50,369 bases of DNA from Nocardioidaceae bacterium. Lineage in GTDB: Bacteria > Actinomycetota > Actinomycetes > Propionibacteriales > Nocardioidaceae. Each line of letters opens with the position of its first letter. Positions within the stretch are counted from its first letter, which is position 1. Location: the NCBI GenBank assembly GCA_030655315.1, contig JAURVT010000056.1, positions 1-50,369 on the forward strand, given 5' to 3'. Positions 1 to 50,369 of this stretch are shown here, in pieces. Below the pieces are notes generated by a model. That model had not been told where the DNA came from and searched no databases. It saw only the letters and a program-made list of their open reading frames with translations. A program made the translations under genes and the position numbers.

Positions 1-425
1 CCCTGCAGGCCCGGCTCGGTGTAGGTGACGAGCAGCTCGACCGACGCCGGGAGCTCGACGTAGAGCACGCGTCCGTCGTTGGTGGCCACGATGGCCTCCT
101 GGTTCTCCAGGAGGAAGTCCTTGGCGGTGCCGACGATCTCGGGGGCGATCTCGAGCTGGTCGTAGCTCTGGATGTCCATGAAGACGTAGGACGTGCCGTC
201 GTTGTAGAGGTACTGCATCGTGCGGCGGTCGACCGTGGCGGTCTCGACCTTGGTGCCGGCGTTGAACGTCTTGTCGACGGTCTTGTTGGACTCGACGTTC
301 TTGAGCTTGGTGCGCACGAACGCGGGGCCCTTGCCCGGCTTGACGTGCTGGAACTCGATGACCGCCCAGAGCTGCCCCTCGATGTTGAGGACCATGCCGT
401 TCTTGAGGTCGTTGGTGGTAGCCAT
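1..425 (-). CDS. efp: Elongation factor P (3' end cut off by window edge)
   Basis: EF-P binds between the ribosomal P and E sites and relieves stalling on consecutive prolines. Translation from the ATG at 425 begins [17 protein letters not shown] and continues through the KOW-like domain and most of the first OB domain. About 141 of the roughly 187 residues usual for the family are present, so the last third lies outside the window. The tip loop reads KPGKGP (residues 29-34) with Lys32 at the apex. This is the form found in actinobacteria, where the factor is reported to work without lysine modification. The start is not preceded by a strong ribosome binding site; a GAAGG lies about 13 bases upstream. 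Identification is secure. Confidence 0.95.
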
Positions 426-507
426 GCGCGCAGGTCAGCCTTCGTCGTCGGGAGATCGGATCACGTCGCCGGCGCCGGTCGTGCGGGCGCCTGGGCAACA
501 GCGCAGG

Positions 508-513
508 AGTCTA
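508..513 (-). promoter_or_regulatory. Candidate -10 box for efp
   Basis: The minus strand reads TAGACT, fitting TANNNT, about 80 bases before the efp start. No convincing -35 hexamer is visible at 17-19 bases, so this is a weak call. Confidence 0.3.
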
Positions 514-543
514 TCCGTCGGGGCCGGGTCTCCGCGAAAGCCA

Positions 544-557
544 GCGTCGTACGACGC
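544..557. promoter_or_regulatory. Perfect 14-bp palindrome upstream of efp
   Basis: GCGTCGTACGACGC is a perfect dyad about 30 bp upstream of the candidate efp -10 box. The 426-592 gap holds nothing else recognisable. It could be an operator for efp or simply a product of high GC content. Confidence 0.3.
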
Positions 558-592
558 CCCGCCGACGCCGCTGCCGGGCGGGCCGGCGGGCG

Positions 593-1165
593 TCAGCCGA
601 GCGCGGCCGGGTGGTTGGGAACGGCGGCGTGGAACTTGTTACCGCCCTTGCCGGGCGAATAGCTCGTGCTGTCGATGCCCCTGACCACCGAGCGGACCCG
701 CAGCTTGGTGAGCCGGGCGTCGTCGGTCGCGTAGTAGGTCAGGCAGTCCTGCGGCAGCGAGACCCAGACGCCGGTCGGCACGCCGTCCTCGACCGGCAGC
801 AGCCCGCGCTTGGTGCCGGGGCACGGCGAGAGGTAGGACCCCGCGTCGGAGACGTGGGGCAGCCGACGGAGCCGGACCTGGCCGCCGTCGTAGGTCAGCC
901 GGTACTCCGCGCCCGCGTGGGTGTGCGGCCCCGGGGTGTCGATGGCCCACTGGAAGTTGACCGCGTCGTCCATCCGGGCGGTCCGGATCTCGAAGCGCCA
1001 GCGGGTCGGCGTGCTCCGGACGGTGGTGCTGACGATGTAGTCCTGCTTGGTCGGTGGCGTGAACGTCTTGGTCGCGGCGAGCGCGGTGGGTACCGGCGCC
1101 TGCAGGAGCACGGCGAGCAGGGCAGCCGTCACGGCGAGCGTGAGGGAGCGGGCGGTTCGCGACAT
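593..1165 (-). CDS. Secreted protein of unknown function
   Basis: A 190-residue protein that I do not recognise. Residues 1-31 form a typical Sec signal peptide: arginine near the start, a hydrophobic core of Leu/Ala/Val, then a PTALAA-type cleavage region. The mature part is beta-rich and polar, with Trp-containing segments (RWRFEIR, FQWAID) and two cysteines (in LSPCPG and PQDCLT) that could form a disulfide. No lipobox or catalytic motif is seen. It is probably exported and folded outside the membrane. The start is supported by a -10 box 6 bases upstream (see 1172-1177). It is monocistronic, between efp and a SIMPL gene, and nothing nearby suggests a role. Confidence 0.75.
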   Translation of the reverse strand: MSRTARSLTLAVTAALLAVLLQAPVPTALAATKTFTPPTKQDYIVSTTVRSTPTRWRFEIRTARMDDAVNFQWAIDTPGPHTHAGAEYRLTYDGGQVRLRRLPHVSDAGSYLSPCPGTKRGLLPVEDGVPTGVWVSLPQDCLTYYATDDARLTKLRVRSVVRGIDSTSYSPGKGGNKFHAAVPNHPAALG

Positions 1166-1171
1166 GGCGGC

Positions 1172-1177
1172 AACCTA
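1172..1177 (-). promoter_or_regulatory. -10 box of a leaderless promoter for the secreted protein gene
   Basis: The minus strand reads TAGGTT, then six bases, then the ATG at 1165. This spacing would place the transcript start at the start codon, a common actinobacterial arrangement. No ribosome binding site is present. Confidence 0.5.
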
Positions 1178-1240
1178 GTCGCGGGCCCGCGCCCGCACAT
1201 GGGTCGAACTGACTATTCGGCCGCCCCCGCACAGGGCCCG

Positions 1241-2029
1241 TCAGGCGAGCTCCCAGACCACCTGCACCGTCACGGCGAGCTCGGAGCGACCCGACCGGAT
1301 CGGCACGCTCGACAGCTCGGCGGAGTCGGCGTAGGCCGCGGTCCGAGCGATCTGGCTCTCGTACCCCTCGGGCTGCACCTCCACCAGGGTCATCACGTCG
1401 CCGAGCTCCTGACCGGTGGCCTCGGCGTACTCCTGGGCCTTGGCGGTCGCGGCGTCGACCGCCTTGGTCCGGGCGCGGGCGAGCGCGGCCTCGGGGTCGC
1501 CGACGCGCAGCTGGATGTCGCCGACCCGGACCTCGTTGTCGCCGACGTCGACCGCGGTGGTGATCGCGCGCCCGGCCTGGCCCAGCCTCTTGACCAGGAC
1601 GGCGACCGACTGGCTCACCCGGTAGCCGCGCAGGACCGGCGCCGCGTTGCTGGGGTAGTCGTAGACCGGCGACATCTCGAGCCCGGTCGTCTCGACGTCG
1701 CCGCGGGCGATCCCCTGGCGCTCGAGGCGGCCCAGGACCTGGTCGAGCACCGCGCCCGAGTCGTCGAGCGCGGACTCCAGGTCGTCGCGCACCATCCGGA
1801 CCGACACGTCGAACGACGCCTGGTCCGGCACCACCGACGCCTTGCCCTCGCCGCGCATCGTGAGGGTGCGCGGGTCCGCACCACCGGTGTCCTCGGTCGC
1901 GGCCGGGGCCGGAGCGGCCTGCGCCGTCGTCGTACCCGCGCGGCCGACCAGGAACGCCACCGCCAGCGCGAGCAGCACCACCCCCGCCGCCAGGAGTCCC
2001 TTGACGCTGATCGTCACCTGCTGGTCCAT
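1241..2029 (-). CDS. SIMPL (DUF541) domain protein, membrane anchored
   Basis: SIMPL-domain proteins are envelope-located proteins related to BP26 and YggE; their biochemical role is poorly defined. With the start at 2029 the protein has 262 residues: a transmembrane or signal-anchor helix at about residues 11-29, an Ala/Pro/Thr linker, then the SIMPL domain (about 55-260) beginning with the family's TLTMRGEGKASVVPDQASF-type strand. The frame stays open to a GTG at 2137, but the ATG at 2029 is preferred because GGAGG lies 7 bases upstream and the anchor then sits at the N terminus. It is the only gene between two short intergenic regions, so it is probably transcribed alone. Confidence 0.85.
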   Translation of the reverse strand: MDQQVTISVKGLLAAGVVLLALAVAFLVGRAGTTTAQAAPAPAATEDTGGADPRTLTMRGEGKASVVPDQASFDVSVRMVRDDLESALDDSGAVLDQVLGRLERQGIARGDVETTGLEMSPVYDYPSNAAPVLRGYRVSQSVAVLVKRLGQAGRAITTAVDVGDNEVRVGDIQLRVGDPEAALARARTKAVDAATAKAQEYAEATGQELGDVMTLVEVQPEGYESQIARTAAYADSAELSSVPIRSGRSELAVTVQVVWELA

Positions 2030-2150
2030 CGCTGCCTCCACGGTCTCCACGGTCTCGGTGGCCACCCGTCGTGGCCTGCCCGGACGACGAGGTGGGTCCG
2101 GCTGAGGTTCCGTCGGGCTCGTCCTGCGCCGGGTCACTCGTGGCGCGGGG

Positions 2151-2187
2151 TGGTGCCGGGCGGTGCCGGGCGGTGCCGGGGCGGTGC
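2151..2187. repeat. Tandem 10-bp repeat, about 3.5 copies
   Basis: The unit is close to CGGTGCCGGG, in three consecutive copies plus a degenerate fourth. It lies between the aroQ stop codon and the SIMPL gene start, so it is not coding in either gene. Confidence 0.7.
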
Positions 2188-2262
2188 GTGAGCCACCCTT
2201 CCTGCAGATCCGTAGGACCAGTTCGGTGGCTGACTCACCGCCTACCCGGGCCCGCCCGTCCA

Positions 2263-2280
2263 GTCCTGAAGGATCAGGAC
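2263..2280 (-). terminator. Hairpin at the end of the aro operon
   Basis: GTCCTGA, a 4-base loop (AGGA), then TCAGGAC: a perfect 7-bp stem whose right arm includes the aroQ stop codon (2274-2276). A second, imperfect stem lies further downstream (GTGAGCCACC at 2188-2197 with 2225-2238). No U-tract follows, which is usual in such GC-rich genomes. Confidence 0.5.
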
Positions 2281-2711
2281 GACGTCAACCGGGCGATGAC
2301 CTCGAGGGCGAGGCGGTAGCCGTCGATGCCGTGGCCGGCGACGACCTCGGCGGCGTGGGGGGTGACGACGGAGGTGTGGCGGAAGACCTCGGGGCGCTGG
2401 GTGGGGTCGCTGATGTGGACCTCGACGAGCGGGGCGGTGAGCTGGGCGCAGGCGTCGAAGACGGCGTAGGAGTAGTGGGTCCAGGCTGCGGCGTTGAGGA
2501 CGACGGGGGTGGCCTCGTCGGCGGCGTCGTTGAGCCAGTCGAGGAGGACGCCCTCGTGGTTGGTCTGGCGTACGTCGACCTCGAGGCCCACCGCCGCGCC
2601 CCACGTCACGCACAGCGACGCCAGCTCGGCGTGGGTGGTCGAGCCGTAGATCTCCGGCTGGCGGCGACCGAGCCGCCCGAGGTTGGGGCCGTTGAGGACC
2701 AGCACCCTCAC
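2274..2711 (-). CDS. aroQ: Type II 3-dehydroquinate dehydratase
   Basis: Catalyses the third shikimate step, dehydration of 3-dehydroquinate to 3-dehydroshikimate, as a dodecameric class II enzyme. The protein has 145 residues, typical for the family. It shows the N-terminal LNGPNLGRLGRRQPEIYG motif with the catalytic Tyr (residue 22), the flexible lid, the AAWTHYSYAVFDA segment and the VEVHISDP motif with the active-site His. Its start overlaps the aroB stop by four bases (ATGA), so translation is probably coupled. It is the last gene of the long aro operon. Confidence 0.96.
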   Translation of the reverse strand: MRVLVLNGPNLGRLGRRQPEIYGSTTHAELASLCVTWGAAVGLEVDVRQTNHEGVLLDWLNDAADEATPVVLNAAAWTHYSYAVFDACAQLTAPLVEVHISDPTQRPEVFRHTSVVTPHAAEVVAGHGIDGYRLALEVIARLTSS

Positions 2712-3829
2712 GAGATCGCCTCGAACGCCTCGCGGAGGTGCTCGTCGGAGGGCCCGGCCAGCACGGTCGGCCGGCCGACGTCGTCGAGGACGACGAAGCG
2801 GAGCACGGCGCCGCGCGACTTCTTGTCGACGCGCATCGTGGCGAGCAGGTCCTCGAAGGACGCCCCGCTGTACCTCGTCGGCAGCCCGACCCGGGAGAAC
2901 GCCGCCCGGTGCCGCTCGACGACCTCGGCGGGCAGGCCGGCGGCACGGTGGGCGAGCTCGGCGACGAACACGCAGCCGATGGCCACGGCCTCGCCGTGCC
3001 GGATCTCGTAGGCCTCGGCCCGCTCGATGGCGTGGGCGAGGGTGTGGCCGTAGTTGAGGGCCTCACGCCCGGGGTGCCCGCCCGAGCCGCCGGCCTCCTT
3101 GAGGTCGGCGACGACGACGTCGACCTTGACCCGGATCGCCCGCTCGACGAGCTCGCGCAGCACCGGTGACGACGGGACCAGGTCGTCGGGGTCGGTCGTC
3201 TCGACGAGGCGGAGGATCTCGGGGTCGGCGATGAAGCCGCACTTGACGACCTCGCCGAGCCCGGCGACCAGCTCCTCGCGCGGGAGGGTCTCGAGCAGCG
3301 ACAGGTCGCAGATCACGCCGGCCGGCTCGTGGAACGCGCCGACGAGGTTCTTGCCGGCCTCGGTGTTGTTGCCGGTCTTGCCGCCGACCGCCGCGTCGAC
3401 CATGGCCAGCAGGGTCGTCGGCACGTGCACGACGCGGACGCCGCGCAGCCACGAAGCCGCCACGAAGCCGCCGAGGTCGGTCGTCGATCCCCCACCCAGG
3501 GTCACGACCACGTCGGAGCGGGTGAAGCCCTCGTCGCCGAGCGCCTCCCAGCACGCGTTGGCGACCTCGGCCGTCTTGGCCTCCTCGCCGTCGGGCACGG
3601 CCAGCACGGTCACGTCGCGGTCGGGCATGGTGTCGACGAGCGGGGCGACGACGTCCTCGACGAGCTCCTCGAGCGAGTCGGGGCAGATGATCGCGACCCG
3701 CAGCGCGTCGCCGACCATCACGGGCAGGTGGTCGGCGAGGTGGTGACCGATGACGACGTCGTAGGGCGACGCGCCCCCGACGTGCAGGACCGTCTCGTCC
3801 TCGTGGGCCGAGGCGTGGTCGGTGCTCAT
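2708..3829 (-). CDS. aroB: 3-dehydroquinate synthase
   Basis: Converts DAHP to 3-dehydroquinate, using NAD transiently and a divalent metal. The 373-residue length is normal. Visible motifs are the NAD-binding GGGSTTDLGGF (residues 112-122), VGGKTGNN (about 148-155), and metal ligands in GLGEVVK (Glu193), NYGHTLAHAIE (His262) and RHGEAV (His278). The ATG at 3829 overlaps the aroK stop by four bases, and the aroQ start overlaps its own stop. The N terminus is about 15 residues longer than the catalytic core needs. Confidence 0.96.
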   Translation of the reverse strand: MSTDHASAHEDETVLHVGGASPYDVVIGHHLADHLPVMVGDALRVAIICPDSLEELVEDVVAPLVDTMPDRDVTVLAVPDGEEAKTAEVANACWEALGDEGFTRSDVVVTLGGGSTTDLGGFVAASWLRGVRVVHVPTTLLAMVDAAVGGKTGNNTEAGKNLVGAFHEPAGVICDLSLLETLPREELVAGLGEVVKCGFIADPEILRLVETTDPDDLVPSSPVLRELVERAIRVKVDVVVADLKEAGGSGGHPGREALNYGHTLAHAIERAEAYEIRHGEAVAIGCVFVAELAHRAAGLPAEVVERHRAAFSRVGLPTRYSGASFEDLLATMRVDKKSRGAVLRFVVLDDVGRPTVLAGPSDEHLREAFEAIS

Positions 3830-4338
3830 GAGATGGCCTCCAGGATGCGCGCCGCGACGTCGTCGGGCGAGGTCTCGTCGGTGTCGACGACGATCGTGGC
3901 GACCGACTCGTAGATCGGGGCGCGCGCCTCGAGGGTCGCCTTGATCTGCGCGCGGACGTTGCCGAACAGCAGCGGGCGCCCGGCGCCGAGCCCGACGCGC
4001 TTGACGGCCTCGCCCAGGCCGACCCGCAGGAACACCACGCGGTGTCCGGCGAGCAGCTCGCGCGTCACCTCGTCGAGGACCGCTCCCCCGCCCAGCGACA
4101 GCACGCCGTCGTGGGAGACGAGCGCCGCGGCGACCGCGTCGCGCTCCAGGGAGCGGAAGTGCGTCTCGCCGGAGTCGACGAAGATGTCGGAGATCGAGCG
4201 CCCCGCAGCGCTCTCGACGTCGGTGTCGGTGTCGCGGGCCGCGACGCCGAGCCGCTCGGCCAGCAGGGCCGCGACGGTCGACTTGCCGGCGCCCATCGGC
4301 CCGACGAGCACGACGACGGGCCGGGACGGCTCGGTCAC
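3826..4338 (-). CDS. aroK: Shikimate kinase
   Basis: Phosphorylates shikimate at O3 using ATP. Starting at the GTG at 4338 it has 170 residues, the usual size. It carries the P-loop GPMGAGKST (residues 13-21), the DTDTDVE shikimate-binding segment with its acidic residues, FRSLERDAV, and GGGAVL. The GTG forms a GTGA overlap with the aroC stop, which fixes the start. The frame is open much further upstream inside aroC, but that part is a shadow. It is the middle gene of the aroC-aroK-aroB-aroQ run. Confidence 0.95.
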
Positions 4339-5513
4339 CGGTACCTCAGCGCGTCGAGGTACGTCGAGCAGTTGCGTCGCGTCTCCCCCACCGAGTCGCC
4401 GCCGAACTTCTCGACCACGGCGTCGGCCAGCACGAGGGCCACCATGGCCTCCGCGACGATCCCCGCGGCGGGGACCGCGCACACGTCGGAGCGCTGGTGG
4501 TGGGCGACCGTCTCCTCGCCGGTGGCGAGGTCGACGGTGCGCAGGGCCCGCGGGACGGTGGCGATCGGCTTCATCGCCGCGCGGACGCGCAGCACCTCGC
4601 CGGTGGTCATGCCGCCCTCGGTGCCGCCCGAGCGGCCGGAGAGACGGCGCAGCGATCCGTCCTTGGACACGATCTCGTCGTGGGCGAGCGAGCCCGGCGT
4701 GGCGGCCAGCTCGAAGCCGTCGCCGACCTCGACGCCCTTGATGGCCTGGATGCCCATGAGGGCACCGGCCAGGCGCGAGTCGAGGCGCCGGTCCCAGTGC
4801 ACGTGGGAGCCGAGGCCCGGCGGCAGCCCGTGGACCACGACCTCGACGACGCCGCCGAGGGTGTCGCCGTCCTTGTGGGCCTGGTCGATGCGCTCGACCA
4901 TCGCCGCCGACGCCCCGGGGTCGAGGCAGCGGACCAGGTCGTCGTCGAGGCGGCCGACGTCGTCGGGCTCGGGCCAGAGCCCGGCCGGCGCGCGGACCCC
5001 GCCAAGCTCGATCACGTGCGACACGATCCGGGCACCGACGGACTGCTCGAGGAAGTTGGAGGCGACCCGGCCGAGGGCGACCCGGGCCGCGGTCTCGCGC
5101 GCCGAGGCCCGCTCGAGGATCGGACGAGCCTCCTCGAAGTCGTACTTCTGCATGCCGGCCAGGTCGGCGTGCCCCGGGCGCGGGCGGGTCAGCGGCGCGT
5201 TGCGGCCGGTGTCCTTGAGCAGCGTCGGGTCGACGGGGTCGGCCGACATCACCGTCTCCCACTTGGGCCACTCAGTGTTACCGACGGTGATCGCGACCGG
5301 GCCGCCCTGGGTGCGGCCGTGCCGCACGCCGCCGTTGATGGTGACCTCGTCCTGCTCGAACTTCATCCGGGCGCCCCGCCCGTAACCCAGCCGGCGACGG
5401 GCCAGCGAGTCGTTGATGTCGGCGGTCGTGATCTCGACGTGGGCGGGCAGCCCTTCGAGGATCGCGACCAGGGAGGGTCCGTGGGACTCACCCGCGGTCA
5501 ACCAGCGCAGCAT
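4335..5513 (-). CDS. aroC: Chorismate synthase
   Basis: Performs the FMN-dependent 1,4-elimination that turns EPSP into chorismate. The 392 residues begin [13 protein letters not shown], which carries the family signature and conserved His11. Further signatures are [17 protein letters not shown] and, later, [15 protein letters not shown]. The ATG at 5513 follows GGGAG by about 9 bases. The gap to the upstream prepilin peptidase gene is only 40 bp, so it probably belongs to the same transcript, although a separate start in the gap cannot be excluded. Confidence 0.96.
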
Positions 5514-5553
5514 GGCGCCAGTCTCCCACCAGGCCCGGAGCGCGACCCACCGG

Positions 5554-6291
5554 TCACCCGGTGGCGAGACCGCTCAGCAGCGTCGGCCCCCACAGGATGC
5601 CGACGAGCGCGCCCGCACACATGAAGGGTCCGAACGGGAACTGCGCCTTGAGGTAGGACGCCTTGCGCCGGACGACGGCGAGCACCAGGCCCGGCACCCC
5701 GAGCAGCAAGAACCCGGAGTACATCCCGACCAGGAACGTGGACCAGCCGAGGTAGCCCAGGGTGAGCGCGAGCACCGCCGAGAGCCGGACGTCGCCGTAG
5801 CCGAGGCCGACGGGGTAGACGAACCACAGCACGAAGTAGAAGACGTAGCCGACCACCATCGCGACGACGCCGCGCTGGAGATCGCTCCAGCTCGCCACCA
5901 GGCCGGCGTGCAGCACCACCAGGGCCAGCGCCACCCACGTCGTCGGCAGGACGACCACGGCCGGGAGCATCCGGGTCCGCAGGTCGACGATGCTGAGTGC
6001 GACGACGACAGGCACCAGCGGCGTCAGTCCGACGAGGAGCCAGCTGCACCCGACGTGCCAGGCGACCAGGCCCGCCGCCACCCCCGAGACCACGAGCGCC
6101 ACCGGGCCGAACCACGACAGCCGCCCCACGTCGACGTAGGTCGGCTTGGGGCCCTCGTCGATCTCGTGCCGGGACTTCTCCTCCTCGGGCTTCTCCGGCG
6201 GCTCAGGCAGCCGGCGCACCACCCACGGGGAGAGGTAGCCGAGGACCGCCGCCACCACGGCAGCCAGGATCGCGGCCTGGAGGTCGCTCAC
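5554..6291 (-). CDS. Prepilin peptidase, A24 family
   Basis: Integral membrane aspartic protease of the type IV prepilin peptidase/CpaA class. With the GTG at 6291, overlapping the aroE stop as GTGA, it has 245 residues. It has about seven hydrophobic helices and the two catalytic aspartates: Asp103 in DLRTRMLP and Asp167 in the GYGD motif (164-167). The N-terminal N-methyltransferase domain with paired CxxC motifs found in full-length PilD is absent, as in many actinobacterial versions. An acidic/basic cytoplasmic stretch follows helix 1 (residues 28-48). No pilin or secretion-ATPase gene is in the window, so its substrate is unknown. Confidence 0.9.
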
Positions 6292-7145
6292 GGGAGCGCC
6301 ACCCGGGCGTCGAGGGCGGCCTGCCCGGCGGCACGCATCGCCGCCAGCGGCCCGGGACGTCCGGTGAAGATCTCGACCTGCAGGACCGCCTGGTGCACGA
6401 GCAGGTCGAGCCCTCCGACAAGCACCCGTCCCTCGGCCACCGCCGCTGCCGCCAACGGCGTGGGCCACGGGTCGTAGAGCACCTCGAAGGTCACGGGCAC
6501 GGCCTCACAGCGCCGCACCAGGCTGGGGGTCTGGGCGGCGACCGGGATCGTGGACACGACGACGTCGCCATGGACCGGATCATCGTCGAGACCACCGACA
6601 GTCACGCGCGGTCCGGAGGCGTGCGCGGCGACGGCCCGGGCCGTCTCGGCCGCGCGCTCCGGCGAGCGGGCCAGCAGCCGCACCTCGCGCGCCCCCAGGT
6701 CACAGAGCGCGAGCCCGGTGGACGCCGCGGTCGCTCCCGCACCGAGGATCGTCACCACCTCGACCTCGCCGTCCCAGCGCTCGCGCACCGCGGCCGCCGC
6801 GCCGGGGAGGTCGGTGTTGTCGAGCCGGAGCCGACCACCGTCGACGACGACCGTGTTGGCGCCGCCCGCGAGGTCGACGTCCGCCGAGCGCTCCGCCACC
6901 AGCGGCAGGACCTCACGCTTGAGCGGCATCGTGAGCGACAGCCCGCGCCACCCACCAGCCCCGACACCAGCCCCGACACCGGCCCCCACACCGGCTAGGA
7001 AGTCACCCAGCCCGCCCGACGGCACCCGCACGGCGTCATAGGTCCAGTCGAGGCCGAGCAGCTCGTAGGCCGTCCGGTGCAGCACCGGGGACAGCGAGTG
7101 GGCGACGGGGTCACCCAGCACGGCGCAGCGCACGGCCGGGCTCAC
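6288..7145 (-). CDS. aroE: Shikimate dehydrogenase
   Basis: NADP-dependent reduction of 3-dehydroshikimate to shikimate. The protein has 285 residues. The N-terminal substrate domain has HSLSPVLHRTA (shikimate-binding serines, about 16-20) and LTMPLK with catalytic Lys76. LDNTDLPG supplies the Asn and Asp. The Rossmann half starts at the glycine-rich GAGATAASTG. A GVGA repeat at residues 52-64 just before the catalytic Lys strand is unusual (see repeat at 6954). The stop of mltG lies 4 bp upstream of the start, and the prepilin peptidase start overlaps the aroE stop. Confidence 0.94.
   Translation of the reverse strand: MSPAVRCAVLGDPVAHSLSPVLHRTAYELLGLDWTYDAVRVPSGGLGDFLAGVGAGVGAGVGAGGWRGLSLTMPLKREVLPLVAERSADVDLAGGANTVVVDGGRLRLDNTDLPGAAAAVRERWDGEVEVVTILGAGATAASTGLALCDLGAREVRLLARSPERAAETARAVAAHASGPRVTVGGLDDDPVHGDVVVSTIPVAAQTPSLVRRCEAVPVTFEVLYDPWPTPLAAAAVAEGRVLVGGLDLLVHQAVLQVEIFTGRPGPLAAMRAAGQAALDARVALP
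6954..6994. repeat. In-frame 12-bp tandem repeat within aroE
   Basis: Three consecutive 12-bp units plus a partial fourth. The first two are identical (ACCAGCCCCGAC on the plus strand) and the third differs at a few bases. In aroE they encode repeated Gly-Val-Gly-Ala. The unit length is a multiple of three, so copy number could vary without breaking the frame. Confidence 0.85.
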
Positions 7146-7149
7146 CGCG

Positions 7150-8310
7150 TCAGCGCCCGCAGCGGGCCGGGTTGGCGTCGCAGTAGGCGTCGAGCTCGTC
7201 CTTGAGCTGGAGGAAGGCGGAGTAGGTGGTCGCGAACTTGGTCTCGCCGGTCTCGAGGTCGACCGTCGCGTAGTAGAGCCACGGGCCCTTGGCCGGCTTG
7301 GTCGCCGCCGTCAGCGCCGCCTTGCTCGGCGTCGCGATGGGTCCCGGCGGCAGGCCGGCGTTGGTGTAGGTGTTGTAGGGGCTGTCGGCGACCTCGTCGA
7401 TCTGCGCCTGGGTCGGCACGGCGACCTTCTCGCCGCGGGCGAAGTTGACGGTGGCGTCGAGCTGGAGCCGACCGATCGTCTCGGACGTCGGGTCGGCGAG
7501 CCGGTTGTAGATGACCCGGGCGATCTTGGCCTTGCCCTGGGCGTCGAGCAGGCTGCCCTCGGCCTCGACGAGGCTCGCGATCGTGAGCAGGTCGTGCTGG
7601 TCGTAGCCGAGCCGCTCGGACGCCCCGGCCAGGTCGGCCTCCTCGAGGGTCTCGATCGTCCGCGTGACCATCGCTTTGAGGATCGACGTCGCGTCGTCGT
7701 CGGGGAAGAACGTGTAGCTGCCCGGCGAGAGGTAGCCCTCGGCGCTGCCCTCGGCCGCCTCGGGCAGGCCGATGGCGGCGGTGTCGGCGAGGGCGGCGTC
7801 GTACTGCCTGCGGCCGACCTCGGTGTCCTTGACGAGCAGGGCGAGCACCTCGTCGACGGTCTTGCCGGAGGTGAAGGTGAACGACGTGCCCTTGGTCGTG
7901 CCGGAGACGAGGAGGTCGACGACGTCGGCCGCCTTCATCTCCTTCTTGAGCCGGTAGACGCCCTCGCGGATGCCGCGGGAGGTGTCGTCGGCCTCGGCGG
8001 CCTCGACGTAGGCGTCGGCCGAGGCGACGACGCCGAGGTTCTCGAGGTTGCCGGCCATCGTCGAGATCGAGTCGCCGCCCGCCACCTGGAAGGCCACCGA
8101 CCCCGAGCCGGGCCCGGAGAAGTCCTCGGCCTCGGACGCGAACGGGTTGCTGACGTCGAGGCTGCGCACGAAGAAGTAACCGGCGGCGGCGATGACGGCC
8201 AGCACGAGCAGGATCGGCACGCAGCCGGAACGGCGCTTCCCCCGCCGGCGCCCACCGCTGTGGGCGGGCAGCAGGGGGCCGTCGTGGCCGTGCGACTCGT
8301 GCTCAGACAT
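7150..8310 (-). CDS. mltG: Endolytic murein transglycosylase MltG
   Basis: Cleaves nascent glycan strands at the membrane and so helps set peptidoglycan strand length. The protein has 386 residues. A basic cytoplasmic tail (RRRGKRRSG) precedes one transmembrane helix at about 31-49. A LysM-like segment follows, then the YceG catalytic domain with the AEGYLSPGSYTF motif (190-201) and the catalytic glutamate in ASLVEAEG (Glu249). The tail is His/Glu rich (MSEHESHGHD). The start overlaps the ruvX stop by eight bases. The order alaS-ruvX-mltG-aroE is conserved in actinobacteria, which supports the call. Confidence 0.94.
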   Translation of the reverse strand: MSEHESHGHDGPLLPAHSGGRRRGKRRSGCVPILLVLAVIAAAGYFFVRSLDVSNPFASEAEDFSGPGSGSVAFQVAGGDSISTMAGNLENLGVVASADAYVEAAEADDTSRGIREGVYRLKKEMKAADVVDLLVSGTTKGTSFTFTSGKTVDEVLALLVKDTEVGRRQYDAALADTAAIGLPEAAEGSAEGYLSPGSYTFFPDDDATSILKAMVTRTIETLEEADLAGASERLGYDQHDLLTIASLVEAEGSLLDAQGKAKIARVIYNRLADPTSETIGRLQLDATVNFARGEKVAVPTQAQIDEVADSPYNTYTNAGLPPGPIATPSKAALTAATKPAKGPWLYYATVDLETGETKFATTYSAFLQLKDELDAYCDANPARCGR

Positions 8311-8806
8311 CCGGCTCCTCGGTCGTTGCCGACACAGCGTCGGCGGGGGGCACGAGCTCGCCGGGCGGGCGCCCGGTGGCCCGCTCGCTGTCGAGGGCGT
8401 GCTGCAGGATCAGCACCGCGGCGGCCTGGTCGACCACGGCACGGCGCTGAGCACCCTTCGTGCCACGGTCGCGCAGCATAGCCTCCGCCGACACCGTGGT
8501 CAGGCGTTCGTCGACGAGCCGCACCGGCAACGGCGCGACCGAGGTCGCCAGCTTGGCCGCCCAGGCCCGGGTCTTGACCGCCGCGGGACCCTCCCGGCCG
8601 GACAGCGACCGGGGCAGCCCCACGACGACCTCGATCACCGTCGACTCCTCCGCGGCGTCGCGCAGGATGCGGCGGATCCGCTTGAGGTCGCCCGGGGCGC
8701 GGTGCACGGTCTCGACGGGGGTCGCCAGGAAGCCCGACGGGTCGCTCCGGGCGACGCCGATGCGCGCGTCGCCCGGGTCGATGCCGAGCCGGGTGCCGTG
8801 CCTCAA
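8303..8806 (-). CDS. ruvX: RuvX/YqgF Holliday junction resolvase-like nuclease
   Basis: RNase H-fold nuclease of the YqgF family, linked to 16S rRNA 5' processing and to Holliday junction resolution in different species. The protein has 167 residues. The first catalytic aspartate is in LGIDPGDARIGVA (Asp10), followed by VVGLPRSLSGREG and the C-terminal DQAAAVLILQ motif. It starts with TTG (8806-8804), forming a TTGA overlap with the alaS stop, and is probably translated by coupling. The last 25 residues are low complexity. Confidence 0.92.
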   Translation of the reverse strand: MRHGTRLGIDPGDARIGVARSDPSGFLATPVETVHRAPGDLKRIRRILRDAAEESTVIEVVVGLPRSLSGREGPAAVKTRAWAAKLATSVAPLPVRLVDERLTTVSAEAMLRDRGTKGAQRRAVVDQAAAVLILQHALDSERATGRPPGELVPPADAVSATTEEPDV

Positions 8807-11466
8807 GGGGCGCTCGCCACCGTCGCGGTGACCGCCGCGAGCGCCTCGTCGAGCCGGGAGGTGTCGGTGCCGCCGCCCTGCGCGACGTCGGCCTTGCCGC
8901 CGCCCTTGCCACCGACGAAGGGACCGACGGCCCGCACGAGATCGTTGGCGCTCAGGCCCCGTGCCTGGGCGGCGTCGTTGAGCGCCGCCACCACGGAGAC
9001 CTTGCCGTCGAGAGCACCGATCACGACCACCACCGCCGGGGTGTCACCGGGCAGGCGACCGCGGACGTCGAGCGCGAGCGTGCGTACGTCGCCCCCGCCG
9101 GCCCCGTCGACGCGGTGCGCCACGACCCGGACCCCGCCGACGTCGACCGCACCCGCGGCGAGCTCCGCTCCCCCGGACAACAGCTGCTGCAGCCGGACCT
9201 TCTCGATCTCCTTCTCGGCGACGCGCAGCCGGTCGACGAGGTCGGCGACCCGCGGCAGCAGGTCCTGCGGCTGGATCTTGAGCAGCTGGGTCAGCTGGCC
9301 GACGACGTCGCGCTCGCGCGCCAGGTAGGCGAAGCCCTCGACGCCGGTGAACGCCTCGATCCGGCGGTTGCCGGAGCCGACCGACGCCTCGCCGGTCACG
9401 ACGATCGTGCCGATCTGCGAGGCGTGCTCGACGTGGGTGCCACCGCAGAGCTCGCGCGACCACGGGCCGCCGATCTCCACCACGCGCACGAGGTCAGGGT
9501 ACTTCTCGCCGAACAGCGCCTGGGCGCCCATCGCGAGCGCCTCCTCCTTGGGCATCACCTGCGAGGTGACCGGGACGTCCTGGCGCAGGACGTGGTTCAC
9601 CTCCTGCTCGAGGGTGGCGAGCTGCTCGGCCCCGAGGCCGGCGTTCCAGCCGAAGTCGAGGCGCAGGAAGCCCGGACGGTTGAACGAGCCGCTCTGCTGG
9701 GCCGACGGGCCGAGGTTCTCGCGCAGCGCGGCACCGATGACGTGCGTCGCGGTGTGCGCCTGGCACGAGCCGAGGCGGTACTCCGCGTCGACCCGCGCCT
9801 CGAGCGTGGTGCCCGGGCGCAGCGTGCCGTCGAGCACCCGGACCTGGTGGACGACGAGCCCGCCGACCGGGCGCTGGACGTCCAGGACCTCGGCGCTGCC
9901 GCCGTCCCAGGTGAGCGTGCCGGCGTCCGCGCTCTGGCCACCGGACTCGGCGTAGAACGGGGAGCGGTCGAGGACGACCTCGACGACGCGGCCTGGCACG
10001 GCCTCGTCGCTGGTGCCACCGGCCTCGATCAGCGCCTGGACGCCCGACTCGGTGACGAGGTCGGTGTACGCACGCCAGTCGGTGGCTCCGTGCTCCTCGA
10101 GCGCGCGGCCGTAGACCTTGACGTCGGCCTGCTGGCCCTTCTTGGAGCGGGCGTCGTCGCGGGCGCGCTGGCGCTGCTGCGTCATCAGCGCGCGGAAGCC
10201 GTCCTCGTCGACGGCGAGGCCCTGCTCGGAGGCCATCTCGAGCGTGAGGTCGATCGGGAAGCCGTAGGTGTCGTGCAGGGCGAACGCCTCGTCGCCGCCG
10301 AGCGCGGTGCGACCGGAGTCGCGGACGCGCGCCGCCGCGACGTCGAAGATCTGGGTGCCCTTGGCGAGGGTGTCGCGGAAGGCCTCCTCCTCGCCGTAGG
10401 CGACGCGGGCGATCCGCTCGAAGTCGGTCTCGAGGTAGGTGTACGTCTCGGCCATCTTGTCCTTGGACACCGGCAGCAGCTCGGGGAACGTCGGGTCCTC
10501 CACGCCGAGCAGGCGCATCGAGCGCACGGCGCGGCGCAGCAGCCGGCGTAGGACGTAGCCGCGGCCCTCGTTGCCGGGGGTCACGCCGTCGCCGATGAGC
10601 ATCATCGAGCTGCGGACGTGGTCGGCGACGACCCGCAGGCGGACGTCGTCCTCGGGGTCGGCCCCGTAGCGCTTGCCGGTGAGCTCCTCGGCCTTCTCGA
10701 TCACGGGGTACATGACGTCGATCTCGTACATGTTGTCCTTGCCCTGGAGCAGGAAGGCGACCCGCTCCAGGCCCATGCCCGTGTCGATGTTCTTCTTCGG
10801 CAGCGAGCCGGAGATGTCGAAGTCGGACTTGCTGCGAACGGCGCTGAGCTCGTCCTGCATGAACACCAGGTTCCACAGCTCGAGGTAGCGGTCCTCGGCG
10901 TTGAAGTCGCCGGCCGCGCCGTAGGCGTCACCGCGGTCGTAGAGGATCTCCGAGCACGGGCCGCCCGGCCCCGGGACGCCCATCGACCAGTAGTTCTCGC
11001 TCTTGCCCAGACGGATGATGCGGTCGTCGGGGAGGCCGGTGACCTGGCGCCAGAGGTCGACCGCCTCGGGGTCGTCCTCGTAGACGCTCGGGTAGAGGCG
11101 GCTCTCCTCCAGGCCCCAGCCGCCGTCGACGAGCGGCTTGGTGACCAGGTCCCAGGCCAGCTCGATGGCGCCCTGCTTGAAGTAGTCGCCGAAGGAGAAG
11201 TTGCCGCACATCTCGAAGAACGTGCCGTGGCGCGTCGTGCGTCCGACGTCCTCGATGTCGGGGGTGCGGACGCACTTCTGGACGCTCGTCGCGCGCGGCC
11301 CCGGGGGCTGCTCCTGGCCGAGGAAGTACGGCTTGAACGGCACCATCCCGGCCGCGACGAACAGCAGCGTGGGGTCGTGGGCGATCAGGGAGGCCGAGGG
11401 CACGACCTGGTGGCCGGCGTCCTCGAAGTGCTTCAGGAATCGACGGCGGATCTCCGCGGTGTCCAT
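8803..11466 (-). CDS. alaS: Alanyl-tRNA synthetase
   Basis: Charges tRNA-Ala and edits mischarged Ser/Gly. From the ATG at 11466 it has 887 residues, the usual length. The class II catalytic domain is at the N terminus (DTAEIRRRFLKHFEDAGHQ onward), the editing domain carries the zinc motif HTATH and a distal CGGTH, and a C-Ala domain ends the protein. The start overlaps the stop of the upstream 94-residue gene by one base. The frame is open upstream to 11997, but that extension matches no AlaRS and is a shadow. No T-box-like leader is present. Confidence 0.97.
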   Translation of the reverse strand: MDTAEIRRRFLKHFEDAGHQVVPSASLIAHDPTLLFVAAGMVPFKPYFLGQEQPPGPRATSVQKCVRTPDIEDVGRTTRHGTFFEMCGNFSFGDYFKQGAIELAWDLVTKPLVDGGWGLEESRLYPSVYEDDPEAVDLWRQVTGLPDDRIIRLGKSENYWSMGVPGPGGPCSEILYDRGDAYGAAGDFNAEDRYLELWNLVFMQDELSAVRSKSDFDISGSLPKKNIDTGMGLERVAFLLQGKDNMYEIDVMYPVIEKAEELTGKRYGADPEDDVRLRVVADHVRSSMMLIGDGVTPGNEGRGYVLRRLLRRAVRSMRLLGVEDPTFPELLPVSKDKMAETYTYLETDFERIARVAYGEEEAFRDTLAKGTQIFDVAAARVRDSGRTALGGDEAFALHDTYGFPIDLTLEMASEQGLAVDEDGFRALMTQQRQRARDDARSKKGQQADVKVYGRALEEHGATDWRAYTDLVTESGVQALIEAGGTSDEAVPGRVVEVVLDRSPFYAESGGQSADAGTLTWDGGSAEVLDVQRPVGGLVVHQVRVLDGTLRPGTTLEARVDAEYRLGSCQAHTATHVIGAALRENLGPSAQQSGSFNRPGFLRLDFGWNAGLGAEQLATLEQEVNHVLRQDVPVTSQVMPKEEALAMGAQALFGEKYPDLVRVVEIGGPWSRELCGGTHVEHASQIGTIVVTGEASVGSGNRRIEAFTGVEGFAYLARERDVVGQLTQLLKIQPQDLLPRVADLVDRLRVAEKEIEKVRLQQLLSGGAELAAGAVDVGGVRVVAHRVDGAGGGDVRTLALDVRGRLPGDTPAVVVVIGALDGKVSVVAALNDAAQARGLSANDLVRAVGPFVGGKGGGKADVAQGGGTDTSRLDEALAAVTATVASAP

Positions 11467-11750
11467 CAGGGATGGTCCTTCTGTTCGGTGCCGGCGGGCG
11501 TGTCGCCCGACCGGAGGGTCTGTTCGAGGGCTGGTGGTGTCAGGCCGAGCTCGTCCGCGATCTGCGCCTCGCGCTCGGCCATCCCGGCTCGGACCTCGTG
11601 GGCGAACGCCCGCAGGCCCTCGCCGAGGGCACCGGCCTGGTCGCTGACGCCCGACGGGCTCAACCGGTAGGCGATCCGGCGGGCCTTGACCGTGCTGTAG
11701 ATCCCGGCGGTGGTGCCGGCCACGAACCACACCACGCGCGCCCGGATCAC
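11466..11750 (-). CDS. Small membrane-associated protein, DUF6167-like
   Basis: A 94-residue protein with one N-terminal hydrophobic segment (VVWFVAGTTAGIYSTV), followed by a helical basic/acidic region (AFAHEVRAGMAEREAQIADELG). The pattern and the position directly before alaS match the small conserved actinobacterial family I know as DUF6167; this is from memory, not a search. The GTG at 11750 makes a GTGA overlap with the stop of the upstream gene, which fixes the start. Function unknown. Confidence 0.75.
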   Translation of the reverse strand: MIRARVVWFVAGTTAGIYSTVKARRIAYRLSPSGVSDQAGALGEGLRAFAHEVRAGMAEREAQIADELGLTPPALEQTLRSGDTPAGTEQKDHP

Positions 11751-12310
11751 TCGGGACCCCGGTCGCGCGGGGTGGCCGAGCCGAGCCACGCCTGCGACGT
11801 CGGGAGGTCGACCGGCGCGGTGCGTGCGGCCCGTCGTCCGGCGGCGAGGCGGACGCGCTTGCGGCGACGGAACTCGCGCCGCACGATGCCGCGGATGCGG
11901 TCGCGGCTCTCGGGACGCAGCGCGTGCCAGATCCCGTGGCCCACCACGGCGCTGCGCACCAGGGGCCGGCCCAGCGTGGCGTCGCGGACCTCGGCATGGG
12001 TCGGGAGGACGATCGTGCGTCCGTCGTCGGTGGTCAGGACCACCGGGTCGTCCACGGGGAGGTCGTCGACCGGGACCGGCGGGGCCTCGGGACGACGCTC
12101 GGGCAGGCTCGTCACCACGTGCAGCTGCTCCACGACCGGGTCGGGCGCGGGGACCGCGGGCGGTGCGGCGACGGCGGGCGGCGTCGACGCGCGGAGGTCG
12201 GCGAGCTCGCGGCCCAGGCGGGTGAGCCGGCGCGCGAGCACGGCGGCGCCCAGCAGCGCGACCACGGCGAGCACCGCGGCCGCGAGCGTCCACACCTCCG
12301 GGCCCGGCAT
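11747..12310 (-). CDS. Conserved membrane-anchored protein of unknown function
   Basis: The protein has 187 residues: one transmembrane helix (about 6-26), a short helix with heptad-like leucines (LARRLTRLGRELADLR), a Pro/Ala/Val-rich linker to about 85, then a conserved-looking segment (VVLTTDDGRTIVLPTHAEV) and a strongly basic C terminus (REFRRRKRVRLAAGRRAAR). It occupies the place of DUF948-type proteins found before alaS in other actinobacteria, but I cannot assign it firmly. It heads the alaS-aro transcript; its ATG is 7 bases after a TAGGGT box, suggesting leaderless translation. Confidence 0.7.
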   Translation of the reverse strand: MPGPEVWTLAAAVLAVVALLGAAVLARRLTRLGRELADLRASTPPAVAAPPAVPAPDPVVEQLHVVTSLPERRPEAPPVPVDDLPVDDPVVLTTDDGRTIVLPTHAEVRDATLGRPLVRSAVVGHGIWHALRPESRDRIRGIVRREFRRRKRVRLAAGRRAARTAPVDLPTSQAWLGSATPRDRGPE

Positions 12311-12317
12311 GGGGACG

Positions 12318-12323
12318 ACCCTA
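12318..12323 (-). promoter_or_regulatory. -10 box of a leaderless promoter for the alaS-aro operon
   Basis: TAGGGT on the minus strand, seven bases before the ATG at 12310. It would drive the coupled run from the 187-residue gene through aroE and possibly to aroQ, about 10 kb. Confidence 0.5.
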
Positions 12324-12363
12324 CCCGCGGGTGCGCACGCCGGTCACGACGGTTGGCGGCGCG

Positions 12364-13743
12364 TCAGCGACCGTCGAGCACCGCGCGGATGCGCGCCAGC
12401 CGGTCGGCGTAGTCGGCCTCGGCGCCACGGCGCGTCGGCTGGTAGTAGCGCGCGTCGGCGACGACGTCGGGCGCGTGCTGCTGGGGGGCGACGCCTCGCG
12501 GGTCGTCGTGGGCGTACCGGTAGTCGTGGCCGTGGCCCAGCTTCTTGGCGCCGGAGTAGTGCGCGTCGCGCAGCGCGGGAGGCACCGGACCGATCTTGCC
12601 GGCGCGCACGTCGCCGAGCGCCGCGCCGATGGCGGTGGTGATCGCGTTGGACTTCGGCGCGAGCGACAGCGCGACGACGGCCTGGGCCAGCGTCAGCTGC
12701 GCCTCGGGGAAGCCGATCATCGCCACCGCCTGCGCCGCGGCCACGGCGACGGGCAGCGCCGTCGGGTCCGCCATCCCGATGTCCTCGCTGGCCAGGATCA
12801 TCAGCCGGCGCGCGATGAACTTCGGGTCCTCCCCCGCCTCGACCATCCGCGCGAGGTAGTGCAGGGCGGCGTCGACGTCGGAGCCGCGGATCGACTTGAT
12901 GAGCGCGCTCGTGACGTCGTAGTGCTGGTCGCCCTGGCGGTCGTAGCGCACCGCGGCCCGGTCGACCGCGAGCGAGGCCGTCTCGACGTCGATCTCGGTG
13001 GTCTCGCGCGAGGCCGCCGCGCCCGCCGCGGCCTCGAGGTAGGTGAGCACGCGCCGGGCGTCGCCGCCGGCGAGCCGGACGAGGTGGTCGCGCGCGTCGT
13101 CGGTGATGGTGACCGCGCCGCCGAGACCGCGCTCGTCGGCCACCGCGCGGTCGAGCAGCTCGGCCACGTCGTCGTCGGTGAGCGACTCGAGCGTGAGGAG
13201 CAGCGACCGTGAGAGCAGGGGCGAGATGACGCTGAAGTGCGGGTTCTCGGTGGTGGCGGCGACCAGCGACACCCATCGGTTCTCCACCCCGGGGAGCAGC
13301 GCGTCCTGCTGGGCCTTGCTGAAGCGGTGCACCTCGTCGACGAACAGGACGGTCTCGGAGCCGCCCTGCGCGAGGGCGCGGCGGGCGCCCGCGATGACCT
13401 CGCGCACCTCCTTGACGCCCGCCGACACCGCCGACACCTCGACGAAGCGGCGGTTCGTCTGGTGGCTGACGAGCGAGGCGATCGTGGTCTTGCCGGTGCC
13501 CGGGGGCCCCCACAGCAGGATCGTCATCGGTGCGTCGCCCGCCACCATCCGGCGCAGCGGCGACCCGGGCGCCAGCAGGTGCTGCTGGCCCACCAGCTCG
13601 TCGATCGTCCGGGGCCGCATCCGCACCGCGAGCGGCGCCGACGCGAACGACGCGTCCGCCAGGCTCCCGCCACCGGCCGCCGGTGCGGCCACGGGGGTCG
13701 CGGGGATGTCGAACAGCCCGTCGTCCGACCCCGTGTCGCTCAC
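12364..13743 (-). CDS. rarA: Replication-associated recombination protein RarA (MgsA)
   Basis: AAA+ ATPase acting at stalled replication forks. The 459-residue protein has, in order, an N-terminal [17 protein letters not shown] box (about 41-57), Walker A GPPGTGKT (79-86), Walker B FVDEVHRF (about 135-141), a sensor region (TTENPHF), and the C-terminal tetramerisation domain ([34 protein letters not shown] region). It starts at GTG 13743, six bases after a TAGGGT box. It is monocistronic; the 22-bp repeat array lies immediately upstream. Confidence 0.94.
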
Positions 13744-13749
13744 CGTCCC

Positions 13750-13755
13750 ACCCTA
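13750..13755 (-). promoter_or_regulatory. -10 box of a leaderless promoter for rarA
   Basis: TAGGGT on the minus strand, six bases before the GTG at 13743. Any -35 element would fall inside the first unit of the 22-bp array that begins at 13764. Confidence 0.5.
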
Positions 13756-13763
13756 GACATCCC

Positions 13764-13899
13764 GCGGTCCGGCGGTTCTGCTGGTGCCGTCCGCCAGTTC
13801 TACCGGTCCGATCCGTCGGTTCCGCCGGTGGGTGCCGGCAGAACTGACGGATCGGACCAGCAGAAGTGCCGGACGGGACCGGCGGAAGTGACGGATCGG
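13764..13899. repeat. Mirror-symmetric array of six 22-bp units
   Basis: Three 22-bp units on the minus strand (13764-13785, 13786-13807, 13808-13829), a 4-bp spacer, then three units of the same family on the plus strand (13834-13855, 13856-13877, 13878-13899), with no gaps between units in each half. The shared core is GAASYGVCGGAYSG, with GAA and CGGA invariant. By eye, 51 of 66 positions pair between the two halves. The array fills the space between the rarA promoter and the dppF stop codon at 13902. A second family member lies at 49206-49298. Confidence 0.9.
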
Positions 13900-13901
13900 G
13901 G

Positions 13902-14942
13902 TCAGGCGGAGTGGGACTGGGGGGTGGCGATGATCGAGGTGTTGGGCTCGGCGAAGTGGCAGGCGACCTGGTGGCCGGTGCCGGCCGACGGCCCGCGTCC
14001 GATCTGCAGGAGCGGCGGCTCCTCCTTCGCGCAGATGTCCTGGGCCTTCCAGCAGCGGGTGCGGAAGCGGCAGCCCGACGGCGGGTTGATCGGGCTGGGG
14101 ACGTCGCCGGTGAGGCGGATCCGGTCGCGACGCCCGCCGACCTCGGCCTGCTTGACGTCGGGGACAGCCGACAGCAGCGCCTGGGTGTAGGGGTGGTGCG
14201 GGCGCTCGTAGATGGTGTCGCGGTCGCCGATCTCGACGATCTTGCCCAGGTACATCACCGCGATGCGCGGGCAGAAGTGCCGCACGATCGCGAGGTCGTG
14301 CGCGATGAACAGGAACGCGATGCCGAACTCGCGCTGGAGGTCCTGGAGCAGGTTGATCACCTGCGCCTGGATCGACACGTCCAGCGCCGAGACGGGCTCG
14401 TCGGCGATCATCAGCTTGGGCTGGAGCGCCAGGGCGCGGGCGATGCCGATGCGCTGGCGCTGGCCGCCGGAGAAGTCCGAGGGGTACCGGTTGTAGTGCT
14501 CGGGGTTCAGGCCGACGACCTCGAGCAGCTCCTTGACCCGGTCCATCGTCTTGTTCTCGGGCACCACCTGGCGGGTGCGCAGCGGCGTCGCGACGATGGA
14601 GCCGACGGTGTGCCGCGGGTTCAGCGAGGAGTACGGGTCCTGGAAGATCAGCTGGATGTCCTTGCGGTGCGGGAGCATCTGCTTCTGCGACAGCGGCGCG
14701 AGGTCGACCCCGTCGAACTTCATCGAGCCGCTGGTGGGCTCGTAGAGCTTGGTCAGGACGCGGCCGGTGGTCGACTTGCCGCAGCCGGACTCCCCCACCA
14801 GGCCGAGCGACTCGCCCTTCTCGATGGAGAACGAGATGCCGTCGATGGCCTGGACCTGGCCGATCGTGCGACGCACGAACCCGCTGGACTTCACCGGGAA
14901 GTGCTTGACGAGGTCGGTGACCTCCAGGAGCGGCTCACTCAC
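13902..14942 (-). CDS. dppF: Peptide ABC transporter ATP-binding protein (DppF/OppF type)
   Basis: One of two ATPases energising di/oligopeptide import. The protein has 346 residues with Walker A GESGCGKST (50-58), signature FSGGQRQRIG, and Walker B LMIADEPVSALD. The C-terminal oligo_HPY region holds a four-cysteine set (GCRFRTRC, then DIC and VACHF), as in its partner. The start overlaps the dppD stop by eight bases. It is the last gene of the dpp operon; the 22-bp array follows its stop by two bases. Confidence 0.93.
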   Translation of the reverse strand: MSEPLLEVTDLVKHFPVKSSGFVRRTIGQVQAIDGISFSIEKGESLGLVGESGCGKSTTGRVLTKLYEPTSGSMKFDGVDLAPLSQKQMLPHRKDIQLIFQDPYSSLNPRHTVGSIVATPLRTRQVVPENKTMDRVKELLEVVGLNPEHYNRYPSDFSGGQRQRIGIARALALQPKLMIADEPVSALDVSIQAQVINLLQDLQREFGIAFLFIAHDLAIVRHFCPRIAVMYLGKIVEIGDRDTIYERPHHPYTQALLSAVPDVKQAEVGGRRDRIRLTGDVPSPINPPSGCRFRTRCWKAQDICAKEEPPLLQIGRGPSAGTGHQVACHFAEPNTSIIATPQSHSA

Positions 14943-16065
14943 CGGCGTTCTCCTTCGGGGTGGGGTCGGGCTCGGCGGTGGGGCCGGCGGGCTCGCCCGG
15001 GTCCATCGCGGTGCCGGCGTAGACGGGCAGCTGCTCGGCGAGCACCGTGCCCGAGTCGGTCAGGTGGCAGCGCTTGAGGTGGGCAGACCCGCGTCCGCCG
15101 GACTCCAGGGGCGGCAGCTCTCGGGTGCACATCTCGCCGGGCACCAGGTGCGTGTACCCGCAGCGGGGGTTGAACGCGCAGCCGCGCGGCGGGCTCAGCA
15201 GGCTGGGCGGCGTGCCCGGGATCGGGTGCAGGCGCTCGCGCGGGTCACCGACGAGGTCGGGGACGCTCGACAGCAGGCCGGCCGTGTAGGGCATCTCGGG
15301 GTGCGTGAGCACCTCCTTGCCGCCGCCGTGCTCGACGCAGCGTCCGCCGTACATGACGAGCACCTCGTCGGCCATCTCCGCGACGACGCCGAGGTCGTGC
15401 GTGATGATGACGATGGCGGAGCCGAAGTCTCGCTGCAGCTCCTGCAGGAGATCGAGGATCTGCGCCTGCACGGTCACGTCGAGGGCCGTGGTGGGCTCGT
15501 CGGCGATGATCAGCTTGGGGTCGTTGACGAGCGACATCGCGATCATCGCGCGCTGGCGCATGCCGCCGGAGAACTGGTGCGGGTAGTCGTCGACCCGGCG
15601 GTTCGGCTGCGGGATGCCGACGCGCTCGAGCATCTCGACGGCCTTGGCGCGCGCGGTCTTCTTGGACACCCCGCTGTGGTGGGCCTTGTAGCCCTCGACG
15701 ATCTGGTCGCCGATGGTGAAGAACGGGTGCAGCGCGGTGAGCGGGTCCTGGAAGATCATCGAGACCGCGTTGCCGCGCAGCTTGCGCATGCGGTTCTCCG
15801 ACAGCCCGACGACCTCCTGGCCCTCGACCTTGATCGAGCCGGTGATGTCGGTGCGCTCGAGGTCGTGCAGGCCCATCACGGCCAGCGACGAGACGCTCTT
15901 GCCCGAGCCGCTCTCGCCGACGATGCCGAGCGTCTTGCCCAGCTCGACCTTGTAGGACAGGCCGGTGACGGCCTGGACGACGCCGTCGCGGGTCGGGAAG
16001 CGGACCGTCAGGTCGTCGACCTCCAGGAAGGCAGGGGTGGACGACGGGTGATGCATGTCAGTCAT
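14935..16065 (-). CDS. dppD: Peptide ABC transporter ATP-binding protein (DppD/OppD type)
   Basis: Partner ATPase of dppF. The protein has 376 residues with Walker A GESGSGKS (50-57), signature FSGGMRQRAMIA and Walker B LIIADEPTTALD. The C-terminal oligo_HPY extension carries cysteines (GCAFNPRC, EMC, RCHL) like those proposed to hold an Fe-S cluster in related transporters. The tail is Pro/Glu rich. It begins 3 bp after the dppB stop, so the two are co-translated. Confidence 0.93.
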   Translation of the reverse strand: MTDMHHPSSTPAFLEVDDLTVRFPTRDGVVQAVTGLSYKVELGKTLGIVGESGSGKSVSSLAVMGLHDLERTDITGSIKVEGQEVVGLSENRMRKLRGNAVSMIFQDPLTALHPFFTIGDQIVEGYKAHHSGVSKKTARAKAVEMLERVGIPQPNRRVDDYPHQFSGGMRQRAMIAMSLVNDPKLIIADEPTTALDVTVQAQILDLLQELQRDFGSAIVIITHDLGVVAEMADEVLVMYGGRCVEHGGGKEVLTHPEMPYTAGLLSSVPDLVGDPRERLHPIPGTPPSLLSPPRGCAFNPRCGYTHLVPGEMCTRELPPLESGGRGSAHLKRCHLTDSGTVLAEQLPVYAGTAMDPGEPAGPTAEPDPTPKENAGE

Positions 16066-16068
16066 GGG

Positions 16069-17061
16069 TCACAGCCGCACTCTCGGGTCGAGGGCCGCGT
16101 AGGCGACGTCGACGACGATGTTGGAGACCACGACGAAGGTCGCGGCGATGAGCACCGTCGCGGAGATGACGGGGAGGTCCTGCTGGCCGATCGACTGCAG
16201 GGCCTCGAGCCCGATCCCCTGGATGTTGAAGATCCGCTCGGTGAAGATCGTCCCGGCGAGGATCGTGGCGAAGTCGAGCCCGAAGATCGTGACCACCGGC
16301 ACCAGCGCGGCCCGCAGCGCGTGCTTCAGCGCCACCCGCCGGTCGGTCAGGCCCTTGGCCCGGGCGGTGCGGACGTAGTCCTCGTTCAGCGCCTCGACCA
16401 TCGAGCCGCGGGAGTACCGCACGTAGGCGGTCGTGTAGAAGAGCCCCAGCACCAGCCAGGCGAGCAGCATCCCCTTGAACCAGCCGGAGAAGCTCTCGGC
16501 GAAGGGCGCGACGTACTCGGTGGTCGGGAACAGGCCCCACTTGCTCACCAGGAACAGGAAGGCCAGCAGCGCCACGAGGTAGTACGGGATGGCGGTCGCG
16601 AGCATCGTGAAGCCCTGCAGGCCGCGGTCGAGGGGCTTGCCGCGGTTGCGCGCGGAGATCACGCCGACGGCGACGCCGACGGTGAGGAAGACGACCGAGG
16701 CCCCGAGCGCGATGGACAGCGTCGCGGGGAACCGGTCGAGCAGGAACGGGGTGACCATCTCGAACTTCTTGAACGAGTAGCCCAGGCAGGGCACGTTGCA
16801 GTCGAGCGACAGCGTGCCCGAGTTGATCTCGCGTCCGGCGACGACGCCCTTGATGTACGTGCCGTACTGCTGGAGCAGCGGCTGGTCCAGACCGAGGTTG
16901 CGCTCGATGATGTCGAGCTGCTCGGCCGTGCAGACGCCCTTGGAGCAGTAGGCGAGGGCCGGCTGGGCCGGGCCCTTGGCGAACACGGTGAACAGCACGA
17001 AGCTGACCGCGAGCAGCACGAGGATGCCGGAGATGACCCGCCGGAGCAGATATCCGAACAC
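16069..17061 (-). CDS. dppB: Peptide ABC transporter permease (DppB type)
   Basis: Membrane subunit of the importer. From the GTG at 17061 it has 330 residues, six predicted helices, and the EAA-type loop (DYVRTARAKGLTDRRVALKHALR) that docks the ATPases. A long extracytoplasmic loop after helix 1 contains four cysteines (YCSKGVC, LDCNVPC), which may form disulfides. The start is set by AGGAAGG about 6 bases upstream; the open frame further upstream runs through the 17093 hairpin and is not coding. Confidence 0.92.
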   Translation of the reverse strand: MFGYLLRRVISGILVLLAVSFVLFTVFAKGPAQPALAYCSKGVCTAEQLDIIERNLGLDQPLLQQYGTYIKGVVAGREINSGTLSLDCNVPCLGYSFKKFEMVTPFLLDRFPATLSIALGASVVFLTVGVAVGVISARNRGKPLDRGLQGFTMLATAIPYYLVALLAFLFLVSKWGLFPTTEYVAPFAESFSGWFKGMLLAWLVLGLFYTTAYVRYSRGSMVEALNEDYVRTARAKGLTDRRVALKHALRAALVPVVTIFGLDFATILAGTIFTERIFNIQGIGLEALQSIGQQDLPVISATVLIAATFVVVSNIVVDVAYAALDPRVRL

Positions 17062-17092
17062 GTGTGGCCTTCCTGGGGGGACGAGGGGCTGG

Positions 17093-17135
17093 GCGCCGCT
17101 GTGGGGGTGAGGAGACCCCACCCCCACAGCGGCGC
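17093..17135. terminator. Strong hairpin between dppA and dppB
   Basis: A perfect 16-bp stem (17093-17108 with 17120-17135) and an 11-base loop. It lies 23 bp after the dppA stop and about 30 bp before dppB. No U-tract follows. It probably acts as an attenuator or 3'-end stabiliser, giving more binding protein than transporter. Confidence 0.75.
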
Positions 17136-17157
17136 GTGCGCACGAGGCGCCAGCGAG

Positions 17158-18912
17158 CTACTTCTTGACGTACAGGTCCGAGTAGGTCGGCTCGCCACGG
17201 ACGTTGTCGATGCCGACGCCGCCGATCTTCGAGCCGTGGACCAGCGCCACGCCGCCGTAACCGATGGTCACGACCGGGTGGTACTTCTGCGAGATGAACT
17301 TGTCGAAGGAGCCCCAGGCGTCGTTGGCCTCGGTACCGGCGAGCGTGTCGAGGATCTTGTCCTGCTGCTCGTCGGCGTCAGCCTGCTTGAACTGCGCCTT
17401 GTTGGGCATGCCCTCCTGGCCGACGAGACCACCGTCGAGGATGGCCGGGAACCAGGAGCCGCCGGACGGCCAGTCCGAGCACCAGCCCTGCGAGCGGATG
17501 TTCAGGTCGGCCGACGCGTCGGACTGCAGCGCGCGGATGGTGTCCGAGGTCGCCGCGACCGGGGTCGCCTTGAAGCCGGCCGCGGTGAGGGCCTGCGCCT
17601 GGACGTCCTTGGCCTTGACCGACTCGGGGAGGTCGGTCTGGTAGGGCCACTTGATCTCGAAGCCCTCGGCACCGGCCTCCTTCAGGAGCGCCTTGGCCTT
17701 GGCCGGGTCAGTCGTCTGACCGTCCTGGCCCTCGATGGCCTCGAAGGTCTCGCGACCCGCGGTGCCCGGGGGCAGGATCGACGTCGACGGCGCACGCGTC
17801 ACGCCCTCGATGTAGCCACCGGCGCGCCACGCGGCGCGGTACGGGTAGGCCCAGGCCAGGGCCTGACGGACCTTGTCGTCGGTGATCTTGGTGTTGTCGA
17901 TGTACCACATGAACGTGCACGGCTGGGTGCCGATGGCCAGGCGGCCCGACTCCTGCGCGCGGTCGTAGACCGACGGGGCGATCGGGGTGTAGTTGATCGT
18001 CGTCTGGCCGACGCCCTGGTCGTCCAGGACCACGTTGTCGATCTTGGTCTGGTCCTGGCTGAAGTTGAACTGGTACTCGTCGGCGTACTGGTGACGCGTG
18101 GTGTCCGTGGCCGGGTCCCACTGGTCGTTCTTGACCAGGGTCAGGCTCTGGCCCTTCTGGTAGCTCTCGAACTTGTACGGTCCGGTCGCGAGCGGCTTGT
18201 TACCGTAGGCGTCGGGGTTCGTGTCCTTGGCCTGCGGGATCGCGGTGAAGGACGGGAACGAGGCGTAGTACGCCATGTCGCCGAAGGGGCGCGCCATCTT
18301 GATGGTGATGTCGTTGCCGCTGGTCTCGACGCCGGCGTAGTCGTCGCCGTCCTGGAAGGGACCCTTGTAGGTGTCGCCGTCGAGGAAGAACGTCTGGTTG
18401 TAGGTGGGGCCGTCGGGCAGCTCCTCCACCGCGAACGAGCGCTTGATTGCGTAGGCGACGTCCTCGGCCTTGACGTCCGTGCCGTCCTCGTACTTGAGGC
18501 CCTCGCGGAGCGTGAAGGTCCAGGTCTTGTTGTCGTCGCTGGCCTGGCCGAGGTCGGTGGCCATGTCGGGGACCAGGACCATCTCCTTGGTCTCGGCGTC
18601 GTACTTGTACTGGGTCAGGGACCGCGTGACGAGGCCGGACATGATCGCCGTCGAGTCGGTGTAGTAGGCCCGGGTGGGGTCCAGCGTCTCGGGGGCGACG
18701 TTGGCGTTCACCGTGATGGTGCCGCCCGCGGTCGCGCCCTCGACGTCGGCAGCCGGGGCCTCGGCCTCGGCGTCCTGGCCGGAGCCGGCGTTGCCGCCCT
18801 CGCCCAGGGTCTGCCGGTCGCTGGAGTCCTCGGAGCCGCCTCCGCCGCCGCACGCGGCCACGGCGAGGAGTGATGCCGCGGCCAGCGCGGTCGCAGTTCT
18901 CTTGAGTCGCAT
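17158..18912 (-). CDS. dppA: Peptide-binding lipoprotein of the Dpp/Opp ABC transporter
   Basis: Extracytoplasmic solute-binding protein, family 5. From the ATG at 18912 it has 584 residues: a basic n-region (MRLKRT), a hydrophobic core, and a lipobox ending LAVAAC with Cys21 as the lipidation site. An acidic Gly/Ser linker precedes the SBP_bac_5 domain (GGTITVNANVAPETLDP onward, with TWTFTLREGLKYEDG). An ATG seven codons upstream is possible, but AAAGGTGG sits 10 bases before the chosen start and the signal peptide is then normal. It is flanked by hairpins on both sides. Substrate identity cannot be read from sequence; peptide is the likely class. Confidence 0.9.
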   Translation of the reverse strand: MRLKRTATALAAASLLAVAACGGGGGSEDSSDRQTLGEGGNAGSGQDAEAEAPAADVEGATAGGTITVNANVAPETLDPTRAYYTDSTAIMSGLVTRSLTQYKYDAETKEMVLVPDMATDLGQASDDNKTWTFTLREGLKYEDGTDVKAEDVAYAIKRSFAVEELPDGPTYNQTFFLDGDTYKGPFQDGDDYAGVETSGNDITIKMARPFGDMAYYASFPSFTAIPQAKDTNPDAYGNKPLATGPYKFESYQKGQSLTLVKNDQWDPATDTTRHQYADEYQFNFSQDQTKIDNVVLDDQGVGQTTINYTPIAPSVYDRAQESGRLAIGTQPCTFMWYIDNTKITDDKVRQALAWAYPYRAAWRAGGYIEGVTRAPSTSILPPGTAGRETFEAIEGQDGQTTDPAKAKALLKEAGAEGFEIKWPYQTDLPESVKAKDVQAQALTAAGFKATPVAATSDTIRALQSDASADLNIRSQGWCSDWPSGGSWFPAILDGGLVGQEGMPNKAQFKQADADEQQDKILDTLAGTEANDAWGSFDKFISQKYHPVVTIGYGGVALVHGSKIGGVGIDNVRGEPTYSDLYVKK

Positions 18913-18949
18913 CGAGACAATGCCACCTTTCATGGGTCGATGCCGGTCC

Positions 18950-18996
18950 TCGGTGACGGCGTCACCGACGAGTGAGGGACGGTGACGACGTCACCG
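18950..18996. repeat. Two near-identical hairpins in tandem between dppC and dppA
   Basis: TCGGTGAC-GGC-GTCACCGA at 18950-18968 and CGGTGAC-GAC-GTCACCG at 18980-18996: 8- and 7-bp perfect stems with 3-base loops, 30 bp apart. The second overlaps the dppC stop codon. They could stabilise processed ends or bind a regulator. Confidence 0.7.
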
Positions 18997-20019
18997 ACGG
19001 GTCTTGGGGTCGAACGCGTCGCGCACGGCGTCACCGAGCAGGTTCAGCGCCACGACGAGGGCGAGGACACCGAGGATCGGGGCCCAGAGGTAGAGGGGGT
19101 AGGTGTTGAACGCGTTGGCGGCCATCGCGTCGTTGATCGTCTGGCCCCACGAGGGGTAGCCGGTGACGCCGATGCCCAGGTAGGCCAGGCCCGCCTCGGC
19201 CGAGACGAAGGTCGGCATGCTCAGCGAGAAGAAGACGATGATCGGCGCGACCAGGTTGGGCAGCAGCTCGCGGCGCAGGATGGTGCGCGTCGGGACCCCG
19301 ATGACGCGGGCCGCCTGCACGAACTCGCGCTCGCGCAGCGACAGCACCTCGCCGCGGATCAGGCGGGCCAGCGGCATCCAGCCGAAGACCGACAGCACGA
19401 ACAGCAGGGACGCGAACTGCGCCACCGTCAGCTTGCCGGGCTCGGAGCCGTAGTAGCCGATGACGATCGGCGCGAGGATCAGCGCGACCAGGATGAAGGG
19501 CAGCGACAGGAAGAAGTTGATCGTCCAGTTGACGACGGTCTCGAGCGTGCCGCGGGCGAAGCCGCCGATCAGGCCGACCGTGATGCCGATGATCGTGCTG
19601 GCGATCGTGGCGACGAGCGCCACGCCGATCGAGGTCCGGGCCCCGTAGAGCCACAGCGCGAGGTTGTCGCGCGCCAGCGCCGGCGAGAGGCCGAGCGGGT
19701 GCTCCCAGGTGAAGTCGCCCTTGGGCGGACCCACGATGGGCAGGCCGTCGAAGTCGGTGCTGCTGAGGACGACGTCGCCCGACGGGGTCTTCCAGGAGAC
19801 GCCCCACAGCCAGGTGATCACCGGTGCGAGCAGCGCCAGGACCACGAACAGCACGATGATGATCGCGCAGGTGACCGCCACCCGGTCGCGACGCAGCTGC
19901 TCCATCGCCTGCTGGACGGGCGAGCGACCGGCGACCGCCTTCTCCAGGGCGGTGTCGGCCGACGGGTCCGGCTCCAGCGCATCAGCCGGGTTCTCCAGCC
20001 CTGCGGACGAGATCGACAC
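18991..20019 (-). CDS. dppC: Peptide ABC transporter permease (DppC type)
   Basis: Second membrane subunit. From the GTG at 20019 it has 342 residues with a cytoplasmic N-terminal extension of about 45 residues (QQAMEQLRRDRVAVTCAII marks the first helix), an OppC-type first-helix domain, and the permease core with the EAA loop (REFVQAARVIGVPTRTILRR). The start follows GGAAGGA by about 7 bases. It is the first gene of the operon, separated from its partner dppB by the binding-protein gene. Confidence 0.92.
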   Translation of the reverse strand: MSISSAGLENPADALEPDPSADTALEKAVAGRSPVQQAMEQLRRDRVAVTCAIIIVLFVVLALLAPVITWLWGVSWKTPSGDVVLSSTDFDGLPIVGPPKGDFTWEHPLGLSPALARDNLALWLYGARTSIGVALVATIASTIIGITVGLIGGFARGTLETVVNWTINFFLSLPFILVALILAPIVIGYYGSEPGKLTVAQFASLLFVLSVFGWMPLARLIRGEVLSLREREFVQAARVIGVPTRTILRRELLPNLVAPIIVFFSLSMPTFVSAEAGLAYLGIGVTGYPSWGQTINDAMAANAFNTYPLYLWAPILGVLALVVALNLLGDAVRDAFDPKTRR

Positions 20020-20064
20020 GTGCCATCCTTCCGGGCACACACGGGTCTCGGTGCGCCGTCAGTG

Positions 20065-20093
20065 ACACTAGACGTCGCTCTGCAACGAATCGA
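20065..20093 (-). promoter_or_regulatory. Candidate promoter of the dpp operon
   Basis: Minus strand: TCGATT (20093-20088), 17 bases, then TAGTGT (20070-20065), about 45 bases before the dppC start. The -10 fits TANNNT; the -35 is poor. An inverted repeat CGAATCG...CGATTCG (20086-20114) overlaps the -35 and could be an operator. Confidence 0.35.
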
Positions 20094-20133
20094 GACACGA
20101 GCGGTCACGATTCGGACACGCTTGGACGCGGTG

Positions 20134-21912
20134 TTACAGCCCGGTGTCGGCACCCTTGCGGGCGTCCACACCGGCCTCCTTGCGCTGTGCCGGGGAGATG
20201 GCCGCAGGTGCTCCGGTCATGGGGTCCCAGCCCGACGAGGCCTTCGGGAAGGCGATCACGTCGCGGATGGAGTCCGAGGACGTGAGCAGCGCACAGATGC
20301 GGTCCCAGCCGAACGCGATGCCGCCGTGCGGCGGGGCGCCGAAGGCGAACGCCTCGAGTAGGAAGCCGAACTTCTCCTGCGCCTCGGCCTCGTCCAGCCC
20401 CATGATCGCGAACACCCGACGCTGCACGTCCTCACGGTGGATACGGATGGACCCGCCGCCGATCTCGTTGCCGTTGCAGACGATGTCGTAGGCGTAGGCC
20501 AGCGCGCCGCCGGGGTCGGACTCGAGGGTGTCGAGCGAGTCGGGCTTGGGCGAGGTGAAGGCGTGGTGGACGGCCGTCCACGCTCCCCCGCCGACGGCGA
20601 CGTCGCCCGACGCCGTGGCGTCGTCGGTGGGCTCGAACAGGGGCGCGTCCACGACCCACAGGAAGCGCCAGGCGTCCTGGTCGATCAGGTCGCCGCGACG
20701 CCCGATCTCGAGCCGCGCGGCCCCGAGCAGCGCGCGCGAGGACTTCGGGGCGCCCGCGCCGAAGAAGATGCAGTCGCCCGGCGAGGCGCCGACGTGGGCG
20801 GCCAGGCCGTCGCGCTCGGCGTCGGTGAGGTTCTTGGCGACGGGGCCGGCGAGCGTGCCGTCCTCGCCCACCAGCACGTACGCCAGGCCCTTGGCGCCGC
20901 GCTGCTTGGCCCACTCCTGCCACGCGTCCAGCTGCCGACGCGGCTGCGAGGCCCCACCGGGCATGACGACGGCGCCGACGTAGGGCGCCTGGAACACGCG
21001 GAAGGTGGTGTCGGCGAAGAAGTCGGTGCACTCGACGAGCTCGAGGCCCATCCGCAGGTCGGGCTTGTCGGTGCCGAAGCGACGCATCGCCTCGGCGTAG
21101 GTCATCCGCTCGATCGGCATCGGGATCTCGACGTCGATGGTCGCCCAGACGGCCTGCAGGACCTCCTCGGCGAGTGCGATGACGTCGTCCTGGTCGACGA
21201 AGCTCATCTCGACGTCGAGCTGGGTGAACTCGGGCTGGCGGTCGGCGCGGAAGTCCTCGTCGCGGTAGCAGCGCGCGATCTGGAAGTAGCGCTCGGCGCC
21301 GGCGACCATCATCAGCTGCTTGAACAGCTGGGGGCTCTGGGGCAGCGCGTACCAGCTGCCCGGCTGCAGGCGTGCGGGCACCAGGAAGTCGCGCGCGCCC
21401 TCGGGCGTCGAGCGGGTGAGCGTGGGCGTCTCGACCTCGGTGAAGCGGTGGCCGTGCAGGACGTCGCGCGCGGCCTTGTTGACGTCGCTGCGCAGGCGCA
21501 GGTTGCGAGCCATCGGCGCACGGCGCAGGTCCAGGTAGCGGTAGCGCAGCCGCGTCTCCTCGTTGACCGGGCTGTCGTGGTACTCCTCGACCGGGAACGG
21601 CAGCGGCGCGGCGGCGTTGAGCACCTCGACCGTGGTGGCCACGACCTCGATCTCGCCCGAGGGCAGCTGGGCGTTGGCGTTGCCGTCCGGACGAGCCGCG
21701 ACCTCGCCGGTGACGGCGACGCAGAACTCGTTGCGCAGGGGGCCGGCGACGTCCTCGTCGCGGATGACGACCTGTGCGGTCCCGGTGGAGTCCCGCAGGT
21801 CGATGAACGCCACGCCACCGTGGTCGCGTCGACGCGCGACCCAGCCGGCGAGGGTGACCTGGGTGCCGGCGTCGCTGGCGCGCAGGCTTCCGGCGTCGTG
21901 CGTGCGGATCAT
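20134..21912 (-). CDS. aspS: Aspartyl-tRNA synthetase
   Basis: Charges tRNA-Asp. The 592-residue length and architecture are those of bacterial AspRS: an N-terminal OB anticodon-binding domain ([23 protein letters not shown]), the class II core with RYRYLDLRR and [20 protein letters not shown], the inserted GAD domain, and motif 3 near [11 protein letters not shown]. The ATG at 21912 overlaps the hisS stop by four bases. It is the last gene of the hydrolase-hisS-aspS operon. Confidence 0.97.
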
Positions 21913-23285
21913 CGGGAGGACTCCTCGGACTGCCCGGAGGGGGCGTGGGTGGCGGTCTGGCTGGGGTCGACGATGCGCGGGCGCAGGTCGGCGGGCGGGG
22001 GCGCCCAGGTGGCCGGGTCGGCGTCGACCTGGTCGCCCGAGCGGATGTCCTTGACCTGGTGACCGTCGGCGGACGGGAACCAGACGTAGGGGATGCCGCG
22101 GCGGTCGGCGTGCCGGATCTGCTTGCCGAGCTTGGCGGGCTCCGGCGCGACCTCGGTCGAGATGCCGCGCGAGCGCAGCGCACGGGCGACCTCGCGGGCG
22201 GCCGGGCGCGAGTCCTCGTCGGCGAGGGACACCAGGACGACCGAGGGCACCGAGCGGTCGGCGTCGAGCAGCCCGCGGGCTACGAGCGGCGCGACGAGTC
22301 GCGTGACGCCGAGCGAGATGCCCACGCCGGGGTAGGTGGACCGGCCGTCGGCGGCGAGCGCGTCGTAGCGGCCGCCGGCGCAGATCGACAGCGCGCCGTG
22401 CGTCTCCATCCGGCCCTCGAACACGGTGCCGGTGTAGTAGTCGAGGCCGCGGGCGATCGACAGGTCGGCCAGCAGGGTGAACTGCGCGGAGTTGCTGCGC
22501 GAGCCCGCCTCGACGGCGCGGACGAGGTCGCGCAGGCCCTCCTCGAGCAGCGGGTGCTCGACGCCGAGGGCGCGCACCTCGTCGGCGAACGAGGTGTCGG
22601 TGGACCGGATCTGCGCGAGCGCGAGGGTCTGCCGGGTCTGGGTCTGGTCCAGGCCCGCCTCGGCGAGCAGGGTCGTGACGCCGTCGACGCCGATCTTGTC
22701 GAGCTTGTCGACGGCGCGGATCACGGGCGTGGGGTCGTCGACGCCGAGCCCGCGGTAGAAGCCCTCGATCAGCTTGCGGTTGTTGACGTGCAGCGTCAGC
22801 GCGGGCACCGGCAGCCTGCTCAGCGCCTCGGCCATCACCTCGGTGACCTCGACGTCGGCGTCGAACCCGAGGGTGTCGCGCCCGATGATGTCGATGTCGG
22901 CCTGGGTGAACTCGCGGTAGCGGCCCTCCTGCGGGCGCTCGCCGCGCCAGCAGCGCTGGATCTGGTAGCGCCGGAAGGGGAAGTGGAGGTCTCCCTGGTG
23001 CTCGAGCACGTAGCGCGCGAGCGGCACGGTCAGGTCGAAGTGCAGGCCCATGCCCGAGTCGGAGGCGGCATCGGGGTCGGCCTGGAGCCGGCGCAGCACG
23101 TAGACCTCGTTGGACGTCTCGCCCTTGCGCAGCAGCTGGTCCAGCGGCTCGACGAACCGCGTCTCGAGCGAGGCGAAGCCGTGCAGCTCGAAGGTCTCGC
23201 GCAGGGAGTCGATGATCGCGAGCTCGGCGGCGCGCTGGCTCGGCAGCAGCTCGGGGAACCCGCTCAGGGGCGTGGGGCGGCTCAT
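21909..23285 (-). CDS. hisS: Histidyl-tRNA synthetase
   Basis: Charges tRNA-His. The protein has 458 residues: a class II catalytic core with [14 protein letters not shown] (motif 2) and the HisRS-specific [13 protein letters not shown], then a C-terminal anticodon-binding domain ([26 protein letters not shown]). It overlaps the genes on both sides by four bases, so the three are probably translated in a coupled way. The last 30 residues are low complexity. Confidence 0.96.
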
Positions 23286-23971
23286 GCGAGGTCGGCCAGG
23301 AACGGGTTGGTGGCGCGCTCGCGGCCGACCGAGCTCTGGGGCCCGTGCCCGGGCAGCACGACGACGTCGTCGGGCAGCGGGAGCAGGCGGGTGCGCAGGC
23401 TGTCGGTCATGGCGTCGTGGTCCCCTCCGGTCAGGTCGGTGCGTCCGATGGATCCTGCGAAGAGGAAATCACCGGTGAACATCACGCGCGACACGTTTTC
23501 GGCGCCGCTGTAGGGCGTCTCGTACATGACGGTGCCCGGGGTGTGGCCCGGCACGTGGTGGACGGTGAGCGCGAGGCCGGCCGCCTCGATCACCACGCCG
23601 TCGGCGGCGTCGCGGACGTCGGCCGGCTCGACGAAGTCGGGGAGGTCGTCCAGCTGCAGCTGCGAGCGCAGCATCGCGGCGGACTCGCCGGAGATCGCGG
23701 CCATCGGGTCCGCCAGCAGGTGCCGGTCGGCCGGGTGGATCCAGACCGGGACGTCGTGCGTCTCGGCCACCTCGCGCACCGACCACATGTGGTCGAAGTG
23801 CCCGTGGGTGACGAGGACCGCCTCCACCGTCAGGCCCTGCTGGCCGACGATCTCGGCGACGCCGCCCGCGGCGTCCATGCCGGGGTCGACGACCACGCAG
23901 CCACCGCTCCCGTCTCCGACGAGGTAGCAGTTGGCCTGCAGGGGTCCGGCGGGGAAGGCGGCGAGGAGCAC
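23282..23971 (-). CDS. Metallo-beta-lactamase fold hydrolase (glyoxalase II-like)
   Basis: The protein has 229 residues with the binuclear metal motif THGHFDH (His56, His58, Asp60, His61), then [10 protein letters not shown] and the late [15 protein letters not shown] and LPGHGP histidine/aspartate motifs. This pattern fits the glyoxalase II/YcbL group. It is usually found next to hisS in actinobacteria, and the true substrate is not established there. GTG start at 23971, six bases after TAACGT. Confidence 0.88.
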
Positions 23972-23977
23972 GGCGCT

Positions 23978-23983
23978 ACGTTA
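23978..23983 (-). promoter_or_regulatory. -10 box of a leaderless promoter for the hydrolase-hisS-aspS operon
   Basis: TAACGT on the minus strand, six bases before the GTG at 23971. The transcript start would fall at the start codon. Confidence 0.5.
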
Positions 23984-24021
23984 CCGAGAGGTGTCCGGCG
24001 GTCCCGACGCGCGGGTCGGCG

Positions 24022-24903
24022 TCACAGCTTGGGGTTCGCGTACCCGACCACGTACTTCTTGGCCCGCACGACCTGGTGGACGCCCCGGGGGTGGCCCGAG
24101 CCGCCGTCGGCGTCGATGTTGCCCTCGATGGTGACGATGGTGTTCTTGCGGACCTCGACGACCAGACCGGCGTGCGACGCGCGCCCGTCGCCGAAGAAGT
24201 CGATCAGCGCGACCTTGCCCACGACGGCCTTGCGGTTGGTGCGCTTCTGCTGGGCGACGGCCTTCTTGAAGGCGGTGAACGAGGCGCGCTTGGGGATCGC
24301 CGCGCCGTTGCCGCTCGCGCCGCTGACCCACGAGACGAAGAAGCTGCACCACGGCAGGTGCACGTAGCCCTTCCCGCCGCCGACCCACTTCGCGTAGAGG
24401 CTCTTGCGGTACGCCGGCTCGCTGTACCCGACCTGCGAGCGGGCGACGGCGAGGAGCTCGGACCGCTCGCCCGCGACCTTCGAGACGGTGACCGGCCGCG
24501 GCGCCGACGGGCTCCGGTAGATCGAGCCCTTCTGGAACCGCTGGAGGCAGCCGGCGCCGTCGCACCACTGCGCCATCACGGGCGCGCCGAGGGAGCCCCG
24601 CACGCCGCCCGCGGCGACGTAGCTCGCGAGCATGCCGCCCGAGACCAGCTTCACCGACGAGCCGTTGAACGCCAGGAAGCCGTTCTCGTACTGCCGGTAG
24701 GTGATGGGCCGGCCGTACTTGACGACCGTGCCGAGCACGCCGGTCGGGGCGCCCAGCCGGGGGCCGAGCCGGGCGGCGTAGGCCTCGACCGCCGCCTCGC
24801 CGGGGGTCGCGGCCGAGGCCGAGGGCGCCGCGCCGAGCACGCCCGCCCCGAGCGCGAGGGCGGTGACGACGGCCAGGAGCGGCCGGCGGAGGCGGTGCAG
24901 CAT
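24022..24903 (-). CDS. Secreted CHAP-like (NlpC/P60 superfamily) protein with LGFP-type repeats, copy 1
   Basis: The protein has 293 residues. A signal peptide (1-31, ending PSASA) is followed by two LGFP-like segments: LGAP...ENGFLAFNGS (about 50-82) and LGAPVMAQWCDGAGCLQRFQ (105-124), the second continuing to GSIYRSP. A CHAP-like domain follows with PWCSFFVSWV (Cys186), SHAGLVVEV (His244) and TIEGN (Glu260/Asn262) as the likely catalytic set. CHAP enzymes usually cleave peptidoglycan peptide bonds, and LGFP repeats are linked to cell-wall binding. The ATG follows CGGGAG; a TACTCT box (24951-24946) may be its -10. The neighbouring gene is a shorter homologue. Confidence 0.82.
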   Translation of the reverse strand: MLHRLRRPLLAVVTALALGAGVLGAAPSASAATPGEAAVEAYAARLGPRLGAPTGVLGTVVKYGRPITYRQYENGFLAFNGSSVKLVSGGMLASYVAAGGVRGSLGAPVMAQWCDGAGCLQRFQKGSIYRSPSAPRPVTVSKVAGERSELLAVARSQVGYSEPAYRKSLYAKWVGGGKGYVHLPWCSFFVSWVSGASGNGAAIPKRASFTAFKKAVAQQKRTNRKAVVGKVALIDFFGDGRASHAGLVVEVRKNTIVTIEGNIDADGGSGHPRGVHQVVRAKKYVVGYANPKL

Positions 24904-24998
24904 GGTGGCTCCCGAGGGGGTGGTGCGATGTCCGGTGATGTCCGAAGAGTAGGGCTCTCCGGCACCGGCTGCTCGTCGGGATGGACGAGGCGGGCTCC

Positions 24999-25730
24999 TC
25001 AGTACCGGGGGGTCCAGTAGTAGAGCACCGGCGGGTCGGTCCGGGTCGCCTCGACGACGGCGCGGCCGTCGGTCGGCCCGACGTTGCCCTCGACCATCTG
25101 CACGTCGAGGCCGTCGTGCGCCACGACCAGTCCCACGTGGGTGGGCGTGCCGGCGTCCTCGAGGTCCATGAAGGCCAGCGCACCGACGCTGGGCTCGGAC
25201 GAGAGACGGGAGGTGTCCGACTGCGTGGCGGTGATCAGCGCGGGGAAGTCGCGCGAGGCGGGGACCGCGTCGTCGTTGCCGCTGGCCCGCGCGGCCCACG
25301 ACTGGAAGATGCCGCACCACGCGACGTCGGCGCCCACCCAGTCGTTCCACTTGCTGCGGCGGAACGCGGGCTCGGTGTAGCCCACCTGCGAGCGTGCCGC
25401 AGCCGCGAACGCGGCGACGTCGGGGCGGCCGTAGGCGATCTCGACCCCGCTCGGGGCCGACGGGTTGGCGTAGACCGCTCCCCCGGCGAACCGCTGGACG
25501 CACGCGTCCTCGAGCAGGCCGCACCGGACGTCGGAGACGGGCTCACCGAGGCGCCCGTCCTCGCCGCCGACCCGGTCGTAGGCGTCGGCGACGTCGGACG
25601 CCGTCGAGCCGCTGCCCGCGGCCTCGGCCCGGCCGGTGGGGTCCTGCGTCGACACGAGGCCGGCCACGACGGCCAGCACGACGGCGGCGGCGGCCACCAC
25701 GACCAGCGTCCAGCGACGGGTTGAGCTCAC
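24999..25730 (-). CDS. Secreted or anchored CHAP-like protein, copy 2
   Basis: The protein has 243 residues and is a divergent tandem homologue of the downstream gene. It has an N-terminal signal or anchor helix (7-26) and one LGFP-type segment (RLGEPVSDVRCG...QRFAGGAVYANP, 60-90). The shared ARSQVGYTEPAFRRSKWNDWVG block (112-133) leads into the CHAP-like core with AWCGIFQSW (Cys139), THVGLVV (His198) and VEGN (Glu214/Asn216). The GTG at 25730 follows GGAGG by about 8 bases, with a TACCGT -10 candidate at 25773-25768. It lacks the first repeat of copy 1. Role inferred: wall-associated peptidase or amidase. Confidence 0.78.
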   Translation of the reverse strand: MSSTRRWTLVVVAAAAVVLAVVAGLVSTQDPTGRAEAAGSGSTASDVADAYDRVGGEDGRLGEPVSDVRCGLLEDACVQRFAGGAVYANPSAPSGVEIAYGRPDVAAFAAAARSQVGYTEPAFRRSKWNDWVGADVAWCGIFQSWAARASGNDDAVPASRDFPALITATQSDTSRLSSEPSVGALAFMDLEDAGTPTHVGLVVAHDGLDVQMVEGNVGPTDGRAVVEATRTDPPVLYYWTPRY

Positions 25731-25836
25731 GGCACCTGCCTCCGGGGGCGTCGACGACCTGCCGTGAACGGTACCCGCAGGGCCCTACCGCCGCGTCGCA
25801 CTGGACTGTCGGGCCTCCGGACGACAGGGTGGACCC

Positions 25837-27078
25837 GTGAGCCAAGACGCAAGCCCCACCCAGCCGTGGGGCCGGATCGACGACCAGGGCACCGTGTACG
25901 TCCGGACCGGGGACGGTGAGCGCGTCGTCGGGCAGTGGCCGGACGGCGACCCGGCCGAGGCCATGGCCCTGTACACCCGCCGCTACGAGGGTCTGGCGGT
26001 CGAGGTCGAGCTGCTCGAGAAGCGCATCGAGAGCGGTGCGCTCGGGCCCGACGAGGCCGCCAAGGCCGTCGCGCTCGTCCGTGGCTCCGTGGTCGACGCC
26101 CAGGCGGTCGGCGACCTCGACTCGCTGGTCGCCCGCATCGACGCCCTCGCCCCGGCCATCGACGCCCAGCGCGAGGTGCGTCGCGCCGCACGCGCGGGGC
26201 GGGTGGCCGAGGCCACCACCGCCAAGAACCGCATCGTGGAGGAGGCCGAGACCCTGGCCACCGGCCAGGACTGGAAGAACGGCGCCGACCGCCTGCGCGC
26301 GCTGCTCGAGGAGTGGAAGGCGCTCCCCCGTCTCGACCGCGGCCTGGACGACGCCCTGTGGCACCGGTTCTCCTCGGCCCGCACCACCTACACCCGTCAC
26401 CGCAAGAGCCACTTCGCCGAGCAGGCGTCCCGTCGCGACGACGCGCAGGCGACCAAGACCCAGCTGGTGGCCGAGGCCCAGGCCCTGCAGGACTCCACCG
26501 AGTGGGGCCCCACCGCCGGTGCCTACCGCGAGCTGATGCGTCGGTGGAAGGCCGCCGGACCCGCGCCGCGCGGCACCGACGAGCGCCTGTGGCGCCAGTT
26601 CCGCGCCGCGCAGGACCACTTCTTCGCGGCCCGCGAGGAGACCAACGCCCAGCTCGACGCCGAGTTCGGCGCCAATGCCGAGGTCAAGCGCGCGATCCTC
26701 GTCGAGGCCGAGGCCCTCGAGCCGCTCCGCGACCTCGCGGGCGCCAAGGCGGCGCTGCGTGACCTCTCCGAGCGCTGGGAGGCCGCGGGCAAGGTGCCCC
26801 GCGGCGACATGAAGGAGCTCGAGGGCCGCATGCGCGCCGTCGAGGACGCCGTCCACGACGCCGAGCAGACCGAGTGGGACCGCACCAACCCCGAGGCCCG
26901 CGCCCGCGCCGACGAGACGGTCGGCAAGCTCGAGCGCTCCATCGCCGACCTGCGCACCGACCTCGCCAAGGCCGAGGCCGCCGGCAAGGCCAAGCGCGTC
27001 CAGGACATCACCGAGTCCATCCAGGCCCGCGAGGCGTGGCTCGACCAGGCCAAGAAGGCCCTCTCCGACTTCTCCTGA
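25837..27078 (+). CDS. DUF349 domain protein
   Basis: The protein has 413 residues and is mostly helical and highly charged. Repeated DUF349 units of about 70-80 residues carry the pattern W...GP.....D..LW.RF..A...F (seen at LPRLDRGLDDALWHRFSSARTTY and AGPAPRGTDERLWRQFRAAQDHF). The C terminus is predicted coiled coil. Function unknown; the family is often encoded near relA/hisS in actinobacteria. GTG start at 25837. A CAGGGT lies six bases upstream, close to the leaderless pattern seen elsewhere here, and AGGGTGG could alternatively serve as a ribosome binding site. It is divergent from the CHAP genes. Confidence 0.88.
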   Translation: MSQDASPTQPWGRIDDQGTVYVRTGDGERVVGQWPDGDPAEAMALYTRRYEGLAVEVELLEKRIESGALGPDEAAKAVALVRGSVVDAQAVGDLDSLVARIDALAPAIDAQREVRRAARAGRVAEATTAKNRIVEEAETLATGQDWKNGADRLRALLEEWKALPRLDRGLDDALWHRFSSARTTYTRHRKSHFAEQASRRDDAQATKTQLVAEAQALQDSTEWGPTAGAYRELMRRWKAAGPAPRGTDERLWRQFRAAQDHFFAAREETNAQLDAEFGANAEVKRAILVEAEALEPLRDLAGAKAALRDLSERWEAAGKVPRGDMKELEGRMRAVEDAVHDAEQTEWDRTNPEARARADETVGKLERSIADLRTDLAKAEAAGKAKRVQDITESIQAREAWLDQAKKALSDFS

Positions 27079-27093
27079 CGGACCCGACATCCC

Positions 27094-27124
27094 GCCCTGC
27101 GGCGTTCTCCTCACGTCGCAGGGC
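27094..27124 (+). terminator. Terminator hairpin after the DUF349 gene
   Basis: GCCCTGCG (27094-27101) pairs with CGCAGGGC (27117-27124) around a 15-base loop, 15 bp after the stop codon. No U-tract. Confidence 0.65.
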
Positions 27125-27179
27125 ACACCACGCCCAGCTTCGTTCGTCGGCATGGCAGGAGGGGCGCCGAGTCCGTCGG

Positions 27180-27221
27180 GCCCGCGGCAGGTCCGGCATC
27201 GCCCGCGGTGGGTCCGGCACC
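27180..27221. repeat. Tandem 21-bp duplication
   Basis: Two adjacent 21-bp copies beginning GCCCGCGG, with three differences between them (27180-27200 and 27201-27221). They lie between convergent genes (DUF349 and DUF2469). The rest of the 27079-27237 gap holds only the DUF349 terminator. Confidence 0.7.
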
Positions 27222-27237
27222 GATCGGACCGAACGAT

Positions 27238-27546
27238 CTAGACCTCGGGCGGCTCGAGGTCAGCCTCGGCGAGCTCCTCGACGTTGACGTCCTTGAAGGT
27301 GAGGACCTTGACGTTCTTGGCGAACCGGGCGGGACGGTAGATGTCCCAGACCCAGGCGTCGTTCATGGTCACCTCGAAGTACGCGTCGCCGGTCTCGGAG
27401 CGGACCTTCACGTCGACGGCGTTGCACAGGTAGAAGCGGCGGTCGGTCTCGACCACGTACTTGAAGATCGGGACGACGTCCCGGTACTCGCGGTAGAGCT
27501 GCAGCTCCATCTCGGACTCGTACCGCTCGAGGTCCTCGGCGCTCAT
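27238..27546 (-). CDS. DUF2469 family protein
   Basis: A 102-residue acidic protein beginning MSAEDLERYESEMELQLYRE, followed by RDVVPIFKYVVETDRRFYLCN. This is the characteristic start of DUF2469, a short actinobacterial family encoded next to rnhB. The function is unknown. Its ATG overlaps the rnhB stop by four bases, so it is the last gene of the lepB-rnhB transcript. Confidence 0.9.
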   Translation of the reverse strand: MSAEDLERYESEMELQLYREYRDVVPIFKYVVETDRRFYLCNAVDVKVRSETGDAYFEVTMNDAWVWDIYRPARFAKNVKVLTFKDVNVEELAEADLEPPEV

Positions 27547-28235
27547 CGGCGTGCCTCCTGGGGGGTGGGGGTGGGTGCGGCGCGGGCCGCGACGGCGTCG
27601 CGGACGTTGACGAACCGGTGCCGGTGCTCCGGGCAGGGTCCGTGCGCCCTAAGCGCCGCGTCGTGGGTGGGGGTGCAGTAGCCCTTGTGGGTCGCGAAGT
27701 CGTACTCCGGGTGCACCTCGTGCAGCTCGGTCATGATGCGGTCGCGCGTCACCTTGGCGATCACGGACGCCGCGGCGATCGAGGCCGACACCCGGTCACC
27801 CTTCCAGACCGCGAGGGTCGGGACGCCGATGCCGTCCACGCCGAAGCCGTCGGTGAGGGCGTAGCCCGGACGGACCGACAGCCGGGCGAGGGCGCGTCGG
27901 AGGGCCTCGATGTTGACCACGTGCATGCCCATCCGGTCGCAGTCCGCGGGAGGCATCACCACCACGGTCCACGCGAGCGCGCGCTCGACGACCTCGGCGT
28001 AGCAGGCCTCGCGGCGACGGGCGGTGAGCAGCTTGGAGTCGGCGAGACCGGGCACCTCGCCGCGACGTCCGTCGGGCAGCACCACGGCCGCCGCGACGAG
28101 CGGACCGGCGCACGCACCGCGTCCTGCCTCGTCGACGCCGGCGACCGGCGTCATGCCGGCGCGCCTGAGCGCGCGGTCGTAGCCGTGCAGGCCGGCGTCG
28201 CGGCGGATCGTCGAGCCACGCGGGCGGGTGGTCAC
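27543..28235 (-). CDS. rnhB: Ribonuclease HII
   Basis: Removes ribonucleotides from DNA and RNA:DNA hybrids. From the GTG at 28235, forming a GTGA overlap with the lepB stop, it has 230 residues. The active-site motif GVDEAGRGACAGP gives Asp35 and Glu36; LADSKLL and LTDGFGV supply the other acidic residues, and SIAAASVIAKVTRD is the classic late motif. The C-terminal tail is Ala/Pro rich. Confidence 0.95.
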   Translation of the reverse strand: MTTRPRGSTIRRDAGLHGYDRALRRAGMTPVAGVDEAGRGACAGPLVAAAVVLPDGRRGEVPGLADSKLLTARRREACYAEVVERALAWTVVVMPPADCDRMGMHVVNIEALRRALARLSVRPGYALTDGFGVDGIGVPTLAVWKGDRVSASIAAASVIAKVTRDRIMTELHEVHPEYDFATHKGYCTPTHDAALRAHGPCPEHRHRFVNVRDAVAARAAPTPTPQEARR

Positions 28236-29083
28236 GAAGCACCCGCCGACTCTGCGGCGCGACGGGCGGCGGGCGCGGCGCGGTCGAGCCGCTCCTCGTC
28301 GAAGGTGCCGCGGGCGTCGCCGACCCCGCTCTTGCGGTCCCACGGCCAGACCGTCAGCCAGGCCTTGCCGGTGATGCGGCCGACGGGCACGAAGCCGCCG
28401 CCGGGGTCGCCCTGGTGGGCGCGCGAGTCGGCCGAGTCGCCACGGTTGTCGCCCATCACCCACAGGTAGCCCTCGGGCACGACGACGTCGAACTCCTGCT
28501 CGGCGGTCGACACCTGGTCGGCGAGGTAGGGCTCGGTCAGGGCGAGGCCGTTGACCTCGAGCCGCCCGCCGTCGCTGCAGCAGGTCACCCGGTCGCCGCC
28601 CACCCCGACCACGCGCTTGATCAGGTGGCCGCCGGACGGGAACAGGCCGACAGCCTCCAGGGCCTTCTGCACCACGCCGTCGGGCTCGGGCTCGTCGACG
28701 CCCGCGAGCCAGCCGCCCGGGTCGTCGAACACCACGACGTCGCCACGCTGCACGTCGCCGGCCCAGTAGCCGACCTTCTGCACCAGCACGCGGTCGTCGA
28801 CCTGGAACGTCGGCTCCATCGAGCCGGACGGGATGTAGAAGGCCTGCACGAAGAAGGTCTTGACCACCACGGCCAGGACCAGCGCGACCACGAGCAGCAG
28901 CCCGGTCTCCTGCCAGACCGGCAGGTGCGGACGTCGGGCGATGCGTCGCCCGCCCGACCGCGGGCGGCGGACCGGCTGCGAGCGTGCCGAGCGGGACGAC
29001 GGGGGTGCGGCACGACGACCACCTCGGTGGCCACCGCCGGATCGTCGGGCCCCGGGGAGGGACACGTCGTCGCGGGCACTCAC
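28232..29083 (-). CDS. lepB: Signal peptidase I (first of two)
   Basis: Cleaves Sec/Tat signal peptides on the outer face of the membrane. The protein has 283 residues. A long basic, Ser/Gly/Arg-rich cytoplasmic tail (1-55) precedes one transmembrane helix (about 59-80). The catalytic Ser88 is in SGSMEPT and the catalytic Lys156 in HLIKRVVG. MGDNRGDSADSR is present near the end. GTG start at 29083 six bases after TAGGCT. Compared with its neighbour it has about 45 extra N-terminal residues and a longer C terminus. Confidence 0.95.
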   Translation of the reverse strand: MSARDDVSLPGARRSGGGHRGGRRAAPPSSRSARSQPVRRPRSGGRRIARRPHLPVWQETGLLLVVALVLAVVVKTFFVQAFYIPSGSMEPTFQVDDRVLVQKVGYWAGDVQRGDVVVFDDPGGWLAGVDEPEPDGVVQKALEAVGLFPSGGHLIKRVVGVGGDRVTCCSDGGRLEVNGLALTEPYLADQVSTAEQEFDVVVPEGYLWVMGDNRGDSADSRAHQGDPGGGFVPVGRITGKAWLTVWPWDRKSGVGDARGTFDEERLDRAAPAARRAAESAGAS

Positions 29084-29089
29084 CGGGTG

Positions 29090-29095
29090 AGCCTA
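29090..29095 (-). promoter_or_regulatory. -10 box of a leaderless promoter for lepB-rnhB-DUF2469
   Basis: TAGGCT on the minus strand, six bases before the GTG at 29083. It would give this trio its own transcript, separate from rplS and the second lepB. Confidence 0.5.
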
Positions 29096-29135
29096 TCCCG
29101 CACGGGCCAGGCCCCGCGGGCGGTCCGGCGGTGCG

Positions 29136-29816
29136 TCAGGAACCGGCTCCGACGTCGTCGAAGGCCCGGGTGCCACCCAGCGATCCGCGGTCGCGCCAGG
29201 GCCAGACGACGACCCACGCCTTGCCCACGACGTCGTCGACGGGCACGAAGCCCCGACCGGGGTCGTCGGTGTGGAAGCGCGAGTCGGCGGAGTCGCCGCG
29301 GTTGTCGCCCATCACCCACAGGGAGCCCTGCGGGATGGTGACCTCGAAGCGCTGGTCGCCCGTGGCGTTCGGCTGCATGACGTACGGCTCGTCGACGGGG
29401 GTGCCGTTGACCTGGAGCCGTCCCTGCGCGTCGCAGCAGCGCACGGTGTCGCCGCCGATGCCCACCACGCGCTTCACCAGGTGGTCGCCCGCCGGGTAGA
29501 GCCCGATCACGCCGAGCGCACGCTGCACCGGACCGGGGTCCTGCGTCACCTCGGACTCGCCGAGCCAGCCGCCCGGGTCCTTGAAGACCACGATGTCGCC
29601 GCGGTCGGGCTCACCGCGCCAGTACGACCACTTCTGGACCAGGAACCGGTCCTGGGTGACCGCGTCGCCGCGGAGCGTGGGCTCCATCGACGCCGACGGG
29701 ACGTAGAACGACTCGACGAAGAACGTCTTCACCACGACCGACAGCACCAGGGCCGTCACGACGACGATGACGATCTCTCGCCAGAGGGAGCTGCGCTTCG
29801 TGCTGCGGGCGTTCAC
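29136..29816 (-). CDS. lepB: Signal peptidase I (second of two)
   Basis: The protein has 226 residues, starting at the GTG at 29816, 22 bp after the rplS stop. One N-terminal transmembrane helix (about 13-35), catalytic Ser43 in SASMEPT, catalytic Lys115 in HLVKRVVG, and MGDNRGDSADSR late in the protein. It is clearly a paralogue of the adjacent lepB, with the same GGW insert and CC pair (VRCCD versus VTCCS). No strong ribosome binding site is seen, so it probably depends on read-through from rplS. Confidence 0.94.
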   Translation of the reverse strand: MNARSTKRSSLWREIVIVVVTALVLSVVVKTFFVESFYVPSASMEPTLRGDAVTQDRFLVQKWSYWRGEPDRGDIVVFKDPGGWLGESEVTQDPGPVQRALGVIGLYPAGDHLVKRVVGIGGDTVRCCDAQGRLQVNGTPVDEPYVMQPNATGDQRFEVTIPQGSLWVMGDNRGDSADSRFHTDDPGRGFVPVDDVVGKAWVVVWPWRDRGSLGGTRAFDDVGAGS

Positions 29817-29838
29817 GTCCGGGTCCGAGAGGTCCCGG

Positions 29839-30189
29839 TCAGATCTCGCGCTTCTCCTTGATCTTGGCCGCCTTGCCGCGCAGGTTGCGCAGGTAGTACA
29901 GCTTCGCGCGACGCACGTCGCCGCGGGTGGCGACCTCGATCTTCTCGAGGACCGGGGTGTGCAGCGGGAAGGTGCGCTCGACGCCGACGCCGAAGCTGAC
30001 CTTGCGCACCGTGAAGGTGCGGCCGACGCCCGAGCCCTGCACCTTGATGCAGACGCCCTGGAAGAGCTGGACGCGCGAGCGGTTGCCCTCGACGACACGG
30101 ACGTGCACCTTGAGGGTGTCACCCGCGCGGAAGGTGGGGATGTCGTCCCGGAGGGACTGGCTGGCGACGGCGTCGACGGCGTTGGTCAT
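29839..30189 (-). CDS. rplS: 50S ribosomal protein L19
   Basis: Sits at the 30S-50S interface. The protein has 116 residues from the ATG at 30189, preceded by AGGAAGAG. The family motifs are complete: [26 protein letters not shown], then [24 protein letters not shown] and [20 protein letters not shown]. The open frame continues upstream through the leader, but the conserved protein begins at [11 protein letters not shown]. It is separated from trmD by a 183-bp leader with its own promoter. Confidence 0.97.
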
Positions 30190-30208
30190 GAGAGCTCTTC
30201 CTCGCAGG

Positions 30209-30289
30209 TGCCACAGGTCATCCACGTGCATGTAGGTCTGGAACGAGAGAGGCGCTGAGCGGCCGAAGTGGTGCGTACCCCTGTGGCAG
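30209..30289 (-). ncRNA. Candidate structured mRNA leader of rplS
   Basis: In the transcript, CTGCCACAG (30289-30281) can pair with CTGTGGCA (30216-30209), giving an 8-bp stem that closes a 64-base region with further small inverted repeats. The 3' strand of the stem ends about 7 bases before the ribosome binding site. L19 leaders that autoregulate are known in Firmicutes; whether this is an equivalent is inference. Confidence 0.4.
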
Positions 30290-30314
30290 CTGCACCGGCC
30301 GGCGCCGACGTCCC

Positions 30315-30320
30315 AGTCTG
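30315..30320 (-). promoter_or_regulatory. -10 box of the rplS promoter
   Basis: Minus strand TGGCAGACTG with CAGACT as the -10, about 125 bp before rplS. It closely matches TGGCAGAATG before rpsP (33068-33077), which supports both calls. Confidence 0.45.
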
Positions 30321-30372
30321 CCACAGCGCCCCGGTGCCGCGAAATCTGCCACGCCCCTGCGGGCCCGGGCCC

Positions 30373-31521
30373 TCAGAGCCGCTTGAGCAGGTGCGCGACG
30401 CCCTCGGCCTCGTCCACCTCGACGACCTCGTAGCCGGCGCGCCGGTACATCCGCAGGTTGTCCTCGCTGCGGGCGCCCGTGACGAGCGCGACGGCCGACG
30501 TGCCGGGCGGCGCCTCGGCCTCCGCGTGGCGGAGCAGTCGCCGCCCGAGGCCTCGTCCCTGCTGGTCCGGCGCCACCATCAGCCGTCCGACGTGCCAGAG
30601 GTCGTCGTCGGCCTGGCCGCGCACGGCGCCGACGAGGCGGCCTGACGCACGCACGCCCCAGGTGGTCCACCGCCCGAGCGCCGCGCGGGCGTCGTCGATC
30701 GACTCGACGAGCGCGGGGATGGTGATGCCCGGGTTGGCCTGCGCCTCCTGCACCCAGCAGCAGCGCTGCAGCACGTAGAGCTCCGGGACGTCGGCGTCGG
30801 CCAGCGGCACGACCGGGGCCACCATCGCGTCGGCGATCAGGTCGGGTCGTCGCGCGGCGGTGCGGGCCAGGGACTGCTGCCCGCGCCACGCAGCGATCCG
30901 GCCGTGGTCGCCCGAGAGCAGCACGTCCGGCACGTCGTGACCGCGCCACGCGGCGGGCTTGGTGTACACGGGGTACTCGAGCAGGCCGCTCGGGCCGTGG
31001 GACTCCTCGGTGAGCGACTCGGGGTTGCCGAGCACCCCCGGCAGCAGCCGGACGGTGGCCTCGACGACCGCCATCACGGCCACCTCGCCGCCGTTGAGGA
31101 CGACGTCGCCGATGGAGACCTCCTCGACCCGCATCGAGGTGGCGGCGTGGTCGAGGACGCGCTGGTCGATGCCCTCGTAGCGTCCGCACGCGAACACCAG
31201 CCACGGCTCGGCCGAGAGGCGCTCGGCGTCGGCCTGCGTGAACGGCCGCCCGGCCGGGGTCGGCACGACGAGCACGGGGGCGCGCTCGGTGCCGTCGGGG
31301 ACGAGCGCGTCCAGCGCCTCGCCCCACGGCTCGGGACGCATCACCATGCCCGCACCCCCGCCGTAGGGGGTGTCGTCGGTGGTGCGGTGACGGTCGTGCG
31401 TGTGGTCGCGCAGGTCGTGCACCGTCAGGTCGAGCAGCCCGCGAGACCGCGCACGACCGACGAGCGACAGCGACAGGGGTTCGAGGTACTCGGGGAAGAT
31501 CGTGACGACGTCGACGCGCAC
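30373..31521 (-). CDS. trmD: tRNA (guanine37-N1)-methyltransferase fused to a GNAT acetyltransferase domain
   Basis: The protein has 382 residues, about 140 more than a normal TrmD. Residues 1-230 are a complete SPOUT Trm[28 protein letters not shown], the knot motif [12 protein letters not shown] and [11 protein letters not shown], ending [22 protein letters not shown]. After a short linker, residues about 246-382 form a GNAT domain with the acetyl-CoA loop [11 protein letters not shown] (320-330) and the [20 protein letters not shown]-terminal signature. The first half methylates G37 of tRNA to prevent frameshifting; the acetyl acceptor of the second half is unknown. It starts 1 bp after the rimM stop. 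Confidence 0.93.
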
Positions 31522-31522
31522 G

Positions 31523-32080
31523 TCAGCCCTCGTCGGGCGGTGCGGTCTCGGCGGCGTCGGGGTCGAGCAGTCCGGGCACGTCGGCGACGACGAGACGGCC
31601 GGCCGCGAGGTCGACCTCGGGAACGAGGTCCAGCACGAACGGCACGAGCACCTCCGCGCCGCCGTCGCGCGTGATCGCGAGGGTGTCCTGCGCGGGCAGG
31701 TGCAGCACCGCCGTGACCGTGCCGACGACCACGCCGTCGACGTCGACGGCGGTCAGCCCGACCAGCTGGTGGTCGTAGTACTCCTCGTCGTCCTCGGGAC
31801 GCTCGGCGGCGTCGACCTGGACGGCCAGCTCGTGGCCGCCGAGGGCCTCGGAGGCGTTGCGGTCGTCGACGCCGCGGAGGTGGAGCAGCAGGCGGCCCGA
31901 GTGCCAGCGCATCGACTCCACCACGACCGTGGTCGTGGTGGAGCCGGCGCGGGAGGCCTGCAGCGACGTGCCCGCCGCGAAACGGCGGTCGGGCTCGTCG
32001 GTGCGGACGTCGACGGTGACGTCGCCGCGGATGCCGTGCGCACGGCCGACGCGGCCGACCGTGACCAGCACAGGTGGCAC
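31523..32080 (-). CDS. rimM: Ribosome maturation factor RimM
   Basis: Assists 30S head assembly around S19. From the GTG at 32080 it has 185 residues, with the N-terminal barrel motif [14 protein letters not shown] and the PRC-barrel domain after the [10 protein letters not shown] junction. The C-terminal extension ends in acidic/Pro residues. The start lies 2 bp after the khpA stop; a GTG three codons further in is also possible. Confidence 0.93.
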
Positions 32081-32082
32081 GG

Positions 32083-32325
32083 TCAGCGGCGGCGGTCGAC
32101 GTCGACGAAGTCGATCCGCGCGCCGCCGTCGCCCGCGAGGACGCCGGCGACGGTGCGGATCGCGGTCGCGGTCCGTCCGGAGCGGCCGATCACCTTGCCG
32201 AGGTCGCTCGGGTGCACGCGCACCTCGTAGAGCAGACCGCGGCGCAGGTTCTTCTCCTGGACCTCGACGTCGTCGGGATTGTCGACGATGCCGCTGACCA
32301 GGTGCTCGATGACGTCCGCGACCAC
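32083..32325 (-). CDS. khpA: KH domain RNA-binding protein KhpA
   Basis: An 80-residue single KH domain with the GxxG loop GRSG (47-50) inside VHPSDLGKVIGRSGRTATAIR. This size and the position between rpsP and rimM are typical of KhpA (YlqC). It binds RNA, and in other species it pairs with KhpB and affects cell division. It starts with GTG, 5 bp after the rpsP stop. Confidence 0.93.
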   Translation of the reverse strand: MVADVIEHLVSGIVDNPDDVEVQEKNLRRGLLYEVRVHPSDLGKVIGRSGRTATAIRTVAGVLAGDGGARIDFVDVDRRR

Positions 32326-32330
32326 GGTGA

Positions 32331-32933
32331 TCAGCTCTCCGAGGAGGGCGCGGCCTCGGCGGACTCGGCGGCGGGCGCCTCGTCGGCCTTCGGCTCGTCG
32401 GCCTTGGCCTCGGCGGCCTTGGCCTCGGCGGCCGGGGCGTCGCCCTCGGTCGCGTCGGGCTTGGGCTCGGCCTTCTTCTTCGGGGTGATCGCGTCGGCCG
32501 GCTCGGCCTTGGCGTCGTCGCCCGACTCGTCCTTGGCGGCCGACTTCTTGGCCGCCTTCTTGGTGGTGGCCGAGGCGCTCTTGCCGCCCTCACCGTGGAT
32601 CTCCTTGAGAGCCTCGTTGAAGATCTCGGACTTGTCGCGCTTGGGCTCGGCGACCTGCATGGTGCGGGTCTGCTTCTCGCCGGTGAAGGTCTCCCAGTCA
32701 CCGGTGATCTTGAGCAGCGCGGTCACGGCCTCGCTGGGCTGGGCGCCGACGCCGAGCCAGTACTGCGCGCGCTCGGACTCGATGTGGATGAGCGAGGGCT
32801 CGGTCTTGGGGTTGTACGTCCCGATCTCCTCGATCACCTTGCCGTCGCGCTTCTTGCGCGAGTCGGCGACGACGACACGGTAGAACGGGGTGCGGATCTT
32901 GCCCATACGCTTCAGGCGAATCTTGACGGCCAC
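32331..32933 (-). CDS. rpsP: 30S ribosomal protein S16 with long charged C-terminal tail
   Basis: The protein has 200 residues. Residues 1 to about 85 are canonical S16 ([25 protein letters not shown], then [10 protein letters not shown] and [13 protein letters not shown]). Residues about 110-200 are an Ala/Glu/Lys/Asp-rich low-complexity tail. Actinobacterial S16 is often extended, but this tail is as long as the ribosomal domain. GTG start at 32933, with AAGGAGA about 10 bases upstream. It is the first gene of the rpsP-khpA-rimM-trmD operon. Confidence 0.95.
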
Positions 32934-32970
32934 GGGTGTGGTGTCTCCTTGCAGTGCTCGAGGTGGGTGA

Positions 32971-33024
32971 GTCGGCCGGTCTCCGCGTGGGGTGCGGGCC
33001 TGCCTGCTCGGTGGACCGGCCAAC
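32971..33024 (-). ncRNA. Hairpin in the rpsP leader
   Basis: In the transcript GTTGGCCGGTC (33024-33014) can pair with GACCGGCCGAC (32981-32971), 11 pairs including one G-U, around a 32-base loop. It lies between the promoter and the ribosome binding site, about 20 bases before the latter. A regulatory role is inference. Confidence 0.45.
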
Positions 33025-33068
33025 GACCGTCTTCAGAGGGTCGGGTCGCGGTACCGGTGCAGCGGGTC

Positions 33069-33074
33069 ATTCTG
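33069..33074 (-). promoter_or_regulatory. -10 box of the rpsP operon promoter
   Basis: CAGAAT within TGGCAGAATG on the minus strand, with TTGGAG 18 bases upstream as a possible -35. It lies about 136 bp before rpsP. The same -10 context occurs before rplS. Confidence 0.5.
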
Positions 33075-33120
33075 CCAGAGCCCGGGTCGCGTCTCCAACC
33101 CGGTGGGGCAGGATGAGGCC

Positions 33121-33564
33121 ATGAGCACGCTCTTCACCAAGATCATCGAGGGCGAGATCCCCGGCCGCTTCCTGTGGTCGGACGAGGTGTGCGTGTCGTT
33201 CCTGACGATCGCGCCGCTCACCCCGGGCCACGCGCTCGTCGTCCCGCGGGCCGAGGTGGACCACTGGGTCGACGCCGACGACGAGCTGCTGGCCCACCTG
33301 ATGCGGGTCGGGCGCACCATCGGCAAGGCCCAGCAGCTGGAGTGGAACGCCCCGCGGATCGGCGTCCTCGTCGAGGGCTTCGAGGTGCCGCACCTGCACG
33401 TCCACGTCTGGCCGGCCTTCACGCCCGCCGACTTCGACGTGCGCGGCGTCGACCACTCCCCCGACCCCGCCGCGCTCGACCGGGCCGCCGAGAAGATCCG
33501 GACCCGCCTGATCGAGCACGGCCACCTCGAGACCGTCCCGGCGGACGTCTCCCGCCCCCTGTGA
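33121..33564 (+). CDS. HIT family protein (histidine triad hydrolase)
   Basis: The protein has 147 residues and the triad HLHVHVWP (His91, His93, His95). The N-terminal FTKIIEGEIPGRFLWSDEVCVSFL is typical of Hint/Fhit-like nucleotidyl hydrolases, which split AMP-lysine, ADP-sulfate or dinucleoside polyphosphates. The exact substrate is not predictable. The ATG follows AGGATGAGG closely. It is divergent from rpsP and apparently monocistronic; the next gene is convergent, 19 bp away. Confidence 0.92.
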   Translation: MSTLFTKIIEGEIPGRFLWSDEVCVSFLTIAPLTPGHALVVPRAEVDHWVDADDELLAHLMRVGRTIGKAQQLEWNAPRIGVLVEGFEVPHLHVHVWPAFTPADFDVRGVDHSPDPAALDRAAEKIRTRLIEHGHLETVPADVSRPL

Positions 33565-33583
33565 CCCCGCGTCCCCCGACGGC

Positions 33584-35497
33584 TCAGACCAGCGCGCCGG
33601 AGAACTGCGCGGCGTAGAGACGCTGGTAGGCGCCGCCGGCGGCCAGCAGGTCGTCGTGGGTGCCCTGCTCGACGATGTGGCCGTCCTCCATCACCACGAT
33701 CACGTCGGCGTCGCGGATGGTGGACAGCCGGTGCGCGACGACGAAGCTGGTGCGGCCCCGGCGCAACCGTCCCATCGCCTCCTGGACGAGCGCCTCGGTG
33801 CGGGTGTCGACCGAGCTGGTCGCCTCGTCGAGCACCAGCACGGCGGGGTCGGCCAGGAACGCGCGCGCGATCGTCAGCAGCTGCCGCTGCCCTGCGCTGA
33901 GCACCCCGCCCTCCTCGTCGACGATGGTGTCGTACCCGTCGGGCAGGGTGCGGACGAGGTGGTCGACCGACGCCGCCTCGGCGGCCGCGCACACCTGCTC
34001 GTGGGTCGCCGACTCGGCGCCGTAGGCGATGTTCTCGCCGATGGTGCCGCCGAACAGCCAGGTGTCCTGCAGCACCACGCCGAACGTCGCCCGCAGGGCG
34101 TCGCGGTCCATCGCCTGCACGTCCACGCCGTCCAGGGTGATGCTGCCGGCGTCGACGTCGTAGAACCGGAGCACCAGGTTGGTCAGGGTGGTCTTGCCGG
34201 CGCCCGTGGGCCCGACGATCGCGACGGTCTGGCCCGGCTCGACGACGAGGTCGAGGTGCTCGATCAGCGGCTCGTCGGGGTCGTACGAGAAGGAGACGTC
34301 GCGGAACTCGACGCGCCCACGCACCCGGTCCGGACGCACGGCGTCGACGGGGTCGGGCACCTCCTCCTCGGAGTCCAGGAACGCGAAGACGCGCTCGGCC
34401 GAGGCGACGCCCGACTGGAGCAGGTTCACCATCGACGCCAGCTGGGTGAGCGGCTGGCTGAACTGCCGTGAGTACTGGACGAACGCCTGCACCTCGCCCA
34501 CGGTGATCGCCCCGGACCCGACGCGCAGCGCCCCCACCACGGCCACCACCACGTAGGCGAGGTTGGACACGAACATCATCGTCGGCTGGATGATGCCCGA
34601 GACGAACTGCGCGCGGAACGCCGAGTCGTAGAGGTCGTCGTTGTGGCGGGCGAAGCGCTCGGCCGACTCGGCGCGGCGCCCGAAGACCGTGACGAGGTCG
34701 TGCCCGGTGAAGGTCTCCTCGACGTGGCCGTTCAGCTCGCCGGTGGCCTTCCACTGCTGGACGAAGTGCGGCTGCGACCGCTTCGCGATGACCGCCGTCA
34801 GGATCCCTGCGACCGGCACCGTCACGAGCGCGACCAGCGCCAGCAGCGGGGAGATCAGGACCATCATCACGAGCACGCCGACGACGGTCAGCAGCGACGT
34901 GAGCAGCTGGCTCATCGTCTGCTGGAGCGACTGGGCCACGTTGTCGACGTCGTTGGTGACGCGCGACAGGATGTCGCCGTGCGACCGCTTGTCGAGGTAC
35001 GACAGCGGCAGCCGGGCCAGCTTTCGCTCGCAGTCGGTGCGTAGGCCGGCGACGGTGCGCTGCACGACGAGGGTGGTGGTGCGCCCCTGCAGCCACATCA
35101 GCGCCGACGACGACACGTAGACGACGAGCACCAGGGCCAGCACCGCGCCGAGCGCCCCGAAGTCGATGCCCTGGCCGGGCCGGACCCCGGCCGAGGCGAC
35201 CATCTCGGCCACCCGCGGCTGCCCGCTCTCGCGCAGCCCGGCCACCGCCTCGGCCAGCGACGTGCCGGCCGGCAGACGGCTCGCGAGGTAGCCGTCGAAG
35301 ACGATGTCGGTGGCGTGGCCCAGCAGCCGCGGGCCGACGACGCTGAGGCCGACGCCCACGACGGCCAGGCCCACCACGCCGAGCACCAGGCGCGGCTCGG
35401 AGGTGAGCCGCGACAGCAGCCGTCGCAGCGTCGGGCCGAACTGCTCGGGCCGCGACGGCGGCCCACCCGCCGTGCCGCCGGGTCCCCTCCCGCTCAT
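33584..35497 (-). CDS. ABC exporter half-transporter with canonical ATPase site (subunit 2)
   Basis: The protein has 637 residues. A 25-residue Gly/Pro-rich N terminus precedes a six-helix type I exporter domain (about 40-350), then an ATPase domain with Walker A GPTGAGKT, signature LSAGQRQ, Walker B VLDEATSSVD with the catalytic Glu, and a normal H-loop (VAHRLSTI). An extended periplasmic-side insert (RLPAGTSLAEAVAGLRESGQ) follows helix 1. It overlaps the upstream half-transporter gene by four bases, so the two probably form a heterodimer. Multidrug- or lipid-type substrate; not identifiable. Confidence 0.92.
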   Translation of the reverse strand: MSGRGPGGTAGGPPSRPEQFGPTLRRLLSRLTSEPRLVLGVVGLAVVGVGLSVVGPRLLGHATDIVFDGYLASRLPAGTSLAEAVAGLRESGQPRVAEMVASAGVRPGQGIDFGALGAVLALVLVVYVSSSALMWLQGRTTTLVVQRTVAGLRTDCERKLARLPLSYLDKRSHGDILSRVTNDVDNVAQSLQQTMSQLLTSLLTVVGVLVMMVLISPLLALVALVTVPVAGILTAVIAKRSQPHFVQQWKATGELNGHVEETFTGHDLVTVFGRRAESAERFARHNDDLYDSAFRAQFVSGIIQPTMMFVSNLAYVVVAVVGALRVGSGAITVGEVQAFVQYSRQFSQPLTQLASMVNLLQSGVASAERVFAFLDSEEEVPDPVDAVRPDRVRGRVEFRDVSFSYDPDEPLIEHLDLVVEPGQTVAIVGPTGAGKTTLTNLVLRFYDVDAGSITLDGVDVQAMDRDALRATFGVVLQDTWLFGGTIGENIAYGAESATHEQVCAAAEAASVDHLVRTLPDGYDTIVDEEGGVLSAGQRQLLTIARAFLADPAVLVLDEATSSVDTRTEALVQEAMGRLRRGRTSFVVAHRLSTIRDADVIVVMEDGHIVEQGTHDDLLAAGGAYQRLYAAQFSGALV

Positions 35498-37227
35498 GCC
35501 GCCTCCTGCTCGCTGATCTGCGACAGCACGATCTCCCGGTAGGTCCCGCACCCCTGCATCAGCTCCGCGTGCGTGCCCGTGCCGACCACGCGGCCCTGGT
35601 CGAGCACGACGATGCGGTCGGCGTCGCGGATGGTGCTGACGCGCTGCGCCACGACGACCACGGCGGCGTCGCGCGTCACGCCCCGCAGGGCCGCGCGCAC
35701 CGCGGCGTCGGTGGAGAAGTCGAGGGCCGAGAAGGCGTCGTCGAACAGGTAGACCAGCGGCCGTCGCACCACCGCACGGGCGATCGCCAGCCGCTGGCGC
35801 TGACCGCCGGAGAAGTTCGTCCCTCCCTGCGACACCGCCGTGTCGAGGCCGTCGGCCGAGGCCTCGACGAAGTCGCGGGCGCTGGCGACGTCGAGGGCCG
35901 CCCAGAGCTCGTCGTCGGTGGCGCCCGGCCGTCCGAGCCGCAGGTTGGACGCGATCGTCCCGGCGAACAGGAACGCCTGCTGGGGCACGAGCCCCACGGC
36001 GGAGCGGACCCCCTCGAGGGTCAGCCCGCGCACGTCGGCGCCGTCGAGCTCGACCACGCCGTCGGTGACGTCGAGCAGCCGGGGCACCAGCCGCAGGAGG
36101 GTCGTCTTGCCCGACCCGGTGGAGCCGATCACGGCCGTGGTCTGGCCGGGCCGCGCGACGAGGTCGACCGACTGCAGCACCGGGTGCTCGGCGCCGGGGT
36201 AGCTGAAGGTGGCGCCGCGGACGTCGAGCGCGCCGCGCCGCACGGGGGCGTCGGACGCGTCCGGGAGCTCGGCCAGCGTGGGCTCGGTGTCGAGCACCTC
36301 GGTGATGCGCTCGGCGGCCACCTCCGCGCGGGGCAGCAGCATGAAGAAGAAGGTCGCCAGCATCACCGAGAGCAGGATCTGGACCAGGTAGGCGAGGTAG
36401 GCCGTCAGCGTCCCGACCTCGAGCGACCCGTCGGCGACGCGCTGCCCGCCGAACCACAGCACCGCCACGCTCGACACGTTGACCACGAGCATCACGGCCG
36501 GGAACAGGAGCGCCATCAGGCGGCCGACGGCGATCGCGACGTCGCGGTAGGCGTTGTTGGCGTCCTCGAACCGCGCGCGCTCGTGCTCGTCCTTCACGAA
36601 GGCCCGGATGACGCGGACGCCCTTGATCTGCTCGCGCATCACCCGGTTGATGTCGTCGATGCGGCCCTGCATCAGCCGGAACTGCGGCCGCATCCGCGAC
36701 ACCACGAAGAACACGACCCCGACGAGCACGGGCAGCGCGACGACGAGCACCCACGACAGCCCGAGATCCTGCCGGACGGCCATCACGATCCCGCCCACGC
36801 ACATCACCGGCGCCGCGAGCAGCATCGTGAAGGTGAGGAAGGCGAGCAGCTGCACCTGCTGCACGTCGTTGGTGCACCGGGTGATGAGCGTCGGGGCGCC
36901 GAACGCGTTGACCTCGCGGCTGCCGAAGCCACCCACGGCGTCGAAGACCGACGTCCGCAGGTCGCGACCGAGCGCCATCGCCGTCCGGGCGCCGACGTAG
37001 ACCGCGACGATCGCGCACACCACCTGGAGCAGCGTGACGGCGAGCATGACGCCCCCGGTGCGCACGATGTAGCCCGTGTCGCCCTGGACGATGCCGGTGT
37101 CGATGATGTCGGCGTTCAGGCCGGGCAGGTAGAGGTTCGCGAGGGTCTGGACCAGCTGCAGCACGACGACCAGCGCGATCGACCACCGGTAGGGGCCCGC
37201 GTGGCGACGGACGAGGGCGAGGAGCAC
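35494..37227 (-). CDS. ABC exporter half-transporter with degenerate ATPase site (subunit 1)
   Basis: The protein has 577 residues: a six-helix exporter domain (1 to about 315) and an ATPase domain with Walker A GSTGSGKT (368-375) and signature FSGGQ (472-476). The Walker B end reads LFDDAFSALD, so the catalytic Glu is Asp497. The switch position reads VVAQRVSTI, so the H-loop His is Gln528. These two changes are typical of the degenerate half of heterodimeric exporters such as TM287/288. The partner gene overlaps by four bases. The start codon lies next to a 148-bp divergent region with a 24-bp palindrome. Confidence 0.92.
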   Translation of the reverse strand: MLLALVRRHAGPYRWSIALVVVLQLVQTLANLYLPGLNADIIDTGIVQGDTGYIVRTGGVMLAVTLLQVVCAIVAVYVGARTAMALGRDLRTSVFDAVGGFGSREVNAFGAPTLITRCTNDVQQVQLLAFLTFTMLLAAPVMCVGGIVMAVRQDLGLSWVLVVALPVLVGVVFFVVSRMRPQFRLMQGRIDDINRVMREQIKGVRVIRAFVKDEHERARFEDANNAYRDVAIAVGRLMALLFPAVMLVVNVSSVAVLWFGGQRVADGSLEVGTLTAYLAYLVQILLSVMLATFFFMLLPRAEVAAERITEVLDTEPTLAELPDASDAPVRRGALDVRGATFSYPGAEHPVLQSVDLVARPGQTTAVIGSTGSGKTTLLRLVPRLLDVTDGVVELDGADVRGLTLEGVRSAVGLVPQQAFLFAGTIASNLRLGRPGATDDELWAALDVASARDFVEASADGLDTAVSQGGTNFSGGQRQRLAIARAVVRRPLVYLFDDAFSALDFSTDAAVRAALRGVTRDAAVVVVAQRVSTIRDADRIVVLDQGRVVGTGTHAELMQGCGTYREIVLSQISEQEAA

Positions 37228-37286
37228 CTCGTCACGGTACCCGGGACGGTTGCACCGGGCACCTGACTTCCGTCACGGTCGGCGCC

Positions 37287-37310
37287 GGTGCTCAGCCGCG
37301 GCTGAGCACC
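37287..37310. promoter_or_regulatory. Perfect 24-bp palindrome in a divergent promoter region
   Basis: The half-site GGTGCTCAGCCG is followed directly by its exact reverse complement. It lies 60 bp from the ABC exporter start and 66 bp from the YiaA-like start, which fits an operator controlling one or both. No regulator gene is adjacent. Confidence 0.55.
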
Positions 37311-37375
37311 GCGGCCGGTCGGACCGAGTACGTCGACGGGTCCGCCGGCACCGGCCGCCGGCCGATGCTCGTCCC

Positions 37376-37666
37376 ATGAACCTCACCCCTGGCAACAGCA
37401 AGAACACCGCCGCCTTCTACGCCCAGGCGGCCCTGTCGTTCGGCGTCGCGCTCGTCGCCGTCGTGCTCGGCGTCTGCTACCTCGACGTCGACCCGTGGAC
37501 CCGGGCGTTCCTCGGCCTGGGCGCGCTCTACCTCGTCACGTCCAGCTTCACCCTCGCCAAGGTCGTCCGCGACAACGACGAGCGCTCGGCCATGGTCAGC
37601 CGCGTCGACCAGGCCCGCGTCGACAAGCTGCTGGCCGAGCACGACCCGTTCGGCGAGCGCGTCTGA
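37376..37666 (+). CDS. YiaA/YiaB-type inner membrane protein
   Basis: The protein has 96 residues with two transmembrane helices (about 12-36 and 42-60) separated by a short loop (YLDVDPWTRA), then LAKVVRDNDERSAMVSRVDQARVDKLLAEHDPF as a cytoplasmic tail. The two-helix pattern with a DxDxW turn and the KxxRDxxE motif matches the YiaAB family. Role unknown. ATG start at 37376; the open frame upstream overlaps the divergent regulatory region and is not coding. Confidence 0.82.
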   Translation: MNLTPGNSKNTAAFYAQAALSFGVALVAVVLGVCYLDVDPWTRAFLGLGALYLVTSSFTLAKVVRDNDERSAMVSRVDQARVDKLLAEHDPFGERV

Positions 37667-37713
37667 CCTGTCGGTGCGTCGTGATGTCGGGACGTCACCA
37701 CGCACCGACAGGT
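37666..37713. terminator. Bidirectional terminator between the YiaA-like gene and gntP
   Basis: A 23-bp inverted repeat (37666-37688 with 37691-37713) with two mismatches; the outer part ACCTGTCGGTGCGT pairs perfectly. It sits exactly between two convergent genes. Its TGTCGGTGC core recurs in the hairpin at 43697-43746. Confidence 0.8.
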
Positions 37714-37726
37714 CCAGCGGGTCCGG

Positions 37727-39109
37727 TCAGACGAAGACGCTCAGCAGCATGACGACGCCGAGGCCGCTGACTGAGATCACCGTCTCCATCGCCGACCAGC
37801 TCTTGATCGTCTGCCCGACAGTGAGGCCGAAGTACTCCTTGACGAGCCAGAAGCCGGCGTCGTTGACGTGGGAGAAGAACACCGAGCCGGCGCCGATGGC
37901 CAGCACGAGCAGGCTGACCTCGCCGGTGCCCATGCCGGTGGTGAGCGGCGCCATGATCGTCGCGGCGGTGATCGTCGCGACGGTGGCCGAGCCGGTGGCC
38001 AGGCGGATGACGACGGCGACCAGCCAGGCGAGCAGCAGCACCGAGATGCCGCTGTCCTGGATCGCGTCGCCGATCAGGTCGGCGATGCCCGTGCCGACCA
38101 GGGTCTGCTTGAACCCACCACCGGCGGCGACGATCAGCAGGATGCCCGCGATGGGCGGCAGCGAGGACGAGATGGTGTCGCCGAGCTCCTTGTTGCTCAT
38201 GCCGCCCCCGCGGCCGAGCGTGAACATCGCGACGAGCGTGGCCAGCAGCAGCGCCACGAGCGGCGTCCCGATGAAGTCGAGCGCCTGGCGCACGACGTTG
38301 CCCTCGGCGGCGAAGATGTCGGCGACAGCCTTGCCCATCATCAGCACGACGGGCAGCAGCACGGTGGCCACGGTGATGCCGAAGGCCGGACGACGGTCGC
38401 GCGTCTCGCGGTCGGACTCGAAGAGCTCGGGCGCGGGGACGTCGACCCACGTCGCCGGGAACCGCGCGAACAGCGGCCCGGAGACGACGATGACGGGGAT
38501 CGCGACCAGGATCCCGAGCCCGAGGGTGATGCCGAGGTCGGCATCGACCGTCGCGATGGCCGCGAGCGGCCCGGGGTGGGGCGGGACGAAGCCGTGCATC
38601 GCCGACAGGCCGGCGAGCGCGGGGATGCCGATGCTCAGCAACGACAGGCCGGAGCGGCGCGACACCAGGAAGATCACCGGCATCAGGAGGACGAGGCCGA
38701 TCTCGAAGAACATCGGCAGCCCGATCAGCGCGCCGATGCCCGCCATCGCCCACGGCAGCGTCCGCTGGCTGGAGCGGCCCACGATCGTGTCGACGATCTG
38801 GTCGGCACCGCCGGAGTCCGCGAGCAATTTGCCGAACATCGCGCCGAGCGCGATGAGCATGCCGACGCCCGCGACCGTGTCGCCGACGCCCTTGCTGAAC
38901 TGCTCGATCGTCTGCGCCGGCGCCTGGGTGGCCACCGCGCCGGTGACGAGCGAGCCGATCGTGAGGCTGAGGAACGGGTGCAGCTTGGCCACGGTGATGA
39001 GCACGACGATGACCGCCATGCCGACCAGGGCCGCGAGGATCAGCTGACCGGTGCTGCCGGTGGGCGTGATCGTGTCGTCCGCCGCGCGGAACAGGGTGAG
39101 GAGGTCCAT
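37727..39109 (-). CDS. gntP: Gluconate:proton symporter, GntP family
   Basis: The protein has 460 residues and about 12-14 hydrophobic helices. Family features include FVPPHPGPLAAIATVDADLGI, an early GVGDTVAGVGMLIALGAMFGKLL block and, late, FFSHVNDAGFWLVKEYFGL. It imports gluconate or a related sugar acid. It starts 2 bp after the gntK stop, so the two are co-transcribed. A GntR-type repressor is divergently encoded beyond gntK. Confidence 0.94.
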   Translation of the reverse strand: MDLLTLFRAADDTITPTGSTGQLILAALVGMAVIVVLITVAKLHPFLSLTIGSLVTGAVATQAPAQTIEQFSKGVGDTVAGVGMLIALGAMFGKLLADSGGADQIVDTIVGRSSQRTLPWAMAGIGALIGLPMFFEIGLVLLMPVIFLVSRRSGLSLLSIGIPALAGLSAMHGFVPPHPGPLAAIATVDADLGITLGLGILVAIPVIVVSGPLFARFPATWVDVPAPELFESDRETRDRRPAFGITVATVLLPVVLMMGKAVADIFAAEGNVVRQALDFIGTPLVALLLATLVAMFTLGRGGGMSNKELGDTISSSLPPIAGILLIVAAGGGFKQTLVGTGIADLIGDAIQDSGISVLLLAWLVAVVIRLATGSATVATITAATIMAPLTTGMGTGEVSLLVLAIGAGSVFFSHVNDAGFWLVKEYFGLTVGQTIKSWSAMETVISVSGLGVVMLLSVFV

Positions 39110-39111
39110 GC

Positions 39112-39654
39112 TCAGGAGCCCGTCGTGTCGGTGTCGGTGTCGGCGTGCTGCTCGAGGTGGGCGACGAACGCGTCGACGATCTGCGCGGGGCTGTCGGCGA
39201 CGTCGACCCGCAGGCCGGGCTCGTCGTCGCCCAGGAGCTCGAGGGTGTCCTTCTGGGACTCGAGGAGCGAGACGGGCATGAAGTGTCCCGAGCGGTGGGC
39301 GACCCGGTCACGGATCAGCTCGATGTCGCCGTCGAGGTGCAGGAAGCGGGCGCGGGGCGCGGCGTCGGTGAGCACGTCGCGGTAGGCGCGGCGCAGGGCA
39401 GAGCAGCTGACGACTCCCCCGCTGGCGTCGCGCTCGGCGAGCCAGGCGCCGATGGCCTCGAGCCAGGGCCAGCGGTCCTCGTCGGTGAGCGGGGTGCCGG
39501 CGGACATCTTGTCGATGTTGGCCTGCGGGTGGAAGGCGTCGGCGTCGGAGTACTCCAGCCCGAGACGCTCGGCCACCAGCTCGCCGACGGTCGTCTTGCC
39601 GGTGCCGGAGATGCCCATGACGACGACGAGCGGGGCGGGTGTGATCCGGGTCAT
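39112..39654 (-). CDS. gntK: Gluconokinase
   Basis: ATP-dependent phosphorylation of gluconate to 6-phosphogluconate, feeding the pentose phosphate pathway. From the ATG at 39654 it has 180 residues, with the P-loop MGISGTGKTT, DADAFHPQANIDKMSAGTPLTDEDRWPWL and CSALRRAYRD motifs of GntK. An ATG three codons earlier (39663) lies inside the operator and has no ribosome binding site, whereas AGGA is 8 bases before the chosen start. The C terminus repeats Asp-Thr. Confidence 0.94.
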   Translation of the reverse strand: MTRITPAPLVVVMGISGTGKTTVGELVAERLGLEYSDADAFHPQANIDKMSAGTPLTDEDRWPWLEAIGAWLAERDASGGVVSCSALRRAYRDVLTDAAPRARFLHLDGDIELIRDRVAHRSGHFMPVSLLESQKDTLELLGDDEPGLRVDVADSPAQIVDAFVAHLEQHADTDTDTTGS

Positions 39655-39663
39655 GGCCGCCAT

Positions 39664-39681
39664 CCTGATTCATTCATCAGG
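39664..39681. promoter_or_regulatory. Candidate operator for the gluconate repressor
   Basis: CCTGAT-TCATTC-ATCAGG, a perfect 6+6 dyad just before the gntK ribosome binding site in the gntK/gntR divergent region. A partial second site, TGATCAGG, lies at 39705-39712. Confidence 0.55.
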
Positions 39682-39749
39682 TTTTTACAACCACGTCGTG
39701 CAAGTGATCAGGTCTGTACACGATGTGACGTGGATGTCATCATGCGCAG

Positions 39750-40451
39750 GTGCCAGCCCCCCGCCGCGTCCCCCGCCACGAGCAGGTGCTGGACGCCGTG
39801 GGGCGCGCGATCAGCGCCGGAGAGGTCGCCCAGGGCGAGGTGCTCTCGGTGGACGCGCTGGCCGCCGACCACGCCGTGTCGCGGTCGGTGGTGCGCGAGG
39901 TGGTGCGCGTCCTCGAGTCCATGGGCCTGGTGACCGCGCGCCGACGCGTCGGCATCACCGTCCGTCCCCGGACGGAGTGGGACCCCTTCGACCCGCGGTT
40001 GATCGCCTGGCGCCTGGACTCCCCCGCCCGCGGCGAGCAGCTCGCCGTCCTCGGTGAGCTGCGCTGCGGCATCGAGCCGCTGGCGGCGCGCCTGGCCGCC
40101 GCGCGGATCGACGCCGCGCAGAGCGACCGGCTCCGCTCGGCCATGCTGACGATGACCTCGACCGCCCGCGCGGGTGACCTCGAGGCGTTCCTGGTGGCCG
40201 ACGTCGAGTTCCACGCCGTCGTCCTGGAGGCATCAGGCAACGAGATGCTCGCCGCGCTGTCCGGCCCGGTGACGTCGGTGCTGCGCGGCCGCACGCGGCA
40301 CGGCCTGATGCCGCCGCACCCCGAGCCCGAGGCCGTCCGCCTGCACCAGGAGGTCGCGCAGCACGTCATCTCCGGCGACGCGGACGCGGCGGAGGCGGCG
40401 ATGGCCGCCATCGTCGTCGAGGCCACCACCGCGATGGCGTCCGGTACCTGA
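39750..40451 (+). CDS. GntR family regulator, FadR/FCD subfamily
   Basis: The protein has 233 residues. The N-terminal winged helix (about 8-75) includes VDALAADHAVSRSVVREV and a wing (RRRVGITVRPRTEWDPFDP). The C-terminal helical FCD ligand domain (about 95-225) has the metal-binding pattern D...FH (VADVEFHAVV) and later HQEVAQHVISGD. It is likely a repressor of the divergent gntK-gntP pair that releases DNA on gluconate or a phosphate ester. GTG start at 39750; no clear ribosome binding site. Its stop abuts the araC stop with no gap. Confidence 0.9.
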   Translation: MPAPRRVPRHEQVLDAVGRAISAGEVAQGEVLSVDALAADHAVSRSVVREVVRVLESMGLVTARRRVGITVRPRTEWDPFDPRLIAWRLDSPARGEQLAVLGELRCGIEPLAARLAAARIDAAQSDRLRSAMLTMTSTARAGDLEAFLVADVEFHAVVLEASGNEMLAALSGPVTSVLRGRTRHGLMPPHPEPEAVRLHQEVAQHVISGDADAAEAAMAAIVVEATTAMASGT

Positions 40452-41405
40452 TCAGGCCGTCACGTCACGGCGGAAGGCCGTCGGGCTGCGCCCGTGCCGA
40501 CGCGAGAAGGCCGCGCTGAGCGAGAACCCGCTCGCGAGCCCCACCCGTGACGCGACCGCGTCGAGCGTCAGGTCGGTGGACGAGAGGAGGTCGGCCGCGA
40601 GGTCGAGGCGCCACCGGGACAGGTAGCCCATCGGCGGCTCCCCCACGGTCGCCAGGAACCGCCGCGCGAGCGTCGCGCGCGACACCCCCGACTCGTCGGC
40701 GAGGCCCGCGAGCGTCCACGGCCGGTGCGGCTCGTGGTGGATCCGCCGCAGGGCGGCCCCCACCACCGGATCGTCGTGGCCGGCGAACCACGCGGGCGCG
40801 GCGTCGGCCGACCCGAGCCAGGAGCGCAGCACCTCGACGGTCAGCAGGTCGACCAGCCGGTCGAGGACGACGTCCTGCGCGACCTCGTCGCGGGACAGCT
40901 CGCCCGCGAGCAGCCCGACGACGGCGGCGGTGCCGGGCGTCGCCCCCGACTCGCGGACCACCAGCGCGTCGGGGAGGCCGGACAGCAGGCGGCTGCCGAC
41001 CTGGCCGCCGCGCTCGTAGGTGCCGGTGACGACGACCGTGTCGGCGGTGGCGCCGCCCGGGACGTTGCCCCAGGTGCGCACGCCGAGGTCGCGGAAGTCC
41101 GAGAGCGGGCTGCCGTCGGGACGGGTGCAGACCTGGCCGGGGCCGATCCTGGCCTGCGGCGCGGTGCCGACCCCGTCGCCCAGCGTGTAGCCGCGCTCAC
41201 CGCGCAGCACCGCGGCGTCCCCCGGCCGCAGCGCGAAGGGCTCGTGGCCGTCGACGGCCACCGACGCCTCGCCCCGGGTGACGGCGACGACGGTGAGCGG
41301 AGCACCGTCCTCGATCCGGATCGCCCACGGCGCGACGACCTCGGAGCGGATCACGAAGGCACCCGCGGCCCGCTGCGCGGCGAGCAGGGCCGACACGACG
41401 TCCAT
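40452..41405 (-). CDS. AraC family regulator with Cupin_6 sensor domain
   Basis: The protein has 317 residues. The N-terminal cupin-type domain (1 to about 190) has SALLAAQRAAGAFVIRSEVVAPWAIRI and FALRPGDAAVLRG, the usual Cupin_6 pattern. The C-terminal double helix-turn-helix (about 215-315) contains WTLAGLADESGVSRATLARRFL and LDAVASRVGLASGFSLSAAFSRRHGRSPTAFR. The ATG is six bases after TAGCGT, so the mRNA is probably leaderless. It is divergent from a DUF1772 gene, the likely target, with a spaced direct repeat between them. Confidence 0.92.
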   Translation of the reverse strand: MDVVSALLAAQRAAGAFVIRSEVVAPWAIRIEDGAPLTVVAVTRGEASVAVDGHEPFALRPGDAAVLRGERGYTLGDGVGTAPQARIGPGQVCTRPDGSPLSDFRDLGVRTWGNVPGGATADTVVVTGTYERGGQVGSRLLSGLPDALVVRESGATPGTAAVVGLLAGELSRDEVAQDVVLDRLVDLLTVEVLRSWLGSADAAPAWFAGHDDPVVGAALRRIHHEPHRPWTLAGLADESGVSRATLARRFLATVGEPPMGYLSRWRLDLAADLLSSTDLTLDAVASRVGLASGFSLSAAFSRRHGRSPTAFRRDVTA

Positions 41406-41411
41406 GCCGCG

Positions 41412-41417
41412 ACGCTA
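41412..41417 (-). promoter_or_regulatory. -10 box of a leaderless promoter for the araC-type gene
   Basis: TAGCGT on the minus strand, six bases before the ATG at 41405. At 17-bp spacing the -35 would fall at 41435-41440, inside the left GACATGT repeat, which suggests autoregulation. Confidence 0.5.
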
Positions 41418-41435
41418 CCGCGGACGAGACGCCGA

Positions 41436-41463
41436 GACATGTGGACGGCGACCTGGGACATGT
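41436..41463 (+). promoter_or_regulatory. Candidate AraC-type operator: GACATGT direct repeat, 21-bp period
   Basis: GACATGT occurs at 41436-41442 and again at 41457-41463, exactly 21 bp (two helical turns) apart, between the araC-type gene and the DUF1772 gene. AraC-family proteins typically bind such direct repeats. The site lies 33 bp before the DUF1772 start. Confidence 0.6.
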
Positions 41464-41495
41464 CACGTCTCGCTCTGTTGCGGTGGGATCGAGCC

Positions 41496-41966
41496 ATGAC
41501 GGACGTGTGGAGGATCCTCGCCGCGGTGACGGCGGCCGGCGCCGCGGCGAGCGGTGGGGCGTTCTGGACCTACTCGACGTTCACCACGACCGCGCTCGGC
41601 CGGCTGCCCGCCGCCCGGGGCATGGCCGCGATGCAGCAGGTGAACCTCGCGGCACCGCGCTCCGTGGGCTTCATGGCGTTGCTCCTCGTGCCCGCGGTGC
41701 TCGCCGTCGGTGCCGCGGTCCACGCCCTGGTGGCCCGTCCCCCGGGCGGATGGCTCGTCGTGGCCGCGGCCGTGGCCTACCTCGTGGGCGTGGTGGGCAC
41801 GACGGTCGTCTTCCACGTGCCGCGCAACGACGCCCTCGCCGCGATGGACCCGCTCACGCAGGCGGACGCGTTCGGCTCCTGGCTCGATGCCTGGGTGGCC
41901 GGAAACCACGTCCGCACCGCGTCCGGCCTCCTCAGCGGCCTGCTCCTCGCGCTCTCCCTGCGCTGA
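41496..41966 (+). CDS. DUF1772 (anthrone oxygenase-like) membrane protein
   Basis: The protein has 156 residues and four hydrophobic helices. Family features are the N-terminal GGAFWTYSTFTTTALGRLP, MAAMQQVNLAAPRSVGFMAL and the FHVPRNDALAAMDP motif. The family includes fungal anthrone oxygenases, but the bacterial members are mostly uncharacterised. The pairing with a divergent AraC/Cupin_6 regulator suggests it responds to a small molecule. The start is the ATG at 41496 with GGTGGGA upstream; the long upstream frame on the same strand is a shadow of araC. Confidence 0.87.
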   Translation: MTDVWRILAAVTAAGAAASGGAFWTYSTFTTTALGRLPAARGMAAMQQVNLAAPRSVGFMALLLVPAVLAVGAAVHALVARPPGGWLVVAAAVAYLVGVVGTTVVFHVPRNDALAAMDPLTQADAFGSWLDAWVAGNHVRTASGLLSGLLLALSLR

Positions 41967-42087
41967 CGACGGACGCCGGTCCTGAGCGGCTCGTGGCGCT
42001 CGGGTGGCCAGGCGCGATGGCAATGCCGAACCGACCTTGTTCGCCGCAGCCGGCAGCAACGCCGCCGGCCGAGATGCCAGGGGTCGC

Positions 42088-43641
42088 TCAGAGGAGGTCG
42101 CGGAGCTCCTTGGGCAGCTCGAAGTCGGGATCGGCCTTGCCGCCCTGCTGGCCGAAGCCGAACGCACCCGCGCCGTCGTCCTGGGGCTTGGAGCCTGACG
42201 CCTTGGCCTCGGCCGCCCGCTTGGCGGGGTTGCCGGAGCCGCGCTTGACCTTGGTCTTCTTCGCGACCTGCCTGCCCTTGCCCTTGCCGCCCGCACCGGG
42301 CATCCCGGGCATGCCCGGCATCCCCGGCATGCCACCGCCGCGCGCCATCTGCTGCATCATCTTGCGGGCCTCGAAGAACCGGTCGACGAGCTGGTTGACG
42401 TCGCTGACCTGGGTGCCCGAGCCCTTGGCGATGCGTGAGCGACGGGAGCCGTCGATCGCCTTGGGGTTGTCGCGCTCGAACGGCGTCATCGAGGAGATGA
42501 TCGCCTGGATGCGGTCGATCTCGCGCTCGTCGAAGCCGGCGAGCTGCTCCTTGAACTGCCCCATCCCGGGCAGCATCCCCATGATCTTGGAGAGCGAGCC
42601 CATCTTGCGGACGGCCTGCATCTGCTCCATGAAGTCGGTGAGCGTGAAGTCGCCGCTCTTGCCCGCGAGCTTCTGCGCCGCCTTCTCGGCCTGGTCCTTG
42701 TCGAAGACCTCCTCGGCCCGCTCCATCATCGTCTGGAGGTCGCCGAGGTCGAGGATCCGGCCGGCCATCCGGTCGGGGTGGAACAGGTCGAAGTCAGTCA
42801 GCTTCTCGCCGTGCGAGCTGAACATCACCGGTCGACCGGTGACCTGCGCGATCGAGAGCGCCGCGCCGCCGCGGGCGTCGCCGTCGAGCTTGGAGAGCAC
42901 CACGCCGGTGAAGCCGACGCCGTCGAGGAAGGCCTGCGCGGTCTGCACCGCGTCCTGGCCGATCATCGCGTCGATGACGAAGAGCGTCTCGTCGGGCTGC
43001 ACGGCGTCGCGGATGTCGGCGGCCTGCTGCATCAGCTCGGCGTCGATGCCGAGGCGTCCGGCGGTGTCGACCACCACGACGTCGTGGAGCGTGCGGCGGG
43101 CCTCGACGATGGCGTCCTTGGCCACCTGGACGGGGTCGCCGACGCCGTTGCCGGGCTGGGGCGCGTAGACCGTGACGCCGGCCTGACCGCCCACGACCTG
43201 CAGCTGGGTGACGGCGTTGGGGCGCTGGAGGTCGGCGGCGACGAGCATGGGCGACATGCCCTGCTTCTTCAGCCAGAGGCCGAGCTTGCCCGCGAGCGTC
43301 GTCTTGCCGGCGCCCTGGAGGCCGGCGAGCATGATGACCGTGGGGGCCGTCTTGGCGTACCGGATCCGACGGGTCTCGCCGCCGAGGATCGTCACCAGCT
43401 CGTCGTTGACGATGCTGAGCACCTGCTGCGCCGGGTTGACCGACTGCGTGACCTCCGGGCCGCGGGCCCGCTCCTTCACGCCGGCCACGAAGGTCTTCAC
43501 CACGGGCAGCGCGACGTCGGCCTCGAGCAGCGCGATGCGGATCTCGCGCGCCGTGGCGTCGATGTCGGCCTCGGAGAGGCGTCCCTTGCCCCGGAGGTTC
43601 TTGAAGGTGCCCTGGAGCCGGTCCTGCAGTGTGTCGAACAA
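42088..43641 (-). CDS. ffh: Signal recognition particle protein Ffh
   Basis: The GTPase of SRP, binding signal sequences and 4.5S RNA. The protein has 517 residues. N domain (FDTLQDRLQGTFKNLRGKG), G domain with GLQGAGKTTLAGKLG, VVVDTAGRLG and SKLDGDARGG, and a methionine-rich M domain (GSLSKIMGMLPGMGQF, ARKMMQQMARGGG). It ends with four GMP repeats and a basic/acidic tail. The start is TTG at 43641, preceded by GAGGAG at good spacing, which is stronger than any alternative. Its receptor FtsY is encoded 4.5 kb away. Confidence 0.96.
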   Translation of the reverse strand: MFDTLQDRLQGTFKNLRGKGRLSEADIDATAREIRIALLEADVALPVVKTFVAGVKERARGPEVTQSVNPAQQVLSIVNDELVTILGGETRRIRYAKTAPTVIMLAGLQGAGKTTLAGKLGLWLKKQGMSPMLVAADLQRPNAVTQLQVVGGQAGVTVYAPQPGNGVGDPVQVAKDAIVEARRTLHDVVVVDTAGRLGIDAELMQQAADIRDAVQPDETLFVIDAMIGQDAVQTAQAFLDGVGFTGVVLSKLDGDARGGAALSIAQVTGRPVMFSSHGEKLTDFDLFHPDRMAGRILDLGDLQTMMERAEEVFDKDQAEKAAQKLAGKSGDFTLTDFMEQMQAVRKMGSLSKIMGMLPGMGQFKEQLAGFDEREIDRIQAIISSMTPFERDNPKAIDGSRRSRIAKGSGTQVSDVNQLVDRFFEARKMMQQMARGGGMPGMPGMPGMPGAGGKGKGRQVAKKTKVKRGSGNPAKRAAEAKASGSKPQDDGAGAFGFGQQGGKADPDFELPKELRDLL

Positions 43642-43696
43642 CGATTCTCCTCGTGGTTCGCGCCCGGTGCGGACGCGTCGCACCAGCCTAACGGGA

Positions 43697-43746
43697 GAGT
43701 TGTCGGTGCCTCAGGGGCCCAGGGGCCGGTGAGGCACCGACAACTC
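43697..43746. terminator. Strong hairpin after glnD
   Basis: A perfect 17-bp stem, GAGTTGTCGGTGCCTCA (43697-43713) with its complement at 43730-43746, around a 16-base GC loop. It lies 12 bp after the glnD stop and 56 bp before ffh, and so separates the two transcripts. The core TGTCGGTGC is shared with the hairpin at 37666. Confidence 0.85.
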
Positions 43747-43757
43747 CCGGGGGGCGG

Positions 43758-46037
43758 TCAGGCGAGGGCGTCGAGGACGTGGCGGCGGAGCTCCTCGGCG
43801 ACGCCGGGCAGCATGACGCCGCCGTCCGCGTCGACGACGTAGAAGACGTCGCGCGCCTCGGGCCCGAAGGTCGACAGGTGGGCCGAGCGGATCTCGGCGT
43901 GCCGCTGGGTGATCGCGCGGCACACCGCCCACACCAGGCCTCGACGGTCGCGCGCCCGCACCTCGAGCACCGTCGCGGTGCGCGACGACGTCTCGACCAG
44001 CGTCACGACGGGCGCGGCGCTGTCCTCGACGGCCCGCCCGCCGAGCCGCTCGTCGAGGTCGATGGTCCCGTCGAGCACCCGGCGCAGGCGCAGCTTGAGC
44101 CGCGCGACGTCGACGTCGGCGGTCGGCGTCTCCCACGTGGTGCGGGCGACGCCGTCCTGCGACCAGACCCGCGCGGACAGCACCGGCATCCCGGCCAGGG
44201 CGATGCCCGCAGCCAGGTCGGCCATCAGGCCGACGCGGTCACGGGCCGCGATCCGCACGAGGGACCCGTCGCGGTGCGGCTCGGTGCTGACCGCGAACCC
44301 GTCGCCCTCGAGGTCGCGCGGCTGCACCGGCGTCTCCTCGGACCAGCCGTCGTAGGCCTCGGGATCGTCGATGGGGGCGCCCGTCTCGAGCACCTCGCGG
44401 ACCTTGGCCACGAGCCCCTTGACGAGCCCGGCGCGCCACGTGGACCAGGCGGCGGCGCTGGTCGCCCGCGCGTCGGACTCGGTGAGGGCGGCCAGCAGGC
44501 CGAGCGTCTCGACGTCGCCCACCACCTCCGCGACGCCGGCCGACGTGCCGGGGTCCTCGATGTCGCGCCGCGTGGCGACGTTGGGCAGCAGCAGGTGCCA
44601 GCGCACCAGGTGGGCGACGCGGTCGGCGTCGGCGGCGTCGAAGCCCCAGCGGAGCGCGATCGCGCGCGCGAGCGGCTCGCCCACCTCGCTGTGGTCGCCC
44701 GGGCGCCCCTTGCCGATGTCGTGCACGAGGGCCGAGACGAGCAGCAGGTCGGGCCGGGCCACCGAGCGCAGCAGGGCGGTGGCGTTGACGCACGTCTCGA
44801 GGCTGTGCCGGTCGATGGTGAACCGGTGCACCGGGGACGACGACCCGCGCAGCCGGATCGAGTCCCACTCGGGGATCCAGCGCTCGACCACGCCGGCGAT
44901 GTCGAGCTCCTCCCAGACGCGCACCAGCCCCGGTCCGGTGCCCAGCAGGTCCACCAGGTGCCGGCGCATCTCGGGCGACCACGGCTCGGGCTCGACGGCG
45001 CCGGTGCGTCCGAGCCGGTCGGCCGACGACGACGAGAGCGGCAGGCGGGCCTCGGCGGCGGCCGCCGCCGCCCGGACGGCCAGGCCCGGGTCCCGCGACG
45101 GGTCGGCCCCGCGGTCGAGCACGATCTCGTCGCCGAGCCGCGCCACGCCGGCGGTGACGACCTCGAGCCTGATCGGCCGTCGGGCGCGGCCGCCCTCGGA
45201 GACGACCTGGTCCACCTGGCGCCACGCCAGGCCGGCGAGGTGCGCGGTGCGTCGCCCGAGGTCACGGACGTGGAGGTCCAGCTCCTCGGGGTCGCGACCG
45301 AGGAGCCGCGCCACCTCGGGGACGAGGTCGGGGCTGAAGCGGTCGGACCGACGGCCCGACGCCTGGTGCAGGGCGTCGCGCACGTCCAGCAGCTGTCCGC
45401 GCATCGTCTCCACCTCGGCATGGCGGATGTCGACGAGCCAGGTGGCGACGAGCGCGCGCATCACGACGCCGTCGCGCAGGCCGCCACCTGACTCCTTGAG
45501 GTCGGGGACGGCCGCGTGGGCGAGCCACCCGGCCCGCTCGACCCGGTCCCGGCTGGCCTGGCGGAGCTCGGGGAGCCGGCGCCGGGCCGTGCGGCGCCAC
45601 TGCGCCAGCACCCGTGACCGCACGGCGAGCACGAGCGAGGAGTCGCCCGCGACCGCTCGGGCGTCGAGCATCCCCGTGGCCGCCCGGTGGTCGTCCTCGG
45701 CGGCGGCGAGCATCTCGTCGGAGCTGCGGACGGCGTGGTCGAGCGCGACGCCGTCGTCCCACAGCGGGTACCAGATCGCCTGGGCCACCTCGGCCACGCG
45801 CTCGGCCGGGAGCCGCCCGTCGTGCACGAGCACGACGTCGAGGTCGCTGGCCGGTGACAGCTCGGCGCGTCCGTAGCCGCCGACGGCCACCAGGGCGAGC
45901 CCGCTGCCGGAGCCCTGCTCGGACTGCTCGGGGGCGGAGACGGCGAAGAGCCGGCGGAGACGCTCGTCCGCTTCCGTGGCTCGGAAGCGGCGGCGCCCCG
46001 CCAGCTCTTCGTCAGTCCTGATGTCGTGGTCCGGCAT
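43758..46037 (-). CDS. glnD: PII nucleotidyltransferase/hydrolase GlnD
   Basis: Modifies and demodifies PII according to glutamine level; in actinobacteria the modification is adenylylation. The protein has 759 residues: a nucleotidyltransferase motif GGYGRAELSPASDLD (53-67) with the paired Asp, the HD hydrolase domain (LLLVSALVHDIGKG, then WHLLLP), and two C-terminal ACT domains (RIAARDRVGLMADLAAGIAL and EVRARDRRGLVWAVCRAI). It starts at ATG 46037, seven bases after TACGGT. The 21-bp gap to glnB leaves both read-through and its own promoter possible. Confidence 0.95.
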   Translation of the reverse strand: MPDHDIRTDEELAGRRRFRATEADERLRRLFAVSAPEQSEQGSGSGLALVAVGGYGRAELSPASDLDVVLVHDGRLPAERVAEVAQAIWYPLWDDGVALDHAVRSSDEMLAAAEDDHRAATGMLDARAVAGDSSLVLAVRSRVLAQWRRTARRRLPELRQASRDRVERAGWLAHAAVPDLKESGGGLRDGVVMRALVATWLVDIRHAEVETMRGQLLDVRDALHQASGRRSDRFSPDLVPEVARLLGRDPEELDLHVRDLGRRTAHLAGLAWRQVDQVVSEGGRARRPIRLEVVTAGVARLGDEIVLDRGADPSRDPGLAVRAAAAAAEARLPLSSSSADRLGRTGAVEPEPWSPEMRRHLVDLLGTGPGLVRVWEELDIAGVVERWIPEWDSIRLRGSSSPVHRFTIDRHSLETCVNATALLRSVARPDLLLVSALVHDIGKGRPGDHSEVGEPLARAIALRWGFDAADADRVAHLVRWHLLLPNVATRRDIEDPGTSAGVAEVVGDVETLGLLAALTESDARATSAAAWSTWRAGLVKGLVAKVREVLETGAPIDDPEAYDGWSEETPVQPRDLEGDGFAVSTEPHRDGSLVRIAARDRVGLMADLAAGIALAGMPVLSARVWSQDGVARTTWETPTADVDVARLKLRLRRVLDGTIDLDERLGGRAVEDSAAPVVTLVETSSRTATVLEVRARDRRGLVWAVCRAITQRHAEIRSAHLSTFGPEARDVFYVVDADGGVMLPGVAEELRRHVLDALA

Positions 46038-46044
46038 GGCCAGA

Positions 46045-46050
46045 ACCGTA
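46045..46050 (-). promoter_or_regulatory. -10 box of a leaderless promoter for glnD
   Basis: TACGGT on the minus strand, seven bases before the ATG at 46037. It overlaps the space just after the glnB stop. Confidence 0.45.
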
Positions 46051-46058
46051 GGCGAGAC

Positions 46059-47719
<1,661 letters not shown>

Positions 47720-47846
47720 CGAAGGGGTCTCCCTGGTCGAACCTGATGTCACGCCGTCGCTGCGCGCAGACGACCCTGTCCGCACCGGACCGGCGTCCGA
47801 TGGCCCCCACAGTGGTCGCACCGCATTACCAGGTCGACTCTCCGAT

Positions 47847-47882
47847 GTTTCGTCCGTGTAACGCTTCTGGACCTTTGGTTAC
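47847..47882 (-). promoter_or_regulatory. GlnR-like binding site upstream of amtB
   Basis: The minus strand carries GTTAC-N6-GAAAC (47862-47847), an exact match to the a/b half of the actinobacterial GlnR box, with a further GTAAC starting 20 bp upstream (47882-47878). It lies 128 bp before the amtB start. This agrees with known GlnR control of amtB-glnK-glnD in Streptomyces. Confidence 0.65.
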
Positions 47883-47975
47883 CTCCGGATGTCGTGGGCG
47901 CCCGGTCTCGCGCAGACGGACGGGAGGGCCCGTCACCACGGCCGACCCGCTCCGACTCCCCGCCCGCACGTCGAC

Positions 47976-47995
47976 GCCGGACCACACGGTCCGGC
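47976..47995 (-). terminator. Terminator hairpin after ftsY
   Basis: GCCGGACC-ACAC-GGTCCGGC, a perfect 8-bp stem with a 4-base loop, 16 bp after the ftsY stop. The rest of the 292-bp gap to amtB holds only the GlnR-like box. Confidence 0.7.
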
Positions 47996-48011
47996 CCGGC
48001 GAGTCGCGTCG

Positions 48012-49184
48012 CTACTCCCCCAGCAGCGCGTCGACGAAGTCCTCGGGGACGAACGGCGCGAGGTCGTCGGCGCCCTCGCCGAGGCCCACGAGCTTGACCG
48101 GGACGCCGAGCTCGCGCTGGACGGCGATGACGATGCCGCCCTTGGCGGTGCCGTCGAGCTTGGTCAGCACGATGCCGGTGACGTCGACGACCTCGGAGAA
48201 CACACGGGCCTGGGTGAGGCCGTTCTGGCCGGTGGTGGCGTCGATGACCAGCAGCACCTCGGTGACCGGGGCCTGCTTCTCGACGACGCGCTTGACCTTG
48301 CCGAGCTCGTCCATCAGCCCGGACTTGGTGTGCAGTCGGCCGGCGGTGTCCACGATGACGGTGTCGACGCCCTCCTCGCGCCCACGCTTGACGGCCTCGA
48401 ACCCGACGCTCGCCGGGTCGCCGCCCTCGGGGCCGCGGACGGTGTCGGCGCCGACGCGCTCGCCCCACGTCTGCAGCTGGTCGGCCGCGGCGGCGCGGAA
48501 CGTGTCGGCCGCGCCGAGCAGCACCCGGCGGTCCTCCGAGACGAGCACGCGCGCGATGCGTCCCACGGTCGTGGTCTTGCCGGTGCCGTTGACGCCGACC
48601 ACCAGGACGACGCCGGGGACGCCGTCGGCGCCGGTCGAGCCGAGCTCGCGGTCCATCGACGGGTCGACGGTCGCCACCAGCTCCTCGCGCAGCACCGCAC
48701 GCGCCCGGACGGGGTCCTCGACACCCTCGACGCGCAGACGGGTGCGCAGCCGCTCCACCAGCTCCTGGGTGGCCGCGACGCCGACGTCGGCACCGATCAG
48801 GGTGTCCTCGATCTCCTCCCAGGTGTCGTCGTCGAGGCGGTCCCGGCCGATCAGGGCCATCAGTCCCCGGCCGAGGGTGCCCTGGGATCGCGACAGGCGC
48901 TCGCGCAGCCGTTGCAGCCGTCCGGCGGCCGGCTCGGGACGATCGAGCGTGGTGGTCGGTGCGGCGGGCTCCGGCTCCTCGGGCTCGGGGAGCACGGGCT
49001 CGACCGTCTCGGGCTCGCGCTGGTCCTGCTCGGGGTGGGTGATCGCGTCGCGCGTCAGCTCGTCGGCCTCGGCGGGCGGCGGGAGCGCCCGGTCGCTGCG
49101 CCGGGACACGAGGAGGGCGAGCCCGCCTCCGAGGACGACGACCGCGGCGGCGATCGCGAGGACGAGGATCAGGGTGTCGGACAC
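48012..49184 (-). CDS. ftsY: SRP receptor FtsY
   Basis: Membrane docking GTPase for Ffh. With the GTG at 49184 it has 390 residues: an N-terminal transmembrane anchor (TLILVLAIAAAVVVLGGGLALLV), a Pro/Glu-rich acidic linker to about 90, the N domain (LRERLSRSQGTLGRGL), and the G domain with GVNGTGKTTTVGRIA, IVDTAGRLHTKSGLM and TKLDGTAKGG. A GTG three codons earlier (49193) is also possible. I prefer 49184 because TAGGGT lies seven bases before it, the leaderless spacing seen in other genes here. Confidence 0.93.
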   Translation of the reverse strand: MSDTLILVLAIAAAVVVLGGGLALLVSRRSDRALPPPAEADELTRDAITHPEQDQREPETVEPVLPEPEEPEPAAPTTTLDRPEPAAGRLQRLRERLSRSQGTLGRGLMALIGRDRLDDDTWEEIEDTLIGADVGVAATQELVERLRTRLRVEGVEDPVRARAVLREELVATVDPSMDRELGSTGADGVPGVVLVVGVNGTGKTTTVGRIARVLVSEDRRVLLGAADTFRAAAADQLQTWGERVGADTVRGPEGGDPASVGFEAVKRGREEGVDTVIVDTAGRLHTKSGLMDELGKVKRVVEKQAPVTEVLLVIDATTGQNGLTQARVFSEVVDVTGIVLTKLDGTAKGGIVIAVQRELGVPVKLVGLGEGADDLAPFVPEDFVDALLGE

Positions 49185-49190
49185 GGCGTC

Positions 49191-49196
49191 CACCCT
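49191..49196 (-). promoter_or_regulatory. -10 box of a leaderless promoter for ftsY
   Basis: TAGGGT on the minus strand, seven bases before the GTG at 49184. The four-unit 22-bp array begins 10 bp upstream, so the -35 position falls inside it. Confidence 0.45.
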
Positions 49197-49205
49197 ATGC
49201 GTGCC

Positions 49206-49298
49206 CCCGTCCGTCAGTTCCGCTGGTGCGGTCCGGCACTTCCGCCGGTCGACAGCCTGCGGAACTGCCGGACGGCACCTGCCGAACCGCCGGATCGC
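49206..49298. repeat. Mirror-symmetric array of four 22-bp units (second family member)
   Basis: Two units on the minus strand (49206-49227, 49228-49249), a 5-bp spacer, and two on the plus strand (49255-49276, 49277-49298). All keep the GAA and CGGA core of the array at 13764-13899. It overlaps the last 85 bases of the cydC reading frame and ends just upstream of the ftsY promoter. Confidence 0.88.
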
Positions 49299-50369
49299 GG
49301 GGAGGGGTGGCGGGCGAGGTCGAGGACGGCGTCGGCGTGCCGGAGCCAGCCGCGCTGGTGGGTGACGACGACGAGCGACCGCTCGGGCGCCAGGGCCAGG
49401 AGGTCGCGGACGAGCAGCTCGCCGGCGGCCTCGTCGAGGTGCTCGGTGGGCTCGTCGAGCACGAGCACCGGACGGTCGGCGAGCAGCATCCGGGCCAGGC
49501 CCAGACGCTGTCGCTCGCCGCCCGAGAGCCGTCCGCCGTGCTCGCCGACGGGGGTGTCGAGGCCCCGGGGCAGCGTGCGGACGAGCTCGCCGAGCCCGGC
49601 CCGTGCCAGCGCCGACCGGAGGTCGTCGTCGGTGGCGTCCGGCCGGGCGACGCGGAGGTTCTCGCGCACCGTGGTGTCGAAGACGTGCTCGTCCTGGCCG
49701 AGCAGGCCCACGTGACGACGCACCTCGTCCCCGCCGAGGTCGGCGTAGGCGACGCCGCCCAGGTCGACCGCCCCCTCGCGAGCCGGCAGCAGCCCGAGCA
49801 GCACGTGGGCGAGGGTGCTCTTGCCGCAGCCGCTCGGGCCCACGACCACCACCACCGACCCGGTCGGCACGTCGAGGTCGACGTCGCGCAGCACGTCGGG
49901 GCCACCGGGCCAGCCCGCGCGCAGGCCGCGCACCGAGAGCGCGGTGCCACCCGGGGTGGTCCCGGGAGCGCCGTGGCCCGCACCGGGATCGGGGCCGTCC
50001 TCGGTGAGCGCGCGGAGCCGGGCGACCGACGCGCGGGTGCGGATCTCGTCCTGCGCCGTGGCCGGCAGCGCCTCCAGCAGCTCGGCGAGCACCAGGGGCG
50101 CGAGCACGACGACGGCCAGCAGCACCGCCCGCAGGGACCCCTCGGCCACGGCGGCCGTGCCCAGCCAGAGCAGGCTGCAGAGCGCCACGCCGAGCACGAC
50201 GCGCACCAGCGCCGCCCCGAGACCGTCGAGCCAGGCCGAGCGACGGGCCGCCGCGCGGAGCCGGTCGCCGGTGCCGCGCATCGGGGCGAGGACGATGTCG
50301 CGGGCGTCGTGCGCGGCGAGCTCGGGGGCGGCCCGGACGGCCTGGGTCGCGACCGCGGCGAGGTCGCCG
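49214..50369 (-). CDS. cydC: Thiol reductant ABC exporter subunit CydC (N-terminal part outside window)
   Basis: The 3' part of an ABC exporter half-transporter; the frame is open to the window edge, giving about 384 residues. The visible part holds the last membrane helices (SAWLDGLGAALVRVVLGVAL, GSLRAVLLAVVVLAPLVLAE) and the ATPase domain with Walker A GPSGCGKST, signature LSGGERQ, Walker B VLDEPTEHLD and H-loop VTHQ. The divergent membrane domain with AHDARD and VLAELLEALPATAQD favours CydC, which with CydD exports cysteine/glutathione for cytochrome bd assembly; a generic exporter is the alternative. The last 28 codons are encoded by the 22-bp repeat array and read as a Gly/Ser/Arg tail. 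Confidence 0.8.
   Translation of the reverse strand, partial: GDLAAVATQAVRAAPELAAHDARDIVLAPMRGTGDRLRAAARRSAWLDGLGAALVRVVLGVALCSLLWLGTAAVAEGSLRAVLLAVVVLAPLVLAELLEALPATAQDEIRTRASVARLRALTEDGPDPGAGHGAPGTTPGGTALSVRGLRAGWPGGPDVLRDVDLDVPTGSVVVVVGPSGCGKSTLAHVLLGLLPAREGAVDLGGVAYADLGGDEVRRHVGLLGQDEHVFDTTVRENLRVARPDATDDDLRSALARAGLGELVRTLPRGLDTPVGEHGGRLSGGERQRLGLARMLLADRPVLVLDEPTEHLDEAAGELLVRDLLALAPERSLVVVTHQRGWLRHADAVLDLARHPSPRSGGSAGAVRQFRRLSTGGSAGPHQRN

Follow-up and report, generated by a model that had tools for sequence, protein, structure and literature searches.

A 50,369-nucleotide stretch of a Nocardioidaceae genome (contig JAURVT010000056.1, here called the window; the genome is G000) contains a cydC gene that runs into a block of short repeats and stops inside it, next to the start of ftsY. 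The locus raises two questions: what kind of element this repeat block is, and how CydC came to end within it.

The array at the cydC/ftsY junction

The cydC gene (49217-50368, minus strand) is truncated by the window end and matches TIGR02868 at 339.2 bits (cut-off 329.05). The adjoining gene, ftsY (48012-49184, minus strand; TIGR00064), probably starts at a leaderless GTG, and its closest named matches include Aeromicrobium, Kribbella, Nocardioides and Marmoricola, which places the window in Propionibacteriales and presumably in Nocardioidaceae. At the junction lies a head-to-head array of 22-bp units (49206-49298, assigned to neither strand), recognized by its sequence, by BLAST against its own genome, by unit assignment and by a predicted RNA hairpin. 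The left arm consists of unit 1 (49211-49230, plus strand) and unit 2 (49233-49252, plus strand), and the right arm of unit 3 (49252-49271, minus strand) and unit 4 (49274-49293, minus strand, sense to cydC). Their position weight matrix scores are 28.7, 20.2, 16.9 and 22.2, respectively, and are descriptive, as the matrices were trained on the very loci that they score.

The first-pass annotation had placed a four-unit array over the last 85 bases of cydC with the stop codon in its terminal unit, and both points are confirmed: the minus-strand frame ends at 49214, within the arrangement of units starting at 49211 and 49233 (plus) and 49252 and 49274 (minus), and the TCA at 49214-49216, a TGA stop on the cydC strand, falls in the outermost left unit. 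The word 'mirror' should be read with caution: the two arms form inverted repeats, and the positions that vary carry mismatches.

A BLAST search of the array against its own genome returned 22 matches at E ≤ 0.01, the best non-self match having an E value of 5.5e-21. The two-unit pattern with up to three mismatches yields 41 matches in this genome versus one for the reversed pattern; a single unit at three mismatches is not above its control (92 versus 124 matches), so that the evidence for an array is the 22-bp clustering. An Rfam scan of 48900-49600 gave four microRNA matches, all far under the cut-offs, and none above a gathering score.

Arrays in the same genome

The genome carries at least 12 array loci, to which 56 units were assigned. 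The units share a conserved skeleton, CCGnCnnTTCnGCnGG, with a 22-bp period, and the outer ends often read CCCGCGATCCG...CGGATCGCGGG. The second array in the window (13761-13901, no strand assigned) has three units in each arm. It is flanked by rarA and by a gene for an ABC ATPase of the oligopeptide type, which has its TGA 5 nt away from the outermost unit.

At two loci the arms enclose a single gene, which encodes a small multidrug resistance protein at C1:89938-90475 and a D-glutamate cyclase/hydro-lyase at C23:116225-117112. We rejected the idea that the latter is cargo, since two of 29 relatives (G032 and G007) have the gene at the same place without a G000-type unit. G007 carries a different, longer tandem repeat in about three copies (L353:1915-2109) between the hydro-lyase gene and its neighbor, at the place of an array arm in G000. 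At L058:3985-4130 (contig C11 of G000) a tRNA-like gene, read by eye, is followed by a second, incomplete copy of its 3' half, of the kind seen at integration sites, with an array directly behind. Degenerate GATCCGTCGCTCCCACCCCACC-type units at 22-bp spacing, either decayed or different, precede regular arrays at L053:3545-3600, near position 3960 of L062 and near position 4135 of L058.

Distribution across genomes

The window array is one of a class of extragenic elements present in several genomes of the family. Their 22-bp tandem units usually form two facing arms, and they lie mainly behind stop codons. The G000 two-unit pattern (three mismatches) finds mostly single, chance-like matches elsewhere, but the matches in G022, G042 and G015 belong to arrays built from other units. 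We searched 341 genomes with a looser exact pattern (CRSTTCYGS twice, 22 bases apart) and took three or more matches to indicate an array-bearing genome. Twelve genomes qualify, G000 included, versus one for the reversed control: G198 (36 matches), G204 (29), G110 (19), G000 (16), G745 (12), G015 (5), G183 and G269 (4 each), and G022, G042, G145 and G165 (3 each). Any match at all was found in 42 of the 341 genomes and a reversed-control match in 36 (table count), so a single match per genome means little.

Among 396 genomes across the phylum searched at three mismatches, the matches listed include pairs one unit apart in G479 and G468 besides G000; in G479, from another family of the phylum (L160:1946-2072), and in G468 (L161), likewise outside the family, these are 22-bp arrays that run in one direction and have a comparable TTC core. 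The exact 41-base pattern has no match in the wider genome contig set. A BLAST search with the window-array DNA returned nothing from 293 other genomes of the family, although this is a weak search in which three candidates were scored per listed genome.

For closer study we sampled 20 regions from each of G110 and G198, a subset of the listed loci in which G204 and G745 are not represented. These regions contain 87 units in G110, which read CGAGCRGTCACTTCTGCACC..., and 146 in G198, which read CGAGTCGGCACTTCTGGCG.... Where both arms are present they face each other: the order minus unit before plus unit is absent from all 45 clusters of these regions and from the 12 loci of G000. Several clusters are one-armed, and one G198 arm has ten units. 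In G198, two 195-residue frames with identical ends (L261:1362-1949 and 2243-2830) flank a one-arm array, a duplication with the array in its middle. A search of one collection of open-access literature found no description of this array class, which is no proof that none exists.

Position relative to genes

The 45 clusters of G110 and G198 divide into 21 at convergent, 21 at tandem and three at divergent junctions, and gene 3' ends make up 63 of the 90 flanks. These counts come from our own gene caller and are approximate, as it accepts very short frames at L231 and L263 and misses the minus-strand genes to the right of L055 and L056, where the stops of open frames lie 5 nt from the array. 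Counted along contiguous stretches of G110, G145 and G188, arrays occupy nine of 85 non-overlapping convergent junctions, nine of 288 tandem and four of 113 divergent ones, a bias toward convergent junctions with similar rates at the other two types. Stems of at least 12 pairs occur at array-free junctions in 14/85 convergent, 50/288 tandem and 3/113 divergent cases.

Stop codons keep a preferred distance from the arrays in two genomes. Of 37 arms in G110, 11 have a stop exactly 4 nt ahead of the first conserved base, versus 0.46 per position further out. Of 23 arms in G000, 11 have one 4-7 nt ahead of the unit, versus 0.18 per position further out; this count includes the left side of L061, where the TAG is inside a TAGGGT box and is probably no stop. 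No such phase is seen in G198. We read it as erosion of the spacer between two constrained sequences, although it could instead reflect targeting.

The ends of the arrays are the best kept. Outermost units score 36.8 versus 28.0 for innermost units in G110, and 28.1 versus 23.0 in G198. Arms that have no long frame ending within 60 nt of them score nearly as well as those that do, at 31.7 (7 arms) versus 32.9 (30 arms) in G110 (p = 0.23) and 25.0 (17 arms) versus 26.5 (19 arms) in G198 (p = 0.049).

TAGGGT boxes

Both arrays in the window adjoin a TAGGGT box, as the first-pass annotation had stated; one (49192-49197, minus strand) precedes the ftsY GTG at 49184 by 7 nt, and the other (13750-13755, minus strand) precedes the rarA GTG at 13743 by 6 nt. 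In the G000 stretches examined, no -10-like box precedes starts more often than TAGGGT, which stands 5-8 nt ahead of an RTG at 9 of 121 gene starts, versus 28 of 4400 control windows. Four of these nine starts (rarA, ftsY, the L054 pirin gene and the left gene of L061) face an array, most of the stretches having been chosen for holding arrays. The suggestion that arrays and promoters are linked as a rule is not supported: at L062 and L053, two examples of convergent loci, the array has no gene start facing it. If arrays stand at the borders of transcription units, the adjoining genes need promoters of their own, so that a promoter next door is expected; the link looks incidental and does not show that arrays make promoters.

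Evolution among close relatives

We compared array sites among related genomes, locating the units of G145 and G188 with the G110 matrix. At one locus an array lies behind the same ilvD-like gene in G110, G145 and G285; G188 has only CGACCGGTCG there, which looks like the two outer ends fused and may represent either loss of the array or an earlier state. Ten G110 arrays from a 200-kb stretch were followed in two relatives. G145 has seven clear counterparts and one by position, with one array absent and one unmappable. In G188 four are present (one by position), two are missing but for end remnants, the place of another is occupied by a long hairpin, one is absent, and two could not be resolved. 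The long hairpin is uninterrupted and takes the place of the array at a convergent gene pair. At the G188 site matching the G110 array at 2576495, the array flanks lie ∼5.4 kb apart, an insertion or rearrangement at an array site. G110 (L227:2270-3430) and G198 (L264:2081-2292) share one gene pair with an array, the units of which differ; a 263-residue frame lies between the arms in G110 and nothing in G198.

Outer and inner units behave differently at shared sites. At position 17 of the unit, all 13 outermost units of G145 have A and 15 of 16 outermost units of G110 have C, whereas the inner units of G145 have six A and seven C. In a permutation test on three genome pairs, with only 13, 5 and 5 unit pairs, orthologous outer units are hardly more similar than shuffled pairs (0.860 versus 0.844, p = 0.12; 0.845 versus 0.836, p = 0.37; 0.809 versus 0.806, p = 0.49). 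For inner units the values are 0.752 versus 0.709 (p = 0.015), 0.827 versus 0.755 (p = 0.017) and 0.818 versus 0.780 (p = 0.10), which supports a memory of the locus in the inner units of two of the three pairs. The outermost units seem to evolve in step across the genome, as if they were recognized. Fast flipping at a few variable columns could also erase locus memory without any homogenizing process, and would explain part of the pattern, but not the base common to the outermost units of G145.

Mobility

These comparisons also bear on an alternative, that the arrays are a REPIN- or MITE-like repeat, selfish or once mobile, which spreads through the genome and survives best behind genes, with outermost units that were the ends recognized by a transposase and inner units that decay. 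The better preservation of the ends, the presence and absence differences between close relatives, and the largely different sites occupied in G198 and G110, with one clearly shared gene pair among 20 regions each, all fit such an origin. The concerted change of outermost units at shared sites does not, as this is not expected of dead insertions. The Y1 transposase family (PF01797) is missing from all ten array genomes searched, two of which are under 95% complete, although it was detected in five of 14 controls, and on this basis an identity with RAYT/REPIN was rejected. No consistent target-site duplication flanks the mirrored arrays (16 + 13 + 11, 40 in all): with 98 combinations of offset and length scored per genome, z reaches 2.6 at most, and the best four combinations of each genome include none shared by all three. 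Two exact array patterns are absent from viral contigs, and the window array has no match in phage and plasmid records. The Y1 transposase, target-duplication and viral, phage and plasmid results speak against current mobility, but not against a mobile past, and on balance we consider the mobile-repeat explanation unlikely.

Folding of the arrays

A second alternative is that the arrays act as RNA, as a hairpin behind the stop codon that ends transcription, protects the mRNA or slows ribosomes, in the manner described for E. coli REPs lying within 15 nt of a stop. The window arrays fold strongly (z = -5.6 at 49206-49298 and -8.7 at 13761-13901), as do arrays generally, with median z values of -6.5 in G000, -9.4 in G110 and -6.7 in G198. 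The hairpin that stands in place of an array in G188 (-58.8 kcal/mol) is about as stable as the G285 array (-59.6 kcal/mol), and a G285 hairpin at another array site reaches -50.6 kcal/mol. The phase of the stops in G110 and G000 would suit an RNA element, and so would the slightly better preservation of G198 arms behind stops, a difference that leans toward an effect of the upstream gene's transcript.

The pairing of the arms, however, is not tuned. Permuted arms form duplexes at least as strong as the array's own in fractions of 0.90 (G000), 0.94 (G110) and 0.84 (G198) of permutations, for 9, 12 and 16 arrays, respectively. At variable positions opposed units match no better than units from different loci (0.417 versus 0.459, p = 0.80), the value for same-arm neighbors being 0.624. 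Some arrays have a single arm, and although the window array forms a stable hairpin, no terminator-like site with a T run lies in 48900-49600, the region scanned around this array. Long perfect palindromes are unstable, and imperfect inverted arms may be favored for that reason. We consider an RNA element, too, an unlikely account of the arrays.

Origin of the CydC tail

The C-terminal tail of CydC reads ...RSGGSAGAVRQFRRLSTGGSAGPHQRN, and its last ∼27 residues are repeat-encoded (49214-49298, minus strand, including the stop), the cydC frame remaining open through all four units. The tail lies past the TIGR02868 model, which ends at residue 338 of the 384-residue fragment. In a survey of 110 ftsY loci from two genome sets (30 + 80, our own locus included), a cydC match lies upstream of ftsY in 15, again with our own, allowing a gap of up to 800 nt (the value reached at L068). 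All 14 relatives have a CydC that ends 19-32 residues earlier, at position 323-336 where the window protein reaches 355, and the array is absent from each of these loci; cydC and ftsY overlap or nearly touch in several relatives, as judged from extrapolated starts. The exact two-unit pattern occurs at none of the 109 other ftsY loci. The tail is thus array-encoded and without counterpart in these relatives, and the proposal of a repeat-derived tail stands.

The first-pass annotation had suggested that the element inserted at, or expanded into, the 3' end of the gene. The simplest route to the tail would be the loss of the cydC stop in front of a pre-existing array, since arrays at other loci often lie directly behind stop codons. 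CydC most likely lost its own stop ahead of the array, and the tail would be a by-product, probably functionless. That the tail is a functional, selected addition is very improbable, for although the frame stays open across four units, nothing similar is found in the 14 relatives and at many other loci the gene stops ahead of the array.

A proposed boundary element recognized in trans

The best reading of the arrays, in our view, is that they are REP/BIME-like boundary elements recognized in trans. An array would mark the boundary of transcription units, most likely as a two-way terminator or insulator, a role suggested by the 3'-end bias and by the hairpin standing in an array's place. The outermost units at each end would be recognized in trans. 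Binding of a roadblock protein to the DNA is likelier here than recognition of a tuned RNA hairpin, although the inverted arms can still form a hairpin. That arms without a nearby stop are nearly as well kept fits both ends being read as DNA better than a pure 3'-UTR hairpin. The inner units may be older, decaying copies. Taken as a whole, with the mark on transcription units, the recognition of outermost units, the decay of inner ones and the loss of the CydC stop, we give this reading a probability of about 45%. Several points count against it: most convergent junctions are array-free (76 of 85), each arm faces a gene start at L057, a divergent locus, and G198 has no stop phase. The 3'-end bias could also be mere survival where insertions are least harmful.

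Among known systems, the array class resembles REP/BIME elements, which are likewise short extragenic repeats with many copies per genome and inverted pairs. REP/BIME elements are found mainly between convergent and tandem genes; the arrays favor convergent junctions, with similar rates at tandem and divergent ones. The loci and units counted above (12 and 56 in G000; 87 and 146 units in 20 regions each of G110 and G198) agree with short, extragenic repeats in many copies. REP elements are imperfect palindromes with a GTAG or CGTC tag; by eye, G000 units are partly palindromic and those of G198 and G110 hardly so. GTAG REP termini often supply a stop codon (PMC3733652), and some REPs lie within 15 nt of a stop (PMC12306157). 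The present arms differ in being direct tandem repeats of a constant 22-bp period with a species-specific base shared by the outermost units. REPINs are extragenic and consist of two inverted repeats that form a hairpin (PMC3116915). The arrays resemble the REPIN-RAYT system to that extent, but have several units per arm and no Y1 transposase in the ten array genomes.

The MIRUs of Mycobacterium are also actinobacterial intergenic minisatellites that touch stop and start codons; their units are longer and only directly repeated, and are not known to follow a head-to-head plan. Transposon ends of the Tn7/Mu type carry several 22-bp sites at each, inverted end, but the arrays have no consistent target duplication and change in concert at shared sites. 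The Sal-box arrays behind eukaryotic rRNA genes, repeated directional protein sites that stop the polymerase, offer an analogy only and are unrelated.

Fast turnover of sequence under a fixed plan, period and placement, with end units that change together, suggests recognition in trans. A more specific proposal, which we regard as possible but doubtful, is that head-to-head 22-bp arrays serve some Nocardioidaceae as end marks for many transcription units and are bound by a putative, fast-evolving DNA-binding factor, that this factor and the outermost units co-evolve by species, and that the result is a roadblock-terminator or boundary system interchangeable with hairpin terminators. The cydC case shows how array elements can give proteins new C-terminal tails, probably after the loss of a stop codon. 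GC-rich actinomycetes often lack U-tract terminators, and the array class offers a testable entry to how they separate neighboring genes.
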